Shown here: positions 1 to 64,000 of the stretch, in pieces | Layout of the letters: every line of letters begins with the position of its first letter | How positions within the stretch are numbered: the stretch's first letter is position 1 | Source: Thermofilum uzonense | GTDB taxonomy: Archaea > Thermoproteota > Thermoprotei > Thermofilales > Thermofilaceae | Assembly: GCF_000993805.1 (NCBI RefSeq) | Contig: NZ_CP009961.1 | Span: 1,264,453 to 1,328,452 of the forward strand | Length of the DNA: 64,000 bases | Direction: 5' to 3' | Translations under genes and position numbers: made by a program | Notes under the pieces: model-generated | Databases searched by the model: none | What the model saw: only the letters and a program-made list of their open reading frames with translations | Told to the model about the DNA's origin: nothing

Positions 1-1
1 C

Positions 2-106
2 AGCATAGACAACCGCGTAGCTCTGCTAAAGCTCAAGGCGTTAGGTGTCCGCCTAGAGAGGCTTACAGAGGAGCAGAAGAAGTACCTAGAGAGCTGGAGT
101 GGCTAG
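2..106 (+). CDS. ahcY: Adenosylhomocysteinase, C-terminal end only
   Basis: The last 34 codons of a gene entering from the left edge. The tail reads [10 protein letters not shown], then [13 protein letters not shown] and a stop, which is the characteristic C-terminus of S-adenosyl-L-homocysteine hydrolase, including the Lys-Tyr region that contacts NAD+ in the family. The enzyme splits S-adenosylhomocysteine to adenosine and homocysteine in the cytoplasm, recycling the product of the many SAM-dependent reactions encoded nearby. Its stop codon overlaps the stop of the convergent methylthiotransferase gene within the tetranucleotide CTAG. Only the tail is visible, so the call rests on a short but distinctive match. 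Confidence 0.8.
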
Positions 107-1386
107 TCTACAACCTCGCCTACGAGATGTAAGGGTGAAGCATCTACTATTCTCGCTTTTACAAAGGCACCTAGTTCGAGGTCATAGTCTTTGAATACCA
201 CCGGTTTGTATTCTGGTGTTCGCCCGGTAAAATCGCCTCTCATTGAAACTGAGTTTATTAGAACCTCTTTTGTCATTCCAAGGTATTTCCTGTTAATCTC
301 ATAGGCTATTCTGAACGAGAGTTCTGTAGCGATTTTGCTTCTAAGCTTCTTGAGGGGCTCTGGGGGTCCTTTCATAAGATAGCCTTTCGTGAAGGGCCTC
401 AAAGTGTATCTCGCTATGTGAACCTTATCGAACATCAGCTCGCCTAGCAGCCTGAGAGTGTTGTTGAAAGCATTTTCGTCCTCGCCGGGGAAGCCTACTA
501 TTATGTCGGTAGCTATGCTTGAGGATAAGCCCTGGGACCGGATCCGACCTACTAGATCCCTGTACTCGGAAACCGTGTACTTTCGGTTCATCAGCTTTAA
601 GACGTTGTCGTCTCCTGATTGTACAGGTATGTGGAAGTATTTATAGAGCCTCTCATCTCTCGCAAGGGTTAGAAGTCCATCTATCTGCGACCTGAGGAGC
701 ATGGGTTCCATCATTCCTATTCTTATTCTGTATTCTCCTTTCACTGTTTGGAGAATCTCCTCGATCAGGGCCGTGAGGTTTGTTCCAAGGTCGTAGCCGT
801 AAGTGGCGAGATCTTGACCGACGAGGTATACCTCCTTTGCCCCTTTTTTCACTGCATTTTCTACGGCCTTGACAATGCTGTCCAAGGGGTAACTCTTTAC
901 TCCTAAGCCACGGGTAACCCACTCGATGCAAAAGGAGCACGCTCCGAGACAACCCGACTGGACTGGGAGGATATATGTCACGCCTCCTTCAAACTCCGGC
1001 AGAACGTTTCTCATGCGAGGATAGCTGCGTAGAAGAAGCAACTGTTTTTCGGATTCGACAACCTCTACTATTCTCTCAAGGGAGTCGGGCTCCACTAGGC
1101 TGGCTTCGGGAGCAATCTCAAGGATAGACTTGGGTCGAACGTTTGTGAGGCAGCCCGTCACGACTAGTCGGAAGCCGGTCTTTTTCCTCAGGGCTTCGAG
1201 CCTCGTTAGTTCCCTAAAGATCTTCGTCTCAGTGTCCCCTCTCACAGCGCATGTGTTGACAATCACGGTGTCAGCTTTTTCTGGTGTGTCTACAACCTCG
1301 TGTCCTCTTTCTCTTAAGAGAGTCTTCATTATGTCGCTTTCTCCCTTGTTCAGCCAGCAGCCAAACGTCTCGATGAAAACCTTCAC
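103..1386 (-). CDS. tRNA-t6A37 methylthiotransferase (e-MtaB/CDKAL1 type)
   Basis: A 427-residue radical SAM enzyme of the MiaB family. The N-terminal UPF0004 domain carries the three cluster cysteines C10 ([10 protein letters not shown]), C46 (NTCAVR) and C79 (TGC). The radical SAM domain has C146, C150 and C153 in [10 protein letters not shown], and the C-terminal 60 or so residues look like a TRAM domain. Archaeal members of this clade convert t6A at tRNA position 37 to ms2t6A, inserting sulfur next to the anticodon of ANN-decoding tRNAs. Length is normal. The gene is convergent with ahcY and divergent from the membrane protein at 1483. The specific substrate is inferred from the clade. 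Confidence 0.88.
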
Positions 1387-1482
1387 TTAATATTCCCTTG
1401 AACCTACAAGAAGTAGAAATTAAAAAACTAGTGGCTCTGGAAAAAGAATTATAACTGCGATGATTAAGCAAGAGGGGATTAA

Positions 1483-3090
1483 ATGGACCGCAAAACTCTG
1501 AGCCAGATACTAGCAATCCTATTATGGATGCCCCTATTTCTAGCACCGTTGCTGACGGCTCAGCCCTCAATTCCGGCCAAGGCCACTGTTAGTGCGCGCA
1601 TCGAGTATGGTTATGGACTAGTATTTTATCATATAGAGCTTCCCGAGCCCACGACCTCACTTTCTTTTAATGTCTCAGGCTATACTGGGAAACTTGTACT
1701 AGCTGTAGCTCAGACGGAGAGGCAGAGGAATGTGTTAGCCGTCGTGGATAAGAGTCAGATGAAGTTTGCATTTAGTGATCCCGCCAGGCAGGTCAACATT
1801 ACTTTTGTCTTTGACATAGTAACGAGTAATCTCACCACGATCGAGATAAGGTTCCCGATCCCTCTAAGCCCGTTCGGCTACGCTACAAACGTTAGTGGCA
1901 CTGCATCGTTTTCCACGGGGATAAATGTCAACAGCACCTTTGGAAAAGTAATGGGTTCACAGGTAAGCTATAATGCAACCTTACCCCCTGCTTCCTATGA
2001 CGTAATACGTGGCTCTACATCCTCTGGTCAAGTCCCAGTCGGGAAAATAGCCAGGATAAACCGAACAATAATCTTGGAGGCAGACAAAATAGTTTACGAG
2101 GACACAGTTGAGATACTTCAACTGTCAAACTATCCAATAACGTCCCTAGCGATAGCTCTTCCAGTAAGTTATGTCTTTGATGGAGCCGAGGGGCTTCTGG
2201 GCCCCTATCCCAGGAACTATTGGCACAGCTACAACGCTTCAAATTCTACTCTGATATTAATCACACTCATGTCATCCGTTCAGCTTGTGGGACAGAGAAC
2301 CGTCCTGACACTAAGGTATCATACGAACCGTAGCAACATGATCAACGCATACATGGGGCTTGGCTTTGTCGTAACGGACTACAGTGTTAAGCTGTGTATA
2401 AGAGGGTCGCTGACAGTCCCGCAGGAATTTACCACAGGTGAGACAGTAACTGGAAGCCTTCAATGCTACGTCTTAAAGCCTGTAGGACCCCTCTTCCAGG
2501 CTGACCTCTATCCGAGAGTACCTGTTTCGAACATTGTTTTTAAGCCTTCAACAGGTCTGAGCTTGGCCGAGACGGTAATGATTCTACTTGTTTTAATCCT
2601 CTTATTAGCTACAGGTGTATTCGCAGTTGCGAGAATTAGACGTAACAAGGTCGAGAAGGCAAAGGAAAAGGTATTAACCGCTACAACTGTTCCGAGAGAG
2701 GTTTCAGAAGCAATATATAAAATACTCCTACGCCGCGAAGAACTTCTGATCACAGCCATCGAGAACCTGAACAGCCTACGTGCCAGAAAAGCCGGAACCA
2801 CGAAGATCGTATCCGTGATCCGGGAATACGAGAAAAGAGACACCGCACTCGAGACAGAGGTCTCGAAGCTTTTAGGGCAGCTAGGCGATGCTGGGCGTGA
2901 AATAACCAATGAGATGGTGAGAATAAAGGAGGGAATACATCAGAGGATGAACGAGATTGAAAAAATAGAGCGAAACTACCGCGTGGGTAGACTTGATAAA
3001 AAGGAATACAATGTGAGAATTGAATCATTGGAAACCGAGCTGCGAAATCTTGCGCAAAAGTTCCGTGAACTTGCGGAGAAAAACATTTAA
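1483..3090 (+). CDS. Surface-exposed single-pass membrane protein, unknown function
   Basis: I do not recognise a family. The 535-residue protein opens with a hydrophobic signal segment (about residues 7-26, ending near LLTAQ). A long beta-rich outer region with many N-glycosylation sequons (NVS, NIT, NLT, NST, NRT, NAS, NRS) follows. One membrane helix lies at about 361-384, and a highly charged coiled-coil tail of some 150 residues is predicted on the cytoplasmic side. Such a layout suits a cell-surface or sensory/scaffold protein whose inner coiled coil binds a partner. Start: ATG at 1483 with a TATA-like ATTATAA about 30 bp upstream. A 121-bp piece of this gene (1956-2076) is repeated exactly behind its stop codon. 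Confidence 0.7.
   Translation: MDRKTLSQILAILLWMPLFLAPLLTAQPSIPAKATVSARIEYGYGLVFYHIELPEPTTSLSFNVSGYTGKLVLAVAQTERQRNVLAVVDKSQMKFAFSDPARQVNITFVFDIVTSNLTTIEIRFPIPLSPFGYATNVSGTASFSTGINVNSTFGKVMGSQVSYNATLPPASYDVIRGSTSSGQVPVGKIARINRTIILEADKIVYEDTVEILQLSNYPITSLAIALPVSYVFDGAEGLLGPYPRNYWHSYNASNSTLILITLMSSVQLVGQRTVLTLRYHTNRSNMINAYMGLGFVVTDYSVKLCIRGSLTVPQEFTTGETVTGSLQCYVLKPVGPLFQADLYPRVPVSNIVFKPSTGLSLAETVMILLVLILLLATGVFAVARIRRNKVEKAKEKVLTATTVPREVSEAIYKILLRREELLITAIENLNSLRARKAGTTKIVSVIREYEKRDTALETEVSKLLGQLGDAGREITNEMVRIKEGIHQRMNEIEKIERNYRVGRLDKKEYNVRIESLETELRNLAQKFRELAEKNI
1956..2076 (+). repeat. 121-bp direct repeat, copy 1 (inside the membrane protein gene)
   Basis: This stretch of the gene at 1483-3090, encoding part of the outer domain, is identical base for base to 3116-3236. 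The reading frame of the gene runs through it undisturbed, so this is the parental copy. Confidence 0.95.
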
Positions 3091-3115
3091 AAATTTATTT
3101 AGGCAGATCCTCTAC

Positions 3116-3236
3116 TTCACAGGTAAGCTATAATGCAACCTTACCCCCTGCTTCCTATGACGTAATACGTGGCTCTACATCCTCTGGTCAAGTCCCAGTC
3201 GGGAAAATAGCCAGGATAAACCGAACAATAATCTTG
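3116..3236 (+). repeat. 121-bp direct repeat, copy 2 (downstream, non-coding)
   Basis: Exact duplicate of 1956-2076, same orientation, 1160 bp downstream. It starts 26 bp after the stop codon of the parental gene. It ends just before the left end of the TnpB-relic repeat at 3241. Copy 2 has no start codon or ribosome site of its own and is not expected to make protein. Perfect identity points to a recent event; a misassembly is the main alternative. Confidence 0.95.
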
Positions 3237-3240
3237 CGGG

Positions 3241-3602
3241 ATCACTAATATGTCTTCTCTGTCTCCTATTCCTCGAGGAGTCCTTCGATCCTGCTTTGAT
3301 GTTCTTCTAGATCCCTGAGCAATGCATCGATGCCGTCGAACGCTACCATGTAGTCTGGGAGGACGACAGCGTAGCGAAGCATGTGCAAGACTGGGGGCCT
3401 CGAGGTAAACGCAGACATCAACGAATGCTTAAACATCGCCCACAAAACAGGATGCAGCCCGCCCACACAGACGAGAATCGAAGCCTACACCCCGACATGC
3501 CAAGGCATCATAGACCTCACCAAGAAGAAAGACAACACCGCCAGGAGCAAATCATAACCCTCCAGAGGGGTGAAGGGGGCAGGCCCTCAGTGGCGCAGGC
3601 GG
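3241..3602 (+). mobile_element. TnpB-relic repeat, copy A
   Basis: A member of the window-wide repeat family. Left part, read leftward, encodes the helical tail motif (VVLPDYMVAFDGIDALLRDL, then SRIEGLLEE) and ends at a TAG that replaces the Trp codon of sister copies. Right part, read rightward, encodes the end of a TnpB protein (GLEVNADINECLNIAHKTG). It carries the RuvC-III DIN motif and half of the zinc knuckle. The right end has the stem CCCTC/GAGGG and then the GC-rich terminal segment ending in GTGGCGCAGGCGG. Very close to copy C. It lies between the 121-bp duplication and the EF-2 promoter. Confidence 0.75.
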
Positions 3603-3652
3603 CTTAACCAAAACAGTATAAGTAGGCGGGCTCTACGAGAACCCCGACAAGA

Positions 3653-3662
3653 TTTATAAAAG
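3653..3662 (+). promoter_or_regulatory. TATA box of the EF-2 gene
   Basis: TTTATAAAAG lies 36 bp before the EF-2 ATG, where an archaeal TATA box would give a short leader. It is 50 bp beyond the right end of repeat copy A. Confidence 0.6.
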
Positions 3663-3698
3663 GTTAGCCGTTTTTCGTTAGCGAAATGGGTGTGAAGG

Positions 3699-5903
3699 AT
3701 GGTCCGCTATAAACAGGTCTCCGATATCGTCAAAATAATGAGGAACGTCGAGCAAGTGAGGAATATAGGTACTCTAGCCCACGTGGATCATGGGAAGACT
3801 ACGACTTCTGACTCCCTCCTGATGGGGGCAGGCATCCTGAGTCCTAAGGTGGCTGGACAGGCACTAGCGCTAGACTACGTCGAGATCGAGCAGCTGAGAC
3901 AGATGACGGTGAAAGCGGCCAACGTTTCACTCTACCACGAGTGGCATGGCAAGCCCTATGTGATCAACCTTGTGGACACTCCTGGACACGTTGACTTTAC
4001 TGGACATGTAACAAGAAGCCTTAGAATGATGGACGGCGGTATTGTCGTAGTAGATGCTGTTGAGGGAGTAATGACTCAGACCGAAACCGTGGTAAGACAG
4101 GCGCTACAGGAGTATGTTAGACCTTTACTTTATATAAACAAGGTTGATAGGCTGATTAAGGAGCTCCGGCTTGAGCCAAAAGAAATCCAGCAGCGTTTTA
4201 TCGAGATAGTTAAGGAGTTCAATGCTCTAATAGACCTTTACGCGGACAAGGAGTTCAAAGACAAGTGGAAGGTTGATTTTTCGAAAGGACAAGTTGCCTT
4301 TGGAAGCGCGCTTCACAAGTGGGGGCTCACCGTCCCTCTCGCGATTGAGAAGGGGGTGAAATTCGACTATATTGTGGACGCTTACCTGCATGATAACAAG
4401 GAACAGCTCGCCCAGGAGTTCCCCCTGTACGTTGCGCTTCTGGACATGGTTGTAGAACACATACCGAATCCACGCGAGGCCCAGAGATATAGAGTCCCGA
4501 AACTGTGGCGCGGAGATCTTAATAGCGAGATAGGTAAAGCCATGCTCGAATGTGACCCCGACGGGCCAACAGTGGTCGCTGTTAGCAAGATAACTATAGA
4601 CCCGCACGCAGGTCATGTCGCTACGGGACGTGTTTTCAGCGGAACGGTTACAGAGGGTCAAGAAGTCTACCTGCTCAACGCAAAAGACTCAGCTAGAGTA
4701 CTCCAGGTGGGCCTTTACATGGGACCCTATAGAGAGAAGACAGAACAAATATCTGCCGGAAACATCGTTGCTATGCTTGGTTTGGAGAAGGCTAGAGCAG
4801 GTGAAACTGTTGTTGACACCAAATTCAAGGATTCAATGACTCCCTTTGAACACCTGACATACGTTGCGGAGCCCGTTGTGACAATCGCATTGGAGCCTAA
4901 GAAAAGTAGCGACTTACCAAAACTCGTGGACATTTTGAGGAAACTGGCCATAGAGGACCCCACGCTAAAAGTATATATTAACCAGGAGACCGGCGAGTAC
5001 CTCCTGAGCGGTGTGGGCACGTTGCACCTAGAAATCACACTCTGGGAGCTTAAGCAAAGAACGGGTATTGAAATAGTCACGTCTCCGCCTATCGTGAGAT
5101 ACAGGGAAACTATAAGAGAGAAAGGCCAGGTATTTGAAGGAAAATCACCCAATAAGCACAATAAGCTCTACTTCTATGCAGAGCCACTTAACGAGGAAAC
5201 AATAAAACTTCTCCAGGAAGGCAAGGTTTTTGCGGACCAAGACTGGCGGGAAAGGGCTCAGATACTAAGAGAATACGCTGGATGGGACACAGACGAGGCT
5301 CGCAACATATGGGACATCGATGAGAACTTCAACATAATATTAAACAAGACCTCGGGTATACAGTACCTTCGCGAAGTAAAGGACACAATAGTTCAGGGCT
5401 TCAGGTGGACAATGGAGGCTGGACCTCTTGCCCAGGAACCAGTCAGAGGCGTTAAAGTTGTTCTGGTAGATGCCGTGCTACACGAGGATCCTGCCCATAG
5501 AGGCCCCGCCCAGATAATGCCGGCGACAAAGAACAGTATAATGGCAACCCTTCTCTCGGGTAAGCCAACACTTCTCGAACCAATCCTGAAGGTAGACGTT
5601 AAGGTCCCTACAGCTCAGGTAAGCGGCGTACTTAATGTCCTTAACAGGCACAGAGGGAAAATCATGGGTATGGAGGAGAAGGGCATGGTGATGCGTGTCT
5701 TGGCAGAGCTGCCCGTTGCCGAAAGCTTTAACATCGCAGACGAGTTAAGAGAGGCTACACAGGGGAGGGCTTTCTTTGCATACGAATTCTACAGATGGGC
5801 TCCCGTCCCATCCTCACAGCTAGAAGAGATAGCCCTCGCTATTAGGGAACGTAAGGGTCTACCAAAGAAGCTTCCAAGAATAGAGGACTTCCTTGGCCCA
5901 TAA
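3699..5903 (+). CDS. fusA: Translation elongation factor 2
   Basis: A full-length 734-residue archaeal EF-2, the GTPase that moves tRNAs and mRNA through the ribosome. G1 is AHVDHGKT at 27-34, G3 DTPGH at 93-97 and G4 NKVD at 147-150. The domain IV loop contains LHEDPAHRG with H600 as the expected diphthamide site, the residue modified only in archaea and eukaryotes. The ATG at 3699 gives the usual MVRYKQV N-terminus and follows GTGAAGG; an upstream ATG at 3686 is out of frame. The gene is monocistronic here, with its own TATA box, and is convergent with TiaS. Confidence 0.97.
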   Translation: MVRYKQVSDIVKIMRNVEQVRNIGTLAHVDHGKTTTSDSLLMGAGILSPKVAGQALALDYVEIEQLRQMTVKAANVSLYHEWHGKPYVINLVDTPGHVDFTGHVTRSLRMMDGGIVVVDAVEGVMTQTETVVRQALQEYVRPLLYINKVDRLIKELRLEPKEIQQRFIEIVKEFNALIDLYADKEFKDKWKVDFSKGQVAFGSALHKWGLTVPLAIEKGVKFDYIVDAYLHDNKEQLAQEFPLYVALLDMVVEHIPNPREAQRYRVPKLWRGDLNSEIGKAMLECDPDGPTVVAVSKITIDPHAGHVATGRVFSGTVTEGQEVYLLNAKDSARVLQVGLYMGPYREKTEQISAGNIVAMLGLEKARAGETVVDTKFKDSMTPFEHLTYVAEPVVTIALEPKKSSDLPKLVDILRKLAIEDPTLKVYINQETGEYLLSGVGTLHLEITLWELKQRTGIEIVTSPPIVRYRETIREKGQVFEGKSPNKHNKLYFYAEPLNEETIKLLQEGKVFADQDWRERAQILREYAGWDTDEARNIWDIDENFNIILNKTSGIQYLREVKDTIVQGFRWTMEAGPLAQEPVRGVKVVLVDAVLHEDPAHRGPAQIMPATKNSIMATLLSGKPTLLEPILKVDVKVPTAQVSGVLNVLNRHRGKIMGMEEKGMVMRVLAELPVAESFNIADELREATQGRAFFAYEFYRWAPVPSSQLEEIALAIRERKGLPKKLPRIEDFLGP

Positions 5904-5932
5904 CCCCCGGAAAACCATCCACATTATAGTCT

Positions 5933-7303
5933 TCATATTTCTTCTTGTTTCCCTGGATTCAGACTAATCATTCTTGAAGCAAAGACGCCTTTGCTAAGCA
6001 GAATTCCTAGAGGCTCCGGTGCTAATCCTACAATCTCTCTTGGCCTAGTCAAGTGACGATACGCTCTCATGCTGGGGACGTATAGTCCCGGCTCTAAGAT
6101 GCGGGGCCGCTCTTCTATAGATTTCTCGAGTGTTTTTGCCCTGTAACCACATTTTAGACACTTGTAACCTTTTCCTTTACCAGCCGACTTCATCCGTGCT
6201 CCACATCTGGGACAAATAGGGTTTCGGATGATAACGTCCATCTGAAGTGATATAATGCGCACGTACTCTCCGTTCAAGGTTAAGCCTTTTCTAGGAATAA
6301 TTCCACCTCCAACCTCGATCCTATCGCTTGGCCTAAGAAGCCTCGCAACTCTGTTAAGCCTGCCTGTCTCGCGATAAAACATTACTTCAACACAACCCTC
6401 ACCGTCACAGAGCTCGACAACAACATGACCCGACTCGATTATCTTGGGGTATCCCTTAACGACTCCCTCAACTACCACGGAGTCATATGGCCGTACCTGG
6501 CCCACCTCTTTTTTAAGATGCAGATGACTGTTCGTAGCCTGGTTTGTCTTATAGATGATGTAGCCAACCGGCTTGCTCTTTAAAGCCCTTGAGGCATAAA
6601 CCTCGAGAAACTCTAAGAGAGGTCTAGGGCTTAGTGAACGAACTCCAAGCAGCACGGGATCTGCTCCGCGTGGTACCGCGAGCAGCCGTTTTTCTACGTA
6701 GTCATATGTAGCGAATACCAGCGGTCTGTGCTTCCTGTCGAACTCTATGAGTATTTCTTCGTCAACCAACTTACTTGTTTCTCTTTCCATGTGATCCCTG
6801 TAAAGGAGCAACTCATACGTGTAATCCTCGAGGGGATAAGCCCCCACAGCTGCTAGAGCCCCTACGACGCCTCTACCCCTACCTATACCTCCTACCACGA
6901 CCTCACCGTAGGCACCTTTTTTGATCTGTTCCTTGACGTATGATAGCGGGACGACTTCCCTCAAAGTTCTGGAGTAGAGCTTCCTTAACTCCTCGTTGAC
7001 TTCTCCAACAACAACTACAAAGCCGGGAGAAGTCTTTCCATGTTTCTCTGAATACTTTGATATTAGATTCGAGAGTAGTTTCACCACTTCTTCTATGGTC
7101 AAATTGGGTGCTTCTAGGTGAAGTGATATAGCCGCATTGCCGCGCGTTTTGAATGGAACATTAGGGTTTAGCCTGACCAGATATGGCAAATCCAGGAATG
7201 TGAGGCCAAGCCTCTTAAACTCGAGAGTAAGTAGAAAACCAAGGAATGTCGTGCAAAACCCTTGTGGAGAATCTGTGTCGTCGACTCCTATGTGAACCTG
7301 CAT
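5933..7303 (-). CDS. tiaS: tRNA(Ile2) 2-agmatinylcytidine synthetase TiaS
   Basis: 456 residues. TiaS attaches agmatine to C34 of tRNA-Ile(CAU) using ATP, so that the tRNA reads AUA and not AUG; it is archaeal-specific and essential. The N-terminus GVDDTDSPQG and the glycine-rich IGRGRGVVGA segment belong to the catalytic (TCKD/FLD) part. An OB-fold follows at about 280-350, and a C-terminal zinc ribbon shows CPRCGARMK ... YKCLKCGYRA. It starts 5 bp after the stop of the L6 gene and is probably co-transcribed with it. Agmatine supply fits the SpeD-family gene at 38793. Confidence 0.93.
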   Translation of the reverse strand: MQVHIGVDDTDSPQGFCTTFLGFLLTLEFKRLGLTFLDLPYLVRLNPNVPFKTRGNAAISLHLEAPNLTIEEVVKLLSNLISKYSEKHGKTSPGFVVVVGEVNEELRKLYSRTLREVVPLSYVKEQIKKGAYGEVVVGGIGRGRGVVGALAAVGAYPLEDYTYELLLYRDHMERETSKLVDEEILIEFDRKHRPLVFATYDYVEKRLLAVPRGADPVLLGVRSLSPRPLLEFLEVYASRALKSKPVGYIIYKTNQATNSHLHLKKEVGQVRPYDSVVVEGVVKGYPKIIESGHVVVELCDGEGCVEVMFYRETGRLNRVARLLRPSDRIEVGGGIIPRKGLTLNGEYVRIISLQMDVIIRNPICPRCGARMKSAGKGKGYKCLKCGYRAKTLEKSIEERPRILEPGLYVPSMRAYRHLTRPREIVGLAPEPLGILLSKGVFASRMISLNPGKQEEI

Positions 7304-7308
7304 GAGGT

Positions 7309-7890
7309 TTAAGCCTTCATGTGTTCTACAGCGTATAGGTAGATCCCGTCGAGCACGCCAGGACCTGTTCCTTCGCGTCCATGAGGACTTGGCCTCCTAT
7401 CGCCCCTCAACTGAGTTGCTTGATGAATCCTAGCGGCTGTCTGGGCGACAGCCTCCTTGTCGATGCCCTCTATTATAATGTCTTCCTTTTCGACCTTCAC
7501 TTTAACTCCTGGGAGAATCTCAGCATATCTCTTACCTCTTTCCCCGAGAAAGTTCTCGATGATCACTTTATCCTTGTCGACCTTTATGTTCATCGGGAAG
7601 TGTGCGTACACTATTTTCATCTTGTAGCGGAATCCCTTAGTCACCCCTACAATCATATTATTGATGTGCGCAGCGATTGTCTTGACAAGAGAGTATTCCC
7701 TCTTGTTGGCGAGAAAAGCCTCTATTTTCACTTGATTGTCTTCATATGTGATCTCTATTTTCTTAGCAAAGCTAAAGTCCTTTTCAGTCCTTCCGAGTGG
7801 CCCCTCGACTACAACTCTCTTGTTATTGATGGAAACTTTTACGTTCTCTGGTACTGGAACTCTTTCCTCGACTTGAAATACCTTGACCAT
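7309..7890 (-). CDS. rpl6: 50S ribosomal protein L6
   Basis: 193 residues from the ATG at 7890 (MVKVFQVEERVPVP); the protein has the two repeated L6 domains, with VVEGPLGRTEKDF and VIIENFLGERGKRY as the matching beta-hairpin segments. The longer open frame to 7920 is rejected as the start because the likely TATA box occupies about 7920-7935. In most archaea rpl6 sits inside the large spc-type ribosomal operon; here it stands with tiaS only. The C-terminal part contains THE usual basic tail with GREGTGPGVLDGIY. Confidence 0.93.
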   Translation of the reverse strand: MVKVFQVEERVPVPENVKVSINNKRVVVEGPLGRTEKDFSFAKKIEITYEDNQVKIEAFLANKREYSLVKTIAAHINNMIVGVTKGFRYKMKIVYAHFPMNIKVDKDKVIIENFLGERGKRYAEILPGVKVKVEKEDIIIEGIDKEAVAQTAARIHQATQLRGDRRPSPHGREGTGPGVLDGIYLYAVEHMKA

Positions 7891-7919
7891 TGAAACCCTC
7901 TCAGCATAAAGAAAAAACA

Positions 7920-7935
7920 ATTTATATATGTTTTC
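7920..7935 (-). promoter_or_regulatory. TATA box of the rpl6-tiaS unit
   Basis: On the minus strand CATATATAAATTG lies about 30-40 bp before the L6 ATG at 7890. This placement decides the L6 start codon, since the upstream in-frame ATG would lie inside the promoter. Confidence 0.5.
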
Positions 7936-7986
7936 CCGCCTTCACGGAAGAAAAATATTTTACTTTTCACTCAGTTATGATCACTA

Positions 7987-8089
7987 GCGGGGGTGCCCGA
8001 GCTAGGTCAAAGGGGGCGGTCCCTATGAGGGGCCCACACTCAGGCTCCGCTGGCGTCGGCCTGCCCGGGTTCGAATCCCGGCCCCCGCA
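7987..8089 (+). tRNA. tRNA-Leu (CAG) with an intron in the anticodon stem
   Basis: Acceptor stem GCGGGGG/CCCCCGC with discriminator A, the Leu-type D arm, a long variable arm and the T loop GTTCGAATC. The anticodon arm only folds (GCGGA/TCCGC around loop CTCAGGC) if about 18 nt starting TCCCTATGAGG are removed between GCGG and ACTCAGGC. That places the intron within the 5' side of the anticodon stem, not at the canonical 37/38 site. No CCA is encoded. Paralog of the tRNA-Leu at 51362, which has an almost identical intron. Confidence 0.88.
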
Positions 8090-8120
8090 CTAGCCCATCT
8101 CTATAATCTTGGAGAGATCC

Positions 8121-8487
8121 TAGTATGTCTTCTCCGCTTCCCATTCCTCGAGGAAGCCTTCAATCCTGCTCCTATACTCTTCTAGCTCCCTCAGCATTGC
8201 ATCCATGCTGTCGAACGCCACCCTGTAGTCTGGGAGGATGCCGGTGTACGCCCTGAAAGCTCCGATGCATGTGCAGGAACTGCAGCCTAGAGATCGACGC
8301 TGACATAAACACATGCTTGAACACCACCAGAAAGGCGGGATACAACCCGCCAATACCAAGCAAGATCGAAGCCTACGCCCCCATACAGCAAAGCCACAGC
8401 AAAAGACTAGAAGCAAAAGCTACAACCACCAGGAGAAAAACTCTTTAGAGAGATGACCGGGAGCCGGCTCCCAGTGACGCAGGGCGG
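8121..8487 (+). mobile_element. TnpB-relic repeat, copy B (behind tRNA-Leu)
   Basis: The clearest member of the family. Leftward reading: YTGILPDYRVAFDSMDAML then RELEEYRSRIEGFLEEWEAE and KTY-stop. Rightward reading: a TnpB C-terminus, MCRNCSLEIDADINTCLNTT then RKAGYNPP, retaining the second zinc-knuckle CxxC and the RuvC-III DIN motif. The right end holds a perfect 14-base palindrome GGGAGCCGGCTCCC at 8459-8472, followed by AGTGACGCAGGGCGG. It begins about 30 bp after tRNA-Leu and stops 9 bp from the stop codon of ridA, which is convergent. Confidence 0.8.
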
Positions 8488-8496
8488 CAGCAGTGT

Positions 8497-8883
8497 TTAT
8501 CGTCTTGATGCTGCTATCACGGAGACTTCTATGAGAGCCCCTCGAGGGAGGTCGGCTACCTGGACTGTCACCCTAGACGGGGGGTCTTTCTGAAAGTAAT
8601 AGGAGTATACCTCGTTAAACTCTTTGAACATCCCTAGATCCTTAAGGTACACAGTGACGTAAACAACGTCCTCGAGACTGGCGCCCACTGCTTCAAGGAT
8701 CGCCTTTATGTTTTCAAATACGCGCTTCGTCTGCTCCCTTATACCCCCCGTCACTAGTTCCCCCGTTTTAGGATCTATCGGAATCTGTCCAGCTACAAAA
8801 ATGAATCCTCCCGCCTTGACTGCCTGGCTGTAAGGTCCTATAGGCTTTGGAGCCTTATCAGTAAAAATTACCTCCTTTGACAT
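8497..8883 (-). CDS. ridA: RidA family enamine/imine deaminase
   Basis: A 128-residue YjgF/UK114/RidA protein. Typical signatures are [17 protein letters not shown] at the start, [12 protein letters not shown] in the first third and [20 protein letters not shown] near the end with the catalytic Arg. RidA hydrolyses reactive 2-aminoacrylate and 2-iminobutanoate released by PLP dehydratases. The preceding gene on the same strand is threonine ammonia-lyase, directly adjacent with no gap, so the product is cleaned up by its own operon partner. The 3' end faces repeat copy B. Confidence 0.94.
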
Positions 8884-10104
8884 TCAAACCACCTCAAAGC
8901 TGAGACCTTGCTCCTTTAATCTTACAATTAGCAGGTTAATAACTTCACGTGAGGGGACCTCAATACCAAGAGTTACCTCTGCGAGGCCGGGAGCCACAAG
9001 AGGATTCACACGTTCATGCTCTATAGATATGATATTTAATCCCAGGTCAGCGACTACGTCAATAACTCTCTTCAACTGTCCTGGCCTGTCGGGAAGCATT
9101 CCCCGAATCTTGACCTGTCTACCCTCGACGAACAGCGTTTGTGTGATTATCCGTGACAATAGGGAGGGTTCAACATTACCGCCCGAGACCACAGCAACAG
9201 CCCGCTTACCTTTAACGTCGATGGCCCCTGAAAGAAGTGCTGCCACAGATAGTGCACCCGCGGGCTCGGCGACGGTCTTAGCTCTCTCCAATAGGACGAA
9301 CACCGCTCTCGCAGTGTCCTTGTCGTCCACTAGAACCATGTCGTCAACGACCTCCTCCATTATCTTCAGCGTCAGTTCCCCAGGCTTTTTAACAATGACG
9401 CCGTCGGCTATGCTGAACACGTTAGGTGTCTCCACAAGCTTACCCTGCTTATAAGAGAGATACATTGCTGGCGCACCAGAGGGTTGAACACCAATGATCT
9501 TTATCTTATCATTTAGCTTCTTGAGAGCGACAGCAATACCTGAGATTAGCCCTCCACCCCCCACAGGTACGACTACAACGTCGACTCGATGTGCATCCTT
9601 GAAAATCTCGACACCAATGGTACCTTGTCCTGCTATGATGTCTGGATCCTCAAACGGATGGATGAAGGGCATCTTCTGGGCGTTAGCAAACTCCAGAGCC
9701 TTCCTGTATGATTCGTCGTATGTTTCACCGTGCAGAATCACTTGCGCGCCATAACTTTTAGTGGCGTTGACTTTATAGAAAGGAGTGTAACGCGGCATGA
9801 AAATCGTCGCCGCAATGCCTAGCTGTGACGCCGAATAAGCCACGCCTTGAGCATGATTCCCCGAGCTTGCCGCCACCACTCGGGAAACCCCCTCCTTTTG
9901 CTTGAGCTTGCTGAGCTTATAGTAGGCGCCGCGAACCTTGAATGCTCCTGTTTTCTGAAAGTTCTCTAGTTTGAGTAAAACTTCGCCTTGAGTCATGTCG
10001 CTCAGAGTCTTGCTCGGCATTAAAGGTGTGTGGTGAATTACTGGTGATAGGATGTCATAGGCCTCTCTAATCCTGATGTTTATGTCTTCAACCAGTGAGC
10101 TCAT
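8884..10104 (-). CDS. ilvA: Threonine ammonia-lyase with C-terminal ACT domain
   Basis: A PLP fold type II enzyme of 406 residues that deaminates threonine to 2-oxobutanoate. The PLP lysine lies in GAFKVRGA, the phosphate loop is SSGNHAQG and the glycine loop VVVPVGGGGLISG. The last 75 residues form an ACT domain (GMLPDRPGQLKRV), the usual place for feedback control. I prefer the ATG at 10104: a TATA-like TTTTATAATA at about 10126-10135 puts transcription start almost on it, making a leaderless mRNA. The in-frame ATG at 10119 would add five residues. Co-transcribed with ridA. A serine dehydratase activity is also possible. Confidence 0.92.
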   Translation of the reverse strand: MSSLVEDINIRIREAYDILSPVIHHTPLMPSKTLSDMTQGEVLLKLENFQKTGAFKVRGAYYKLSKLKQKEGVSRVVAASSGNHAQGVAYSASQLGIAATIFMPRYTPFYKVNATKSYGAQVILHGETYDESYRKALEFANAQKMPFIHPFEDPDIIAGQGTIGVEIFKDAHRVDVVVVPVGGGGLISGIAVALKKLNDKIKIIGVQPSGAPAMYLSYKQGKLVETPNVFSIADGVIVKKPGELTLKIMEEVVDDMVLVDDKDTARAVFVLLERAKTVAEPAGALSVAALLSGAIDVKGKRAVAVVSGGNVEPSLLSRIITQTLFVEGRQVKIRGMLPDRPGQLKRVIDVVADLGLNIISIEHERVNPLVAPGLAEVTLGIEVPSREVINLLIVRLKEQGLSFEVV

Positions 10105-10152
10105 ATTGCATATATTCATGATAATATTATAAAAAAATTAACGGCGAAGAAT

Positions 10153-11058
10153 TTATAGTTCCTTTATATTCATTAAAACCTTCTCAGCCCTACCGGCTAG
10201 TTCCCATCTATTCTTCAAGCCATCTATTCCGGGTTTCTCGACAAGGTAAGAGGTGGCTGCAGACGCATAACTTGCAGCCTCTTTTATGTCGCCCGAGCGC
10301 TGATACTCAATAGCAAAGACAGTTGTAAAGACGTCCCCGGCTCCAGTTCTATCGACCACACGGCTGGATTCAGCTGGGGGTACAAAGAAGGTTTTATTAG
10401 ACGTAGCGATATACGCCCCGATTTCCCCAAGTGTTACAAGGGCTACTCCAGCACCCAGCTCTACGAGCTTTTTGGCAATAATCTCTGGCGGAAGATCGCC
10501 GAGGAGTGTTTTACCCTCACTGATCTCTGCATGGACGATATCAGAGAGAGATGCCACAAGAGATGCCTCACGAGATGAGCTTAATATGACTCTTCGATCA
10601 GGTGTGACACGCCTTAAATAGCCTTGCAGGTCACTAGCCACTAGTGCGGCTTTCTCAGAAACCTCTTGGACAACTCCCGGCGAGACTTCACCGATGAGTG
10701 TCCCTATAATCGCTATATTACCTTTGAGTTTCTCTAGGGGAACATCACTTGACAAGATATCCTCGCAGCGTGAGAGCAGGTAGAGTGTCCGGTCAGAGTC
10801 CTCATAAATTAGTTTAAATTTAGTAGTAGGAAGATCTTTTGAGACAGTTATATAGGTGGTATCTACACCGCTTCTCGAGAGGAATAAGAAGTACTCGTCC
10901 GGGAAATCTATGCCAATCTTTGAGATAATGTGTGGCCTTGCTCTATGTCTAAGCGCCGCCATGGCGCCATAGGTCACTGTTCCGCCGAGATTTCGCCTCA
11001 CGTTGCCCTTTCGCACGATTATGTCTACTACTAGGTGTCCAAGAAGAAATACATCCAT
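10153..11058 (-). CDS. PfkB-family carbohydrate kinase
   Basis: 301 residues of the ribokinase/PfkB fold. The N-terminus GHLVVDIIV plus the glycine pair in RNLGGTVTYGA form the sugar-binding lid, and VVDRTGAGDVFTTVF holds the catalytic Asp and anion hole of PfkB signature 2. The sugar or nucleoside substrate cannot be read from the sequence. Single gene, divergent from GGPP synthase across a 177-bp gap that otherwise shows only AT-rich promoter-like sequence. Confidence 0.85.
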   Translation of the reverse strand: MDVFLLGHLVVDIIVRKGNVRRNLGGTVTYGAMAALRHRARPHIISKIGIDFPDEYFLFLSRSGVDTTYITVSKDLPTTKFKLIYEDSDRTLYLLSRCEDILSSDVPLEKLKGNIAIIGTLIGEVSPGVVQEVSEKAALVASDLQGYLRRVTPDRRVILSSSREASLVASLSDIVHAEISEGKTLLGDLPPEIIAKKLVELGAGVALVTLGEIGAYIATSNKTFFVPPAESSRVVDRTGAGDVFTTVFAIEYQRSGDIKEAASYASAATSYLVEKPGIDGLKNRWELAGRAEKVLMNIKEL

Positions 11059-11235
11059 GCGTAAACCCGTGGTTAGTTATAAAGATAAGTTAGAAATTAT
11101 TTTCGGTGACACTTTGCAAAACACTTTTGTGATGAATCACCTCTAACCATTATAACGCGGCATATAACGTCATAAATAACCACATAATTGTTAAAAGCTT
11201 GAAAGGCCGGATAAGATTGTCATGGTGCCGTGTAA

Positions 11236-12249
11236 ATGAGTGATCCTGTCAGTTTACTTGCAGAATATGGCAAGAAAATAGACCCAATAATGGAGAAATA
11301 TTTGTTAAAAAATGCTAACCCGGAGTTCCAAGAAGCAGTTCTCTACCCAATTAAGATCGGTGGTAAAAGAGTCAGGCCTGCCCTGACTATTATTTCTGCA
11401 CTAGCTGTAGGGGGTAAGGCCGAGGAGGCTTACCCGGCAGCTGCAGCCGTCGAGCTGGCTCACAATTACTCGCTTATCCTAGACGACATAATTGATCATA
11501 GCGAGGTTAGGAGGGGCTATCCCACTGTTTGGAAAAAGTATGGGCTCAGCACTGCGATCCTTGTAGCAGTTCACTATCGCGAGAGTATAGCTGACGCCTT
11601 GTCTGATACACGGGATCCTAAGACATTCCACGACATCATGGCTCGCACCATAAAACTCTTAACAGACGGAGAACGCCTCGACATACTCTTTGAGCAGAGT
11701 GGACGCGAGGACGAACCCTACATTGTGGCTAACAGGTACCGAAAAATCTCACTAGAGGATTATCTTAACATGATCGAGAAGAAGACCGGCGTGCTCATCG
11801 AGACGTCATGTGTTTTTGGAGGCCTTTCGGTGGGAATAGTCGAAGAGGAAATTATTCAGGCATTAAGAGAATACGGCCGTAATATAGGCATCGCTTTCCA
11901 AATCAGCGACGACATAATTGATATTTTTGGGGACGCGAGGAAAACAGGCAAAAAGGTCGGAGGAGATATAAAGGAACATAAGCTGGGAAACGTTGTGGTT
12001 CAACTGGCCCTCGAGGAGCTAGGTGAAGATAGCCTTTTGTATAAGACCATTTCGAAGCCCGAGGTTTCCTGGGAAGAGGTTGCGGCAGCCGTCGACGAGA
12101 TCAAGAAAACTAATGCCTTTAGACGTGCTGAGAAACTACGATCGGAATACACTCTTCATGCGATTTCCGCGTTGCAGAAACTACCTGCTAGTAATTACCG
12201 GGAAATGCTGCGTGAGCTTGCAGTGTTTATCGAGAAAAGAGAGTTTTAG
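11236..12249 (+). CDS. Geranylgeranyl diphosphate synthase (isoprenyl diphosphate synthase)
   Basis: 337 residues. First Asp-rich motif DDIID at 83-87 and second motif SDDIIDIFGD; GGKRVRP and the KTG segment complete the family pattern. Tyr78, five residues before the first Asp, is a bulky residue of the kind that limits product length in archaeal GGPP synthases. It makes C20 (possibly also C15) diphosphate for ether lipids and quinones. It leads an operon with isopentenyl phosphate kinase (28-bp gap), two steps of the archaeal mevalonate route. Product length is inferred. Confidence 0.9.
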   Translation: MSDPVSLLAEYGKKIDPIMEKYLLKNANPEFQEAVLYPIKIGGKRVRPALTIISALAVGGKAEEAYPAAAAVELAHNYSLILDDIIDHSEVRRGYPTVWKKYGLSTAILVAVHYRESIADALSDTRDPKTFHDIMARTIKLLTDGERLDILFEQSGREDEPYIVANRYRKISLEDYLNMIEKKTGVLIETSCVFGGLSVGIVEEEIIQALREYGRNIGIAFQISDDIIDIFGDARKTGKKVGGDIKEHKLGNVVVQLALEELGEDSLLYKTISKPEVSWEEVAAAVDEIKKTNAFRRAEKLRSEYTLHAISALQKLPASNYREMLRELAVFIEKREF

Positions 12250-12277
12250 TCAAGGAGATTTCGAGGGAGCAGAGGGC

Positions 12278-13048
12278 ATGCTAGCGGTCATCAAGGTAGG
12301 AGGCTCGGCCATCACCGATAAAAACAGCCCCTACACACTACGAGAAAATAACCTTAAGACTCTTTCGGAGCGCATAGCCAACTTGTACAGTAAGGGTGTT
12401 AGTCTCCTTATTGTCCACGGAGGCGGTTCCTTCGGCCACCCTACAGCTGCTAAGTATGGTCTTTCAGCGGGAGGAATATCACTTGAGAAAGCATTCGGGT
12501 TCGCAGAAACGCGGTACTGGATGAGCTATCTCAACCTACAGGTTGTCGAAAAACTCTTAAGTAAGGGGATCCCGGCAGTCGGGATCCAGACATCCGCTAT
12601 AGCGGTCAGCATGAACGGCATCATGAGAAAACTCGACGTTGAGATTGTGCGAATGTTCCTGGAGAGACTAATAGTTCCTGTACTCTACGGCGACGCCGTC
12701 ATAGACACTGTTCGCGGCTTGTCGATATTGTCGGGTGACGACATAGCCTCATATCTTGCTGTAGAGCTTAAGGCTGATACACTCGTATTCGTCATGGGTT
12801 CTGGAGGAGTGTACGATAGACCTCCAGGTCAGCCGGGGGCTAAGTTATTGCCCGCAATAAGACCAGGCTCAACTTTGCCTGAGAGTACCGAGGCTGGGAT
12901 AGATGTCACAGGAGGGCTAGCCCATAAGTTGGAGTGTGCGTTTAAAGCCGTTAAGAGCGGGGTACGAGTTGCTATAGGAGGTCTTCAATACTTGGAAGAA
13001 ATGGTTTATGGTATAGAGGCTCCATACACACGAGTCTTACCGGATTAA
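12278..13048 (+). CDS. Isopentenyl phosphate kinase
   Basis: 256 residues of the amino-acid-kinase fold. KVGGSAITDK at the start and HGGGSFGH are the phosphate-binding loops, the latter with the catalytic His; GSGGVYD and DVTGGLAHK form the nucleotide side. The enzyme phosphorylates isopentenyl phosphate to IPP, the last step of the archaeal mevalonate pathway, and supplies the adjacent prenyl synthase. The ATG at 12278 follows GAGGGC. A much longer open frame begins at 12023, but it only overlaps the upstream gene out of frame and is not coding. Confidence 0.93.
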   Translation: MLAVIKVGGSAITDKNSPYTLRENNLKTLSERIANLYSKGVSLLIVHGGGSFGHPTAAKYGLSAGGISLEKAFGFAETRYWMSYLNLQVVEKLLSKGIPAVGIQTSAIAVSMNGIMRKLDVEIVRMFLERLIVPVLYGDAVIDTVRGLSILSGDDIASYLAVELKADTLVFVMGSGGVYDRPPGQPGAKLLPAIRPGSTLPESTEAGIDVTGGLAHKLECAFKAVKSGVRVAIGGLQYLEEMVYGIEAPYTRVLPD

Positions 13049-13116
13049 TCCTGTTATTGATAGTGGAAGCTCTGAGAAGGCGAATTATATAAGCTTATAC
13101 TCTATACAGCAAATCG

Positions 13117-13530
13117 ATGCATGTCTTCACGAGAATTGTAGAAGTCTCATCGAGTGAGAAGTTCCAGTTGATCAACATAACCGGTTACGTGGAAAAAATA
13201 GTCAGAGAGTCGAATGTTAAGAATGGTATTTGCCTAATATTTGTACCTCACGCGACAGCCGCACTCATAGCTAATGAGAACGAGACAGGCCTCATAAGAG
13301 ATATCCTGAATCAATTAAGGGAGTTGATACCGCCAAATAAGCCCTGGCTTCATAATAGGATAGATGATAATGCACACGCTCACATAGCCTCCGCGATAAT
13401 AGGGGCTCACCTTGTCTTCCCGATACTTAACGGCCAACTCCTCCGCGGAACTTGGCAGGAAATATTCCTCGTGGAAATGGATGGCCCTAGGTCTAGCCGC
13501 AAGGTAGTAGTTCAAGTCTTGGGTGAGTAG
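13117..13530 (+). CDS. YjbQ/UPF0047 family protein
   Basis: 137 residues matching the YjbQ family throughout: GICLIFVPHATAALIANENE at 38-57 and HNRIDDNAHAHIASAIIGA, with the conserved His residues, and QEIFLVEMDGPR near the end. Some members have weak thiamine-phosphate synthase activity, but the cellular role is unsettled. A TATA box TTATATAAG at about 13084-13092 predicts a leaderless or near-leaderless transcript starting close to the ATG. Confidence 0.9.
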   Translation: MHVFTRIVEVSSSEKFQLINITGYVEKIVRESNVKNGICLIFVPHATAALIANENETGLIRDILNQLRELIPPNKPWLHNRIDDNAHAHIASAIIGAHLVFPILNGQLLRGTWQEIFLVEMDGPRSSRKVVVQVLGE

Positions 13531-13586
13531 AGCGTACAATCTCAAAACTAAAAATACTGGGATAATGATTTAACCTAATCAATAAT

Positions 13587-15704
13587 TTATCTTGGCTTCA
13601 CCAAGGTAACTTTCACATCTACTGCTAGTGCTCCCCGACCTTGCTCATAAACGAAGAATGGATTGATGTCTATGTCCTCTATTTCGGGAATATCCAGGGC
13701 GAGTTGAGAGATCTTCACTAAGGTGTCGATAACTGAGTCTATGTCTGAGGGGGGCTCGCCCCGGTAGCCTTTCAGTATAGTGTAGACCTTGGTCTCTTCA
13801 AGCATTTCGGCGGCATCCTCGAGTGCGAGAGGAGCTATTCGGAAGCTTACGTCTTTTATCAGTTCAACTAGTACTCCACCACTCCCAACCATTACGAGTG
13901 GCCCGAAGACGGGGTCTCGATGGATACCAATAACGACCTCCTTACCCTTCTCCGCCATCTTTCGTACAATTATGCCTTGCACCCTAGCAGAGGGGGCTTT
14001 CTTAGCCACGTTATCCATGATCTTGTTATAAGCCTCTAAAACCGCCTCATCACTATCAATGTTTAGGATTATGCCACCTATGTCACTCTTGTGGAGGATG
14101 TCCGGCGACTCCACCTCCATAACCACGGGATAGCCGAGAGCTCTGGCTGTCCTTAAGGCCTCCTCCGGTGACCTTACTAGGATTTTCTGTAGAACGGGTA
14201 TCCCGTAGAACGACACGAGTCTTGCAGCCTCAGCAGGTGTTAGAACATATCTGCCCTCCCTTAAAACGCTCGAAATTAGTTCACGTGCCTTATCAATATC
14301 CGCTTGTACCTTGATGTGTGTTTTCTTCTCGACCCGTTCACGAATCTTAGAATACTTGTAGAGTATGCCGAGAGCCGCAATCGCCTTTTCGGGTGACTCA
14401 TAGCATGGTATGTTGTTTTCAGTGAGAAAACTACATGCATTGCTTACCTCTTCTCCCCCGATGAAGGAAGCCACGATCGTCTTCTTGCTTCCTGTCTCTC
14501 TCACAGCTCTCACTAGGGCCTGTGCTATCTCGAGCGGGTTAGTTATCGCTGTATGACAATACAAAACCGCTACGGCATTCACCCGTGTGTCTAACAGGAG
14601 GTCTTTGAGAGCTCCATAGTATTGTTCAGCATCAGCCATGCCTGTCAAATCTATGGGGTTGAAAACACTGCCGAAAGGTGGCATGTGTTTCCTTAGTTTT
14701 CCAGCAAGATCCTCAGGTATATCCATCAACTTGACTTTCCAGTTTTCAGCGGCATCGGTAGCCATTATACCGGCTCCGCCACCGTTAGTCAAGATAACGA
14801 CGTTTGGCCCAGTAGGCAAGTAGCTTTTCGCTAACGCAACAGCCCAGTCGAAGAGGTCGATAAAGCTGTCAGCAAGTAACACTCCGCTTTGCTTGAATGC
14901 AGCTTCGAAGGCTGCGAAGCTTCCCGCAAGTGAGCCTGTATGAGACTTTATTGCACCTGCTGTCCTGGCACCCCGTCCGGCTTTCAGGATTATTATTGGC
15001 TTCTTCCTGACCACACGTCTGGCAACCTCCATGAAACGGCGTCCATCTTCGATTCCCTCTAGATAAGCTGTTATTACACGGGTGTGATTATCATCCTCGA
15101 AAAACTCTAAAAGATCGATCTCATTCACGTCGGCTTTATTCCCCAAGCTTACCAGATCCGATAACCCTATACCCTTAAGCTTAGTCCAGCCTACCAGCGC
15201 TATTCCCAAGGCGCCGCTCTGCGTTATAAACGCTATCTCTCCACGGCTCGGAAGCCCCTGGCAAAAGCTTGCATTAACATTTTTGACGGTGTCACATATT
15301 CCTACTATATTCGGCCCGAGCAGACGCATATTATACTTACGCGCGACCTCGACGAGTTTTCGCTCAAGCTCGTAGTTACCAATTTCCTTGAACCCGCTAG
15401 TTATCACAGCTATGGCCTTCACCCCTTTCTTGCCCGCCTCGTCTATGATGTCGGGAACCGCGGGGGCTGGAACGACGATAACGGCGAGATCAACGTCGTA
15501 GGGGATCTCTAGCAGAGACCTATAGCATTTCAGGCCTAGGATTTCATCTGCATGGGGATTCACAGGAAATATCTTCTCCCTTGGAAACCCGGCTTCTAGA
15601 AGATTCCGCACAACTTGGTAACCAATTTTTTCAGGACTACGAGAGGCGCCGACAACAGCTATAGATTCGGGTCTGAGTAATAATTCTAGGGAAGACTTGG
15701 ACAA
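13587..15704 (-). CDS. acdAB: ADP-forming acetate/acyl-CoA synthetase, alpha-beta fusion
   Basis: A 705-residue fusion. Residues 1 to about 460 are the alpha part: a CoA-binding Rossmann domain ([16 protein letters not shown]) and a ligase domain with the phosphorylated-His region [10 protein letters not shown]. From about 475 the beta part is an ATP-grasp domain ([19 protein letters not shown]). It converts acyl-CoA, ADP and phosphate to acid, CoA and ATP, the energy-saving last step of peptide and sugar fermentation in archaea. It fits functionally with POR at 60.5 kb. Acyl specificity is unknown. Monocistronic, convergent with yjbQ. Confidence 0.92.
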
Positions 15705-15808
15705 TGATTGCCACCATTCTATTCATGTAATCGTATTAAAAGTCTTTTTATAATTAAAGACTATAATACTTAACAATTTCCTAAAGCTATATTCAACAAA
15801 TGACGAAT

Positions 15809-16846
15809 TCAGCTAGAGCCTTGTTTTTCGCGCACCTCCAGGGTAGACCCGCTTACTGTTAGGGGAGGTTTCTCAGGTATAAGGCCCTCGGGACGCCACA
15901 TTATAACCGAGATTAGGAGAACCCCGAACAAGATATACGAGAAATAGTTTATGTCGATGGGTAGGCTTACTTGCTGCTTTAGAAACGTTATGGATCTGTC
16001 TAAAGCGATGTATACTCCAGCACCGGCAAGAGGACCCATAGGACTTCCCTTACCCCCGATAACGACCATCAAGACAACAATGAATGTCTTCATAACTGTG
16101 AAATCATCGGGATTGACAGACCCTACGTAAAAGGCGTAGAGTACCCCTGCAATGGCAGCCAGCATGGAGCCGATGACAAGTACGATTGCCCTAATCTTAA
16201 CTATGTCTCTGCCGAGGCTTTGAGCTGCCACCTGGTTATCACGAATAGCGCGCAGCACCCTTCCAAAGGGCGATGTTGTAAGCCTGTAATATAAAGCCCA
16301 TATCAAGAGCAGAAGACCAATAGCAATGGCAAAGAAAGCAAGACTTCTCAGCTGAACAGGGAGAAAAGCAAGAAAATTGGGTACACCAGCACCAAAGGTT
16401 CCGCCCAGCAAGGGCTCGTAGTTTCGAGCAAATACCCGAACCAGCTCACTGAAGGCTATAAGGGTTATGCCTAGGTAATCTTCGCGCAGTCTCAGCGCAG
16501 GATAGGATGCGATCAACCCTAGGAACGCTGCAATTGGCAAAGCCACGATAAGTGGAATCACAAAGATGATTATCCCTAGCAAGGGATTTCTCGAAATATT
16601 TGAAGAGACTAGAGTCGCATACACCCAGCTTGTATTCTTGAACTCACCTTGCCATGTGACGCCCATCAGCCATACACCTATGCGTGTCGCGAGAGCTCCA
16701 ACAGAGTAAGCTCCCAGAGCATACATAGCCGATTTGGCAAAGTTTGGTATGCCTAGTTCACCATACTCTATTTCAACAGAGATGGCTAGAATCGCGTAGA
16801 TGCTGTAGAGAACACCGAGATCCAATAGGAAAAGTAATAGGTCCAC
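15809..16846 (-). CDS. livM: ABC transporter permease, LivM type
   Basis: 345 residues with about nine membrane helices. Family marks are the ASYPALRLREDYLGITLIAF region and VVIGGKGSPMGPLAGAGVY. It is the second transmembrane subunit of a branched-chain (hydrophobic) amino-acid importer. Last gene of a five-gene unit (livK-G-F-H-M) transcribed leftward, 6 bp after livH. Confidence 0.9.
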   Translation of the reverse strand: MDLLLFLLDLGVLYSIYAILAISVEIEYGELGIPNFAKSAMYALGAYSVGALATRIGVWLMGVTWQGEFKNTSWVYATLVSSNISRNPLLGIIIFVIPLIVALPIAAFLGLIASYPALRLREDYLGITLIAFSELVRVFARNYEPLLGGTFGAGVPNFLAFLPVQLRSLAFFAIAIGLLLLIWALYYRLTTSPFGRVLRAIRDNQVAAQSLGRDIVKIRAIVLVIGSMLAAIAGVLYAFYVGSVNPDDFTVMKTFIVVLMVVIGGKGSPMGPLAGAGVYIALDRSITFLKQQVSLPIDINYFSYILFGVLLISVIMWRPEGLIPEKPPLTVSGSTLEVREKQGSS

Positions 16847-16852
16847 AAGTTT

Positions 16853-17752
16853 TCACCCTTTCCTGTTCCAGAGCGATGATAGTCCTCCTGGGGCTACCAG
16901 GAGAGTAAGAATTATAGCTGTAAAGGCAAGTGCCGGGCGGTACGCGGTGCTTAAACCAATGCTTGAGAGTAAGAATGTGAAGACTGTCTCTGAAAAGCCT
17001 AGGATATACGCGCCAAGGACACTTCCTGCAAGACTCGTCATGCCTCCGACAGTAGCGGCTGCGAATATGGAAAGTAGGATCGCGAATCCTGTGTCCGGGT
17101 TTACTGGCATTCTGAAGGGTAAAAATACCCCGGCAACTGCTGCAAGCCCACCTGACAAGCCCCAGCTTATCGTGAAGACTTTTCTTACATTTATGCCAAG
17201 TGTTTCTGCCAGAGAGGGGTTTTCAATTGATGCCCTCATAGCGATACCAAGTTTAGTCTTAAAGAGTAAGACGTATAGTAGAGCAAGCAGGAAAATGGTT
17301 GTTACCGTTGAGTATATGAGAACACCGCTAACCCTCGTGCCGGCTACATTATACATTATGTCGTTGAATATGAAGCCTCTCCCAAACACGTGTAGTGATG
17401 ATTGAAGCAAGTCTGCGTAGATTTGGGTTGAGGCTCTAAGGATGATGTCAATCGCGATCGAGACAATCATCAGTGTTACTAGGTTGGCCTTGCCTCTAAG
17501 CTTGTCAAACACGAGCAAGTATACTCCTGCAGCTACAGCAGCTCCGACAAGAAACGCTATTGGAAGAAGCATGTAAGGCGTGACTCGCGTGAGTAGACTT
17601 GTTGTATAGGCTGCATATATTCCAACGACTGCGAAATCACCTTGCGCAAAGTTTGAGACCTTTGAGGTTAGCATGGTCAATGACAATCCTATGGAGAGCA
17701 GTGCTAGCAGGTTACTGTAAATGAGGCCGTTCAGAAAAATCTCTTCTAACAT
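16853..17752 (-). CDS. livH: ABC transporter permease, LivH type
   Basis: 299 residues, seven to eight membrane helices. Typical LivH features are NGLIYSNLLALLSIGLSL, NFAQGDFAVVGIY and AMRASIENPSLAETLGIN, the last being the coupling loop that meets the ATPases. Forms the channel with LivM. 21 bp after livF in the same operon. Confidence 0.9.
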   Translation of the reverse strand: MLEEIFLNGLIYSNLLALLSIGLSLTMLTSKVSNFAQGDFAVVGIYAAYTTSLLTRVTPYMLLPIAFLVGAAVAAGVYLLVFDKLRGKANLVTLMIVSIAIDIILRASTQIYADLLQSSLHVFGRGFIFNDIMYNVAGTRVSGVLIYSTVTTIFLLALLYVLLFKTKLGIAMRASIENPSLAETLGINVRKVFTISWGLSGGLAAVAGVFLPFRMPVNPDTGFAILLSIFAAATVGGMTSLAGSVLGAYILGFSETVFTFLLSSIGLSTAYRPALAFTAIILTLLVAPGGLSSLWNRKG

Positions 17753-17773
17753 AATCCAACCCTCATATACGGC

Positions 17774-18493
17774 TTAGACTCCTAGATAGAGCCTGGCAAG
17801 CTCCTCGCTTTTTAATAAATCCTGGGCAGGGCCATAGAACTTTGGCTGTCCGGAGACTAATAGGAGGGCCTTGTCACCAATTTCAAGCGCCTTCAGCGCG
17901 TTTTGTTCAACTAATAGTATCGAGAGACCATGATTCTTTCTGAGTTCGAGGACTTGTTGAAAAACTCTCGAGGCTAGCTTAGGTGAAAGGGCTGCTGTAG
18001 GCTCATCCATCATAAGTAGGAAGGGATTTCTGAGAAGCCCCATCGCTAGGGCTAACATTTGCCGCTCACCTCCGCTCAGCGTATGAACCTTCCTATTCAT
18101 GAAGCGTTTAATATCTGGGAGGATTTCTAGGACGTTTTCTAACCTTCCCGTAAACTCGTCTCGGGGCAGGTCATGTGCCGCTAGAACGAGGTTTTCCCAA
18201 ACGGTAAGGCTTTCAAAGGTGTTTCCGAGTTGTGGCAGGTAGCTTAGACCCAGGAGAGAACGCTTGTAGGGTGGAAGGTGTGTTATGTCGCGACCCCCGA
18301 GTATAACTCTCCCCCCAAAAATCCTAACGAGGCCAAACAGGCCTTTTAGCAAGGTGCTTTTTCCACTACCATTAGGTCCCACGATCACAAAGATCTCTTC
18401 CTTCTCTACGGTAAAGTTAACACCGGATACAATCTCCATTTTTTCATAGCCAACAGAGAGATTCTCGACAACTAGTAATCCCAACTTAGCCAC
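17774..18493 (-). CDS. livF: ABC transporter ATP-binding protein, LivF type
   Basis: 239 residues. Walker A GPNGSGKST, signature LSGGERQMLALAMGLL, Walker B LLMMDEPTAAL and the H-loop residue replaced by Gln as in LSILLVEQN, the usual LivF state. The start overlaps the end of livG by 8 bp, so translation is coupled. Energises uptake with LivG. Confidence 0.92.
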   Translation of the reverse strand: MAKLGLLVVENLSVGYEKMEIVSGVNFTVEKEEIFVIVGPNGSGKSTLLKGLFGLVRIFGGRVILGGRDITHLPPYKRSLLGLSYLPQLGNTFESLTVWENLVLAAHDLPRDEFTGRLENVLEILPDIKRFMNRKVHTLSGGERQMLALAMGLLRNPFLLMMDEPTAALSPKLASRVFQQVLELRKNHGLSILLVEQNALKALEIGDKALLLVSGQPKFYGPAQDLLKSEELARLYLGV

Positions 18494-19250
18494 CCAGGTA
18501 GGCTTCTACGACTGCCGGATGCTTCACTATCTCATCCGGTAATCCTTCGGCAATAACTTGCCCTTGATGCATGGCGATCACATGGTCTACATATTTCAGA
18601 GCTATGTCTAAACGGTGCTCGATGATTAGGAACGTTGTCCCGAGACCGCTTCGCAGTTTGGTAAGATACCCCATTATTTCATTTGCCAGGGATGGATTTA
18701 CTCCGGCTAGGGGCTCGTCTAGGATGACTAGCTTAGGGTCGCTCATGAGTACACGAGCAAGTTCTAGGAGTTTCATTTGACCTCCGCTGAGTTCGCGTGC
18801 AGATGCATCCCAGAGTCTATCAAGGTTGAGTAAACGGAGAATGCTGAACGCCTTCTCGACATACTCTTTTTCCTTTATCCTCCAAACATTGTTTAAAAGT
18901 ATCTCTATCACTCTTTCTTCGTAATAGCTTCTATCGGGGACCAGGACGTTCTCAAGCACACTTAGACTGGTGAATAACTGGGGGGTTTGAAAAGTGCGTG
19001 CGAGACCAAGCCGAAACCTTTCATGTGGTGAAAGTTTGGTGATGTCTAATCCGGAAAAATACACGTGTCCCTCGTCCGGCTGTAGGATCCCGCCTATGAC
19101 ATTTATCAGCGTCGTTTTCCCGCTACCATTGGGTCCAATTACGAGGGTTAGGGTTTGCGGCCTAACTGAGACGCTAACATTTTTTAGTGCTACAACTCCT
19201 CCAAAGCTTTTTGAAACATTCCTAGTCATTAGTAGTCCTTCACTCAGCAT
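18486..19250 (-). CDS. livG: ABC transporter ATP-binding protein, LivG type
   Basis: 254 residues from the ATG at 19250. Walker A GPNGSGKTT, signature LSGGQMKLLELARVL, Walker B LVILDEPLAGV and switch His in IIEHRLD. The chosen ATG directly follows the livK stop (GGGAGC-TAA-G-ATG), where GGGAGC can act as ribosome site; the frame is open to 19280, but that would overlap livK. Partner of LivF. Confidence 0.92.
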   Translation of the reverse strand: MLSEGLLMTRNVSKSFGGVVALKNVSVSVRPQTLTLVIGPNGSGKTTLINVIGGILQPDEGHVYFSGLDITKLSPHERFRLGLARTFQTPQLFTSLSVLENVLVPDRSYYEERVIEILLNNVWRIKEKEYVEKAFSILRLLNLDRLWDASARELSGGQMKLLELARVLMSDPKLVILDEPLAGVNPSLANEIMGYLTKLRSGLGTTFLIIEHRLDIALKYVDHVIAMHQGQVIAEGLPDEIVKHPAVVEAYLGG

Positions 19251-19251
19251 C

Positions 19252-20511
19252 TTAGCTCCCCACAGGTGACCAGGTGTCACTAGCTGTTGTGTATGTTGCC
19301 ACGGTGACCCACTTGTAACCTTCCTGTGTTTTTACGATTGCCCATGCAGCGTAGTCTCCCGCTGATCTGTCTCCGTTTTGGTCTAGTGCTGTGTTTCCTG
19401 TTACTCCGTAGTAGTGTTGTGCTATTGTTGGTAGTGCTTTTGCTATTGTTTCGCCGTTGTATTGTCCTGTCGTCATTACTGCTAGGGCTATTAGCCAGGC
19501 AGCATCATAAGCATTCATAGAATAAGCATCCGGATCCTCTCCGTAAATACTCTTGAAGCGGGCCTTAAAGGCTGTCTGAAGCGGGTTTGAAGCCGGCTCC
19601 CAGTTGGTGCTTGGAAGACCTCCTAAGGAAACGATAATGTCTCCGATCTGTTGAGCCATCTTAGACGAGCCTGAGGAACCATCTGTTCCGAACCATTTGA
19701 GGTGGGCTAGCGTGGGGTTTTGTGCTGCAGCCTGTATCACCCTTATCCCGTCGTCCTCGAAGCTCACGAGCACAACTGCTGTGTCAGGGCCTAGGGCCGC
19801 GGCCTGCTGCGCGAGCCTCGCAGCCTCCCCTGAGAGGTCCTGGGCGTTGGGGTCGTAGGGTATGCCTGCAACCCTCCCGCCGAGCTCCTGGAACCTAGCA
19901 GTGAAGGAGTCGTAAAGCCCCTTGCCCCAGGCGTCGTTCCTGTATATGACGACCGCAGACTTGAAGCCACTACTCCACACAAGCCTGGCCAGGGCCCTAC
20001 CCTGATAGTTATCATTGGGAACCACCCTGAAGATATAGTCACCCGGAATAGCTAGAGAGGGGGCCGTTGACGACTGAGAAATTATAACTATCTTGTTGGC
20101 GTCTGCGAACTGTTTAACACTGCTCACCTCGCTACTCGCCATGGGGCCAACTATGGCCTGGACGCCTTGAGCAGCTAGAACCTGTATCTTGGCCCTAGCC
20201 TGCTCAGGGCTAGTAGCAGTATCCTCGACTAAAAGCTTGAAACGGAAAGGAGACCCAACACTCTCGGCGAAAGCATTAATATCCTGAACCGCAAGCTCGA
20301 GGGCGTGCTGGTTTCTCTTACCGAAGGATGAAAGGTCTCCTGTAAGTGGTAGAAGTGCTCCTATAGGAACCGTTATTATCTGAGTGGATGCTGAGGATGA
20401 TTGTCTAGGGGCTATAAAGTATCCTAGTATGACTCCAAGGAAAAGGGCTACAACTACAAGTGCAGTCGTTCCGACTAGTGCACGTTTGTTTTTAAATCCC
20501 TGCTGAGTCAT
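19252..20511 (-). CDS. livK: Amino-acid ABC transporter substrate-binding protein (LivK/LivJ type)
   Basis: 419 residues from the ATG at 20511; an ATG at 20544 in the same frame would add 11 residues and cannot be excluded. An N-terminal hydrophobic segment (about residues 10-33) followed by a Ser/Thr-rich linker anchors the protein outside the membrane. The periplasmic-binding fold starts at VPIGALLPLTGDLSSFG and includes VEDTATSPEQARAKIQ and MASSEVSSVKQFA. It captures a branched-chain amino acid or related ligand and delivers it to LivHM. First gene of the operon; a TATA-like AATTTTAAAA lies at about 20590-20600. Confidence 0.9.
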   Translation of the reverse strand: MTQQGFKNKRALVGTTALVVVALFLGVILGYFIAPRQSSSASTQIITVPIGALLPLTGDLSSFGKRNQHALELAVQDINAFAESVGSPFRFKLLVEDTATSPEQARAKIQVLAAQGVQAIVGPMASSEVSSVKQFADANKIVIISQSSTAPSLAIPGDYIFRVVPNDNYQGRALARLVWSSGFKSAVVIYRNDAWGKGLYDSFTARFQELGGRVAGIPYDPNAQDLSGEAARLAQQAAALGPDTAVVLVSFEDDGIRVIQAAAQNPTLAHLKWFGTDGSSGSSKMAQQIGDIIVSLGGLPSTNWEPASNPLQTAFKARFKSIYGEDPDAYSMNAYDAAWLIALAVMTTGQYNGETIAKALPTIAQHYYGVTGNTALDQNGDRSAGDYAAWAIVKTQEGYKWVTVATYTTASDTWSPVGS

Positions 20512-20667
20512 TGTGGTCTCTCTTAGAAGTGATTTTTTAAGCATTCCGCTTCAATTGTTATGTTTGATTCAAGCGATCGTGTCTTGGCTTTTAAAATTTT
20601 CTACAGAAAGTTATATTAATACTGGAAGATCTTTCTTGAGAAGATCCGTAAGGGATGTAGCGGAGCC

Positions 20668-20686
20668 ACCTAACAAATCGTTAGGT
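20668..20686. repeat. Short inverted repeat upstream of livK
   Basis: ACCTAAC-AAATC-GTTAGGT, a perfect 7-bp stem with a 5-base spacer, lies about 70 bp upstream of the probable livK TATA box and 140 bp before moaA. It could be an operator, but I see no second copy in the window. Confidence 0.35.
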
Positions 20687-20824
20687 TCAAAAACCGAGTA
20701 GACAAGTATTAATAATAAAACCAAGATTATCAAAAAAGACTCTACTTTAGTTATACCTCTATCATTATTTTAGCTGAACATAACGCTTAAATCTTTTCCC
20801 GAATAGTTTCGTAATGGTGTTTGA

Positions 20825-21805
20825 TTGCTTGTCGATAGATTTGGCAGGCCCCTGAATAACCTTAGAATCTCTGTGACAGGTAAATGCAACTACAACTGTA
20901 TATTCTGTCACCGAGAAGGTGAAGAAAATACCCCGGATGAGCTGACAGCCGACGATATAGAGCTTGTAGCGAGTGCTGCCTATAAGCATTCAATAAAGTC
21001 TTTCAAACTTACAGGTGGAGAACCTCTTATTCGACGGGATATCGCAGAGATTGTCTCCCGCATTAAGCAACTTGGAAAAGACGTGGAAGTATCAATGACA
21101 ACCAACGGGTTCTATCTATCCGAATATGCTGGAAAACTGACTGAGGCAGGTTTAGACAGGATAAATGTGAGCTTCCACGGGGTGAGCGTCGAAAAATACC
21201 GTGTCATAACCAGAGTCGATGGACGAGACAGAGTAATAGATGGGTTAAAGGCTTTGAGGGAGCACGGAGTCCCTGTAAAGCTTAACTTTGTACTGACAGC
21301 CCTGAACGCCAACGAGGTACGCGACTTACTCGAATTCGCGTCTAGGTTTGAGGCGAATGTCAACATAATAGAGCTTATACCTACTGGTAGGGGAAAGGAA
21401 CAGTTCGACAAGATCTATTTTCCAGTCGAAAAAATCCTTCCATTAATCGAGAGTATGACGGTTAAAGTTGAAAGGAGAGAACTACATAACAGGCCTGTCT
21501 ATGTCCTTAATAACGGTGTCAGAGTTGAGATATTGGCCAACTTCTGTAATCCCTTCTTTTGCCAGAAGTGTACGCGGATACGGCTAACACATGATGCAAA
21601 GTTAAAGCCTTGTCTCAATAGAAACGACAACACCGTAAATATCCTTCCAATTCTTAGAACTCCGAGCCTCAACGGGGACGAGAAAATAAATGCCCTAATG
21701 GAGGCAATAAAAGAGGTAAACTCTAAACGTGAGCCCTATTTCAGGCTGGTTAATGGCAAAGTTGTAACGGCTGATGGCTCCAGCTGTCAGCTGAGGGACA
21801 TATAA
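20825..21805 (+). CDS. moaA: GTP 3',8-cyclase MoaA
   Basis: 326 residues, the radical SAM enzyme of molybdenum/tungsten cofactor synthesis, turning GTP into the cyclic precursor that MoaC rearranges. N-terminal cluster cysteines C21, C25, C28 (CNYNCIFC), GGEPL SAM-binding segment, and a second cluster set in FCNPFFCQKCTRIRLT with KPCL. The start is TTG at 20825 with GGTG before it; ATG at 20814 is out of frame. A TATA-like CTTAAAT at about 20787 agrees. Thermofilum-type archaea would use the cofactor in tungsten enzymes. Divergent from livK. Confidence 0.92.
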   Translation: MLVDRFGRPLNNLRISVTGKCNYNCIFCHREGEENTPDELTADDIELVASAAYKHSIKSFKLTGGEPLIRRDIAEIVSRIKQLGKDVEVSMTTNGFYLSEYAGKLTEAGLDRINVSFHGVSVEKYRVITRVDGRDRVIDGLKALREHGVPVKLNFVLTALNANEVRDLLEFASRFEANVNIIELIPTGRGKEQFDKIYFPVEKILPLIESMTVKVERRELHNRPVYVLNNGVRVEILANFCNPFFCQKCTRIRLTHDAKLKPCLNRNDNTVNILPILRTPSLNGDEKINALMEAIKEVNSKREPYFRLVNGKVVTADGSSCQLRDI

Positions 21806-21865
21806 TGTTAAATTTTTTAATATTAATTCGAAAATGAACAATGAAGGAGGGTAAAAAATAAAAAA

Positions 21866-23206
21866 TTACTCGAGATTTTCAGCGAGAAACTCAGATAGCA
21901 TCTTAAGTTTTACGTTTACTCCGTAAGCCTTTGTCGTCATCCCGATAGTATGCATGCAGCCGACGCATGCCGTTACAACTGTTGATGCTCCCGTTTCCTT
22001 AATCTCGTCGACCTTCGCCTTACCTGCCACGAGCATGTCCTTGTACAGCTTGTCGAGGAAAGACTTCTCAGAGGCTGTCAATTGAAGGCTCATACCTAGA
22101 ATCTTTTCCATCATCTCTTGTGTCGGTGGCACGATGCATGCTATCGAACTACCTCCCCCGCAACACTTGTTGAATATACCGTGACTCCCAAGCTTCACGA
22201 AGCCGCTGGAAACCTGGCTTAAAACCTTCACGGGCTCCTCGATAAGCCCTCCGAAACGGCCCATTTTGCACGGACTGTGCCATGTGACGCTCTCGCTGGT
22301 CGTCTTAAACTTTATCTTGCCTTCATGCAGTGCCTCCTCAACAAGCTCCACAATGTGAACAACCTTGAAACTCGGCTTCTCTCCGATGATTCTAGGAAGG
22401 TCGAACCTGAAGAATGTATAAGGATACCCTCCGTCACTCAAGACAATGTACTCTGGATTCATATCCTTAATGTAGTCATAGATGCGCCTCGCCACTACAC
22501 GTGTCGCCTCATCGTCCCCGGCCAAAGACCCTATAGGAGCCCTCATCGAGAGCGGCTGGTCAGACATCGTCCAGTCTATCCCAAGTTTTTTGAAGAGCTT
22601 AACTGCGCCTATAACGGAGCCCGGTGTCATCATGGCCTCAGCCAGTGATGTTACATAGAGGTATTTGGCGTTCTTCTTGTTGAACTCCACACCCTCCTCC
22701 CTTAACTTGTCGAGCATATTACTCCAAATCTCTTTTAGGCCTTTGTTCTCTAGAAGGGTGTTCGAGGCTTCAGCATCTATCATGGCTTTAAGCAGGGTGG
22801 GAACCCTTCCAACCCTCGCCAAGTACCCTCTAAGTACCTTTATCATTTCTCCGCTGTGGATTCCGAAGGGACATGTAACGTAGCATAGCCCACAGTTTGT
22901 GCACCTGTAGGCCTTCTCGACCCACTCATCGACCTCCTCCTTGGTTTTAGGCGGTCCTGCTCCAAAGAGCCAAGGAAATATCCTTGGGAGAATTTGTACC
23001 TGGGCTCTGTAAAGCTTCCTAAGTAGTTCAGCCTTTTCTACTGGACCGTACTCTTCACCGGCCGCGGTGTATGGACAGTTGACCTCGCATAACCCACAGT
23101 TCACGCAGTTCTCGAAAAAGTGTAGCATAACTGGGTCAAGGTGTTTTAGAGCAGAGCCCATCGCGACTTTAGCCTCCTCAGGGTTGAAGTTTTCCCAGCC
23201 ACTCAT
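21866..23206 (-). CDS. Isp2-like iron-sulfur electron-transfer subunit (HdrD/CCG family)
   Basis: 446 residues. Two [4Fe-4S] ferredoxin motifs sit at the N-terminus: C34, C37, C40, C44 (CVNCGLCEVNCP) and C102, C105, C108, C112 (CTNCGLCYVTCP). The C-terminal half is a cysteine-rich CCG domain (NKCCGGGSS and ACVGCMHTIG) as in HdrB/HdrD/GlpC. It overlaps the membrane subunit gene by 4 bp and ends the hydrogenase operon. In Isp-type hydrogenases this subunit passes electrons between the membrane cytochrome-like subunit and a quinone or cytoplasmic acceptor. The exact acceptor is unknown. Confidence 0.82.
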   Translation of the reverse strand: MSGWENFNPEEAKVAMGSALKHLDPVMLHFFENCVNCGLCEVNCPYTAAGEEYGPVEKAELLRKLYRAQVQILPRIFPWLFGAGPPKTKEEVDEWVEKAYRCTNCGLCYVTCPFGIHSGEMIKVLRGYLARVGRVPTLLKAMIDAEASNTLLENKGLKEIWSNMLDKLREEGVEFNKKNAKYLYVTSLAEAMMTPGSVIGAVKLFKKLGIDWTMSDQPLSMRAPIGSLAGDDEATRVVARRIYDYIKDMNPEYIVLSDGGYPYTFFRFDLPRIIGEKPSFKVVHIVELVEEALHEGKIKFKTTSESVTWHSPCKMGRFGGLIEEPVKVLSQVSSGFVKLGSHGIFNKCCGGGSSIACIVPPTQEMMEKILGMSLQLTASEKSFLDKLYKDMLVAGKAKVDEIKETGASTVVTACVGCMHTIGMTTKAYGVNVKLKMLSEFLAENLE

Positions 23207-23994
23207 AGTGCTCCCCTATTAAATTTAAGGTCGTACCACTCGTGAAGCTTACCGTACCAGTAACCGAAGACGAAGTGCCAGAACTTGGTGAAGGGTAGTG
23301 TCGCGACCAGGAGTTCTGCAAGGAGTATATGAGTCCCGAGGACAAAACGATAAGTCCCTATCTCACCTGAAGGCAGATGATGAGTAGCCATGAAGCCCGT
23401 CACGAGTATGGCTAGTAGTAGGATTAAAGCATACCAGTCACCTATACGGGTGTTTCCTAGCCTGTGAAAAGCCCTTACTATCTTGTCACCTATCTTGTAC
23501 GAGACTCCCAGGATCGCAAGTATTGCCAACAGATCCCCGTTGAGAAGCACTACCAATGGCCCCCAGAGCGTGTTGACGAATGTCCAGGACATGTCCGAGG
23601 CGGGTGTTACGTGTGACAAGACGACGAGATCCGATGAGGTGATCGAAGATGGTATAGCTAGGGGCTTGAGAAGCGAGTATGGCGGGAACCAGTATGAAAA
23701 CATTGCTACGTGCTGTGCTAATAGGAATATTAGGGGGATGACTCCTAGGATATGTAACAGGACTAGCCCGCCGATAAAGTCGCTTTTCCTGCGCTTCAGT
23801 CCTTGAATTAGTGGATCCAGGAAAGTGAAAACTAGACCCACTAGCAGGCTAAGGAATGGTCTTTCCCTCCTAGGAGCTGATGGTCTACCCCGCCATAGGA
23901 AGACATACTTCCCTAACCGGTAGCCTACTCCCAAAAGGAAGATTGCTATGACTATAGGGGGGGCTTGGTATATCGCGATGTCAAGGAGATCCAT
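23203..23994 (-). CDS. Isp1-like membrane subunit of hydrogenase (NarI/DsrM-like)
   Basis: 263 residues with about six hydrophobic segments and His residues spaced as in NarI-type cytochrome b subunits (VLLHILGVIP, QHVAMFSYW, LGTHILLAEL). It probably binds heme b and takes electrons across the membrane between the hydrogenase outside and Isp2 inside. Follows hynL by 7 bp and overlaps isp2 by 4 bp, so the four genes form one transcription unit. Confidence 0.78.
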   Translation of the reverse strand: MDLLDIAIYQAPPIVIAIFLLGVGYRLGKYVFLWRGRPSAPRRERPFLSLLVGLVFTFLDPLIQGLKRRKSDFIGGLVLLHILGVIPLIFLLAQHVAMFSYWFPPYSLLKPLAIPSSITSSDLVVLSHVTPASDMSWTFVNTLWGPLVVLLNGDLLAILAILGVSYKIGDKIVRAFHRLGNTRIGDWYALILLLAILVTGFMATHHLPSGEIGTYRFVLGTHILLAELLVATLPFTKFWHFVFGYWYGKLHEWYDLKFNRGAL

Positions 23995-24001
23995 TCTTTT
24001 T

Positions 24002-25792
24002 TCACCTCACTATCATCTTCTTTATTGTCTTTATGTTCCCAACCTGTATATGGACTGCACAGGCTATGCAAGGGTCAAAGCTCCTGATCGCCCTTACAAA
24101 GTCAAGACCTTCCCACTTCTCGGGAGGCACTTCCTCTGTGATGACACTGTTAGCCACGCTCTGCTCGAAGGGAGACATGCCCCACTTGTCCTTGGGTGAA
24201 ACGTTGCCGGTTGTCGGCGCGTGTATCTGATAGTTAACGATCTTTCCTCCCTCCTGTATAACCCAGTGTCTGACTGTTCCCCTAGGCGCCTCCGTGAAGC
24301 CTACACCAAAGGTTCTTCGGGATGGGGCAACCCATGGCCTAGACGTCTTTGTCTTCCCGCTTCGGACGAGTTCTACAGCTCTCAAGACATTATGCCATGC
24401 ATCAGCTACGTCCACGACCACATTAAATGCTCGTGCAAGGACTCTTTGAAGCGTAGTGGAGTATTGTGGAGCCTTCCACTCGAGGGTCATCTCTTCCACC
24501 ACACTTGCCGGTAGGTCGTCAGCGCCGCCGCTTCTAGGCAGGGTAACCTTCAATACGCCGTTCCCGCTGCCGAAATCGTTTGGCTGGTAGGCCGTTACCG
24601 TTAACCTTGCGATTGGCCCAACCTCGAATGGAACCACTGTACCATCTTTCCAGACAAAGCGTACTGTTGCAGCCCAGTTGTACTTTCCGTTCCAGTCCCT
24701 GGCGCCCGGTTTAGGAATCGTTATCTTGTTCCAGGGATGGTATGCTGGGTCCTGCTTGCCCCATAGGAGCGGGTTACCTTCGGGATCCTTGTCCGTATAT
24801 AATGGGAACTTTCCTGCCCAGTCTTCATAGAAGGATCTATCTACTTGTTCCATGATACTCAGGTTTATCTCCTTGTAGCTCTTTGTGACTAGCTCGCCGT
24901 TCACGAATGCCCCCGGCTTAATGGTACGCTTTGAGGCGGCTTTGTCGATGTTCTTGTAAATGTCCTCAGGCGTCTCGCCGAGAGAAGAATAAACCTCCGG
25001 ATCGTCGAAGACACCACCGCTAACCATGTTGTGTCTTCTATAGGTTAGCCCTTGATCCTTGTAGTTCTCATACTCTTCGTAGAACCAGGTTATGTCCTGC
25101 CAGATAGCGTATAGGAATTTCGCCCACGCTGTTAACTTTGTCAAACGATATGTGTAGCCTATAAGCAGGTATTCTGCGTTCGTGAGATCAGTAGAAATAC
25201 CGCCCGGAATTATAGTGCTCGGGTGGCTGTGCCTGCCGTATATTAAGACACCTCCCTCCCTAGCTATGCGCTGATATTTAACGGTCAGCTGCCATATCTT
25301 GCCCTCAATGGGGTTTAAAGCACGCATTATATCGGATATCTTTGAGAACCCGTGAATATCCCTGTGAGGAGCATCAGTCCTCTCAGCGTCAGCCCATACC
25401 CTGGGTGTCAGCTTCTTCACTATGAGCTCGCTATAGTCGGGCCCGCCGAGCATATTCAAGATCAAGGGGTGGTCGTATAGGGGATCAGTCATAGCGAAAG
25501 CCATGTTTCTTAGCACCACGCCTAGAGGCTCTGGAACAACACCGTAAGCCATATCGACGGCATGCATCGACGCGTTCGCGTGGCTTGCTCCACACACTCC
25601 ACAAATCCTCGAGGTTATGTGGATCGCGTCCTCTGGCGGTCTACCCCTGAGAAAAACTTCGAAACCGCGGAACATTGTGGCGTATACCCATACCTCACTA
25701 GGCTTCCTTGTAGTCGTATCCACAAGAGCCCGCAGCGCAAGGTGGCCTTCAATCCTCGTAATAGGGTCTATAAAAACCTCCCTAACACTCAT
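24002..25792 (-). CDS. hynL: [NiFe] hydrogenase large subunit (Isp-type, group 1)
   Basis: 596 residues holding the NiFe active site. N-terminal motif SRICGVCGASH supplies C64 and C67; C-terminal motif DPCIACAVH supplies C575 and C578. The last 15 residues after H581 are the extension that a maturation protease removes after nickel insertion; a gene for such a protease lies at 27982. The order small subunit, large subunit, Isp1, Isp2 is that of membrane-bound thermophile hydrogenases. It splits or makes H2 at the outer membrane face. The start overlaps the hynS stop by one base (TAATG). Confidence 0.95.
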   Translation of the reverse strand: MSVREVFIDPITRIEGHLALRALVDTTTRKPSEVWVYATMFRGFEVFLRGRPPEDAIHITSRICGVCGASHANASMHAVDMAYGVVPEPLGVVLRNMAFAMTDPLYDHPLILNMLGGPDYSELIVKKLTPRVWADAERTDAPHRDIHGFSKISDIMRALNPIEGKIWQLTVKYQRIAREGGVLIYGRHSHPSTIIPGGISTDLTNAEYLLIGYTYRLTKLTAWAKFLYAIWQDITWFYEEYENYKDQGLTYRRHNMVSGGVFDDPEVYSSLGETPEDIYKNIDKAASKRTIKPGAFVNGELVTKSYKEINLSIMEQVDRSFYEDWAGKFPLYTDKDPEGNPLLWGKQDPAYHPWNKITIPKPGARDWNGKYNWAATVRFVWKDGTVVPFEVGPIARLTVTAYQPNDFGSGNGVLKVTLPRSGGADDLPASVVEEMTLEWKAPQYSTTLQRVLARAFNVVVDVADAWHNVLRAVELVRSGKTKTSRPWVAPSRRTFGVGFTEAPRGTVRHWVIQEGGKIVNYQIHAPTTGNVSPKDKWGMSPFEQSVANSVITEEVPPEKWEGLDFVRAIRSFDPCIACAVHIQVGNIKTIKKMIVR

Positions 25793-27057
25793 TAAGCCTC
25801 ACCCCCCACCTCCTTTAATGAACTTGCCTTCTTACTTTCAATATCCTTAGATATACCATAGGCTAGCCCGATACCCGCGAGCAGTGCGGCAACCGCAGCT
25901 ACGCTTTCCAGGCCGCTGGGAACACGTGGAGCCTGGAGAGGCTTGTAGAACGGCTCGTACGCGTCAGTAAAACCGGGCATAGTACACCCGATACAGACAC
26001 CACCCGTCCTCGTAGGGCCTCCAACGCCGTTAACCCAGCCCAGCTTGTTCCACGGGCAGTTGGAGATAGGCCCCTTACAGCCTACCGCATAGAGACATCT
26101 GTAGCTGTTCTCGCCCGGGTATGCCCTGAAGTCCCCTGCTGCGTATGAACCCGCCCTGGGACACTGCTCGTGAACAGTTTGCCCGTAGATAAATTTAGGC
26201 CTCCAGTATCTGTCCAGCTCCGGCAGGGGTAGCAACCCTTTGGCCCATAACACCAGAGCCGCAAGAGACCTCAGTTGCCCGTCACCGTTAGCTGGGCATC
26301 CAGGCACAGCCATCGCTGGCCTACAATCCTGGCGTATCTCTCCGGGACCGAGGCTACACTGCCCTGATATGAATTTTCTGAATGGCTCCGCCTCTGGGAG
26401 AAGGTTTACAAGTCCCTTGATCCCCCGGATGGGGTCATCGAAGAAGCCCACAGCTCCCGTGGGGCTGTCGCCCCAACTTGAGGAGGGTAGCCCTGGAACC
26501 CTGTCAAGAACCTTGTTTGCGACAAGGCCGCCATAAGAGGCACAATTGCCAATGGACACGACGGCAACAGCTCTGGGTAGGAGCCTCCTCATCCACTCTA
26601 CACAGCTAATTGGCTTACCGTTCTCTTCCCCTATAAAACAGTAGTAGTCGCTTCCGGGAGGCCCTCCGGCCTTCTCATCCTGTGGGAAGCTCCCTTCCAG
26701 CACCAGGACGAACGGGTCAAGCTTTCCTTCGGCCGCCGCCTTAGCGATGTCAAGGGCACTCTCACCCCACTGAGGCATCACGGTCTCGTGGAAAACCAGC
26801 TTCACGTTACCGGGTCCCACGAGGTAGAAAGAGCCGCCGAGAACATCTATAAGGTCAGGCTCAGTTGCCTGTATCAGAGCCGTAGTGTTGCCTGCGCAGT
26901 CTTGAGCCTCAAACCATACAATGTTGATCGACCCACTTTGAGCCTGAGCCGCGGCAAGCTTTACGAGCTCACGCCAGTTGAGCGAAGCTAGAAAAGCAGT
27001 AGTCCCTGCCATTTTGAGAAAATCGCGACGGTTCAAGCCCAAGCCTGATAAGACCAT
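25792..27057 (-). CDS. hynS: [NiFe] hydrogenase small subunit with Tat signal and C-terminal anchor
   Basis: 421 residues. A twin-arginine signal (NRRDFLKMAG at 9-18, then a hydrophobic stretch to about 40) sends the folded dimer outside, and a C-terminal membrane helix at about 383-403 anchors it. Cysteines for three Fe-S clusters are visible (for example GCPAN, EQCPRAG, CIGCTMPGF). The usual proximal-cluster CxxC near the mature N-terminus is replaced by QDCAGNTTA, with a single Cys, a variation worth noting. First gene of the hydrogenase operon. Confidence 0.94.
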   Translation of the reverse strand: MVLSGLGLNRRDFLKMAGTTAFLASLNWRELVKLAAAQAQSGSINIVWFEAQDCAGNTTALIQATEPDLIDVLGGSFYLVGPGNVKLVFHETVMPQWGESALDIAKAAAEGKLDPFVLVLEGSFPQDEKAGGPPGSDYYCFIGEENGKPISCVEWMRRLLPRAVAVVSIGNCASYGGLVANKVLDRVPGLPSSSWGDSPTGAVGFFDDPIRGIKGLVNLLPEAEPFRKFISGQCSLGPGEIRQDCRPAMAVPGCPANGDGQLRSLAALVLWAKGLLPLPELDRYWRPKFIYGQTVHEQCPRAGSYAAGDFRAYPGENSYRCLYAVGCKGPISNCPWNKLGWVNGVGGPTRTGGVCIGCTMPGFTDAYEPFYKPLQAPRVPSGLESVAAVAALLAGIGLAYGISKDIESKKASSLKEVGGEA

Positions 27058-27301
27058 TTTACCACCTTGTCGTTAACTTAACAATATTAGTTTATAATAA
27101 AGCTTTCATATATAATTAGCGATAATTTGAAAAGACTAAGTAAAAAATAAAATTTCAAATCTACTTTTATCAATTCTTTATAATAGATTCGTTTTATTTA
27201 ATACTATTTCTTACATATTAAAATATAAATATATTTATAATTATCAAAACATAAGCTTTATCATAGAAGATTCATCAGATTTATAGCAGGGGTTAAACTC
27301 C
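27058..27301. promoter_or_regulatory. AT-rich divergent promoter region of the two hydrogenase units
   Basis: A 244-bp, strongly AT-rich gap between hynS (leftward) and the gene at 27302 (rightward). Many TATA-like runs occur, so individual boxes cannot be assigned with certainty. No open frame or RNA gene is visible. Confidence 0.5.
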
Positions 27302-27985
27302 TTGAGTCAACAAGACGAGCTAGTCAAATTTATAGTAGCATTAATGAAGACTTACAAGGCACTCGAGCAGGGAACCAAGTCGCTAATCCCCGATGTCAAA
27401 GCCACCGATGCAACAAAACCTCTATACAACCGCATCACAAGCTTCAAGCCGCGCGAGGAAAACATAGACGAGATGAAGAGAACCCTCGTTGAGAGCGGCC
27501 ATGCCGAGATCCTCGAGAAGCTTGAAAAAACACAGATAAAGATACTGATAGGATTCCTCTCTTATTACGGGGAAGAAGGGGAAGTCGTCTACAAAGCCTT
27601 CGAGCATGCCCAAACCCTTCCTGAGTGCAGCCACGTAGTGTTTGAAGATTTCTCGACAGACAGCCTCACGGTAAAATACCTCATAGATAAATACAATCCA
27701 ACCAAGACAAAGATAATAACCCTCAAAAGGCGCGGACGCCAGCCAGGCCTCTACACTTATACTGTTCAGCTGGCCCCTGAGCCTCAAGAAAAGGCAACCG
27801 ACGCGCTCAGAGCTACGCTAGAAGGATCCCTAGACATTGACGACCTCCTCTCTGGCCTCCGCGTATTCACTCCTGGCCTCGAGCTAGAAGTCGTCGAGTG
27901 TGATCCGGGTAGCGGGGACCCATCCTACTGCTCAGACAAGCTCACATCCGTGATCGAGGCTATACACAGGGAACACTGTCAATGA
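27302..27985 (+). CDS. Unknown protein linked to hydrogenase
   Basis: 227 residues, cytoplasmic, acidic and soluble, not recognised. Residues 1-90 look all-helical; from 95 an alpha/beta part follows (VVFEDFSTDSLTVKYLIDKY, KTKIITLKRRGRQPG), and the tail carries several cysteines (VECDPGSGDPSYC, EHC). It starts at TTG with no alternative nearby and overlaps the maturation protease gene by 4 bp. It is divergent from the hydrogenase subunits. Context suggests a chaperone or assembly role for the hydrogenase, but nothing in the sequence proves it. Confidence 0.65.
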   Translation: MSQQDELVKFIVALMKTYKALEQGTKSLIPDVKATDATKPLYNRITSFKPREENIDEMKRTLVESGHAEILEKLEKTQIKILIGFLSYYGEEGEVVYKAFEHAQTLPECSHVVFEDFSTDSLTVKYLIDKYNPTKTKIITLKRRGRQPGLYTYTVQLAPEPQEKATDALRATLEGSLDIDDLLSGLRVFTPGLELEVVECDPGSGDPSYCSDKLTSVIEAIHREHCQ

Positions 27986-28524
27986 AAGCCGAGAAAAAAT
28001 ACCTAATAGTCGGTGTAGGCAACTTACTCTATGGTGATGACGCACTAGGCCCTCTACTTGCCGAGTCGCTCGCGGAGTGCGGAGCTAACAGCATCAACGC
28101 CGAGACAGATGCCTTCACATCTGCCTCATACATAGAGGGGTCTCGATCGGTGATATTCTTAGATGTATTTGACCCGTCATATGGCCCTGAGGGAGAAGTA
28201 GTAAGAGTTAGGATAGATCCCAGGAAACTATCCCGAGAGGAGTTATCCCTACTCATTAGCCGTGAAACAGGTGCGCATGATGTCACACCTGCACATATTG
28301 TCGCGCTGGCATATGCCTCGGGTACATTCAATGGCGAGGCCTGGGTTATAGGACCCGTGGTCAAAGAAACAATGTTTGGCCAACCCCCAAGCAACATTGT
28401 AATCAACTCCATCGAAAAGATACTAGGAGTTTTAGAGGAAACACTACACGAGAAACTAGACAAAGACTGTGTAAGGAAAAGATTCAGTGAAAAAATTGAA
28501 GAGTTGAAGAAGAAGTTATTCTAG
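27982..28524 (+). CDS. Hydrogenase maturation endopeptidase (HyaD/HybD family)
   Basis: 180 residues. The family start GVGNLLYGDDALGP carries the first Ni-sensing acid; EAD/VIFLDVFD supplies the second and ETGAHDVTP the His. It checks that nickel is in the large subunit and then cuts behind the DPCxxCxxH motif, here releasing 15 residues of HynL. Overlaps the preceding unknown gene by 4 bp and runs 9 bp into the convergent ppsA. Confidence 0.9.
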   Translation: MKAEKKYLIVGVGNLLYGDDALGPLLAESLAECGANSINAETDAFTSASYIEGSRSVIFLDVFDPSYGPEGEVVRVRIDPRKLSREELSLLISRETGAHDVTPAHIVALAYASGTFNGEAWVIGPVVKETMFGQPPSNIVINSIEKILGVLEETLHEKLDKDCVRKRFSEKIEELKKKLF

Positions 28525-30993
28525 CTCGTCCACTCTTCTTGCAAACCTTGGAAGCTTCGGCTTCTCGCGTCTTACAGGCCAGCCAAGATCCTCTTCGACT
28601 CTCTCGATTCCCAGTGTCTTCTCCAATAGTATCCTGTGCTCTATCTGGGCCACAAGCTCCCTCGTCTGCATCACGACGTCGGGGTTAACGCTTATACTGT
28701 CTATACCATGTCTAACCAGGAACTCGCTAAATTCCGGATAAACGCTGGGGGCCTGACCGCATATGGACACGGTCCTGTACCCATATGGACTTTTGTGAGC
28801 CTTCTCGATAAGCATCGCTATTGCAGTCCTCACCGCGGGATCCCTCTCGTCAAAGTATCTAGGATCTATCTTGGGCAAGATGGCGGAGTCCCTGTCCGTA
28901 CCCAGCGTCAATTGGGTGAGGTCGTTGCTGCCGATGCTGAAGCCGTCAAAGTACCTTGAGAACTCCTCGGCGAGGAAGATTATGCTTGGAACTTCGGCCA
29001 TAGCCCATACCTTGAAGTCCCTATTACTCTCAAGCCCCTCCTCTGCCAAGAGCTTTACAAACCTCTCTGCCTCCCAGAGCGTCCTCACGAAGGGCGCCAT
29101 CACCCATACGTTGCCGAGGCCCATCTCCTCTCTAACCTTCTTGATGGCGCGCACCTCAAGCCTGAAGGCCTTCTCGTATTGCGGACTGATGTACCTGCTT
29201 ACACCACGCCAGCCGAGCATAGGGTTGTCTTCCTGTGGCTCGTATTTCTCTCCTCCCTTAAGCTGCCTGTACTCGTTGGTCTTGAAGTCACTGAATCTAA
29301 CGACTACTGGTCGCGGATAGATTTCACGGGCTACCAGAGCTATGCCCTCAGCCATCTTGTTAACGAGGACGTCGCCTCTCCCGCTTTCAAGGAGGTATAG
29401 CGGGTGCTCGCCCACATAGCTCGCCATTATGAACTCGACGCGCATCAGGCCGATGCCATCGAAGGGTAGGTTCTTATATTCCTTAATCTTCTCAGGAACA
29501 CCGAGATTCATGTATATCTTTGTTCCCGTGATAGGCTTGTAGATGATCTCGATCGGAGCGGCAGCAGCGGCAGCCGCCTTCTCCTCCTTCTTCCCGAGGA
29601 GCTCCTCGACACGCCCCTCATAGACCACCCCGGTCTTCGCGTCAACAGTGTACTCTTTCCCGTCAACCATTACCTTAGTCGCCTCTCTCGTGCCCACTAT
29701 CGCCGGAATACCCAGCTCCCTGCTAACAATGGCGGCATGCGCCGTCATTCCACCCTCATCGGTAACGATGGCCGCCGCAATCTTCATATACGGGACCCAG
29801 TCGGGATCGGTCATCTTTGTGACGAGGATGTCGCCGGGCTGCATCTTGGTTTTGGCGTCTTCAAGTGTGAGACAGATCTTGGCCTTGCCGAAAGCTACTC
29901 CAGGGCTGGCTGCAAGACCCTTAACAACTGGTTTGGCTTCCGTGACGCTTTTAACTGAGGTTGTCTCGGCACCCGTTTGCTGTCTGGTGCTCCATACCGT
30001 CTCGGGTCTGGCCTGGACAATGAAGACGCTTTCGGGGAACTTGAGGTCTCTGTCAACCGCCCACTCGATGTCCATTGGCCTCCCGTAGTGCTGCTCTATC
30101 TTTACTGCTAGCTCCGCTAGTCTCAGCACTTCCTCATCTGTGAGAGAGGGAGCATTCCGCCTCTCGGGTTCTATTTCGCGCTCAATGTTTTTGCCTGTCT
30201 TGGGGTCTCGCACAAGCTCCACCCTCTTCTCTACGATATTCCTCTCGACTATCTGCATGGACTTCTTGTCTACTACCCACTCGTCGGGGGTTACTTTACC
30301 GCTTACAACCGACTCGCCGAGTCCCCAGTGTCCCTCAATGACTATCTTGTTTCTGTCTCCAGTTACTGGATGGAGTGTGAACATTACTCCTGCAGACCTA
30401 GAGTTGACCATCTTTTGCACCGCAACGCTGATGAGGACTCTCTCGTGCTCGAATCCCTTAGATTCCCTGTAAAATATTGCTCTGGGAGTGAAAAGGCTCG
30501 ACCAGCACTTCCTGACTTTTTCGACGACATCGTCTTCGCCTTTGACGTTAAGATATGTTTCCTGCTGTCCAGCGAAGCTTGCGTCAGGGAGGTCTTCAGC
30601 GGTGGCGCTGCTACGTACGGCAACGAATTCCTCTGTCTTGCCGACGCGTTTGCTAAGCTCGCGGTAGGCTTTCCTTATTTCTTCTTCGATGTCTTTAGGC
30701 ATTGGAGTGCTCTCAATGAGCTTCCTAATCTCCTGGGATGCCTCCATGTAGTCTTCAGGCTTGGCTGCACCTTGAGGTACGTGTTTACGAATAATCTCGT
30801 ATATCTTGTCCTTAATCCCTTTCTCCTCTATGAACCTTTTATAGGCATAGGCTGTTACAGCAAAGCCGGGGGGGACTGGGATGCCTGCTCTTATCATCTC
30901 GCCGAGGTTGGCGTTTTTGCCACCAACTATTGGCACATCCTCTTTTGTAAGCTCTTCAAACCAGAGAATGAGTCTGGTATTCTTACCGCTCAT
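28516..30993 (-). CDS. ppsA: Phosphoenolpyruvate synthase
   Basis: 825 residues. N-terminal ATP-binding domain (GGKNANLGEM, then SARS-type VRSSATAEDLPDASFAGQQE), central phosphohistidine domain with TAHAAIVSRELG, and C-terminal TIM-barrel PEP-binding domain (SNDLTQL, VSICGQAP). It interconverts pyruvate, ATP and water with PEP, AMP and phosphate, serving gluconeogenesis or glycolytic ATP yield in archaea. An Ala/Lys-rich linker near 470 separates the second and third domains. TATA-like AGTTTTAAACC at about 31018-31030 gives a short leader. Confidence 0.96.
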   Translation of the reverse strand: MSGKNTRLILWFEELTKEDVPIVGGKNANLGEMIRAGIPVPPGFAVTAYAYKRFIEEKGIKDKIYEIIRKHVPQGAAKPEDYMEASQEIRKLIESTPMPKDIEEEIRKAYRELSKRVGKTEEFVAVRSSATAEDLPDASFAGQQETYLNVKGEDDVVEKVRKCWSSLFTPRAIFYRESKGFEHERVLISVAVQKMVNSRSAGVMFTLHPVTGDRNKIVIEGHWGLGESVVSGKVTPDEWVVDKKSMQIVERNIVEKRVELVRDPKTGKNIEREIEPERRNAPSLTDEEVLRLAELAVKIEQHYGRPMDIEWAVDRDLKFPESVFIVQARPETVWSTRQQTGAETTSVKSVTEAKPVVKGLAASPGVAFGKAKICLTLEDAKTKMQPGDILVTKMTDPDWVPYMKIAAAIVTDEGGMTAHAAIVSRELGIPAIVGTREATKVMVDGKEYTVDAKTGVVYEGRVEELLGKKEEKAAAAAAAPIEIIYKPITGTKIYMNLGVPEKIKEYKNLPFDGIGLMRVEFIMASYVGEHPLYLLESGRGDVLVNKMAEGIALVAREIYPRPVVVRFSDFKTNEYRQLKGGEKYEPQEDNPMLGWRGVSRYISPQYEKAFRLEVRAIKKVREEMGLGNVWVMAPFVRTLWEAERFVKLLAEEGLESNRDFKVWAMAEVPSIIFLAEEFSRYFDGFSIGSNDLTQLTLGTDRDSAILPKIDPRYFDERDPAVRTAIAMLIEKAHKSPYGYRTVSICGQAPSVYPEFSEFLVRHGIDSISVNPDVVMQTRELVAQIEHRILLEKTLGIERVEEDLGWPVRREKPKLPRFARRVDELE

Positions 30994-31197
30994 GTTTGTC
31001 AGGGTTAAAAGCCCTGCGTGGTTTAAAACTTTTCATCCTTAAGATCTTGTATTAATATATTAGGCTAGAATAAGGATATATGTTTGAGGGTGTTGAGGTT
31101 AGTTATACCTTTACTCGACCTGTGCAAAAGAAGGCGTCTCGGCCTGTACTATGTTTCGTGGACACAAAATTAAATAATTACGTTGGAGATATATGGG

Positions 31198-31248
31198 ATG
31201 CCCTCTATGACCGAAAGGCTCCCGAAAGGGGGCGTGGGGAGAGGGCTT
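31198..31248 (+). ncRNA. Candidate structured RNA (double-stem hairpin)
   Basis: Two nested stems: GCCCTCT (31200-31206) with AGAGGGC (31240-31246), and inside it GCTCCC (31218-31223) with GGGGGC (31228-31233) closed by a GAAA tetraloop. The internal loop is asymmetric (about 11 and 6 bases), a layout like a guide-RNA pocket. A TATA-like AATTAAATAA lies 25-35 bp upstream. The region lies between ppsA and the permuted tRNA and has no convincing gene. A plain ACA box is not obvious, so an H/ACA-type guide is only one option. Confidence 0.35.
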
Positions 31249-31274
31249 CACCGTTATGGATAGATAGAATTCTA

Positions 31275-31378
31275 GGCGTGCCCTTTTGAACCACCGACCT
31301 CGGGGTTATGAGCCCCGCGGGATACCTGGCTTCCCCACCCCGCTGCTGGTAGCGGGGGGTGGAATTTCAGGGCACGCC
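31275..31378 (-). tRNA. Circularly permuted initiator tRNA-Met (CAT)
   Basis: The 3' piece of the tRNA comes first. On the minus strand GGCGTGCCCT is followed by the 3' piece (31347-31363, TCCACCCCCCGCTACCA, including the CCA tail). Two bases GC come next, then the 5' piece (31344 down to 31285) from AGCGGGG through anticodon loop CTCATAA to TTCAAA, and then AGGGCACGCC. Joining the 5' piece to the 3' piece inside the T loop (59/60) gives a perfect tRNA: acceptor AGCGGGG/CCCCGCT with the initiator A1-U72 pair, and the GGG/CCC anticodon stem. The outer ends pair perfectly over 10 bp, forming the splicing helix. Such permuted tRNAs, including iMet, are known from Thermofilum pendens. Confidence 0.93.
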
Positions 31379-31399
31379 CTCACATATTAAATAATAAGT

Positions 31400-31410
31400 T
31401 ATTTTTAAAG
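31400..31410 (-). promoter_or_regulatory. TATA box of the permuted tRNA gene
   Basis: On the minus strand CTTTAAAAAT lies 22-32 bp before the 5' flanking helix of the permuted tRNA, the expected spacing for TBP/TFB-driven initiation. Confidence 0.5.
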
Positions 31411-31593
31411 TTTTTTGACCCGATACTTGAATGCGAGCAACGATACACACTGCAGTATTATGACGATTAATAAAAAGGGGATTAGTCAAGCTACAGATAA
31501 GAGAAAGTTAGGAATAAGTAAATGTTCTTTTGAACGTGGAGCGGAACGTAAAATATTAAATATGACTTTTAGGGGATTATCTATCGTAATCTA

Positions 31594-33579
31594 ATGCCCA
31601 AGAGAAAGCCAAAGAAAGCCACGGGTAAGGGGAAGAAGGAGGAGAAGCCTGAGGAGACAGTAGTTCATCTACCGGTTCGAGAGGACTACAAAGTCGTCAC
31701 AGAGTACTGGGTTGTGGAGCCCTACGCTAAGGTCAAGATAGTTGAGATACCTGAGGCTGGCAATCAGAGGGCGTATTTTGTGGAGGAGGTTCAGCTTACG
31801 GAGGAGGAGAGGAAGGCGGTGGACAAGCTCATCGATATTTTGAGCGTGGAGCTTGAGCCGCCAGCCTCTTTTGACGTTGATTTGAGGCAACACGTGATAG
31901 ATGAGGCTAGACGTCTCGCTGAGAAATATAAGGGGTCTCTTCGTGGAATCGGGGAGGAGAGCTGGGGGAAGGTGATATATTATATTGAGCGTGACCTTGT
32001 CGGCTATGGACCAATCGAGGTCTTGATGCGAGACTACAGGCTCGAGGACATCAGCTGTGATGGTGTCGACAGGGCTATACACGTATGGCACAGGGAATAT
32101 GAGAGTATACCGACAAACATCGTATTTAGGAGCCGTGATTATCTGAGGGAGTTTATCGTCAAGCTCGCTCACATGTCAGGTAAGCATATCTCTGCAGCTT
32201 TCCCGATAGTCGACGCGATGCTTCCTGGGAGACACCGACTCGCGGCGACTTACGGTGAAGAGGTTTCTCCAAGGGGTAGCACCTTTACTATACGCAAGTT
32301 CCGTGAGAAGCCACTCTCAATAGTCGAGATGGTAGAAGGTGGGAACCTTGATGACTGGACCGCTGCATACCTCTGGCTGATGATTGAGAACAGGATGACG
32401 GCGATGGTGATAGGTGCTACCGCCGCAGGCAAAACCACGCTTTTGAACGCCATTGCGAACTTCTTTAAGCCGGGCTTCAAGATAGTAACTATAGAGGAGA
32501 CGCCTGAACTAAACCTTCCGCACGAGAACTGGGTTCAACTGGTCAGCAGGGAGAGCTATGGTCTAGGTGAGAGCAAGGTTGGACAGATAACCCTCTACGA
32601 TCTCGTTAAGGTGTCCTTGAGGTATCGTCCTGATTACATTATAGTCGGAGAGGTTAGGGGTGAGGAGGCTTTCGTACTCTTCCAGGCCATGAGTACGGGC
32701 CACGGAGGAATGTCGACAATGCACGCTGACTCCCTTGATCGTGCTGTTAAGAGGCTCACAAGCCCCCCTATGAACGTCTCACCCGCTTATATCCCCTCTC
32801 TCAACATAGCTCTGTTATCTGAGAGAACAGTTCTTCCTTCAGGCGGGTTTGCGCGTAGGGTAAAGCATGTTTGGGAAGTTGAAGACTTCGAAAAATATAG
32901 AGAGGTTGTCAGATGGGACCCGGTAAAGGATACTCATAGGGTTATCTCTGAAAGCTATCATATAAAACACATCGCGGAAAGGACTGGAAAAACCCCCGAG
33001 GATATGTACAAGGAGATAGAGCGTAGAAGAGTGGTGCTGAAGTGGATGCAGATGAAAGGCATCAAGGAGACTAAAGACGTCTTCACAGTGATCAACAGGT
33101 ACTATATGTATCCGGATGAGGTTTATGCGACGGCCTACGCCGAGCTGAAGGAGGCCAACGCGCTCCCACAACCCTTAAAGATAACGCCGAAGGCCGTGGT
33201 TGAAGTCATTCCACAGGCCCGACCCGTCGTAGCCAAGCCTGCTATCCAGCCCGCCGCCCAAGTTGCCGCACAGACATCAACAACGGTGAAAATACCAGAG
33301 GAGAATAATAGCACGCCAATAGCAGAACCCGTTCCATCCTTACCGCCTGAGGGGACGGCCGTCCTTAAAGCCCTTGCCGTGCTGGGCGGTGAGGGTGACC
33401 ATGCCTCTGTCTTCTCGCTAACAGCACTTTCACGTGAGCAGTTCGTGAAAGCCGTGGGCGATCTGAGTGGAAAGCGTCTGGTTATTCCAACCCTTATATA
33501 TGTTGAGGGCAGACCCACCGTGGGCTACAGGCTGACGAGCGAGGGCGAGGCTCTTGTAAAGAAACTTGGGCTGAAATAG
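31594..33579 (+). CDS. Type IV pilus/archaellum-type secretion ATPase (GspE/FlaI family)
   Basis: 661 residues. After a Lys-rich start comes the N-terminal domain, then the RecA-like core with Walker A GATAAGKTT (G274, K280) and EETPELNLPHENW, Walker B IIVGEVRGEEAF and the STGHGGMSTMHADS His box. The end from about 590 looks like an added winged-helix domain (EGTAVLKALAVLGGE ... GYRLTSEGEALVKKL), linked by a Pro/Ala-rich stretch. It would power assembly of pili or secretion with the membrane platform at 36376. A TATA-like ATATTAAAT lies about 35 bp upstream. No pilin gene is in the window. Confidence 0.88.
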   Translation: MPKRKPKKATGKGKKEEKPEETVVHLPVREDYKVVTEYWVVEPYAKVKIVEIPEAGNQRAYFVEEVQLTEEERKAVDKLIDILSVELEPPASFDVDLRQHVIDEARRLAEKYKGSLRGIGEESWGKVIYYIERDLVGYGPIEVLMRDYRLEDISCDGVDRAIHVWHREYESIPTNIVFRSRDYLREFIVKLAHMSGKHISAAFPIVDAMLPGRHRLAATYGEEVSPRGSTFTIRKFREKPLSIVEMVEGGNLDDWTAAYLWLMIENRMTAMVIGATAAGKTTLLNAIANFFKPGFKIVTIEETPELNLPHENWVQLVSRESYGLGESKVGQITLYDLVKVSLRYRPDYIIVGEVRGEEAFVLFQAMSTGHGGMSTMHADSLDRAVKRLTSPPMNVSPAYIPSLNIALLSERTVLPSGGFARRVKHVWEVEDFEKYREVVRWDPVKDTHRVISESYHIKHIAERTGKTPEDMYKEIERRRVVLKWMQMKGIKETKDVFTVINRYYMYPDEVYATAYAELKEANALPQPLKITPKAVVEVIPQARPVVAKPAIQPAAQVAAQTSTTVKIPEENNSTPIAEPVPSLPPEGTAVLKALAVLGGEGDHASVFSLTALSREQFVKAVGDLSGKRLVIPTLIYVEGRPTVGYRLTSEGEALVKKLGLK

Positions 33580-33641
33580 TCTTTCAAAGCTTATAATAGT
33601 TAGTTTTTTATCGAGTTATGAAAAGTAGTTTCGAGTAAAAA

Positions 33642-34745
33642 ATGGAGTCCCTCATAGCCTTCGTCACAGGTGTTAGTGGTGCTGGTCGATTACCCCTCTT
33701 AAGAGAAATCCAAGCAATCAACCCCTCCTTTAGGATTATAGACATAGGGTCGAGAATGTACAAGAAGTCAGACGACCTCGGGATTTCAATCCCTGACGGG
33801 AAGATCCTCGACATGGACCCTCTAGCCCTTGACTATCTCAGGGCTGCAACCTTTGAAGATGTCCTGCGGGAAGCAGAGTTAATAAGGACTCAAAGAGATG
33901 TGGGAGCAATCAGCACTCATGTATGTTTTCGTTGGAAAAAACATCTCATAAGCGCCTTTAATTTCCACTATGTAAACACCCTTAACCCGGACGTCTATAT
34001 AAACGTCCTGGACAACGTTCACAACATCTACGTGAACCTACAACACGACAAGGCTTGGCGCGACAGACTGACGTTAAAGGAGATCCTTATATGGAGGGAC
34101 GAGGAAGCCTTCATCACAAGGATGCTTGCAGAATACCAGAAGAAGCCATTCTACCTCTTCCCGCGCCGCGAAGATCCACACATGCTGGAACGAATTCTAT
34201 TCAAAGTTGAGAGAGCAAAAAGGGCAGGCGAGAAGCCTATGCCTAAAGCTTACCTCAGCTATCCAATCACTCACGTGAAGGGTAGCCCTGAGGTAATGAA
34301 GGCTAAAGACGAGACTAAGCAGAAGCTGAAGGATGCCGGGATAGTCGTCTTCGACCCTATATCTATCGAGGACTCGATATTGATTGACATGGCGCACGAT
34401 GCCGCGTCTAAGGGAAAGGACAAGGTTGAAGTTGAGGTGGACGGAAAGAGAGGAGAGATAAACATCCACGAGATTATGAGTGCGGTGGGAGACATCAAGG
34501 ATCAGATCGTGGTGCGTGATTACCAGCTGATAAACCAAAGCGACATTATTGTCGTATTCTACCCTACCAGGATGCTTTCACCTGGTGTTCTAAGCGAGAT
34601 AAAGTACGGATATACACATAACAAGGAAGTGTACGCAATATTCCCCTTTGAAGAGGCTAGCCCCTTCTTTGAGTATTATACAACAAAGCTTTTCAAAGAC
34701 GTTGACAGTTTATTAGATTACTTGCAGGAAGCTGAGAAGCTATGA
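33642..34745 (+). CDS. P-loop kinase-like protein fused to a nucleoside deoxyribosyltransferase-like domain
   Basis: 367 residues, no named family recalled. The N-terminal 190 residues begin with a beta strand and a P-loop-like VTGVSGAGRLPLL in which the usual Lys is Arg. The GTP/ATP kinase fold is suggested by FRIIDIGSRMYKK and a lid region with RTQRDVGAISTHV. From about 205 a second alpha/beta unit (KAYLSYPITHVKG, VVFDPISIEDS, QIVVRDYQLINQSDIIVVF) resembles nucleoside 2-deoxyribosyltransferase-like proteins. Overlaps the next gene by 4 bp. A role in nucleotide metabolism is only a guess. Confidence 0.6.
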   Translation: MESLIAFVTGVSGAGRLPLLREIQAINPSFRIIDIGSRMYKKSDDLGISIPDGKILDMDPLALDYLRAATFEDVLREAELIRTQRDVGAISTHVCFRWKKHLISAFNFHYVNTLNPDVYINVLDNVHNIYVNLQHDKAWRDRLTLKEILIWRDEEAFITRMLAEYQKKPFYLFPRREDPHMLERILFKVERAKRAGEKPMPKAYLSYPITHVKGSPEVMKAKDETKQKLKDAGIVVFDPISIEDSILIDMAHDAASKGKDKVEVEVDGKRGEINIHEIMSAVGDIKDQIVVRDYQLINQSDIIVVFYPTRMLSPGVLSEIKYGYTHNKEVYAIFPFEEASPFFEYYTTKLFKDVDSLLDYLQEAEKL

Positions 34746-35791
34746 CCGATTCGATAGACATTAGGGCAGCTGTATTACACGTAAATAATGAAACCATTGA
34801 GGATCGTAAAAAGCTTAGCAATTCCATATCCCGGTTCCTTGAAGGATTAGACAACTTCACGAGAACCACTAGTCTCAAGGTGGTGAGCAAGAGAATAGTG
34901 GCCGCGCCGATACACACATATGAGAGTGCTAGGTTAGCCATAGGTCTTTATGAGGAAGCTGAGGCAAACGGTATAAACTACGTAGGCCTCCCGATTCTGA
35001 AAACAGACCCCGAGAAAACTTCTGAACTCTTAGAAAATTATCCTAGGCTCTTTATCTCCACAGAATACAAGCCTGAGGATGAGGGAAAGATCGTTGAAAC
35101 ACTTAGAAGAATAACGGAGAAATCTCATCTACAGGCTACCCGCTACGCCGTGAGCTTTGGCCCCCTGTTGCAGACACCGTATTTCCCGGCAACTCGAACA
35201 ATTAAAGAAGGCGTAACACTGAGCCTGCTCTACGTTGAGGCCTATGCTCAGAGCAGACTACCTGAGCTCAAGCGCTTGTTAGAGAATCTCCAGGCTAACG
35301 CGGCTTCAAGCTGGCCAAACTTTATCGGAACAGACTTCTCCTTGAGCCCATGGATGGAGCGCAGCGTTGCTAGCCTTGTTGAACGCATATCTGGCGTCAT
35401 GTTCACTCTCCCAGGAACGATAGCCGCTATAAGAAGAATTAACAGGGATCTAGAAGACTTGAGTCGGAGCCTGAGAAGTACAGGCTTTAACGAATTAATG
35501 CTCCCATTGGCAGAAGATAACAGACTTAAAGAACTTGCACGCTTAGGACAGCTGAGACTTAGCCACTTGATAAACTATGCCTCATACTGTGTAGCCGGGC
35601 TAGACATGGTAGTTATCCCAGACTCAACAGAAAACACCGTGTTAGAAGGCATTTTAAGAGATCTGTGGGAGATACATCTTCTCAAGAAAAAAACTATAGG
35701 TATGAGGATCATCCTAGCACCGAATCAAGAGGGAGAAGAAATAGACCTTGGAATGTTCGGTAAGACCCCTGTCATATCCCCGTTGACCTAA
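34742..35791 (+). CDS. DUF711-like protein
   Basis: 349 residues, resembling DUF711 proteins, a glycyl-radical-fold-like family of unknown function: the central GTDFSLSPWMERSVASLV and the later GVMFTLPGTIAAIRRIN match the family's DxSLAP and PGT regions. It is shorter than usual (about 450), lacking part of the glycine-rich C-terminus. Coupled by a 4-bp overlap to the kinase-like gene, so both probably act together. Confidence 0.6.
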   Translation: MTDSIDIRAAVLHVNNETIEDRKKLSNSISRFLEGLDNFTRTTSLKVVSKRIVAAPIHTYESARLAIGLYEEAEANGINYVGLPILKTDPEKTSELLENYPRLFISTEYKPEDEGKIVETLRRITEKSHLQATRYAVSFGPLLQTPYFPATRTIKEGVTLSLLYVEAYAQSRLPELKRLLENLQANAASSWPNFIGTDFSLSPWMERSVASLVERISGVMFTLPGTIAAIRRINRDLEDLSRSLRSTGFNELMLPLAEDNRLKELARLGQLRLSHLINYASYCVAGLDMVVIPDSTENTVLEGILRDLWEIHLLKKKTIGMRIILAPNQEGEEIDLGMFGKTPVISPLT

Positions 35792-35831
35792 ACCCGTAAA
35801 TAATAAAAACCCATAACCCTTACTCTAGTAG

Positions 35832-35918
35832 GCCGGGGTGGCCGAGCGGCCCAAGGCGACGGATTGCTAATCCGTTTCCCGAAAGGGAACCCGGGTTCAA
35901 ATCCCGGCCCCGGCGCCA
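35832..35918 (+). tRNA. tRNA-Ser (GCT)
   Basis: Acceptor GCCGGGG/CCCCGGC, Ser-type D arm, anticodon stem ACGGA/TCCGT around TTGCTAA (anticodon GCT, reads AGC/AGU), long variable arm TTTCCCGAAAGGGAA and T loop TTCAAAT. Discriminator G at 35915 is followed by CCA in the genome, so the tail appears encoded. No intron. TATA-like AATAATAAAAA at about 35800. Repeat copy C starts right behind. Confidence 0.95.
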
Positions 35919-36308
35919 TTCTCGGCCCTGTTTTACTTTCAATATCCCCAATATGTCTTCCCCGCTTCCCATTCCTCGAGGAGGCCTTCAAGCATGCCCC
36001 CCGTACCCCCCGAGCCCCCTAAGCATTGCATCGATGCTGTCGATTGCCTTCCTGTGGTCTGGGAGGACGTCAGCGTAGCGAAGCATGTGCAAGACTGAGG
36101 CCTCGAGGTAAACGCAGACATCAACGAATGCTTGGACATCGCCCACAAAACAGGATACAGCCCGCCCACACAGACGAGAATCGAAGCCTACACCCCAATA
36201 TGCCAAGGCATCATAGACCTCACCAAGAAGAAAAAGATACAACCACCAGGCGAGAAACATAACCCTCAAGAAGAGCAACCCCGGGAGCCCGCCCCTAGTG
36301 GCGCAGGG
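35919..36308 (+). mobile_element. TnpB-relic repeat, copy C (behind tRNA-Ser)
   Basis: Complete-length member. Leftward reading ADVLPDHRKAIDSIDAMLRG and LLEEWEAGKTYWGY; rightward reading LEVNADINECLDIAHKTGYS then PPTQTRIEAYTP, the TnpB tail. The right end is CGGGAGCCCGCCCCTAGTGG then CGCAGGG. The first 33 or so bases behind the tRNA CCA are nearly the same as those behind tRNA-Phe (copy F), so the left end probably starts at the tRNA. In its inner part it is closest to copy A. Confidence 0.75.
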
Positions 36309-36375
36309 TAGCATTTGTGTTGACTCACGGCAAAAAATTAATTTGTCAAAACTCCTAGCTTTGTTTACGAAAGGC

Positions 36376-38184
36376 ATGTCCTCTCTTGATGGTATTGCTT
36401 ACAGCTTGTTCGGCTGGGCCGGCGAGGCAATTATACGGCTTTACCCACCGCTCAAGGACGACATAGCCTCAGCCGACATGAAGGTATATCCACCTGCGTA
36501 TGCTGCGAGGGTTGTCATGTTGTCTCTGATAGCCCTTGCACTGGGCTTTGCCTTCGACGCTCCTCTCGTCATGATAATGAGTCGTCTAGGCGCGGGGCTC
36601 TTACAGATAGTCTCCCTTTCAATTCTCGCTCCGATAATTCTGGCATCTTTGACGTTTATTCTTGCTCTTTTCTATCCTAGGTTAAAAGTGTCGTCCCGTG
36701 TATCTAGGTTTGACCTGGAGATACCCTACCTATCCGTATACATAACAGTTATGGCTACTGGTGGAATCTCTCCCTATACAAGCTTTGAACGCCTCGCAAA
36801 GGCACCCAAGGTATTGTTCCAGGAAATCAGGAAGGAGGCTACACGCTTCTTCATAAGCGTAAAGGCTATTGGTATGGATCCGCTTTCCGCCATAGAGGAG
36901 AGCGCCAAAAGAGTCCCTCACAATGGCTACAAGCAGCTCATGCTAGGCTATGCAGCAACGTTGAGAGCTGGAGGGGACGTTGTACACTATCTCCAGAGAC
37001 AGACGGAAGTCATGCTACGTGAACGAGTATCACAAGTAAAGACCGTTGGAGAGAGAATAGGTGCACTGATGGAATCATACATGGCAATTGTTTTGCTCAC
37101 ATCGATGACTTTATATGTGCTTTACGTCGTGAACATGGCTCTAGCACAGGCGGGTCTCGGGCTCCAGCAGGGTGCGTTCCAGTTCGTGATAGTATCTTAC
37201 ATAGTGATGCCCATGCTTTCAGGGCTCTTCATTTACTTGGCTGACCTTATGCAACCAAAGTACCCCGTCTACGATAGCACCCCATACATAATATACTTCG
37301 CACTAGGGCTTCCACTAACAATATTTCTTTTCATTGCAACAACACTACCCTTCCTCGTGCCTCCACCACTCTCCACAGCACTGCGCACGGTATTCTATCC
37401 GTTTGTCACACTTGTAGAGTCAATTACAAAGGCCCTGGGAATGCAGCGTGGATATGAGAGCGGCGTCGGCATGATTATCTCCACAAGCATAGGCCTGATT
37501 CCACCCATGATAGCCGAAAACTATTCTACCCTAAAGTTCGGGGGCATACAGTACGGCTTAACCCGGTTCTTGAGAGACCTCGTAGAGGTGAGGAAGACAG
37601 GCATGGCTCCCGAAAAATGCATCACGAACCTCAAAGATCGAGACTACGGTCGATTCACTCCATATCTTCAAGAAATGGCTACACAGGTTGGATGGGGTGT
37701 ATCCCTCGGCAAGATCTTTCAAAGATTTTCACGTGGTATGAAAAACTGGTTCGCGTTAATCTCCATGTTCCTCCTCGTTGAGAGTATCGAGGTGGGGGGT
37801 GGGACGCCACAGACACTGGAGGCCCTCGCGAGTTACGCCGAGACACTTGAACAGGTAGAGAAGGAGAAGAAGGCTGCTCTGAGGCCTTTAATGCTGATGC
37901 CCTACGTGGGTGCCCTCATCATAACAATCGTCGTTTTGATCCTGGTTAGTTTCATGGGCTCTATGCTTAAGTTTGCCGGGCAAAGCATCTCCACCGAGCA
38001 GTTGACTAGTACATTCCTCCCACCAGTTATAATTAACAGTTACATGATGGGTTTAGCAGCGGGTAAGATTGGTTCTGAGAGAGTTTCAGCCGGCTTCCTG
38101 CACGCGTTTTTACTCATGTTGGCAAACCTTGTCTCAATGATAATAGCTCCGCAGATAACAGCGGGTATGATGCCAAGGTTATAG
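36376..38184 (+). CDS. Type IV pilus/archaellum-type membrane platform protein (FlaJ/TadC family)
   Basis: 602 residues from ATG 36376 (MSSLDGIAYSLFGW, AAGGC before it). The open frame extends to a GTG at 36298, but that lies inside the right end of repeat copy C and is rejected. Two FlaJ/T2SF modules occur, each with a soluble four-helix part (DLEIPYLSVYITVMATGGISP near 120, and EKKAALRPLMLMPYVGA near 500) and pairs of membrane helices at about 60-110, 240-320, 325-365 and 515-600. It is the inner-membrane partner of the ATPase at 31594, which here is four kilobases upstream. Confidence 0.85.
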   Translation: MSSLDGIAYSLFGWAGEAIIRLYPPLKDDIASADMKVYPPAYAARVVMLSLIALALGFAFDAPLVMIMSRLGAGLLQIVSLSILAPIILASLTFILALFYPRLKVSSRVSRFDLEIPYLSVYITVMATGGISPYTSFERLAKAPKVLFQEIRKEATRFFISVKAIGMDPLSAIEESAKRVPHNGYKQLMLGYAATLRAGGDVVHYLQRQTEVMLRERVSQVKTVGERIGALMESYMAIVLLTSMTLYVLYVVNMALAQAGLGLQQGAFQFVIVSYIVMPMLSGLFIYLADLMQPKYPVYDSTPYIIYFALGLPLTIFLFIATTLPFLVPPPLSTALRTVFYPFVTLVESITKALGMQRGYESGVGMIISTSIGLIPPMIAENYSTLKFGGIQYGLTRFLRDLVEVRKTGMAPEKCITNLKDRDYGRFTPYLQEMATQVGWGVSLGKIFQRFSRGMKNWFALISMFLLVESIEVGGGTPQTLEALASYAETLEQVEKEKKAALRPLMLMPYVGALIITIVVLILVSFMGSMLKFAGQSISTEQLTSTFLPPVIINSYMMGLAAGKIGSERVSAGFLHAFLLMLANLVSMIIAPQITAGMMPRL

Positions 38185-38196
38185 AACGGGAAACAG

Positions 38197-38760
38197 ATGT
38201 CAATACTAATCACGGGCACCCCTGGAGTGGGTAAAACAACTGTTGCACACCAACTCGCCTCGAAGCTTGGCTTAAAATATCTTAACCTCGGAGACATCGT
38301 TAAAGATAAAGGACTCTATACTCAATACGATGCGCGTACAGACTCTTATATCGTGGATTTGAAAAAAACACGCCGTTATCTTGAGCAGATTCTGACGTGT
38401 AAGGAGATCTTGGACACTCACCTTGTAGAGGCTGTACCTCCTAAAAAAATTTCTAAAGCTATTGTGCTAAGGCTAGACCCTCTTGTACTACGTGACCGGC
38501 TAAAAGAGAGGGGGTATGTTTATGAAAAGATTGAAGAAAACCTGGAGGCAGAAATTCTAGATTACGTGCTTATTAAAGCTGTGAAGAGGATTCAAAGAGA
38601 TAGATTATATGAAGTAGACACTACGGGAAAAACTATAGGTGAAATTGTTGAAATTATTACGAAAATTATCCAAGAAAACAGTAAGGAATACCGTCCTGGA
38701 TCAGTTGATTGGCTAACAAAATACTATTTTCTCATTGAGAAGAAAGGGGGAATTATTTAA
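38197..38760 (+). CDS. Adenylate kinase AK6/Fap7 family
   Basis: 187 residues. P-loop GTPGVGKTT at the start, LGDIVKDKGLY and the short LID-less core are typical of AK6 (Fap7/hCINAP). Members have adenylate kinase or ATPase activity and help small-subunit rRNA processing with uS11 in archaea and eukaryotes. It follows the pilus gene by 12 bp; its real partners are probably the ribosomal genes downstream. Confidence 0.88.
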   Translation: MSILITGTPGVGKTTVAHQLASKLGLKYLNLGDIVKDKGLYTQYDARTDSYIVDLKKTRRYLEQILTCKEILDTHLVEAVPPKKISKAIVLRLDPLVLRDRLKERGYVYEKIEENLEAEILDYVLIKAVKRIQRDRLYEVDTTGKTIGEIVEIITKIIQENSKEYRPGSVDWLTKYYFLIEKKGGII

Positions 38761-38792
38761 ATTTGAAGTTCATTACACCTTAATGTAGAAAA

Positions 38793-39236
38793 ATGGCTGG
38801 CAAAACTCGTGGGGTGAGAGGAGGAGGCGTAGGACGCCACCTCATAGTAGAAATGTTCGAGTGCGACCCTACGGTACTTGACAGTGTAGACATTGTTCGC
38901 TCTGCCCTCATAGACGCTGCAGTTGCTTCAAACAGCACTGTAGTGAGCTATGACTTCTACCGGTTCAAGCCTCATGGAGTTAGCGGATATGTATTGGTAG
39001 CTGAATCTCACATATCAATTCATACCTGGCCTGAGTATGGCTACGCAGCGATAGACGTTTTCACATGTGGAGAGCATACCGATCCCTGGAAGGGGCTTGA
39101 CATGCTAAGGGACCGGTTACGGGCTAAAAAGATGACTGTCCTAGAGATTGTCCGTGGTGTAGGAATTGAAAACTACGAAGGCTACTGGATTCCACCCGAG
39201 AAGAAGAAGGCCGAGGCCCTTGTCACCTCAAAATAA
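38793..39236 (+). CDS. speD: S-adenosylmethionine decarboxylase family proenzyme (SpeD)
   Basis: 147 residues. The self-cleavage site is AESHISIHTWPEYGYAAIDV: the peptide breaks before the first Ser of ESHIS, turning that Ser into the pyruvoyl cofactor, and FTCGEH carries the catalytic Cys. The family makes decarboxylated SAM for spermidine. In Crenarchaeota a close paralog has become arginine decarboxylase, making the agmatine used by TiaS; which of the two this is cannot be told from the motif alone. TATA-like ATTTAAATTT at about 38755. Confidence 0.9.
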   Translation: MAGKTRGVRGGGVGRHLIVEMFECDPTVLDSVDIVRSALIDAAVASNSTVVSYDFYRFKPHGVSGYVLVAESHISIHTWPEYGYAAIDVFTCGEHTDPWKGLDMLRDRLRAKKMTVLEIVRGVGIENYEGYWIPPEKKKAEALVTSK

Positions 39237-39337
39237 TTCTTCTTTACTTTCCTTATTATCTTTTCACAGGTTAGCCGTCTAGAATCCTGCGCAACGAAAG
39301 TTTTTAAATACTGGAAATCAATTAACCAGGGGTCTTC

Positions 39338-39784
39338 ATGCGAAAATCGAAGGAAAAAGGCCGCTCGGGCTCAAAGAGACCGCATGAGTTGAAGAAGCCG
39401 GAATGGGTTACAATGCGTAAAGAAGAAGTCGAAGAACTTGTAGTTTCCCTTTACAGGAAAGGCTACCCCCCTTCGATGATTGGACTTATTCTCCGCGACC
39501 AGTATGGTATCCCATTGGTTAAAGCTGTAACCGGTAAGAGTATTTTGAAAATTTTGAGAGAAAGAGGGTTTACACCTGAGATACCTGAAGATCTGATGAA
39601 CCTCATAAAGAGAGCATTGCGAATAAGAAGACACCTAGAGGAACACCCAAAGGATTATCATTCAAAGAGGGGCCTGCAACTAACTGAGAGTAAAATCCAC
39701 AGATTGTCCAAGTACTATAAACGTGAAGGAGTGTTACCTCCCGACTGGAAGTACGAGCCAGAAAAAATGGCCCTGTACACGTAA
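39338..39784 (+). CDS. rps15: 30S ribosomal protein S15 (uS15, archaeal long form)
   Basis: 148 residues with the archaeal/eukaryotic N-terminal extension ([18 protein letters not shown]) before the four-helix S15 core ending [20 protein letters not shown]. It binds 16S rRNA in the platform. TTTTTAAATA at about 39301 is a good TATA box for the ATG at 39338. It heads a unit with the DHH exonuclease and Pcc1. Confidence 0.95.
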
Positions 39785-39826
39785 AGGTTTTAGGGTTAGA
39801 TCTGCCCGATTCATTAAGGAAGCTTT

Positions 39827-41221
39827 ATGATGGCTGGTATACAGGACCTTCTCTCGCATGCTTTGCCCTTCTTTGAAGGTATAAAACGAGAAAAAAGCCC
39901 TGTGCTCGTTGTCTCACATTATGATGCCGACGGCCTGTCCTCAGCATCCATCCTTTCGTGGATGCTTACAAGACTCGATGTCCCCTTCCAGCTAGTCTTT
40001 GTGGAACAAACATATCCTGATACTCTAGAGGAGCTCCCCTTCTCTAACTACAAACACGTTATTTTCCTCGACCTTGGGAGCGGATACAAAGACTTTATAA
40101 AAACGTTCGCGAGTAACAAGCAAGTATTAATAGTTGACCACCACGTCCCTGCAAAAAGTGATGGCTGGGAAGGCCTAATCGAGATAAATCCTTACCTAGT
40201 AGGTGTTGATGCCTCAACTCAAACAAGTTCATCCTCCCTGTCTTACAGTATTGTATCGCGGGTGTTGGGAGACTCAGTTAGTCTCCTCCCGGTGGCCGTT
40301 GCAGGGGCTTTGGGGGACAGGCTCGATGTTGGTGAGAAATTCTCACTTACAGGTTTAAACAAGGAAATTGTCGAGAAGGGAAAAAAGCTAGGAGTAATAG
40401 AGGAGTTTGTTTCACTCAGGCTTTTCGGCATCAAGAAGAAAACCATAGTTGAAGCCATAGCTTCCACCCTGGATCCATTTATACCGGGGTTAAGCGGGAA
40501 TCCCTCAGCATGTATAAAGTTTCTTGAGTCGATAGGTATCCAGCCTCGAAGTGGCGACAGCGCGCGATTAGCGTCTTCTCTATCCCAGGAAGAGATAAAA
40601 CTCTTGGCTTCTGAGCTTATAAAATACATGATTAGTAACGGCGTAAACGTAAAGGAAGCCGAAAAAATCTTTGGATATAACTATTATCTTGTTCCAGAGC
40701 CTGACGCTAGCCCATTAAAAGATCTTCGAGAATATGCTTTTGTTCTAAACGCGCTAGGCCGGCTTGACCACTATGGAACAGCCATGGCGCTCAACCTTGG
40801 CTTCAGGGGGAAATACATAGTTAGGGTCGAGGAAAGCATAAAGGAATATAGGAGACTTCTTGCTAAGCAGCTATCCAGGATCTTCGAGAAAGGTGAAGAA
40901 ATAGCACGACATGGTAAACAGTGTGTAATCTATTTTCTCGATGAAAATCTCCCAAAACTTACGGGTCCCTTGAGCTCAATTATTGCAAATGATTTTTCTC
41001 AGAAATTCAAGGCGTCGCATATTAAAATTATTGGAATAGCTGCACCGACAACCGGGGAAAAGTACAAGATCTCCTTTAGAAGGATTGATGAATCTATAGA
41101 CCTAGGAAATATTTTACAAAAACTGTCTCGAGAACTTGGATTCATGGGTGGTGGCCATCCAGCAGCTGGAGGAGCACTTATCGATGAAAAAATATTGGAT
41201 AAATTACTCGAAAAAATATAG
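39827..41221 (+). CDS. DHH-family phosphoesterase (archaeal RecJ-like exonuclease)
   Basis: 464 residues. DHH domain with SHYDADGLSSA, the central DHH of LIVDHHVPAK and AGALGDR; C-terminal DHHA1 domain with FMGGGHPAAGGA. Manganese-dependent single-strand nuclease or small-nucleotide phosphodiesterase; archaeal homologs act in replication (GAN/RecJ) or RNA turnover. Two ATGs are adjacent at 39827 and 39830. Grouped with rps15 and pcc1, an arrangement also found in other archaea. Confidence 0.88.
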   Translation: MMAGIQDLLSHALPFFEGIKREKSPVLVVSHYDADGLSSASILSWMLTRLDVPFQLVFVEQTYPDTLEELPFSNYKHVIFLDLGSGYKDFIKTFASNKQVLIVDHHVPAKSDGWEGLIEINPYLVGVDASTQTSSSSLSYSIVSRVLGDSVSLLPVAVAGALGDRLDVGEKFSLTGLNKEIVEKGKKLGVIEEFVSLRLFGIKKKTIVEAIASTLDPFIPGLSGNPSACIKFLESIGIQPRSGDSARLASSLSQEEIKLLASELIKYMISNGVNVKEAEKIFGYNYYLVPEPDASPLKDLREYAFVLNALGRLDHYGTAMALNLGFRGKYIVRVEESIKEYRRLLAKQLSRIFEKGEEIARHGKQCVIYFLDENLPKLTGPLSSIIANDFSQKFKASHIKIIGIAAPTTGEKYKISFRRIDESIDLGNILQKLSRELGFMGGGHPAAGGALIDEKILDKLLEKI

Positions 41222-41226
41222 TAGGG

Positions 41227-41463
41227 TTGAAAGTCTTGATAAGGGAAATTTCTATAAAAATTGAGCTTCCCGGATCAAGAGAGTTTCATGAAGCCCTCAG
41301 TGTCGATGATTACAGTACCCGTGAAGTGTCCTTATCCTCTGACTGGAAAGAAGAAAGAGTACTCTACACTATAAGACTTAGACCTGAAAGATTAGGCGAG
41401 GCGAAAGGTATAATCAACGAGATACTCAGATTATTACAAATGTTAGAGCTTCTCGAGAAGTAG
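41227..41463 (+). CDS. pcc1: KEOPS complex subunit Pcc1-like
   Basis: A 78-residue small alpha/beta protein, TTG start, 5 bp after the DHH gene. The pattern of a beta strand with acidic core (SIKIELPGSREFHEALSVDD), a second strand pair and a long final helix (LGEAKGIINEILRLLQMLEL) fits Pcc1, the dimer-forming subunit that supports tRNA threonylcarbamoyladenosine synthesis. The neighbourhood S15-DHH-Pcc1 supports it; the sequence alone is weak. Confidence 0.7.
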   Translation: MKVLIREISIKIELPGSREFHEALSVDDYSTREVSLSSDWKEERVLYTIRLRPERLGEAKGIINEILRLLQMLELLEK

Positions 41464-41477
41464 AACTCGTCTCGAAG

Positions 41478-41589
41478 CGGGCCCGCCGGGATTTGAACCC
41501 GGGACCTACGGCTATCTCCAAGCAATTCTCACCGGAGTGCGGCGCTAGTAGAGCGTGGCCGCCACGCTTCCTGGCTACGCCACGGGCCC
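41478..41589 (-). tRNA. tRNA-Arg (CCG) with two introns
   Basis: Acceptor GGGCCCG/CGGGCCC, discriminator G, T arm CCGGG-TTCAAAT-CCCGG. The anticodon stem GCGGC/GCCGT encloses 45 bases where 7 are allowed. Removing 20 bases after the stem's 5' strand (CACGCTC...CGCCGCA) and 18 bases at the canonical 37/38 site (TGAGAATTGCTTGGAGAT) leaves CTCCGGA, anticodon CCG. The resulting 74-nt tRNA matches archaeal tRNA-Arg. The first junction may be off by a few bases. No CCA encoded. Confidence 0.85.
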
Positions 41590-41733
41590 CGCTTTCCAAA
41601 ACAGGGAATTACCAGAAAAATGTTTTGCAACTAGTATAATGATTCAATTTGACGTTAGGCTACCGTAACGATAGATTACGATGTTAGCTAAAATTTTTTT
41701 AACCAGTGATTCGCTAGTATATTGGTGAAAATT

Positions 41734-42204
41734 ATGAGTGAGCAGATTGCTGAGGGAAAAATCGACCACATTGACAAAAAAATCCTAGAGATTATGCAGG
41801 ACAACGCTAAAACGCCTTATTCCCAGATTGCAAGCCAGCTTGGAATATCTGAGGCTACAGTTCATCTACGGATCCGAAAGCTGGTTAATGCTGGCATAAT
41901 TAAGAGATTCCAGGCTGTCGTGGATCCTGAAAAGGTGGGTAAGAGAGTAACCGCGATAATAGCTGTTGTAGCTATACCTCAAAAGTACAGTCAAGTATTG
42001 AAACAACTTGAGAAAATGCCTGAGGTCTACGAAATATTTGACGTTACGGGAGAATACTCCACCATCCTGAAGGTTAGAGTTAAAAACAAGGAGGAGCTTG
42101 CAAAGCTTATCGACGAGATTGGAAACATTGATGGTGTTGAAAATACGAAAACCATGTACGTGTTGAGAGTCATTAAGGAGGATACAAGGATCAAGATTGA
42201 GTAA
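41734..42204 (+). CDS. Lrp/AsnC family transcription regulator
   Basis: 156 residues from ATG 41734 (GGTGA five bases before it; a TTG at 41722 is an alternative). N-terminal winged HTH (KILEIMQDNAKTPYSQIASQ, LGISEATVHLRIRKL) and C-terminal RAM ligand-binding domain (VYEIFDVTGEYSTILKVRV). Such regulators sense amino acids and form octamers; the target is not visible. Divergent from tRNA-Arg; TTTTTTTAACC at about 41692 may be its TATA element. Confidence 0.92.
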   Translation: MSEQIAEGKIDHIDKKILEIMQDNAKTPYSQIASQLGISEATVHLRIRKLVNAGIIKRFQAVVDPEKVGKRVTAIIAVVAIPQKYSQVLKQLEKMPEVYEIFDVTGEYSTILKVRVKNKEELAKLIDEIGNIDGVENTKTMYVLRVIKEDTRIKIE

Positions 42205-42249
42205 CCTGTTATACGAAAAAGCTTTTTCTATAAGTACCATTATCACTGT

Positions 42250-42858
42250 GTGGCAGAGGACGTAAAGAAAGCCATGAATAGCATAGCTGAGTTCATAATT
42301 AAAGCATCTCAACAAATAGACAATGAAACCACGACGCGTTTCCTAAAGATACTCACCTCCGCCCTCGCAAATAAAAACAAGATACTCGTACTCGGCGCAG
42401 GGCGTAGCGGGCTTGTCGCGAAGGCCTTCGCTATGAGGTTAATGCATCTCGGATTTGACGTTTATGTGGTTGGGGAGACAATTACCCCCTCTGTTCACGA
42501 AAACGATGTTTTAATAGCTGTTTCAGGCTCCGGGAGTACACAGATAGTTCTCTCTGTAGCATCGGCCGCAAAGAGGGCTAAGGCTACTGTAGTAGCAGTT
42601 ACCTCATTCGAAGACTCGCCCTTGGGCAAGATGAGTGATTTTATCGTAAAAATCCCTGGAAGAACAAAGGTCGCTACAGAGACAGACTACTTTGCAAGAC
42701 AAGTCATGGGTCTCTACGAGCCGTTAGCCCCTCTAGGGACACTATTCGAAGATACCGTTATGATATTCTTTGACGGCGTAGTATATGCACTTATGAATCT
42801 CCTAGGCATCGCAGAGGAAGACATGAAGAAGAGGCATGCCAATATAGAGGGTATATAA
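42250..42858 (+). CDS. hxlB: 6-phospho-3-hexuloisomerase
   Basis: 202 residues, a SIS-domain isomerase: GAGRSGLVAKAFAMRLMHLG, GETITPSVHENDVLIAVSGS and a C-terminal LFEDTVMIFFDGVVYALM are diagnostic of PHI. With hexulose-phosphate synthase (not in the window) it runs the ribulose monophosphate route backwards in archaea to make pentoses. GTG start at 42250, 45 bp after the Lrp gene. Confidence 0.92.
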   Translation: MAEDVKKAMNSIAEFIIKASQQIDNETTTRFLKILTSALANKNKILVLGAGRSGLVAKAFAMRLMHLGFDVYVVGETITPSVHENDVLIAVSGSGSTQIVLSVASAAKRAKATVVAVTSFEDSPLGKMSDFIVKIPGRTKVATETDYFARQVMGLYEPLAPLGTLFEDTVMIFFDGVVYALMNLLGIAEEDMKKRHANIEGI

Positions 42859-42931
42859 TAGAAAATCGAAAATCAATACTATATCTATTTAACCTGTTGT
42901 TGTTAACTAAAAAGGTAATGCTTCTTAAAAG

Positions 42932-43575
42932 CTAGGAAAGATTTCTAGCCCGAGAAGGACTTCAATCCTGCTTTTGAGTTCTTCTAGCTCCCTGAGCATA
43001 GCGTCAATATCGTTGAGCGTCTTCCTGTAGTCTGGGAGGATGTCAGCGTAGATCATTAGAGGGGGTGATGCGTGTGCGTCGAATGTTTACCTCCTCGACT
43101 GCCTCGCTTAGGGCGTGGTACGCCCTCCCCGCGTGGTCAACCTGCCAGGCCTGCATAGCCCTGGACTCCCCCGGGTGTAGGTTGAGGCCACCGGCAAGGG
43201 ACAACGCCCGGCTGTAAGCCTCCAAGGCCTCTACAAGTGCCCCCGGTGCGGCCTCGAGATCAACGCGGACATAAACGCATGCTTGAACATCGCCAGGAAG
43301 GCGGGATACACTCCGCCAACACCAAGCAAGATCGAGACCTACATCCCGACACACCAAGGCGTCACACCACTCACCGAGAAGAAAGACAAGATACGGCCAC
43401 CAGGCCAGAGAATAACCCCTAGGAGGAGTAACCGGGAGCCGGCCCCTAATGGCGCAGGCCGGTTGCTAGACCAAAGGAAGGTACTCGACAACATGAATGC
43501 GAGGCTCGGGACGCTCGAGGAGTACAGGAGCAGGATTGAAGGTCCATCCAGAGGGCTAGAAATCCTCCCCTAACC
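42932..43575 (+). mobile_element. TnpB-relic repeat, copy D (long, composite)
   Basis: The longest member. The left 130 bases, read leftward, give ADILPDYRKTLNDIDAMLRE and a variant end LLGLEIFP. About 170 bases not found in other copies follow. Then comes the best-kept TnpB tail, GLYKCPRCGLEINADINACL then NIARKAGYTPPTPSKIE, with the zinc-knuckle CPRC and RuvC-III DIN. The right end (CGGGAGCCGGCCCCTAATGG) ends at about 43462. Behind it lies a second, inverted copy of the helical tail, DNMNARLGTLEEYRSRIEG with RGLEILP-stop, so the unit has inverted-repeat-like ends. Sits between hxlB and the PDCD5 gene. Confidence 0.72.
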
Positions 43576-43640
43576 TTGAGGGAGCATCGTCGCCAGCGAT
43601 AAGGATTTTAGCTTTGTAAGCTAGTGTTAGTGGTGATACT

Positions 43641-43988
43641 ATGAGTTATGAGGATAGTCCTGAGGAGCTTGAAGAGATAAAGCGGAGAAAACTCTTAGAG
43701 TATCAGAGACAGGCTCAGGAGGCTCAGAGAGCTGAGGCCCAGCGGGCCGCCGAGGAGGCAAGGCGCCAGGAAATACTAAGGAAGATACTGACTCCAGAGG
43801 CACGCGCCAGGTTGTCGAATCTAAAACTTGTGAAACCCGAACTCGTCGAGGCACTCGAGATCCAGCTCATACAACTCGCCTCTACCGGGTCTATAAGAGT
43901 TCCCATAGACGATGACACTCTGAAAGAGATCTTGGCGAGGTTCTCGTCATCAAGGAAAGAGTTCAAAGTTAAGTTCAGCTTTAGTTAA
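43641..43988 (+). CDS. PDCD5/TFAR19-family DNA-binding protein
   Basis: 115 residues: a long charged N-terminal helix rich in Gln/Ala/Arg (EYQRQAQEAQRAEAQRAAEE) and the compact three-helix core with ILTPEARARLSNLKLVKPEL, the family signature. Archaeal members are small basic proteins that may bind nucleic acid or assist the ribosome/chaperonin system. Typically next to L39e, L31e and aIF6, as here; S19e, often in the same cluster, has moved to 50028. Confidence 0.92.
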   Translation: MSYEDSPEELEEIKRRKLLEYQRQAQEAQRAEAQRAAEEARRQEILRKILTPEARARLSNLKLVKPELVEALEIQLIQLASTGSIRVPIDDDTLKEILARFSSSRKEFKVKFSFS

Positions 43989-44049
43989 CATAACTCCGAG
44001 AAAAATTTTTTATAATCTGCCCCGTTTGGTGGAGGGGTGGCTTGCATAA

Positions 44050-44202
44050 ATGGCTCGCAACAAACCCTTCGGTAAGAAAATAAGGCTCATTGCGGCTGTC
44101 AGAGAAAACCATCAAATTCCTATATGGGTTATCTCAAAGACTCTTGGCGAGGTTCGTAGAAAGCCGAGAAGAAACTGGCGCAGAAGCAGAATGCAACTCT
44201 AA
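44050..44202 (+). CDS. rpl39e: 50S ribosomal protein L39e
   Basis: A 50-residue very basic protein (MARNKPFGKKIRLIAAVREN, ending RRNWRRSRMQL), the complete eL39, which lines the peptide exit tunnel. GGAGGGGTGG precedes the ATG and TTTTTTATAATC at about 44008 is a TATA box. First of the L39e-L31e-aIF6 operon. Confidence 0.96.
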   Translation: MARNKPFGKKIRLIAAVRENHQIPIWVISKTLGEVRRKPRRNWRRSRMQL

Positions 44203-44219
44203 GGATAAGGTGATTAAGC

Positions 44220-44519
44220 ATGCCTAAGCTCCAGGAGGGAGAAAATGTCTTTGACATTGTTATACCATTACGTGACGCGCGCCGCGCTCCCAGGAAGAAG
44301 AGGGCGAAAGTTGCAATCCGTATAGTCAGGGAATGGGTTTCAAGGCATTTTCACCTCACGGGTGGAGTCAAGATAGGAGGTTTACTGAACGAGTATATCT
44401 GGTCAAGAAGCATCGAGAAGCCGCCTAGGAAGGTTAAAGTTACCGTTAAAATAAACGTCGAGGAGGGTGAAGCAGTGGAAGCCTTGGTGGATCTGCACTC
44501 AGGAGAAAAAAAGGATTAG
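44220..44519 (+). CDS. rpl31e: 50S ribosomal protein L31e
   Basis: 99 residues: FDIVIPLRDARRAPRKKRAK and AIRIVREWVSRHF are typical for eL31, located at the tunnel exit. 17 bp after rpl39e and 9 bp before the aIF6 gene, one operon. Confidence 0.95.
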   Translation: MPKLQEGENVFDIVIPLRDARRAPRKKRAKVAIRIVREWVSRHFHLTGGVKIGGLLNEYIWSRSIEKPPRKVKVTVKINVEEGEAVEALVDLHSGEKKD

Positions 44520-44528
44520 TGCACTTGT

Positions 44529-45203
44529 ATGTTTTCAGTTGAGCTCGTCGAGATTTACGGAACCCCCCAGGTTGGTATATTCATCTTCGCCAATGATAAG
44601 TACGCTCTAGTACCACCCGACATCCCTGAGAAGCTTGAAGCTAAGGTTAGGGAAGCATTAGAAGTAGAGATTTTAAAAGTCTCAGTGGCTGGGTCTAGGC
44701 TAATCGGGTCCCTAGCATGTGGTAATAACTCTGGGATAGTTTTGCCACGCAACGTCCTAGATTCAGAGCTTGAAATCATAAAAAACAACCTAAAGCTCAA
44801 CGTGACTGTGCTCGAGGGAGTAAAAGAAACCGGACTCGGGAATCTAGTACTCGCCAACGACAATGCTTGCCTGGTTAGTCCTCTACTACCTAAAAACGCC
44901 TCAAAGTTGATCTCTGATACTCTGGGAGTCGAATGCGTTGTAGCGGATCTCGGTGGAAGCCCCTTTGTTGGCTCGCTCGCAGTAGTCACCAATAGGGGCC
45001 TGGCACTCCCTCCCTTCGTCTCGGACGATGAATTGAAGAGACTTGAGAAGATCTTTAAGGTTCAAGGCGGGCTCTTAACAATCAACAAGGGCAGAATGTT
45101 TCTCAGATCGGGACTAGTCGCAAACACTAAGGGTGCTCTTGCCGGTTCAGAGACGACTGGTCATGAGCTAATGCAGATACAGAGGATATTCTCCCAGTCA
45201 TGA
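44529..45203 (+). CDS. eif6: Translation initiation factor 6 (aIF6)
   Basis: 224 residues with the five-fold repeated pentein units (VAGSRLIGSLACGNNSGIVL and LGGSPFVGSLAVVTNRGLAL are repeats). aIF6 binds the large subunit and stops premature joining of the small one. The last 77 bp overlap the convergent radical SAM gene, an unusually deep tail-to-tail overlap. Confidence 0.95.
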   Translation: MFSVELVEIYGTPQVGIFIFANDKYALVPPDIPEKLEAKVREALEVEILKVSVAGSRLIGSLACGNNSGIVLPRNVLDSELEIIKNNLKLNVTVLEGVKETGLGNLVLANDNACLVSPLLPKNASKLISDTLGVECVVADLGGSPFVGSLAVVTNRGLALPPFVSDDELKRLEKIFKVQGGLLTINKGRMFLRSGLVANTKGALAGSETTGHELMQIQRIFSQS

Positions 45204-46863
45204 CGCCCAGGTATTTGAGAACACACGATGGGAGGTCGCTAACTCGTTCACTTCTCACCTTCTCGTAATACTCCTTTCCACGACTTCCGAAAACCCGGAG
45301 AAATGTTTTTTCGCTTATATCCAAGGGAAATTTTACCCCTAGTAGACTTCTAGCCTTGTGGCCGTAAACTATACAGTCAATCCTGCTACCGACACGAGCA
45401 TCGTCAAGGAAGACTGTAGGGGGATAACTCCCTGTTGGGCGAGCAGCATATCTTCCATCTACCAGGGCTTCAACATAACAGCGTCTGATGATCAGGCCGC
45501 GAGGAAATACTCTCTCGATCATTTTCTCATCGAAAACCTCGCGGACCCACCTCTTAAAGCCTGTAATATACTTTGTATGTCTTCTTGCGATGCTATTGCC
45601 CACCTCCCACATCGGCGTGCCAGGCAGGGGGAGGACTTCTCGTAAGTTAATCCTTCTAACAAGTAGATTCCTTTCTAACAATTCCTCCAAAAAAGCCTTA
45701 TTAAGCACAAATGTTTCACGTGTTTCACCTTTCAAGCCAAGCACGAAATTTAGGCCTGGTAGCATCTCCGGCAAACCGTTCCACCCCCTCCTAGCTCCAA
45801 CCTCGTTTACAACCTCGATAGCCCTAATAACGCTTTCAGGATCATTTCCCAGATTGTTTTCGCGGGCGACACGGGGGTCCGCACTTTCTAGACCAAAAGC
45901 AGCAACATCGCCTGGTGTGTGATACTTTACTATAATCTTTAAGGCCTCTCGTGATTTTTCTTCGTGTAAGGCGATAGTCATAGGGTTAACATTGTCGATG
46001 TGTAGTGTTTCAAGGCTTGGTGCAGCTGCCCTTATCATTTGGAAGAGTTTCCTCAGCTCCACAGGATTGGGCTCCGGATACTCCACCTCGTTCATCCCAT
46101 TAGCCTTGTATGCGAGAAAGTCACTCTGTCTGCCCAGCCTGAAAGACCTTACGCCTAGTTCATATAGTAGAGAGATCTCACGAGCTATATCCTCCTGGTC
46201 ACGCACAATAACTCTTCCAAAACGCGGTTCAATACAAAAGGAGCAGCCACCAGTAAGCCATCGGGAACAGCCTCTGAAAGTCTCTATTTCTGCTGTTAAG
46301 TTGAAACCATGGTTTGGGTGCTGTGTAACTATTCGGGCACCAATAGTAGCGAAAACGTTGATTAGATTGTAATTTCCAGCTATTCGAAATGGGTTCACCT
46401 TCTCTAGGCTCTTCGTAGACACTAGGTCGTGTACAACCAGGGCGGGATCTCCTCTAATTACAACGTCGTATGCATCTTCCAGTTGTCTGGGGGTAACCGC
46501 TCTCTCTCCCCCTTTCTCGCCTGTACCAAAGCGCGCTATCGGACCCGCGAGAACTTTGATAGGTTTTTCATACTTTTTTGGAAGAGTAATTACCTCGCGG
46601 GACGTGATAGGCTTTCCGCCAAGATATCGTCCCGGAACAACAACACCACCAATCACGATTAGGAGATCGGCTCGTGAGATAAGCTTGGAAATCTCCTCCT
46701 CGTGTAGTCTGTAGGTATCTATCGTAAAGTAGTGTATTTGGGCAGATTTATCCGCATGCCAAATAGCGCCTGCGATGTAACGCGGATAAACGTCGATATA
46801 TGGAGGCACGCCTAAACCTGCCGGCTCGTCGGTATAACCGTCAATAATAACGGCAAGCGTCAT
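45127..46863 (-). CDS. Radical SAM protein with atypical cysteine spacing
   Basis: 578 residues from the ATG at 46863, which overlaps the stop of the ThiL-like gene (ATGA); the frame also runs on to 46899. Residues 1-190 form a Rossmann-like region as in cobalamin-binding-type radical SAM proteins (LIVIGGVVVPGRYLGG). The cluster motif is RGCSRWLTGGCSFC, spacing C-x7-C-x2-C and not C-x3-C-x2-C. LPGTPMW and an extended C-terminal part with a helix-hairpin-helix-like end follow. Substrate unknown; an RNA or cofactor modification is plausible. Confidence 0.72.
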   Translation of the reverse strand: MTLAVIIDGYTDEPAGLGVPPYIDVYPRYIAGAIWHADKSAQIHYFTIDTYRLHEEEISKLISRADLLIVIGGVVVPGRYLGGKPITSREVITLPKKYEKPIKVLAGPIARFGTGEKGGERAVTPRQLEDAYDVVIRGDPALVVHDLVSTKSLEKVNPFRIAGNYNLINVFATIGARIVTQHPNHGFNLTAEIETFRGCSRWLTGGCSFCIEPRFGRVIVRDQEDIAREISLLYELGVRSFRLGRQSDFLAYKANGMNEVEYPEPNPVELRKLFQMIRAAAPSLETLHIDNVNPMTIALHEEKSREALKIIVKYHTPGDVAAFGLESADPRVARENNLGNDPESVIRAIEVVNEVGARRGWNGLPEMLPGLNFVLGLKGETRETFVLNKAFLEELLERNLLVRRINLREVLPLPGTPMWEVGNSIARRHTKYITGFKRWVREVFDEKMIERVFPRGLIIRRCYVEALVDGRYAARPTGSYPPTVFLDDARVGSRIDCIVYGHKARSLLGVKFPLDISEKTFLRVFGSRGKEYYEKVRSERVSDLPSCVLKYLGVMTGRISSVSALAHDQSSLNRQEHP

Positions 46864-47795
46864 CTTGAGCCTCGGGCGTATCCGAGCCCACTGATCCATC
46901 CCGATTTCTGTATTGGGCCGTATCCTTTCAGAAAGACGCCACTTCCCGTCGTGACTCGGCCGAGTATTCTGGCGTTGAGCTCATCCAGTAATGCTTCGTG
47001 CTTAGGGTGAATTGTAAAGATAAAGTTGTATTCTTCGCCGCTCAAGTAGAGAGCTCGCTCCAGTGCCTCCTTCTCCGTATAGTGCTCGAGTAGAGGAGGA
47101 TAAATAGGTATCTCATCTAATTCAATTCGCACGTTTGAATTCTCTGAAAGATAATGGAGTGAGAGTGCGAGACCATCACTGTTATCAATGGATGCGGTAA
47201 CATAAGCGGTGTTTTCCAGCCATTTGTTTACAGGAGGCCATTTAGGCTTGAGCCACGTCCTTATAACTTCTCTAAGCGGTAAAGGTGGAGTATTACCCTG
47301 AATAGCATCGTAGAGTAGACTTGAAACCCCGAAATCGCCAACTGCCACTACGAGATCTCCGGGTCTGGCACCTCCTCTTGTAAGAGGTTCGCCATGAAGA
47401 GCTCCGATGCTGACCACTTCAGCTCTAAAAGAGTCTGTTTCAACGATGTCCGTGTCTCCCCCCAAGTAGACCGCATCAAACTCCTGTGCAGCATCTGAAA
47501 TACCCTTTACGAAGTCCTTTAGTGTCTCAAAGGGGAAGTTGCGCGGAACGCGTAAAGCTACGAGAACGGCAAGGGGTTTTGCTCCGCGCACAATTATATC
47601 ACTGGTCGAGCCACGATACGCCCGTAGTCCTGCCGAGTACGCGTCTAAGAATGAGGGCCAGTGTAATTCCCCGTCGAAGGCATCAACGTTTACTGCTATT
47701 CTCTTATGACTGTTAATCTGTATGACTGTAGCGTCCCCCCATGTTATGCCTAGAGTTGAGGTGATCCATTCAACTACTAAGTTTTCACTGAGCAC
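46860..47795 (-). CDS. ThiL-like thiamine-monophosphate kinase (AIR synthase superfamily)
   Basis: 311 residues from GTG 47795, which follows a strong GGAGAAGGG; an ATG at 47822 is the alternative start. Core features: TWGDATVIQ, VNVDAF, LGGDTDIVETDSF, GDLVVAVGDFG and SIDNSDGLALSL. ThiL makes thiamine diphosphate from the monophosphate. The usual GDDAA metal motif is GDATV here and lacks one Asp, so activity could differ. Coupled by a 4-bp overlap to the radical SAM gene downstream. Confidence 0.75.
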   Translation of the reverse strand: MLSENLVVEWITSTLGITWGDATVIQINSHKRIAVNVDAFDGELHWPSFLDAYSAGLRAYRGSTSDIIVRGAKPLAVLVALRVPRNFPFETLKDFVKGISDAAQEFDAVYLGGDTDIVETDSFRAEVVSIGALHGEPLTRGGARPGDLVVAVGDFGVSSLLYDAIQGNTPPLPLREVIRTWLKPKWPPVNKWLENTAYVTASIDNSDGLALSLHYLSENSNVRIELDEIPIYPPLLEHYTEKEALERALYLSGEEYNFIFTIHPKHEALLDELNARILGRVTTGSGVFLKGYGPIQKSGWISGLGYARGSR

Positions 47796-48030
47796 GATTT
47801 TCCCTTCTCCTAAATGTCTCATAGAATATGAAAGCCGAGGTGAGAAGGAAAAGCATGTAGATCAGGTAGCGCATGTACTCGCTGTAGGTCTGAGAGGAGC
47901 CGGTTTCCCAGTTCATTATATAAGCGAACACCTTATATGAATAGTAGGCGCTAATAACCAGAACCACGATCGTGATCAATCCCAGGATCTGACGGAAGTA
48001 GCGCAGTTGCTTTTGCTCCAAACCCGTCAC
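47785..48030 (-). CDS. Small membrane protein, unknown
   Basis: 81 residues with two predicted helices (about 15-35 and 56-73) joined by a short polar loop and followed by a basic tail (FRRRENRAQ), so both ends likely face the cytoplasm. No family recognised. Overlaps the start of the ThiL-like gene by 11 bp and opens this leftward operon; divergent from XPD. Confidence 0.6.
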   Translation of the reverse strand: MTGLEQKQLRYFRQILGLITIVVLVISAYYSYKVFAYIMNWETGSSQTYSEYMRYLIYMLFLLTSAFIFYETFRRRENRAQ

Positions 48031-48087
48031 CAGACAAGTGGAACAAAATAAGTATTTAGGTGTTGTGTTAGGATACTTGACCTGGTA

Positions 48088-49869
48088 ATGGAGAGGCTTA
48101 CCTCAAGGATAAAAGAGTTTTTTCCCTATGAACACCCGAGGCCGGGTCAGTTAGAGCTAGCTAGGAAGGTATACGAGAGTGTAGTCAATTCTAAAATACT
48201 CCTTGCTCGCTACCCGGTAGGGTTTGGTAAAACTGCAGCTGTTTTCGCGGGATTATTAGCTGCCGATGTACCCCGGATAATTTATCTGGCTCATACAAAG
48301 TCTCAGTTCCAGGCACCGATAAGAGAGGTTGTTAGACTAGAAAAAACCGGGGTTAAATTATCCCTTGTAACCCTCGCGAGCCGTTTTGATATGTGTCTGC
48401 TTCCTCGCTCCCTGACATCGGGTATGGACTTTCACCGATTTCTCAGGTTCTGTGCAAGGAAAAAGCTGAGCGGTGAATGTCCATATATCAAAAAGAGATA
48501 CAAAGGCGAGTTACCAAGCTTGCTTACGCTAAACACCTTAAGAAGAATTGGAAGAGAGGCTGGGATATGTCCCTATGAGATTGCATGGGAGGCTGTTAGG
48601 ACTGCAAGAATAATAGTTGCCTCATACTCTTATTTGTTTGATCCACGCCTATCTATTATATTACTCCGTAAAGGTGGGATAAACTTATCCGAAAGCGTGA
48701 TCGTGGTTGATGAAGCGCATAATCTTCCCAGGTTTATAACAGATAGCCTTAGCAGTGAACTACATGCAAGCTCTATAAGGGCAGCCCTGAGGGAGATTCA
48801 AAGGGCTAGATTCGCTGAGGATTCAAATATTGCAGAGTCATTGAGAAAGCTGCTCGCCTATCTTCATAAGACGGCAACAGAAAATGGAAGTGAAGTTCCG
48901 GTGGAAACCTTTCTCGAGATTGCCCCTAACTCCAGGATTCTTGCTAGAGTTGCGACATCCTATGAAGGAAAGACTGGCGTTTTCTCAAGTCTTTGGCATA
49001 TAGTATACTTCCTAGAGGAGGTTGAAAAAATGCCTAGTGACTCTATATTAATAGCCCTTAGGGAGGATGTTAGCCTCGCGTATAAGATCTTCTTCTATAA
49101 CATTCCTAGAGTTGCCCGAAGAGTGTTTGATGATTCTAGATCTGCAATACTTACTTCAGCGACATTGCCCCCCGCAGACTACTATACAGCTATTCTAGGC
49201 GTAAAGAGAGAAAGACTACAAGAAATATCTTATCCTTTCACATGGGGAGAAAATGTCACACTAGTTATTCAGAGAGGTATTTCATCGAGATATGTCGAGC
49301 GAACCCAGGAGTTATTCAAATTCTATGCACATCTTATTGATTCGGTATACAAGGATCCGGAAAGTCGACATGTGTTAGCGGTCTTTCCATCCTACTCCTT
49401 CATGTTGAATACGTATCCATTTATAGAATCTACACCGCGCTTATTAGAAAAGCACGACACGCACTTGGATGATATTCTCGAGTTTTTGATGCGTCATGAG
49501 AAATGTCTTGTGATAATAACAGCATGGGGAAAGTTTTCGGAAGGAGTAGAATTTAAGGCTATGAGAAGCAACCTCATTGATACCATAGTAATAGCGGGGC
49601 TACCTGTACCAACCCCCTCTCCCGTAAATAAGAAGCTTGAAGAGCACTTAGAGACGTTCTCATCCGACAAGGAATGGGCGTGGAGACAGGTATATCTTTA
49701 CCCAGCACTTAATAAGGTATTGCAAATCATTGGGAGAGGACTTAGATCAGAAAACGACAGGGTGAGAGTTTATCTCTTAGATGAGCGGGTGATAGACGAG
49801 AAAGCCCTGGAGTATTTAAAGGATTATGGGCTGAGTTTTTCTATAATATCTTCATTAAGCAAGAATTAG
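48088..49869 (+). CDS. xpd: XPD-type DNA helicase (Rad3 family)
   Basis: 593 residues, superfamily 2 helicase with an Fe-S cluster. Motif I PVGFGKTAAV, motif Ia AHTKSQ, DEAH box VVDEAHN, motif VI QIIGRGLRSEND. The four cluster cysteines lie between motifs Ia and II (DMCLLP, RFCARK, GECPY, GICPY). Unwinds DNA 5' to 3' in repair. Length is typical for archaeal XPD. Repeat copy E follows its stop. Confidence 0.95.
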   Translation: MERLTSRIKEFFPYEHPRPGQLELARKVYESVVNSKILLARYPVGFGKTAAVFAGLLAADVPRIIYLAHTKSQFQAPIREVVRLEKTGVKLSLVTLASRFDMCLLPRSLTSGMDFHRFLRFCARKKLSGECPYIKKRYKGELPSLLTLNTLRRIGREAGICPYEIAWEAVRTARIIVASYSYLFDPRLSIILLRKGGINLSESVIVVDEAHNLPRFITDSLSSELHASSIRAALREIQRARFAEDSNIAESLRKLLAYLHKTATENGSEVPVETFLEIAPNSRILARVATSYEGKTGVFSSLWHIVYFLEEVEKMPSDSILIALREDVSLAYKIFFYNIPRVARRVFDDSRSAILTSATLPPADYYTAILGVKRERLQEISYPFTWGENVTLVIQRGISSRYVERTQELFKFYAHLIDSVYKDPESRHVLAVFPSYSFMLNTYPFIESTPRLLEKHDTHLDDILEFLMRHEKCLVIITAWGKFSEGVEFKAMRSNLIDTIVIAGLPVPTPSPVNKKLEEHLETFSSDKEWAWRQVYLYPALNKVLQIIGRGLRSENDRVRVYLLDERVIDEKALEYLKDYGLSFSIISSLSKN

Positions 49870-49908
49870 AGTATTCGTTGCATTTCCTATCATTCTGCTA
49901 ATACTACC

Positions 49909-50016
49909 GCCAGCGTCACCGGGGCGGCTCCCCGAGAAGAAAAAGATACAACCCCCAGGATCCAGATAATAGCCCCTCAAGACGGGTAACCGGGAGCCGG
50001 CACCCAGCGGTGCAGG
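49909..50016 (+). mobile_element. TnpB-relic repeat, copy E (right-end fragment)
   Basis: About 108 bp matching only the last third of the family: the end of the TnpB tail (GAGAAGAAAAAGATACAACC), the CCCCTCAAGACGGG hairpin and CGGGAGCCGGCACCCAGCGG-TGCAGGC. No left part. It ends 11 bp before the stop codon of the convergent S19e gene. Confidence 0.75.
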
Positions 50017-50027
50017 CAGTGGTAAAC

Positions 50028-50516
50028 TTACTCTATATACTTCTTTAGCTCGGGTCTCTGCTCTGCCATTTTCTTGAACAACGAGATAGATATCTTGTCT
50101 ACAAGCGCTCTGCCCTGATCGGAGACAACCCGCCCCTTGCTCGTCTTCACGATAAGACCGGCAGCTTCTAACTGTTGAAGCGCTTTACGGACCGCTGCCC
50201 CGCCACCCTTCTTGAAATGTTTCCGCTTGACAGTATTCTTGGTTCTACCACCATACGCTGTGCGCAGCCTCTCTATACCTACTGGCCCGTAGAGGTATAC
50301 CTTCCTGAGAAGAGCTGCACACCTCTTATACCACCAGTCAGGATCACTTGGTATGCGTTCCCGGGTGGGTCCCGTTTTCGCAAAATATGACCACTCGGGT
50401 GGCTGGACTTCCTTTACATTCTCTTTTAGATATTTAGCCAATTCTTCAATCAGTATGTTTGGGGGAACGAAACGTGCATCTACCAAACAGTTCACCTTCC
50501 CTACACACTTCGACAC
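50028..50516 (-). CDS. rps19e: 30S ribosomal protein S19e
   Basis: eS19, with PPEWSYFAKTGPTRERIPSD, DWWYKRCAALLRKVYLYGPV and RKHFKKGGGAAVRKALQQLE as diagnostic stretches. From the ATG it has 162 residues, about 12 more than usual. A TTG or GTG a few codons in (GGTGAACTGTTTG) would give the common N-terminus, so the true start is unsure. Standing alone, divergent from trmI over a shared AT-rich promoter. Elsewhere it clusters with PDCD5 and L39e. Confidence 0.93.
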   Translation of the reverse strand: MSKCVGKVNCLVDARFVPPNILIEELAKYLKENVKEVQPPEWSYFAKTGPTRERIPSDPDWWYKRCAALLRKVYLYGPVGIERLRTAYGGRTKNTVKRKHFKKGGGAAVRKALQQLEAAGLIVKTSKGRVVSDQGRALVDKISISLFKKMAEQRPELKKYIE

Positions 50517-50558
50517 AACTTATAAAATTTATGTCTCTTAGAAGAAAAGGATTTGTTT

Positions 50559-51323
50559 ATGTCCAATGTGAAAGAAGGAGACTGGGTACTGTTGTATTAC
50601 AATGAAAGAAAAAACTATGTCGTACGCGTTGAAAAAGGAAAGACGTTTCACTCAACACATGGCTCAATAGACCTCTCATCACTAATTGGTGTACCATACG
50701 GCAGTTACGTGGAGACGAATATAGGTGAAAAACTACTAGTGACAAAAACGAGCTTCATGGAGAGGCTTGAAGGGCTGCAAAGAACAACTCAGGTAATTTA
50801 TCCAAAAGACCTGGGTTACATATTACTTGCTTCAGGCGTAGGACCTGGAAGTGTTGTAGTTGAAGCTGGAACGGGGACTGGTTTCCTAACTGCTACTCTG
50901 GCCTGGTACGTGCGACCGAGTGGACGCGTATACACATATGAGATACGTAAGGATTTCTACCAGCAGGCCCTAAAGAACTTCGAGCTTCTTGGAGTCCTAC
51001 CATATATAACCGCGAAAAACAGGGACATCCGAGACGGTATTGAAGAGGAAGATGTGGATGCGGTTCTTTTAGATCTTCCATCCCCGTGGGAAATTATTCA
51101 TGAGGCTTACGCTAAGCTAACACATGGAGGCTCCCTGACAGTGTTTGTACCAACTCTCACGCAGGTTGAAAAAACGCTTCGCAGTCTTCGATCATCTGAT
51201 TTTAAACTCATAGAGGTTTCCGAGAGCATTCAGAGAAAATACCAAGTCACTCCTGGCGAGCTACGCCCACTAACGCTTGGAGTCATGCATACCGGCTACA
51301 TAATCAGGGCTCGGAAACCATAG
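50559..51323 (+). CDS. trmI: tRNA (adenine-N1)-methyltransferase TrmI
   Basis: 254 residues from ATG 50559 (a TTG two codons earlier is possible). N-terminal small domain, then a SAM-binding Rossmann core with VVEAGTGTGFLTATLAWYV and the catalytic-site region AVLLDLPSPWE. Archaeal TrmI methylates A57 and A58 in the T loop of tRNAs, stabilising them at high temperature. Tetrameric in relatives. Confidence 0.93.
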   Translation: MSNVKEGDWVLLYYNERKNYVVRVEKGKTFHSTHGSIDLSSLIGVPYGSYVETNIGEKLLVTKTSFMERLEGLQRTTQVIYPKDLGYILLASGVGPGSVVVEAGTGTGFLTATLAWYVRPSGRVYTYEIRKDFYQQALKNFELLGVLPYITAKNRDIRDGIEEEDVDAVLLDLPSPWEIIHEAYAKLTHGGSLTVFVPTLTQVEKTLRSLRSSDFKLIEVSESIQRKYQVTPGELRPLTLGVMHTGYIIRARKP

Positions 51324-51361
51324 TGTAATGCTTTTAACCCCATCTGAATTATAGAAAACAA

Positions 51362-51463
51362 GCGGGGGTGCCCGAGCTAGGTCAAAGGGGGCGGTCCCTA
51401 TGAGGGCCCACACTCAAGATCCGCTGGCGTCGGCCTACCCGGGTTCAAATCCCGGCCCCCGCA
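51362..51463 (+). tRNA. tRNA-Leu (CAA) with an intron in the anticodon stem
   Basis: Same build as the gene at 7987: acceptor GCGGGGG/CCCCCGC, discriminator A, T loop TTCAAAT. Removing about 17 bases (TCCCTATGAGGGCCCAC) between GCGG and ACTCAAGATCCGC restores the stem and a CTCAAGA loop, anticodon CAA. The intron differs from its paralog by one G. No CCA encoded. Confidence 0.88.
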
Positions 51464-51528
51464 CCTCTCCTGGAATAATACTCATTTTCTAGCGTTTTTA
51501 AGGAATAAAAGTGGAAGACTAATTGGGT

Positions 51529-51945
51529 TTACTCTTCCGTAGAGCTATAACCTTGAATTCTCTCAGCCGCCATATCCAAAAGGAACTCGCTTTTCCAGCC
51601 TGCATTCCGAAATCTACTGCTAAGAATTATTAGTACGCCAGGTGTGAAGGACGCCAGGACGGCGTAAATAACGCGTCCCTTATGCGACAAGGTCACAGCA
51701 AGCACTAAAGCGTTTCTTGGCGGATCACCCTGTAATTGATAACGCAAAACGTGCTCGGACACAACGTATCTTTCTGGATTCAATCCATACTCCACAAGCC
51801 ACTCAATAATCTTCTTAAAGTACATCGCGTACCTTTCACTACTCCTAGTCTTTTTAAGGCCTAGAACCCCTAAATCAAGCCAAAAAACTTCTGCATCTCT
51901 GTTCACATAGAATGCGGCTATACTTTTAAGACCACGCATCCGCAC
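51529..51945 (-). CDS. Hypothetical protein
   Basis: 138 residues, not recognised. Mixed alpha/beta, with a basic N-terminal third (LGVLGLKKTRSSERYAMYFK) and a central beta-rich part (ALVLAVTLSHKGRVIYAVLA, FTPGVLIILSSRF). No signal peptide or sure membrane helix. It lies alone between tRNA-Leu and tRNA-Gln. Codon-like composition and length make it probably real. Confidence 0.5.
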   Translation of the reverse strand: MRMRGLKSIAAFYVNRDAEVFWLDLGVLGLKKTRSSERYAMYFKKIIEWLVEYGLNPERYVVSEHVLRYQLQGDPPRNALVLAVTLSHKGRVIYAVLASFTPGVLIILSSRFRNAGWKSEFLLDMAAERIQGYSSTEE

Positions 51946-52085
51946 AAGACCTCCCAGACCCCGAAAAACCCCCCACTAAATAAGCTCTTCGTTGTGCCCG
52001 CTGTAGACCTTCAATGTATATGAGTCTGAACACATAATACTTTTACAAACTCTAATCTTACGTCTCTTGACACCAGTAGAGCTAG

Positions 52086-52093
52086 ATTTAAAT
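52086..52093 (+). promoter_or_regulatory. TATA box of tRNA-Gln
   Basis: ATTTAAAT lies 24-31 bp before the first base of tRNA-Gln, the normal archaeal spacing. The stretch 51946-52084 before it holds no recognisable gene. Confidence 0.6.
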
Positions 52094-52116
52094 CCTTCAA
52101 CTAAATAAAGAAGTAG

Positions 52117-52190
52117 AGCCCGGTGGTGTAGCGGTCAAGCATGGCGGGCTCTGGCCCCGCAGATCCGGGGTTCGAATCCCCGCCGGGCTA
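52117..52190 (+). tRNA. tRNA-Gln (CTG)
   Basis: 74 nt: acceptor AGCCCGG/CCGGGCT, anticodon stem GCGGG/CCCGC around CTCTGGC (anticodon CTG), T arm CGGGG-TTCGAAT-CCCCG, discriminator A. No intron, no CCA. In archaea it is charged with Glu and amidated. Confidence 0.95.
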
Positions 52191-52204
52191 CTTCGTGTTT
52201 CTTA

Positions 52205-52234
52205 AAGTAATGTTCCTACATAGGAACATTACTT
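52205..52234. repeat. Perfect 14-bp inverted repeat between two tRNA genes
   Basis: AAGTAATGTTCCTA, then CA, then TAGGAACATTACTT: a flawless palindrome with a 2-base centre, 14 bp behind tRNA-Gln and about 60 bp before tRNA-Phe. As RNA it would form a long hairpin. It is too AT-rich for the GC-rich repeat family and no other copy was seen. Terminator, operator or processing signal are possible. Confidence 0.6.
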
Positions 52235-52295
52235 ACTGTATTAATCGAAGAGCGAAATCCATTTATTTCCCCAATAAACCACAACTTTAGGGTCA

Positions 52296-52384
52296 GCCGG
52301 GGTAGCTCAGCTGGGAGAGCGCTCGGCTGAAGTCTCCCAGTAGAAACCGAGAGGTCCCGGGTTCAAATCCCGGCCCCGGCACCA
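52296..52384 (+). tRNA. tRNA-Phe (GAA) with a 13-nt canonical intron
   Basis: Acceptor GCCGGGG/CCCCGGC, D arm GCTCAGCTGGGAGAGC, anticodon stem CTCGG/CCGAG with loop CTGAAG-A. A 13-nt intron (TCTCCCAGTAGAA) sits at the standard 37/38 site. T loop TTCAAAT, discriminator A at 52381 followed by genome-encoded CCA. Repeat copy F begins at once behind it. Confidence 0.94.
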
Positions 52385-52753
52385 TTCTCGGCCCCGTTTT
52401 ACTTTCAATATCCCTAGTATGTCTTCCCCACTTCCCATTCCTCGAGGAGACTTTCAAGCATGCCCCTGTACTCCTCGAGTCCCCTGAGCATTGCCTCCAT
52501 GCTTTGGAGTGCCCTCCCTTGGTCTAAGAGGATGCCAGCGTAGGCCCTCAGCGAGGCGTGTGCGGGGTTTGGGCCTCAAAATAAACGCTGACATAAACGC
52601 GTGCTTAAACATAACCAGAAGAGTGGGATAAAATCCGCCCACAGCAGCGAAGCCACACCAAAAGACAAGGGATAAAAAGATAAGACCACAGGAGCCAGAG
52701 AATAACTTCAAGAGAGGGGTGACCCGGGAGCCCGCCCCAGTGGCGCAGGACGG
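52385..52753 (+). mobile_element. TnpB-relic repeat, copy F (behind tRNA-Phe)
   Basis: Starts with the same TTCTCGGCCC-GTTTTACTTT sequence as copy C. Leftward reading LRAYAGILLDQGRALQSMEA and LESLLEEWEVGKTY; rightward reading INADINACLNITRRVGYNPP, a TnpB tail whose CxxC is degenerate. The right end is CCCGGGAGCCCGCCCCAGTG-GCGCAGGACGG. It stops 29 bp before the stop codon of the convergent radical SAM gene. Confidence 0.75.
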
Positions 52754-52782
52754 TTTACATTCAATAAAGGGTTCTGAAAGAA

Positions 52783-53817
52783 TTATGCTTCGGGTTTCTC
52801 TTGATTAAGAGGAGTCTCCTCTAGGCTCATCCAATTTAACAATGGGCTTCTTTCGACTATTTTTCCCTGCTTAACTGCATCCATTAGAAAGAAGTGGATT
52901 TGCGAGCTCCTGTAGTACTCTGCAATATGCTTCTTCTCCTGTTTTAGTTCCGTGTAAGTAACCTCTAAGGTGGTACCATCGTCTGTTACCAACTGGTAGG
53001 GACGAGCGAGGAGATTAGCTGCACGATAGTATCGTAGACCTGTTTGCTGGTAGTCTTTCACCCTAACCGGGCAGAAGTGAATTGTAAGATTAAGGCCCTT
53101 CTCCTCAGCCCTTCGAATGACGTCTAATGCAGTCTCCTTACTGCCCATAGCACTCCTGTAATCCTTCCGCATCTTATACCCACGGAGCAGAAGCGAGGAA
53201 CTGTTCGTCTCTGTAAACTCAAGCTCGTTTAGATTCATAAATGCTGCTTCGTACTTTTCAGCTGTCTCGGCTAGTTCGAACAATCTCTCAGAATTCCCCG
53301 GGAGAGCGGGATATTCGAGTCCTATCAGAAGCTTATCCTTGTACTCGGAGGCTATCCTAAGTTTTTCCTCTAAAATGTCTCGAGGCGCATGTATCCTCAA
53401 CTCGTCGAGTCCAGAGTCGACCAGTTTCTCAACCGAGCGGCTTGTGAGTGGAACCGCACTGGTATACAGGTGTATGTGAAACTTCTCCCCAAAAGTGTCC
53501 TTTAAGCTCCGGATAATCCTTGAGGCCGTTTCAACCTTGATGAGTGGCTCGCCGCCCGTTAAGCTTGCTCCCCTTGAAGCGGATCTCAACACTTCCAATA
53601 CAGCTGTTCTGTCCAAGTTTGACTCATCCACCTGAACCTCGTTTACAAAGGTCACATCCCGGTTTTTTCTGAAAGTGCTTAGAGGACAATAAAAACAGCT
53701 GAGAGGACACAAACCAGTGAGAAAAATGATGGTTTTAAGTCCCTCCTGACACAGTTTGCAGCCAGGGGGTAGTCTACCGTAGACTATACTGCCCGTGGGA
53801 AGACTACGTGTATTCAT
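52783..53817 (-). CDS. Radical SAM protein, PflA-activase-like archaeal family
   Basis: 344 residues. N-terminal CKLCQEGLK, then the radical SAM cluster motif GLCPLSCFYCPL and SAM loop SLTGGEPLIKVET. Related archaeal proteins are annotated as pyruvate-formate-lyase-activating-like, but none has a proven substrate here. The start overlaps the stop of the UPF0147 gene by one base (TAATG), so the two are co-expressed. Confidence 0.8.
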   Translation of the reverse strand: MNTRSLPTGSIVYGRLPPGCKLCQEGLKTIIFLTGLCPLSCFYCPLSTFRKNRDVTFVNEVQVDESNLDRTAVLEVLRSASRGASLTGGEPLIKVETASRIIRSLKDTFGEKFHIHLYTSAVPLTSRSVEKLVDSGLDELRIHAPRDILEEKLRIASEYKDKLLIGLEYPALPGNSERLFELAETAEKYEAAFMNLNELEFTETNSSSLLLRGYKMRKDYRSAMGSKETALDVIRRAEEKGLNLTIHFCPVRVKDYQQTGLRYYRAANLLARPYQLVTDDGTTLEVTYTELKQEKKHIAEYYRSSQIHFFLMDAVKQGKIVERSPLLNWMSLEETPLNQEKPEA

Positions 53818-54080
53818 TAATCTTTGACCTGCTCTAGTAGAGAGGTTACCTGCCAGATCTTGGTGCGTGCAAACAGAGGCATGTTGGGGTCTGTAGATAC
53901 CTCGTCTAGCTTTGAGATGACTGTAGCTGCTCTCAGGCCGGTAGACATCTTGTTATCCATCAGTATCTCGATAGCCTCCGTGGCGACGCGGCGAATATTC
54001 CTGGGCACCCCCCGGTCATCAGCAATTTGCTTTAAAATCTCTATGGCAGTTCTAACCTGAGGAGCCATCTCCTGGGCCAT
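53817..54080 (-). CDS. UPF0147 family protein
   Basis: 87 residues, all-helical, matching the archaeal UPF0147 family along its length (DDRGVPRNIRRVATEAIEIL and DPNMPLFARTKIWQVTSLLE). Function unknown. Leads the unit with the radical SAM gene; divergent from the flavodiiron protein. Confidence 0.9.
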   Translation of the reverse strand: MAQEMAPQVRTAIEILKQIADDRGVPRNIRRVATEAIEILMDNKMSTGLRAATVISKLDEVSTDPNMPLFARTKIWQVTSLLEQVKD

Positions 54081-54154
54081 ACCCTAACACCATTTTGAAG
54101 CTAAAAGCTGGGCCAGATATAATGTTTATGTAGCCCTTAGATTAAGTTCTTCTT

Positions 54155-55348
54155 ATGAGTGAACACATTCACGTGGACAAGGTTACACAGGATCTATATG
54201 TTCTACGCGTGGACGACACCCGTGTCAACTACTTTGAAGCCTTATGGGAGATACCTGAAAGAATATCCTATAACGCATATCTCCTTACACGCGGAAACCA
54301 CGTGGTGCTTTTCGACGGCTGGAAGGCCAGATACTCCGACGAGTTTATCGAGACTATCAAGAGAGTTGTTGATCCTAGAGACATAACAGAGGTCATAGTC
54401 CACCATATGGAGCCCGACCACAGCGGAAGCATTTCAAAGCTAGCCAGTGTCAATTCAAAAGCCACCTTCTACGGTCATCCACTCGCGGGTAAAATGCTTG
54501 CTAGCTTCTACAAGGTGACGCGATTCAAGCCCCTCAGTGATGGCGCGGTTCTGGATGTTGGCACTCCTCTACGCTTCATACACACGCCATGGCTCCACTG
54601 GCCAGAAACAGCTATGAGTTATCTTGAGGAGGAGGAGGTTCTGCTCACTTGTGATGCTTTCGGAAGCTATGGCCTAATGCCCCTATACGACGACTCTATA
54701 GATGGCAAACTCTTGGAGAAGGAGATAAGAAGGTACTTTGTAACGGTGATAGGACACTACACCGCTTTTGTCCCCAAAGCCATATCGAAGCTGAATACTC
54801 TTGGGGTGAGACCTAAGATTATAGCTCCGGGACACGGAACAATCATCCGAAGTCACATAGACCGAGTTATATCTATTTACAGTGAGATAGCAGAGGGCAA
54901 GTACAAGGACAAGGCCACGATAGTTTACGTCTCGATGTATGGGAATGTGGAAAACGTAATCACCGGGGTCAAGGAAAATCTCGAAAAACACGGCCTACAA
55001 GTCGAAGCTTACGGCTTCACTGATGAGAAACGGGCTAAAATCTCCGACGTCCTAGAGAGCCTCACTGACTCCAAGATTGCTGTGATAGGCGGCGCTACCT
55101 ACGAGGCAGACGTTCAGCCTCTCATGAAATGGATAGTAGACGTTATAGTAGAGAAACTCTCCTATAGGAAGAACTTGAAGTTCCTCATACTATCTCCATA
55201 CGCATGGAGCGGTGTGGCTGGTAAAAAACTCGCCGAGATCCTTAAAAGTGCTGGGTTCACGATTGTTGAAACGGTGGAATGGGAGGGTGCAGCCGGTGCA
55301 GAACTATTCGAAAGGCTACAGAATATTATTGGGCGATTAGCTATATAA
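54155..55348 (+). CDS. Flavodiiron protein (A-type flavoprotein, FprA)
   Basis: 397 residues. Metallo-beta-lactamase-like domain with diiron ligands in HHMEPDHSG and in TCDAFGSYG and APGHGTIIR, then a flavodoxin domain from about 252 (TIVYVSMYGNVENVITG). Reduces O2 to water or NO to N2O with FMN in the cytoplasm, protecting the strict anaerobe's enzymes. TATA-like AGATATAATG about 40 bp upstream. Confidence 0.94.
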   Translation: MSEHIHVDKVTQDLYVLRVDDTRVNYFEALWEIPERISYNAYLLTRGNHVVLFDGWKARYSDEFIETIKRVVDPRDITEVIVHHMEPDHSGSISKLASVNSKATFYGHPLAGKMLASFYKVTRFKPLSDGAVLDVGTPLRFIHTPWLHWPETAMSYLEEEEVLLTCDAFGSYGLMPLYDDSIDGKLLEKEIRRYFVTVIGHYTAFVPKAISKLNTLGVRPKIIAPGHGTIIRSHIDRVISIYSEIAEGKYKDKATIVYVSMYGNVENVITGVKENLEKHGLQVEAYGFTDEKRAKISDVLESLTDSKIAVIGGATYEADVQPLMKWIVDVIVEKLSYRKNLKFLILSPYAWSGVAGKKLAEILKSAGFTIVETVEWEGAAGAELFERLQNIIGRLAI

Positions 55349-55381
55349 TATCGTTTAATTGTTTCTCCTGGAGGTCTGTTC

Positions 55382-56692
55382 ATGGAGAGTTTGCGGGCAA
55401 GCCTCTTGGGCGTTGTTGAAAAGATTAGAAACTCCGTACTTCTCGACACAAGGGATGTAGACGCTATTATACGAGATCTTCAACGTGTATTGTTAAAGGC
55501 CGATGTAGACGTTAAGCTGGTCTTTGACCTATCCGAGAGGATTAAAAAGAGGTTCTTCTCACAGGAGATCCCCTCGGGGTTCTCTAAGAGGGATGTTTTA
55601 ATAAAAATCCTCTACGAAGAACTTGTAACCTTACTTGGAGGGGAAAACACTACACCCTACGTTGTGCCTAAAACTCCATACACAATCATGCTTGTCGGAA
55701 TCGAGGGTTCAGGAAAGACTACAACGGCAGCTAAGCTTGCCAAGTATTTCAAGGAGCAAGGTTACAGGGTAGGCTTGATCGCAGCTGACACGTACAGGCC
55801 AGGAGCCCATGACCAGTTAAAACAGCTTGCCGAAAAAATAGGCGTTTATTTCTATGGGAACCCGCACTCGAAGACCCCCCTCGCGATAGTCGAGGAAGGA
55901 GTTAAGGAGTTGACCTCGAAGAATGTTCAGATCCTCATAATCGACACGGCTGGCAGGCATAAAGACGAAGAAGCCCTAATGAGGGAAGTTGTTGAAATCC
56001 ATGAGTCATTAAAACCCGACGATGTCATGTTGATTATCGATGCTACTCTTGGGAAGGAGGTCTCGCGTCAGGCTGCAGCCTTTCACGAGCGTATACCTCT
56101 TGGACACGTCATTATTACAAAACTGGACGGCTCTGCCCGTGGTGGTGGAGCTCTTTCAGCCGTAGCGGCAACGGGTGCGAGGATAGCCTTTATTGGAACA
56201 GGCGAGAAGCTTGAAGATCTCGAACCGTTTGTGCCCCAGAAGTTTGTTGCACGTCTCCTAGGAATGCCTGACCTGGAGGCCCTAATCAAGAGGTTTCAGG
56301 CAGTTGAAGCTGTGGAGAGGGAGAGAGCAAAACTAATAGCCTCAGGAAAAATTACTCTATTAGATCTTAAAGAACAACTTTTAGAGGTCAGGAAGCTTGG
56401 CCCTCTATCGAAAGTTTTAGAGATGTTAGGAGGTTCATCATTACCCTTAAAGGGGTCGATCGAGGGTAGTGAGGAAGAATTCGATAAGTGGATAGCGATC
56501 ATGAATTCTATGACGCAAGAAGAGCTCTTGAAGCCCGAGATAATAGATAGGTCCCGTATGATGCGAATCGCTAGAGGGTCTGGGACAAGCGTTAGGGATG
56601 TCAGGAAGCTTCTTGACTCGTATCACCAGATGAGGAAGCTAGTCAGACAGCTCTACCGCTCTAGAAGACGTATCCCTGGGTTGAACCTTTGA
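55382..56692 (+). CDS. srp54: Signal recognition particle GTPase SRP54
   Basis: 436 residues: N domain, G domain with G1 VGIEGSGKTTTAAKLAKYF, DTYRPGAHDQL, DTAGRH and TKLDGSARGGG, then the Met-rich M domain ending QLYRSRRRIPGLNL, which binds SRP RNA and signal peptides. GGAGG precedes the ATG. Overlaps trmY by 4 bp. Confidence 0.96.
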   Translation: MESLRASLLGVVEKIRNSVLLDTRDVDAIIRDLQRVLLKADVDVKLVFDLSERIKKRFFSQEIPSGFSKRDVLIKILYEELVTLLGGENTTPYVVPKTPYTIMLVGIEGSGKTTTAAKLAKYFKEQGYRVGLIAADTYRPGAHDQLKQLAEKIGVYFYGNPHSKTPLAIVEEGVKELTSKNVQILIIDTAGRHKDEEALMREVVEIHESLKPDDVMLIIDATLGKEVSRQAAAFHERIPLGHVIITKLDGSARGGGALSAVAATGARIAFIGTGEKLEDLEPFVPQKFVARLLGMPDLEALIKRFQAVEAVERERAKLIASGKITLLDLKEQLLEVRKLGPLSKVLEMLGGSSLPLKGSIEGSEEEFDKWIAIMNSMTQEELLKPEIIDRSRMMRIARGSGTSVRDVRKLLDSYHQMRKLVRQLYRSRRRIPGLNL

Positions 56693-57207
56693 AACGCAGG
56701 TTTATAGTAGTAATGGGTTCACAAGACCTCTCATCACGAAGACCACTTCTTACAAGGATAATCTCATCGTCTTTTTATCTCTCTCACGGTATAAGACGCG
56801 ATGTAACCCTCGAGTTCTACTTGTGGGACGCGAAGCGGAGAATTGTGTTTCAAGGGGGCAGCCTCAAACATGTGCACGTGGACGAGGCTTCCCTTATTGG
56901 AATCATAAGAAAAATCGAGGCCAGGATCCCCGTAGCTTCAAGGAAAATAAAAATTCATGACGGTATAACTCTCGAAGGCAGTGTAGAGTTTGGCGACGAG
57001 CCTGGCTTTATTATTGATGAGCATGGAACCCCGCTGGAACTGGTAATATCAAAAATTACGGGAAGCCCTGTCTTTATTATACCGCTGCATAATACGCTTC
57101 CTAACGATGTAAGAGAAAACCAGAGGGTTAAAGTTACTTCTAAGCCTAAACAACCAGATGTAGTGATAGCAATACTAAATATGAAGCTTGATCGCTTATA
57201 CCTGTAG
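56689..57207 (+). CDS. trmY: tRNA (pseudouridine-54 N1)-methyltransferase TrmY
   Basis: 172 residues, a SPOUT-fold methyltransferase. The stretch SSSFYLSHGIRRDVTLEFYL and VFQGGSLKHVHVDEASLIGI are the family signatures. It makes m1-pseudouridine at position 54 of the T loop, an archaeal counterpart of m5U54. TTG start inside the srp54 stop. Slightly shorter than typical (about 195). The neighbouring Cbf5 is a pseudouridine synthase. Confidence 0.85.
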   Translation: MKRRFIVVMGSQDLSSRRPLLTRIISSSFYLSHGIRRDVTLEFYLWDAKRRIVFQGGSLKHVHVDEASLIGIIRKIEARIPVASRKIKIHDGITLEGSVEFGDEPGFIIDEHGTPLELVISKITGSPVFIIPLHNTLPNDVRENQRVKVTSKPKQPDVVIAILNMKLDRLYL

Positions 57208-57332
57208 AACACCCGATATTCAATGCCAGGGTCAAAACATTGATTAAAAGTCTCAGAGTCTTCCTTTCCGTGAAGTCTAAGAATATAAGTAATAAAGCTT
57301 CTAAGAAAATATCCAAAAGAGCGAGTGCGGTC

Positions 57333-58340
57333 TCATTTCCATGCCTTAGGATAAGTGCCAGGATCCATAACTACATGCTTTACATCGATCGCAATCCCAC
57401 TCTTCGCAGACATCATCTGTTCAGTCGTCATTCTACTTCTGCCAACAGCTACAAGCTCGTTTTTCAATGTAAGAATAGCTACCTCGTCTCCTACACGTAT
57501 ATTATTCTCGAGTTTAACTATTCCAGGCACGGCTAATGGAGCTCCATGACAGACAGCATCAACAGCTGTATCACGAATCCAGACCTTCGGCAAGTTTTGT
57601 ATCGATTCCTCTACGGGTAGAAAGACTCGTCTCAAGTATTCTTCTATGCCGTGAGACTTCCATATTAAGTATGAGTCCACCACGTCATGCAGAGTAGCGA
57701 GCCCGCTCTCCTCTGTAAGAGAACCGGATCTTATGCGTCTTAGTTCCTGCATATGTGCACCAACACCTAGAACCTCTCCTATATCATGGCAGAGCTTGCG
57801 CATATAAGTTCCAGCTTCGCACCACACATGAAGAAGCACGTTCCGGCCCTGGATTTCAAGAAGTCTTATCCCGAAGATTTTTCTGACCCGTAGATTTCTC
57901 TTCACCGCTGATCTAAGCGGCGGTCTCTGATAGATCGACCCGGTAAACATGGATACAGTTCTCTCGACCTTCTCACGGTCAACGTCCCCGTGGAGTCTCA
58001 TCACACAGATATACTCTTTATCCTCGTGTAACAGAACTGGGAGCACCCTAACAGCGTTGTTAAGCGTTATAGGCAAAATACCTGAGACTTTGGGATCGAG
58101 CGTCCCAGCATGTGCAACTCGATCAATCCCGAGGACACGTCTAAGCCATGCAACAATCTCATGGCTGTTTGGACCCACAGGCTTGTCGAGATTTATGACA
58201 GAGTATTTGAGAAGAACCTCTACTGGACGCTTGTCAGGCGGAAAACCATAGCTTGGATCCGTCTCAGAGTCAGCCCTGATAAGGACTTCGCGTCGCGGTG
58301 ACCCTCGTAAATATTTGGGGTGCAGGCTCTGCAAGTCCAC
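57333..58340 (-). CDS. cbf5: Pseudouridine synthase Cbf5 (TruB family)
   Basis: 335 residues. Catalytic motif AHAGTLDPKVSGILP with the nucleophilic Asp, YQRPPLRSAVKR and a C-terminal PUA domain (VGDEVAILTLKNELVAVGRS). Acts with H/ACA guide RNAs, Nop10, Gar1 and L7Ae, and also alone on tRNA U55. Follows L14e by 47 bp, a conserved archaeal pair. Confidence 0.95.
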   Translation of the reverse strand: MDLQSLHPKYLRGSPRREVLIRADSETDPSYGFPPDKRPVEVLLKYSVINLDKPVGPNSHEIVAWLRRVLGIDRVAHAGTLDPKVSGILPITLNNAVRVLPVLLHEDKEYICVMRLHGDVDREKVERTVSMFTGSIYQRPPLRSAVKRNLRVRKIFGIRLLEIQGRNVLLHVWCEAGTYMRKLCHDIGEVLGVGAHMQELRRIRSGSLTEESGLATLHDVVDSYLIWKSHGIEEYLRRVFLPVEESIQNLPKVWIRDTAVDAVCHGAPLAVPGIVKLENNIRVGDEVAILTLKNELVAVGRSRMTTEQMMSAKSGIAIDVKHVVMDPGTYPKAWK

Positions 58341-58387
58341 CTAGCCTCTGTTTATACAAGAGAGAGTGAGGGTTTAAAAAGGGTTAG

Positions 58388-58687
58388 CTATGAGAAAACA
58401 GGAGCAATCACTGGCTGTACTTTCTCACGCATAAACTCTATCAGTCCAGCCTTCTCAAGAGCCGTGAGAACCTCCTCGTCACTAGCTCCCTTGTTTATGA
58501 TTATCTTGTTTTGGAGGGGCTCTAGATGCTTCACGTTTACACGTCTTCTCTTAACGCCTGTAATATTCTTTGGACCTGTAACTACTACGAAGTTCTCGTC
58601 GATTATGTCCACGACTACGCACTTTCTTCCCGCCTCACGTCCAGCTGTCTTCACGCATATCCTACCGACGTCGAAAACCTTCGGCAT
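58388..58687 (-). CDS. rpl14e: 50S ribosomal protein L14e
   Basis: 99 residues; the SH3-like fold with [35 protein letters not shown] and [11 protein letters not shown] is typical of eL14. First gene of the L14e-Cbf5 unit. Confidence 0.95.
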
Positions 58688-58879
58688 ATCGATTCCTCAC
58701 CCCTTCACTAAAACCAAGACTTTAAAAATTTTCGCCTCTACAAGCCAGGCTAGACAACCCACCCCTGAGGTTTACAGAGTAATCATTATTTATCTTCGCT
58801 ATTTATTGAATAATTATTAGACGTTGGTTTGAGGGTTAATGTGGTAGCTTCCCAAGCCAAGGCTAGGGAGTGGGAGAAT

Positions 58880-59242
58880 GATCTTCCTATTCCTCGAGGA
58901 AGTATTCAACCCTGCTCCTGTGCTCTTTTAACCCCCTGAGCACTGCATCCACGCTGTCAAGCGCTACCCTGTCGTATGGCAGAATGCCAGCATACCCCCT
59001 GAAAGCTTCGATGCGTGTGCAAGACTTGGGGCCTAGAGATAAACGCTGACATCAATGCCTGCTTGAACATAACCAGAAGAGTGGGATACAACTCGCTCAA
59101 ACCAACGTGAATCGGGACCTACATCCCACACAGCGGAGTCGTATCACCCGTCAAGAAAAAAGCAAAATACAGCCACCAGGAGCCAGAGAATAACCTCAAG
59201 AGAGTGTTGACCCGGGAGCCGGTCCCAGTGCCGCGGGACGGG
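58880..59242 (+). mobile_element. TnpB-relic repeat, copy G
   Basis: Leftward reading FRGYAGILPYDRVALDSVDA then VLRGLKEHRSRVEYFLEE-stop; rightward reading VCKTWGLEINADINACLNIT then RRVGYNS, a TnpB tail with one zinc Cys changed to Trp. The right end is ACCCGGGAGCCGGTCCCAGT-GCCGCGGGACGG. It ends 3 bp before the stop codon of hsp20, which is convergent. The 190 bp to its left, behind L14e, hold nothing recognised. Confidence 0.73.
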
Positions 59243-59245
59243 TGG

Positions 59246-59701
59246 CTATTCCAGCTTGACTTCTACTTCGCGCTCCGCTCCGCTCTTAGGCAGTATAACT
59301 ACTAGGACTCCGTCTTCCAGCCTTGCTCGTGCCTGTTCAGGCCTTACCTTTACGGGTAGGATTATCTTCTTGTATATTTGCTTGTATAGCCTTTGCCTTT
59401 GGACATACTTCCTTTCGCCTTCTTCCTTTACTCTTTCCTCGGCTTTCTCAGCTATCACCTCAAGGGAGTCTTCAGTTACCCTTATCCGTATCTCATTCCT
59501 CTTGAAGCCTGGCACGTCCAAGTAGACTGCAATGCTCTCACCTCTGTCCTCTATATCGTAGAGGGGGTCATACACTCGAAGCTTTTCTGGGTACAGTGAA
59601 GAATATTTCGCCCAGATATTTCGAAGTGTCTCGTTGAGCTCTTTCTGAACCTTAGCCATAGCCTCGGCTAGCTCCTCGGCAATACGTGTGGGATCACTCA
59701 C
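59246..59701 (-). CDS. hsp20: Small heat-shock protein Hsp20
   Basis: 151 residues: a helical N-terminal arm, the alpha-crystallin domain (YDIEDRGESIAVYLDVPGFK, EIRIRVTEDSLEVIAEKAEE, ARLEDGVLVVILPK) and a short tail. ATP-independent holdase that forms large oligomers. Monocistronic, TATA-like sequence in the AT-rich 59702-59760 region. Confidence 0.93.
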   Translation of the reverse strand: MSDPTRIAEELAEAMAKVQKELNETLRNIWAKYSSLYPEKLRVYDPLYDIEDRGESIAVYLDVPGFKRNEIRIRVTEDSLEVIAEKAEERVKEEGERKYVQRQRLYKQIYKKIILPVKVRPEQARARLEDGVLVVILPKSGAEREVEVKLE

Positions 59702-59841
59702 AGTTTATAGATTTGTTGAACATGTATAAATAGATTAGTTGAATTACCGCGACCATTTTTAGTTATATAGGTCATTGGAAAACAATTAAGTTGAGAATGT
59801 GTAAGAGCAGTGAAAAAGAAAAATAAAATGTTCAAAAGAAA

Positions 59842-60129
59842 CTACTCGACTAAAATGTTGCTTTCAGGGAAGCCGTGAGCTATCAGGTACTCTTTAACTT
59901 TGTCTCTGTGATCGCCTTGTAGCTCCACGTGGTCGTCCTTTATGGTGCCGCCGCATGCAAGCTTTGATTTTAGCTCTGATACCATTTTCCTCAACTCTGG
60001 ATCCTTTGTGTCAAGCCCTGTTATAATGGTCACATCTCTGTGACCCTTCCTTTTCTCAACCCTTATCTTTATTACTTGTTGCTCCTTGAAGACGCCCTTT
60101 AATATATTATCAAGTATCTCGGCGCTCAT
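59842..60129 (-). CDS. Translation initiation factor aIF1 (SUI1 family)
   Basis: 95 residues of the SUI1 fold: KIRVEKRKGHRDVTIITGLD, LACGGTIKDDHVELQGDHRD and KEYLIAHGFPESNILVE. Monitors start-codon choice on the small subunit. Confidence 0.95.
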   Translation of the reverse strand: MSAEILDNILKGVFKEQQVIKIRVEKRKGHRDVTIITGLDTKDPELRKMVSELKSKLACGGTIKDDHVELQGDHRDKVKEYLIAHGFPESNILVE

Positions 60130-60233
60130 TTCGACCCTGTTTGCACTAACTCCTTAGATTTTCACCCTTTTATTTTTTATGGTGGAAAACCAGCTTTTAT
60201 TAAACGATCCTTCTTATAGTGTAATGTATCCAC

Positions 60234-60283
60234 GCCGCCCTGTGCCACTAGGGCGGGCTCCCGGTTACCCCTCTTAGGGGTTA
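60234..60283 (-). mobile_element. TnpB-relic repeat, copy H (right-end tip, reverse strand)
   Basis: About 50 bp matching only the terminal hairpins, on the minus strand: ACCCCTAAGAGGGGTAACCG then GGAGCCCGCCCTAGTGGCAC-AGGGCGG. Its first bases coincide with the stop codon of rpoP, so the gene's 3' end runs straight into the repeat. Confidence 0.7.
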
Positions 60284-60439
60284 TATCGCCTTGACGCGTT
60301 TAGGTATTGGAGGCCGCGTCTTCTCCACTATTCTAAACCCGCAGTAAGGGCATCTGAAGCCAGGCAGCATCAAGACTTCTTCACGTGTAAATTCTCTCCC
60401 ACATTGTAGACACTTGTAGGGTTTCTCGCCAGAACTCAT
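60281..60439 (-). CDS. rpoP: RNA polymerase subunit P (Rpb12-like)
   Basis: A 52-residue zinc protein, too short for most gene callers. YKCLQCGREF and FRCPYCGFRIV supply the four zinc Cys, and the tail RPPIPKRVKAI fits RpoP. It is needed for promoter opening and subunit assembly of archaeal RNA polymerase. ATG at 60437-60439. Confidence 0.93.
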   Translation of the reverse strand: MSSGEKPYKCLQCGREFTREEVLMLPGFRCPYCGFRIVEKTRPPIPKRVKAI

Positions 60440-60491
60440 AGCTTTAGAGAAGGGAAAGACAAACCTATATAGTTTTCTACGCCGGTCTGCG

Positions 60492-61379
60492 TCACTGTTT
60501 TACTAGAGAGGCTATCTCTTCCCAGCGTTGATCGACGCTAGACTGTATTGCCTCTATATCCTCCTTACTTAGGTGTGAAAACCGACCCTGGAGCTTTAGA
60601 TACTCTTCTACGGGCCGTCTATTCCTCTTCTCTATTAATCTTACACTTGGACCAGTGAGTCGAAAAACGCCGTTCTCCACCTCGTATAAAATCCAAATTC
60701 CGGTTTCTACAGCTAACCTCGCGATCTTCACTGTTAGAGCCGGGTCATACCTCCACCCAGGAGGGCATGGTGAGAAGGCGTGGATGTATTTAAGGCCATG
60801 CATATTGGACGCTTTCTTCAGCTTTGCCGCAATGTCGTTCGGGTAGGCTGGGTTGATGGTCGCGACATAAGGAATCCCGTGCGCCGCCATTATCGAGGGA
60901 ACGTCTTTCTTGTGTCCAGGATTGCCCGTTGGGGTCGTGGTGGTCCATGCTTTATACGGGGTAGAACCCGACTTCTGAATCCCCGTATTCATGTATGCCT
61001 CGTTATCATAGCATATATAGATGATATTGTTTCCACGCTCTGCTGCACCGCTTAGAGCTTGAAGTCCTATGTCAACAGTCCCGCCGTCACCAGCCCAGAC
61101 GACCACGTTGCCTTTTTTTCCGAGCTTCTCGAGAGCCTCAGACATCCCCGATGCCGCTGCAGCGCTGGCTGCAAAGGCGATGTGTAGAACAGGCACCTTG
61201 AAGGCGCTGCGCGGATGAGGCCCCGCTATCACTGAGGTACAACATGCAGGTATTACTAAGTATGTGTCGGGTCCTAGAGTCTTCAAGACATGTCGTAGCA
61301 AAAGGGTAGCTCCACAACCCGGACAGGCCGCGTGTCCCTTCAACAGGTACTCTTCGCGGGGAAAAACCTTATGCGCCAT
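60492..61379 (-). CDS. porB: Pyruvate:ferredoxin oxidoreductase, beta subunit
   Basis: 295 residues. Fe-S and TPP part: HAACPGCGATLLLRHVLKTL, CCTSVIAG and the TPP-Mg motif WAGDGGTVDIGLQAL with YICYDNEAYMNTG. Together with PorA, D and G it oxidises pyruvate with CoA to acetyl-CoA, CO2 and reduced ferredoxin. Last gene of porGDAB, one base after porA. Confidence 0.94.
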   Translation of the reverse strand: MAHKVFPREEYLLKGHAACPGCGATLLLRHVLKTLGPDTYLVIPACCTSVIAGPHPRSAFKVPVLHIAFAASAAAASGMSEALEKLGKKGNVVVWAGDGGTVDIGLQALSGAAERGNNIIYICYDNEAYMNTGIQKSGSTPYKAWTTTTPTGNPGHKKDVPSIMAAHGIPYVATINPAYPNDIAAKLKKASNMHGLKYIHAFSPCPPGWRYDPALTVKIARLAVETGIWILYEVENGVFRLTGPSVRLIEKRNRRPVEEYLKLQGRFSHLSKEDIEAIQSSVDQRWEEIASLVKQ

Positions 61380-61380
61380 C

Positions 61381-62532
61381 CTATCTCACCCACCAGAAAG
61401 TTCTCTCTCCACCGGACGCCACCATCCTATATATCGATACTATGTCGCTGCTTTTAACGTCAACCCCGCCAACACCGAGCACTACATCAAAGACTTTCTG
61501 GTCACCGCCACTGAGATTAATAGCGGACGACACGTCAGCGCCCAGTGGACTGAAGGAGCCAAATACAGAGGATCTAGCTAAGACAATTACTCTCTTTGCC
61601 CCTTCAAGGGCCCTTGAGACCGCCTTATAGGGGAAAGGCCTATAGAGCCAGAGCTTCATAACACCTGTCTTAACACCCTCGCTCCGTAGCTCCTCAACCG
61701 CTTTAAGAACCTCGCCGTAAATAGAACCTTGAACCACAAAGATTGTATCCGCGTCCTCACAATGTCTGCATTCAAAAAAGGAGTATTGTCGACCCGATAC
61801 TATAGAAAAGTGTTTGAGTGCTGCCTCGATTACTCCGAGAGCCCGTTCACTTGCCTTCCTCATCTCGTGTCTTATGCGTATATACTCCTCAGGATAAGCT
61901 AGGTTTCCGAGACTCGCAGGATCCTGAGCATCCAGCGGTGGCTTCCAGGAGCCCTTGGCGGGGAGGAATCCCTTTACCTTAGATTTTTCTACGAGTTCTA
62001 CAGGCTCATATGTATGTGAAACCTCAAAGGCATCCCATCCCACCACGGTTGGCAGGAGCACACTCGTATCCTCTGCAACGCGATACGATAGAAGTGTAAA
62101 GTCGTATACCTCCTGGGCAGAGGAAGCCACGAGCATGTTCCATCCGCTGTCCCTGAGTGCATAGAAGTCTGTGTGCTCGCTCCATATGCTCCAAGGGGGA
62201 CCCAACGCACGCATAACAACCCCCATAACAATCGGAAGCCTCGCGCCTGAAGCCCACCATATAACCTCGTACATATAAAAGAGCCCCTGTGAAGAAGTAG
62301 CGGTATACGTTCTGGCGCCGACGCCTGCCGCGCCTATAAGTGCTGCCATCGCGCTGTGCTCAGACTCAACACGCACGAATTTGGCGTTGAGCTCCCCACC
62401 GTCTATAAAGTCTGCAATCTTCTCTATCACGGGAGTCTGGGGCGTGATAGGATAAGCTGAAATCACATCGGGTTCAGCATCACGAACCGCGTAAGCCGCA
62501 GCATAGTTCCCAGTCAAGAGAAGCCTACTCAT
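61381..62532 (-). CDS. porA: Pyruvate:ferredoxin oxidoreductase, alpha subunit
   Basis: 383 residues from ATG 62532, which overlaps the porD stop as ATGA; the frame extends to 62568 but that would add 12 residues inside porD. Motifs: AYPITPQTPVIEKIADFIDG, ESEHSAMAALIGAAGVGART and YTATSSQGLFYMYEV. Substrate specificity (pyruvate versus 2-oxoisovalerate) is inferred from overall resemblance. Confidence 0.93.
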   Translation of the reverse strand: MSRLLLTGNYAAAYAVRDAEPDVISAYPITPQTPVIEKIADFIDGGELNAKFVRVESEHSAMAALIGAAGVGARTYTATSSQGLFYMYEVIWWASGARLPIVMGVVMRALGPPWSIWSEHTDFYALRDSGWNMLVASSAQEVYDFTLLSYRVAEDTSVLLPTVVGWDAFEVSHTYEPVELVEKSKVKGFLPAKGSWKPPLDAQDPASLGNLAYPEEYIRIRHEMRKASERALGVIEAALKHFSIVSGRQYSFFECRHCEDADTIFVVQGSIYGEVLKAVEELRSEGVKTGVMKLWLYRPFPYKAVSRALEGAKRVIVLARSSVFGSFSPLGADVSSAINLSGGDQKVFDVVLGVGGVDVKSSDIVSIYRMVASGGERTFWWVR

Positions 62533-62783
62533 ACCTCCCTCACCATGCTTATTGCCTTCATCGGACACTCAGCTGCACAGACCCCGCACCCCTTACAGTA
62601 CTCATAGTCTATCTCGACCCCTTTATCGGTGATCTCGATTACCCCGTCAGGGCAGTAGAGCCAGCATATCCCGCAGAGAGTGCACTTTGACTGATCCACG
62701 ACCGGCCTCTCGGTTCTCCAGGTTCCAGCAGGTACGGCACCCACGACGGGCTTGCTTAGAAGAATTTCAACACGATTTGACAT
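62529..62783 (-). CDS. porD: Pyruvate:ferredoxin oxidoreductase, delta (ferredoxin) subunit
   Basis: 84 residues from ATG 62783 (AGGGGATGGGAAC before it). Two [4Fe-4S] motifs CTLCGICWLYCP and CKGCGVCAAECP. Conducts electrons from the TPP site to the external ferredoxin. Start lies 17 bp inside the end of porG. Confidence 0.94.
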   Translation of the reverse strand: MSNRVEILLSKPVVGAVPAGTWRTERPVVDQSKCTLCGICWLYCPDGVIEITDKGVEIDYEYCKGCGVCAAECPMKAISMVREV

Positions 62784-63318
62784 GTTCCCATCCCCTCTTG
62801 ACAGCCTCAATGTTCTTATCAACATGCGCCTTGATAAGTTGTTTCACCGCTTCCTCTAATTCCGTTTTACCAACGAGCCCGCTAGCCCTGGCTACCGCAC
62901 CTAGCATTGGCATGTTTACTAGAGCAAACCCCGCAACCTTTAAACCCAGGTCTTCGGCTATCCCGACAGCGTCTAACATATAGGTCTTAAAGTCCCCGGG
63001 GATCTCGGGGCACTTGGTCCCGGATGCGATGATAGTGCCTCCCGGCTTAGCGATCTTTTCAAGCTTATAGGACATGAGCAGTGAAGGATCCATAACTGCG
63101 ACTATATCACCTTGCTCTACTCGTGATCTAGAATAAATAGTACTGCTCGATATCTTATTGTATGCAAATACTGGCGCTCCACGTCTCTCAGCACCGAAGA
63201 AGGGTATCGCAAGCGCGTACAACCCCCTGTTGAGAGCGGCCTGGGCCAGCAGCATTGCAGCTGTTACAGCCCCTTGTCCTCCTCTCCCAAGCCATACTAC
63301 ATCAACTGATACATTCAT
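62767..63318 (-). CDS. porG: Pyruvate:ferredoxin oxidoreductase, gamma subunit
   Basis: 183 residues: VVWLGRGGQGAVTAAMLLAQ and IPFFGAERRGAPVFAYNKIS are typical of the gamma subunit. First gene of the operon; promoter in the AT-rich gap to the divergent aminotransferase. Confidence 0.94.
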   Translation of the reverse strand: MNVSVDVVWLGRGGQGAVTAAMLLAQAALNRGLYALAIPFFGAERRGAPVFAYNKISSSTIYSRSRVEQGDIVAVMDPSLLMSYKLEKIAKPGGTIIASGTKCPEIPGDFKTYMLDAVGIAEDLGLKVAGFALVNMPMLGAVARASGLVGKTELEEAVKQLIKAHVDKNIEAVKRGWEHVKSC

Positions 63319-63367
63319 TTCAAATCCATTACTAAATTAATGTGGAAGAGTTTATATTTTATTGTTT
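63319..63367. promoter_or_regulatory. Divergent promoter gap between porG and an aminotransferase
   Basis: 49 bp carrying TATA-like runs for both directions: AATATAAAC on the minus strand for porG and CTAAATTAAT on the plus strand about 30 bp before the ATG at 63368. Both transcripts would have very short leaders. Confidence 0.5.
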
Positions 63368-64000
63368 ATGCTTAAATCTGTGTCAAAGCCTGAAATTAAA
63401 ACCCTTCCTCCGGGACCAAAATCCAAGTCCATTATCGAGAAAGATCAAGAGCTGATAATGCAGAGCTTCGCACGCTGGTATCCGTTCGTCGCTAAAAGAG
63501 GTTATGGTGTCTGGCTTGAAGACCCCGACGGTAACAAATACCTTGACTTTAACTCGGGAATAGGCGTAAACAATACTGGACACGCTCACCCAAAGGTAAT
63601 AGAGGCTATAAAGCGTCAGGCCGAGCTACTTCTCCACTACTCGCTTACCGACTTCTTATATGAGACGCCTGTGCAACTAGCAGAAAAACTAGTAAAGATC
63701 ACACCGGGGACCTTCCCGAAAAAAGTCTTCTATACGAACAGCGGAGCCGAGTCAATCGAAGCTGCAATAAAGGTTGCTAGAGGACACTTCAAAGGATCCC
63801 GCCCCTACATCATTGCCTTCTCAGGCTCATTCCATGGCAGGACAATGGGGGCACTCTCACTGACCGCCAGCAAGCCAGTACAGAGAAAAGGCTTCAGCCC
63901 CCTCGTCCCAAACGTAGTACACGTTCCCTACCCCTACTGCTACAGGTGCCCCTTCAGGCAAAAATATCCCGACTGCAACATGTGGTGCGTAGACTTCATA
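63368..64000 (+). CDS. Class III aminotransferase (4-aminobutyrate/acetylornithine type), 5' part
   Basis: The first 211 codons, cut by the window edge. PLP fold type I, class III: VWLEDPDGNKYLDFNSGIGV, NSGAESIEAAIKVARG and FSGSFHGRTMGALSLTASKP. The Cys-rich YPYCYRCPFR segment is typical of archaeal 4-aminobutyrate aminotransferase-like and related broad-specificity amino-acid enzymes. The PLP lysine lies beyond the edge. It could feed 2-oxo acids to the divergent POR operon. Confidence 0.9.
   Translation, partial: MLKSVSKPEIKTLPPGPKSKSIIEKDQELIMQSFARWYPFVAKRGYGVWLEDPDGNKYLDFNSGIGVNNTGHAHPKVIEAIKRQAELLLHYSLTDFLYETPVQLAEKLVKITPGTFPKKVFYTNSGAESIEAAIKVARGHFKGSRPYIIAFSGSFHGRTMGALSLTASKPVQRKGFSPLVPNVVHVPYPYCYRCPFRQKYPDCNMWCVDFI

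Follow-up and report, generated by a model that had tools for sequence, protein, structure and literature searches.

The question raised by this locus is whether a tRNA gene whose 3' part precedes its 5' part supplies the initiator tRNA-Met (iMet) of Thermofilum uzonense, and, if so, how its transcript would be matured and how the arrangement arose. In the window (the whole stretch of DNA analysed, 64,000 nucleotides), the minus strand from 31379 to 31274 was found to carry a circularly permuted iMet gene including its pairing flanks, with the following features.

31402-31409, minus strand: TATA-like promoter element TTTAAAAA, 46 nt 5' of position 60 (consensus match only).
31370-31379, minus strand: leader arm of the outer flank helix (GGGCGTGCCC), pairing with 31274-31283 (covariation).
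31366-31369, minus strand: 5' strand of the central helix, UGAA, pairing with UUCA at 31287-31290.
31363-31365, minus strand: 5' bulge AUU, with a predicted endonuclease cut at 31364/31363 (strict bulge-helix-bulge geometry, sequence).
31347-31363, minus strand: 3' part of tRNA-iMet, positions 60-76, with CCA encoded (sequence, homologue alignment).
31345-31346, minus strand: intervening linker GC, 2 nt, from position 76 to position 1 (sequence; 2-23 nt in homologues).
31285-31344, minus strand: 5' part of tRNA-iMet, positions 1-59, without an intron (sequence, homologue alignment).
31308-31310, minus strand: anticodon CAU (sequence; G29-31 and C39-41 of the stem on either side).
31284-31286, minus strand: 3' bulge AAA, with a predicted endonuclease cut at 31285/31284 (strict bulge-helix-bulge geometry, sequence).
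31274-31283, minus strand: trailer arm of the outer flank helix (GGGCACGCCU), pairing with 31370-31379.
28516-30993, minus strand: phosphoenolpyruvate synthase gene, just downstream of iMet, whose proximity to iMet is conserved in further Thermofilum genomes and which is also near the colinear iMet of genome G013.

The order of transcription is the leader GGGCGTGCCCTGAAAT, TCCACC CCCCGCT ACCA, the linker GC, AGCGGGG...GGTGG TTCAAA, and AGGGCACGCC; the 3' part thus lies upstream of the 5' part on the same strand, as in a circularly permuted tRNA gene of type IV with a 59/60 joint. When rejoined, the halves gave a perfect cloverleaf without overlap or gap, in which all stems were paired, the T loop had 7 nt (UUCAAAU), and the initiator hallmarks A1-U72, G29-G30-G31/C39-C40-C41, and anticodon CAU were present. 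A preliminary description had proposed a permuted initiator gene with these properties. Its coordinates (3' part 31363-31347, 5' part 31344-31285) proved exact on the minus-strand sequence, and the two-base linker GC (31346-31345), the CCA encoded in the 3' part (ACCA at the end of positions 60-76), and the 59/60 joint, where the strict bulge-helix-bulge places the cuts, were all borne out. The two bases between the parts leave no space for a promoter there, and a single candidate promoter lies upstream of the 3' part; in most homologues, a TATA-like element was seen by eye and by a simple scan ~46-56 nt upstream of position 60. Just 3' of the trailer, there is a GC-rich, hairpin-forming stretch (window 31196-31260; GCCCTCT...AGAGGGC with internal GAAA loops), which had no Rfam match and is possibly a small RNA.

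ARAGORN and Rfam at its gathering score missed the permuted gene, each calling just three tRNAs elsewhere in the window; below the gathering score, Rfam detected the 5' part alone at 17 bits. Elsewhere in the window (52296-52384, plus strand), a tRNA-Leu(AAG) call of ARAGORN is better read as tRNA-Phe(GAA) interrupted by a 13-nt intron, as obtained by ARAGORN with introns allowed. The genome consists of one closed contig, 1,611,988 bp long, as published for T. uzonense 1807-2 in a paper in which the word "permuted" is absent (PMC4673724). The preliminary description had noted that only one initiator tRNA is needed and that growth probably depends on this route. When the genome was searched for an ordinary iMet gene and all tRNA matches were read by eye, no second initiator tRNA was found; the remaining two tRNAs with a CAU anticodon carry G1-C72 in the acceptor stem and belong to elongator or Ile types. 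Furthermore, a 27-nt probe from the initiator 5' part (up to 3 mismatches) and the covariance model R1 each gave one match in the genome. Taken together, it is very likely that T. uzonense has its single initiator tRNA gene at this locus, circularly permuted in the T loop and presumably matured via a circle.

The leader, the trailer, and the T loop form a strict bulge-helix-bulge (BHB) with 3-nt bulges, AAA and AUU, and a 4-bp central helix. Its order is the outer helix GGGCGUGCCC:GGGCACGCCU, 3' bulge AAA, UGAA:UUCA, 5' bulge AUU, and T stem CCACC:GGUGG, where the leader RNA is GGGCGUGCCC-UGAA-AU and the trailer RNA after position 59 is A-GGGCACGCCU. The cuts predicted after the second base of each bulge would give exactly positions 1-59 and 60-76. 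Full pairing of the flanks over 10 bp had been described before; the pairing holds, whereas the register has to be corrected, because U31369, there paired with A31284, belongs to the central helix UGAA:UUCA in the strict BHB. The minimum-energy fold of the 110-nt precursor had a z of -4.6 against shuffles (0 of 200 as good), with a 6x6 internal loop where the central helix is expected. The BHB fold was 3.6 kcal/mol less stable than the predicted minimum at 37 °C; accordingly, the case for the central helix comes from geometry and conservation, not from the energy model.

Covariation was examined with 11 distinct homologue sequences of the permuted iMet. All 12 aligned pairs of the outer flank helix were changed on both sides, indicating that the pairing of the flanks is under selection. 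Paired cells amounted to 94.6% in these sequences, compared with 40-49% when the partner was slid. The number of pairs changed on both sides was 14 versus 8.6 in shuffles, the covariation score was 0.307 versus 0.093 in shuffles and 0.03-0.09 in the slid controls, and none of 500 shuffles reached any of the measures. The flanks diverge strongly among the homologues, yet remain complementary. In genome G016, a T-loop change of A57 to G is matched by a change in the leader, and CGAG pairs with UUCG, restoring the central helix. Genome G014 is an exception: its flanks form 14 perfect base pairs, yet their register is relaxed.

The homologues had been collected by a pattern search followed by R1; the first pattern required ACCA, whereas R1 did not. 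Full-length permuted iMet genes were found in 12 of the 27 genomes of the order, namely in all seven Thermofilum genomes examined, in other genera of the same family (G009 of genus g4, G012, G014, and G016 of genus g7), and in G019 of another family. The composition of the contig carrying the last copy (C19) agreed best with the other G019 contigs (r 0.87 versus 0.66 or less with Thermofilum), suggesting that this copy is probably genuine. The preliminary description had named T. pendens as the archaeon with permuted tRNAs; they are reported there, but the permutation is not confined to that species and is conserved in Thermofilum and several relatives. CCA is encoded in all permuted copies of the order, and in ~9 of ~45 other tRNAs of T. 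uzonense. Introns are absent from most Thermofilum copies; T. pendens, G009, G012, and G014 have one at 37/38 or close by, and G016 has one in the variable loop.

When 398 genomes of the phylum were sampled, the only further match was on a 7-kb contig (C10) of G349, a genome from outside the class. This match was not accepted as showing a wider range, since contig C1 of G349 carries a colinear initiator gene of its own. The tetranucleotide correlation of C10 was 0.64, compared with 0.85-0.93 for most pieces of the same size (one other small contig deviates too), and a DUF711 fragment on it shares 56-59% identity with Thermofilum proteins; most likely, C10 is a contaminating contig of a Thermofilales relative. 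This stray copy has no encoded CCA (A73-UCA), indicating that encoded CCA is favoured, not obligatory. On the opposite strand, the same locus (L322) has a 494-aa frame (476-1960, minus) that overlaps the permuted gene and has a LAGLIDADG-like motif, LLGLLTWYLGDGD, without a Pfam match; C10 carries a CRISPR-like repeat and a ParA gene as well. Other candidates were set aside. A scan with CCCCGCTACCAN{0,30}AGCGGGG was too loose, giving mostly chance bacterial matches among those listed; L077 and L133 were colinear initiator tRNAs of Desulfurococcales MAGs, and L167 (G025) matched the pattern by chance. The generic permuted-tRNA model R2 also matched ordinary and tandem tRNAs, such as a Ser/Phe pair at G013:C7:10298, and the convincing permuted genes among the R2 matches listed were initiators only.

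Colinear iMet genes were found in genus g3 of the same family (G013 and G008), in two genera of family f7 (G024 and G026), and in family f3 (G018). In ten draft genomes, the initiator gene was seen in neither form, which gaps or introns may explain. Phosphoenolpyruvate synthase lies near iMet in T. uzonense, G001, G003, G005, and T. pendens. The colinear iMet of G013 is close to orthologues of the neighbours in G003 and T. pendens, namely phosphoenolpyruvate synthase and tryptophan-tRNA ligase (TrpRS, 72% identical). The presence of colinear and permuted iMet amid the same neighbour genes indicates that the gene changed form in place. The leaders of G019 and G001 share GCACGCCCTGAAA, a resemblance that suggests a common origin. 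In G008 (L201, contig C163, ~150-360, minus), a colinear iMet with a 37/38 intron is present, and 19 nt beyond its ACCA lies a decayed repeat of its positions 1-36. This duplicated 5' part, seen in one draft assembly, looks like the trace of a tandem duplication able to create or undo a permutation. We tentatively propose, as one possible history, that the permutation was ancestral to at least families f1 and f4 and was reversed in place in g3, where the only initiator gene would have switched form at one locus, with G008 holding a relic of the tandem duplication. Since permuted and colinear relatives occupy the same neighbourhood, origin and reversion become a tractable comparative question.

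The endonuclease and the ligase of the pathway are encoded in the genome. RtcB ligase is present in one copy (C1:29258+), and the catalytic domain of the splicing endonuclease (EndA) in two paralogues (C1:1259564- and C1:1602895+), which would point to the crenarchaeal heterotetramer type. A tRNA-Asn gene missed by ARAGORN (C1:1553130-1553185, minus; L040) is interrupted at 59/60 by a 26-nt intron, whose strict BHB has the bulges AAA and AAU; the endonuclease is therefore expected to cut at this joint, by prediction as a routine matter in T. uzonense. Cutting, circle formation, and linker removal constitute the accepted model for the pathway, and by analogy with it, the following course is proposed. 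One transcript would start upstream of the 3' part, and its leader would pair with the trailer, forming the BHB together with the T stem. The tRNA-splicing endonuclease would cut both bulges, the leader and the trailer leaving together, and RtcB would join 59 to 60, giving a predicted 79-nt RNA circle that comprises the mature tRNA and the GC linker. Next, the acceptor end would be opened, for which RNase P, cutting at position 1, is the likeliest candidate; the 2 nt then trailing the encoded CCA would be trimmed last. RNase P acting first is our preferred order; the sequence of these steps and the nuclease that removes the linker are presumed. According to Tocchini-Valentini 2012 (cited in PMC3978253), a permuted pre-tRNA used as a test substrate is cleaved in vitro by an archaeal endonuclease. 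With linkers of 1-2 nt, the opening of the acceptor loop is directly testable in vitro.

The silence of the standard finders at the locus would also be expected of a degenerate fragment, a pseudogene, or an assembly error, with a normal initiator gene elsewhere. Such an explanation is extremely improbable and already refuted in practice, as the closed genome has the published length, no second initiator gene was found in it, and the same arrangement with covarying flanks recurs in 12 genomes. Maturation might proceed without a circle if RNase P or a tRNase first cut the acceptor hairpin, which has a six-base loop in the primary transcript; the two pieces, held together by the T stem and the flank helix, would then undergo bulge cutting and ligation as in split tRNAs. 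Split tRNAs are known in related archaea (PMC3218864), and the order of steps in archaea is not fixed by experiment (PMC3978253). We nevertheless regard this route as rather unlikely, since a circular intermediate has been reported in the red alga C. merolae (PMC4033280) and an early acceptor cut would presumably be sterically awkward with a 2-nt linker; maturation via a circle is preferred.

As for the origin, Chan et al. suggested lateral transfer of the permuted region for T. pendens. The patchy distribution agrees with such a transfer, G019 of another family being permuted while genera and families in between are colinear. The neighbour genes, however, are common within the genus, with phosphoenolpyruvate synthase near iMet in five genomes, and the colinear G013 gene has orthologues of the same phosphoenolpyruvate synthase and TrpRS in its vicinity. 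The change of form in place argues against lateral acquisition, which we judge quite unlikely. The dozen homologues show that, throughout a genus, the sole gene for the initiator tRNA has the permuted form, with a flank helix kept by compensatory change.

A permuted archaeal initiator tRNA gene as such is already published. The T. pendens iMet (G004, 539249-539271, minus) lies at the coordinates in Table 1 of Chan et al. 2011 (PMC3218864). The preliminary description had called for a comparison with T. pendens, which identified this gene as orthologous. No archaeal permuted tRNA gene beyond one species was found in the open-licence PubMed Central literature searched. The new elements here are the distribution, the covariation, the intron-free copies with 2-nt linkers, and the locus comparison with a colinear copy of a sister genus; tRNA databases and subscription papers may list some of them. 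The two genes share the 59/60 joint, the 17-nt 3' part, the encoded CCA, a single promoter, and single copy, and the 20-kb regions of both species share phosphoenolpyruvate synthase and several further genes. They differ in the anticodon-loop intron (none in T. uzonense, 15 nt in T. pendens), in the linker (2 nt versus 7), and in the flank sequence, whose complementarity is kept. On the basis of the joint, the homologous tRNA, and the neighbourhood, the T. uzonense gene is the orthologue of the T. pendens permuted iMet.

The 2-nt linker is no record, as T. pendens tRNA-Tyr has 1 nt (PMC3218864). The permuted tRNA-Tyr known in T. pendens was also found in five further members of the family (G009, G012, G014, G015, and G016), in genera g4 and g7, with linkers of 1-25 nt and flanks that pair. 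In T. uzonense, tRNA-Tyr is colinear with introns (C1:952681-952834, plus), indicating that the iMet and Tyr permutations differ in history within the genus. Archaeal 59/60 introns of the tRNA-Asn type share the cut sites, the bulges (AA^A and AA^U), and the enzymes with the permuted iMet; such an internal intron leaves a colinear gene, whereas the permuted iMet is a topologically inside-out version of it. The permuted tRNA genes of algae resemble the T. uzonense iMet in the 59/60 joint, the BHB at the ends of the precursor, and maturation via a circle, the T. uzonense circle being a predicted one. They differ in having no encoded CCA, linkers of 8-38 nt at the 59/60 joint, and unrelated tRNA sequences (PMC3978253).
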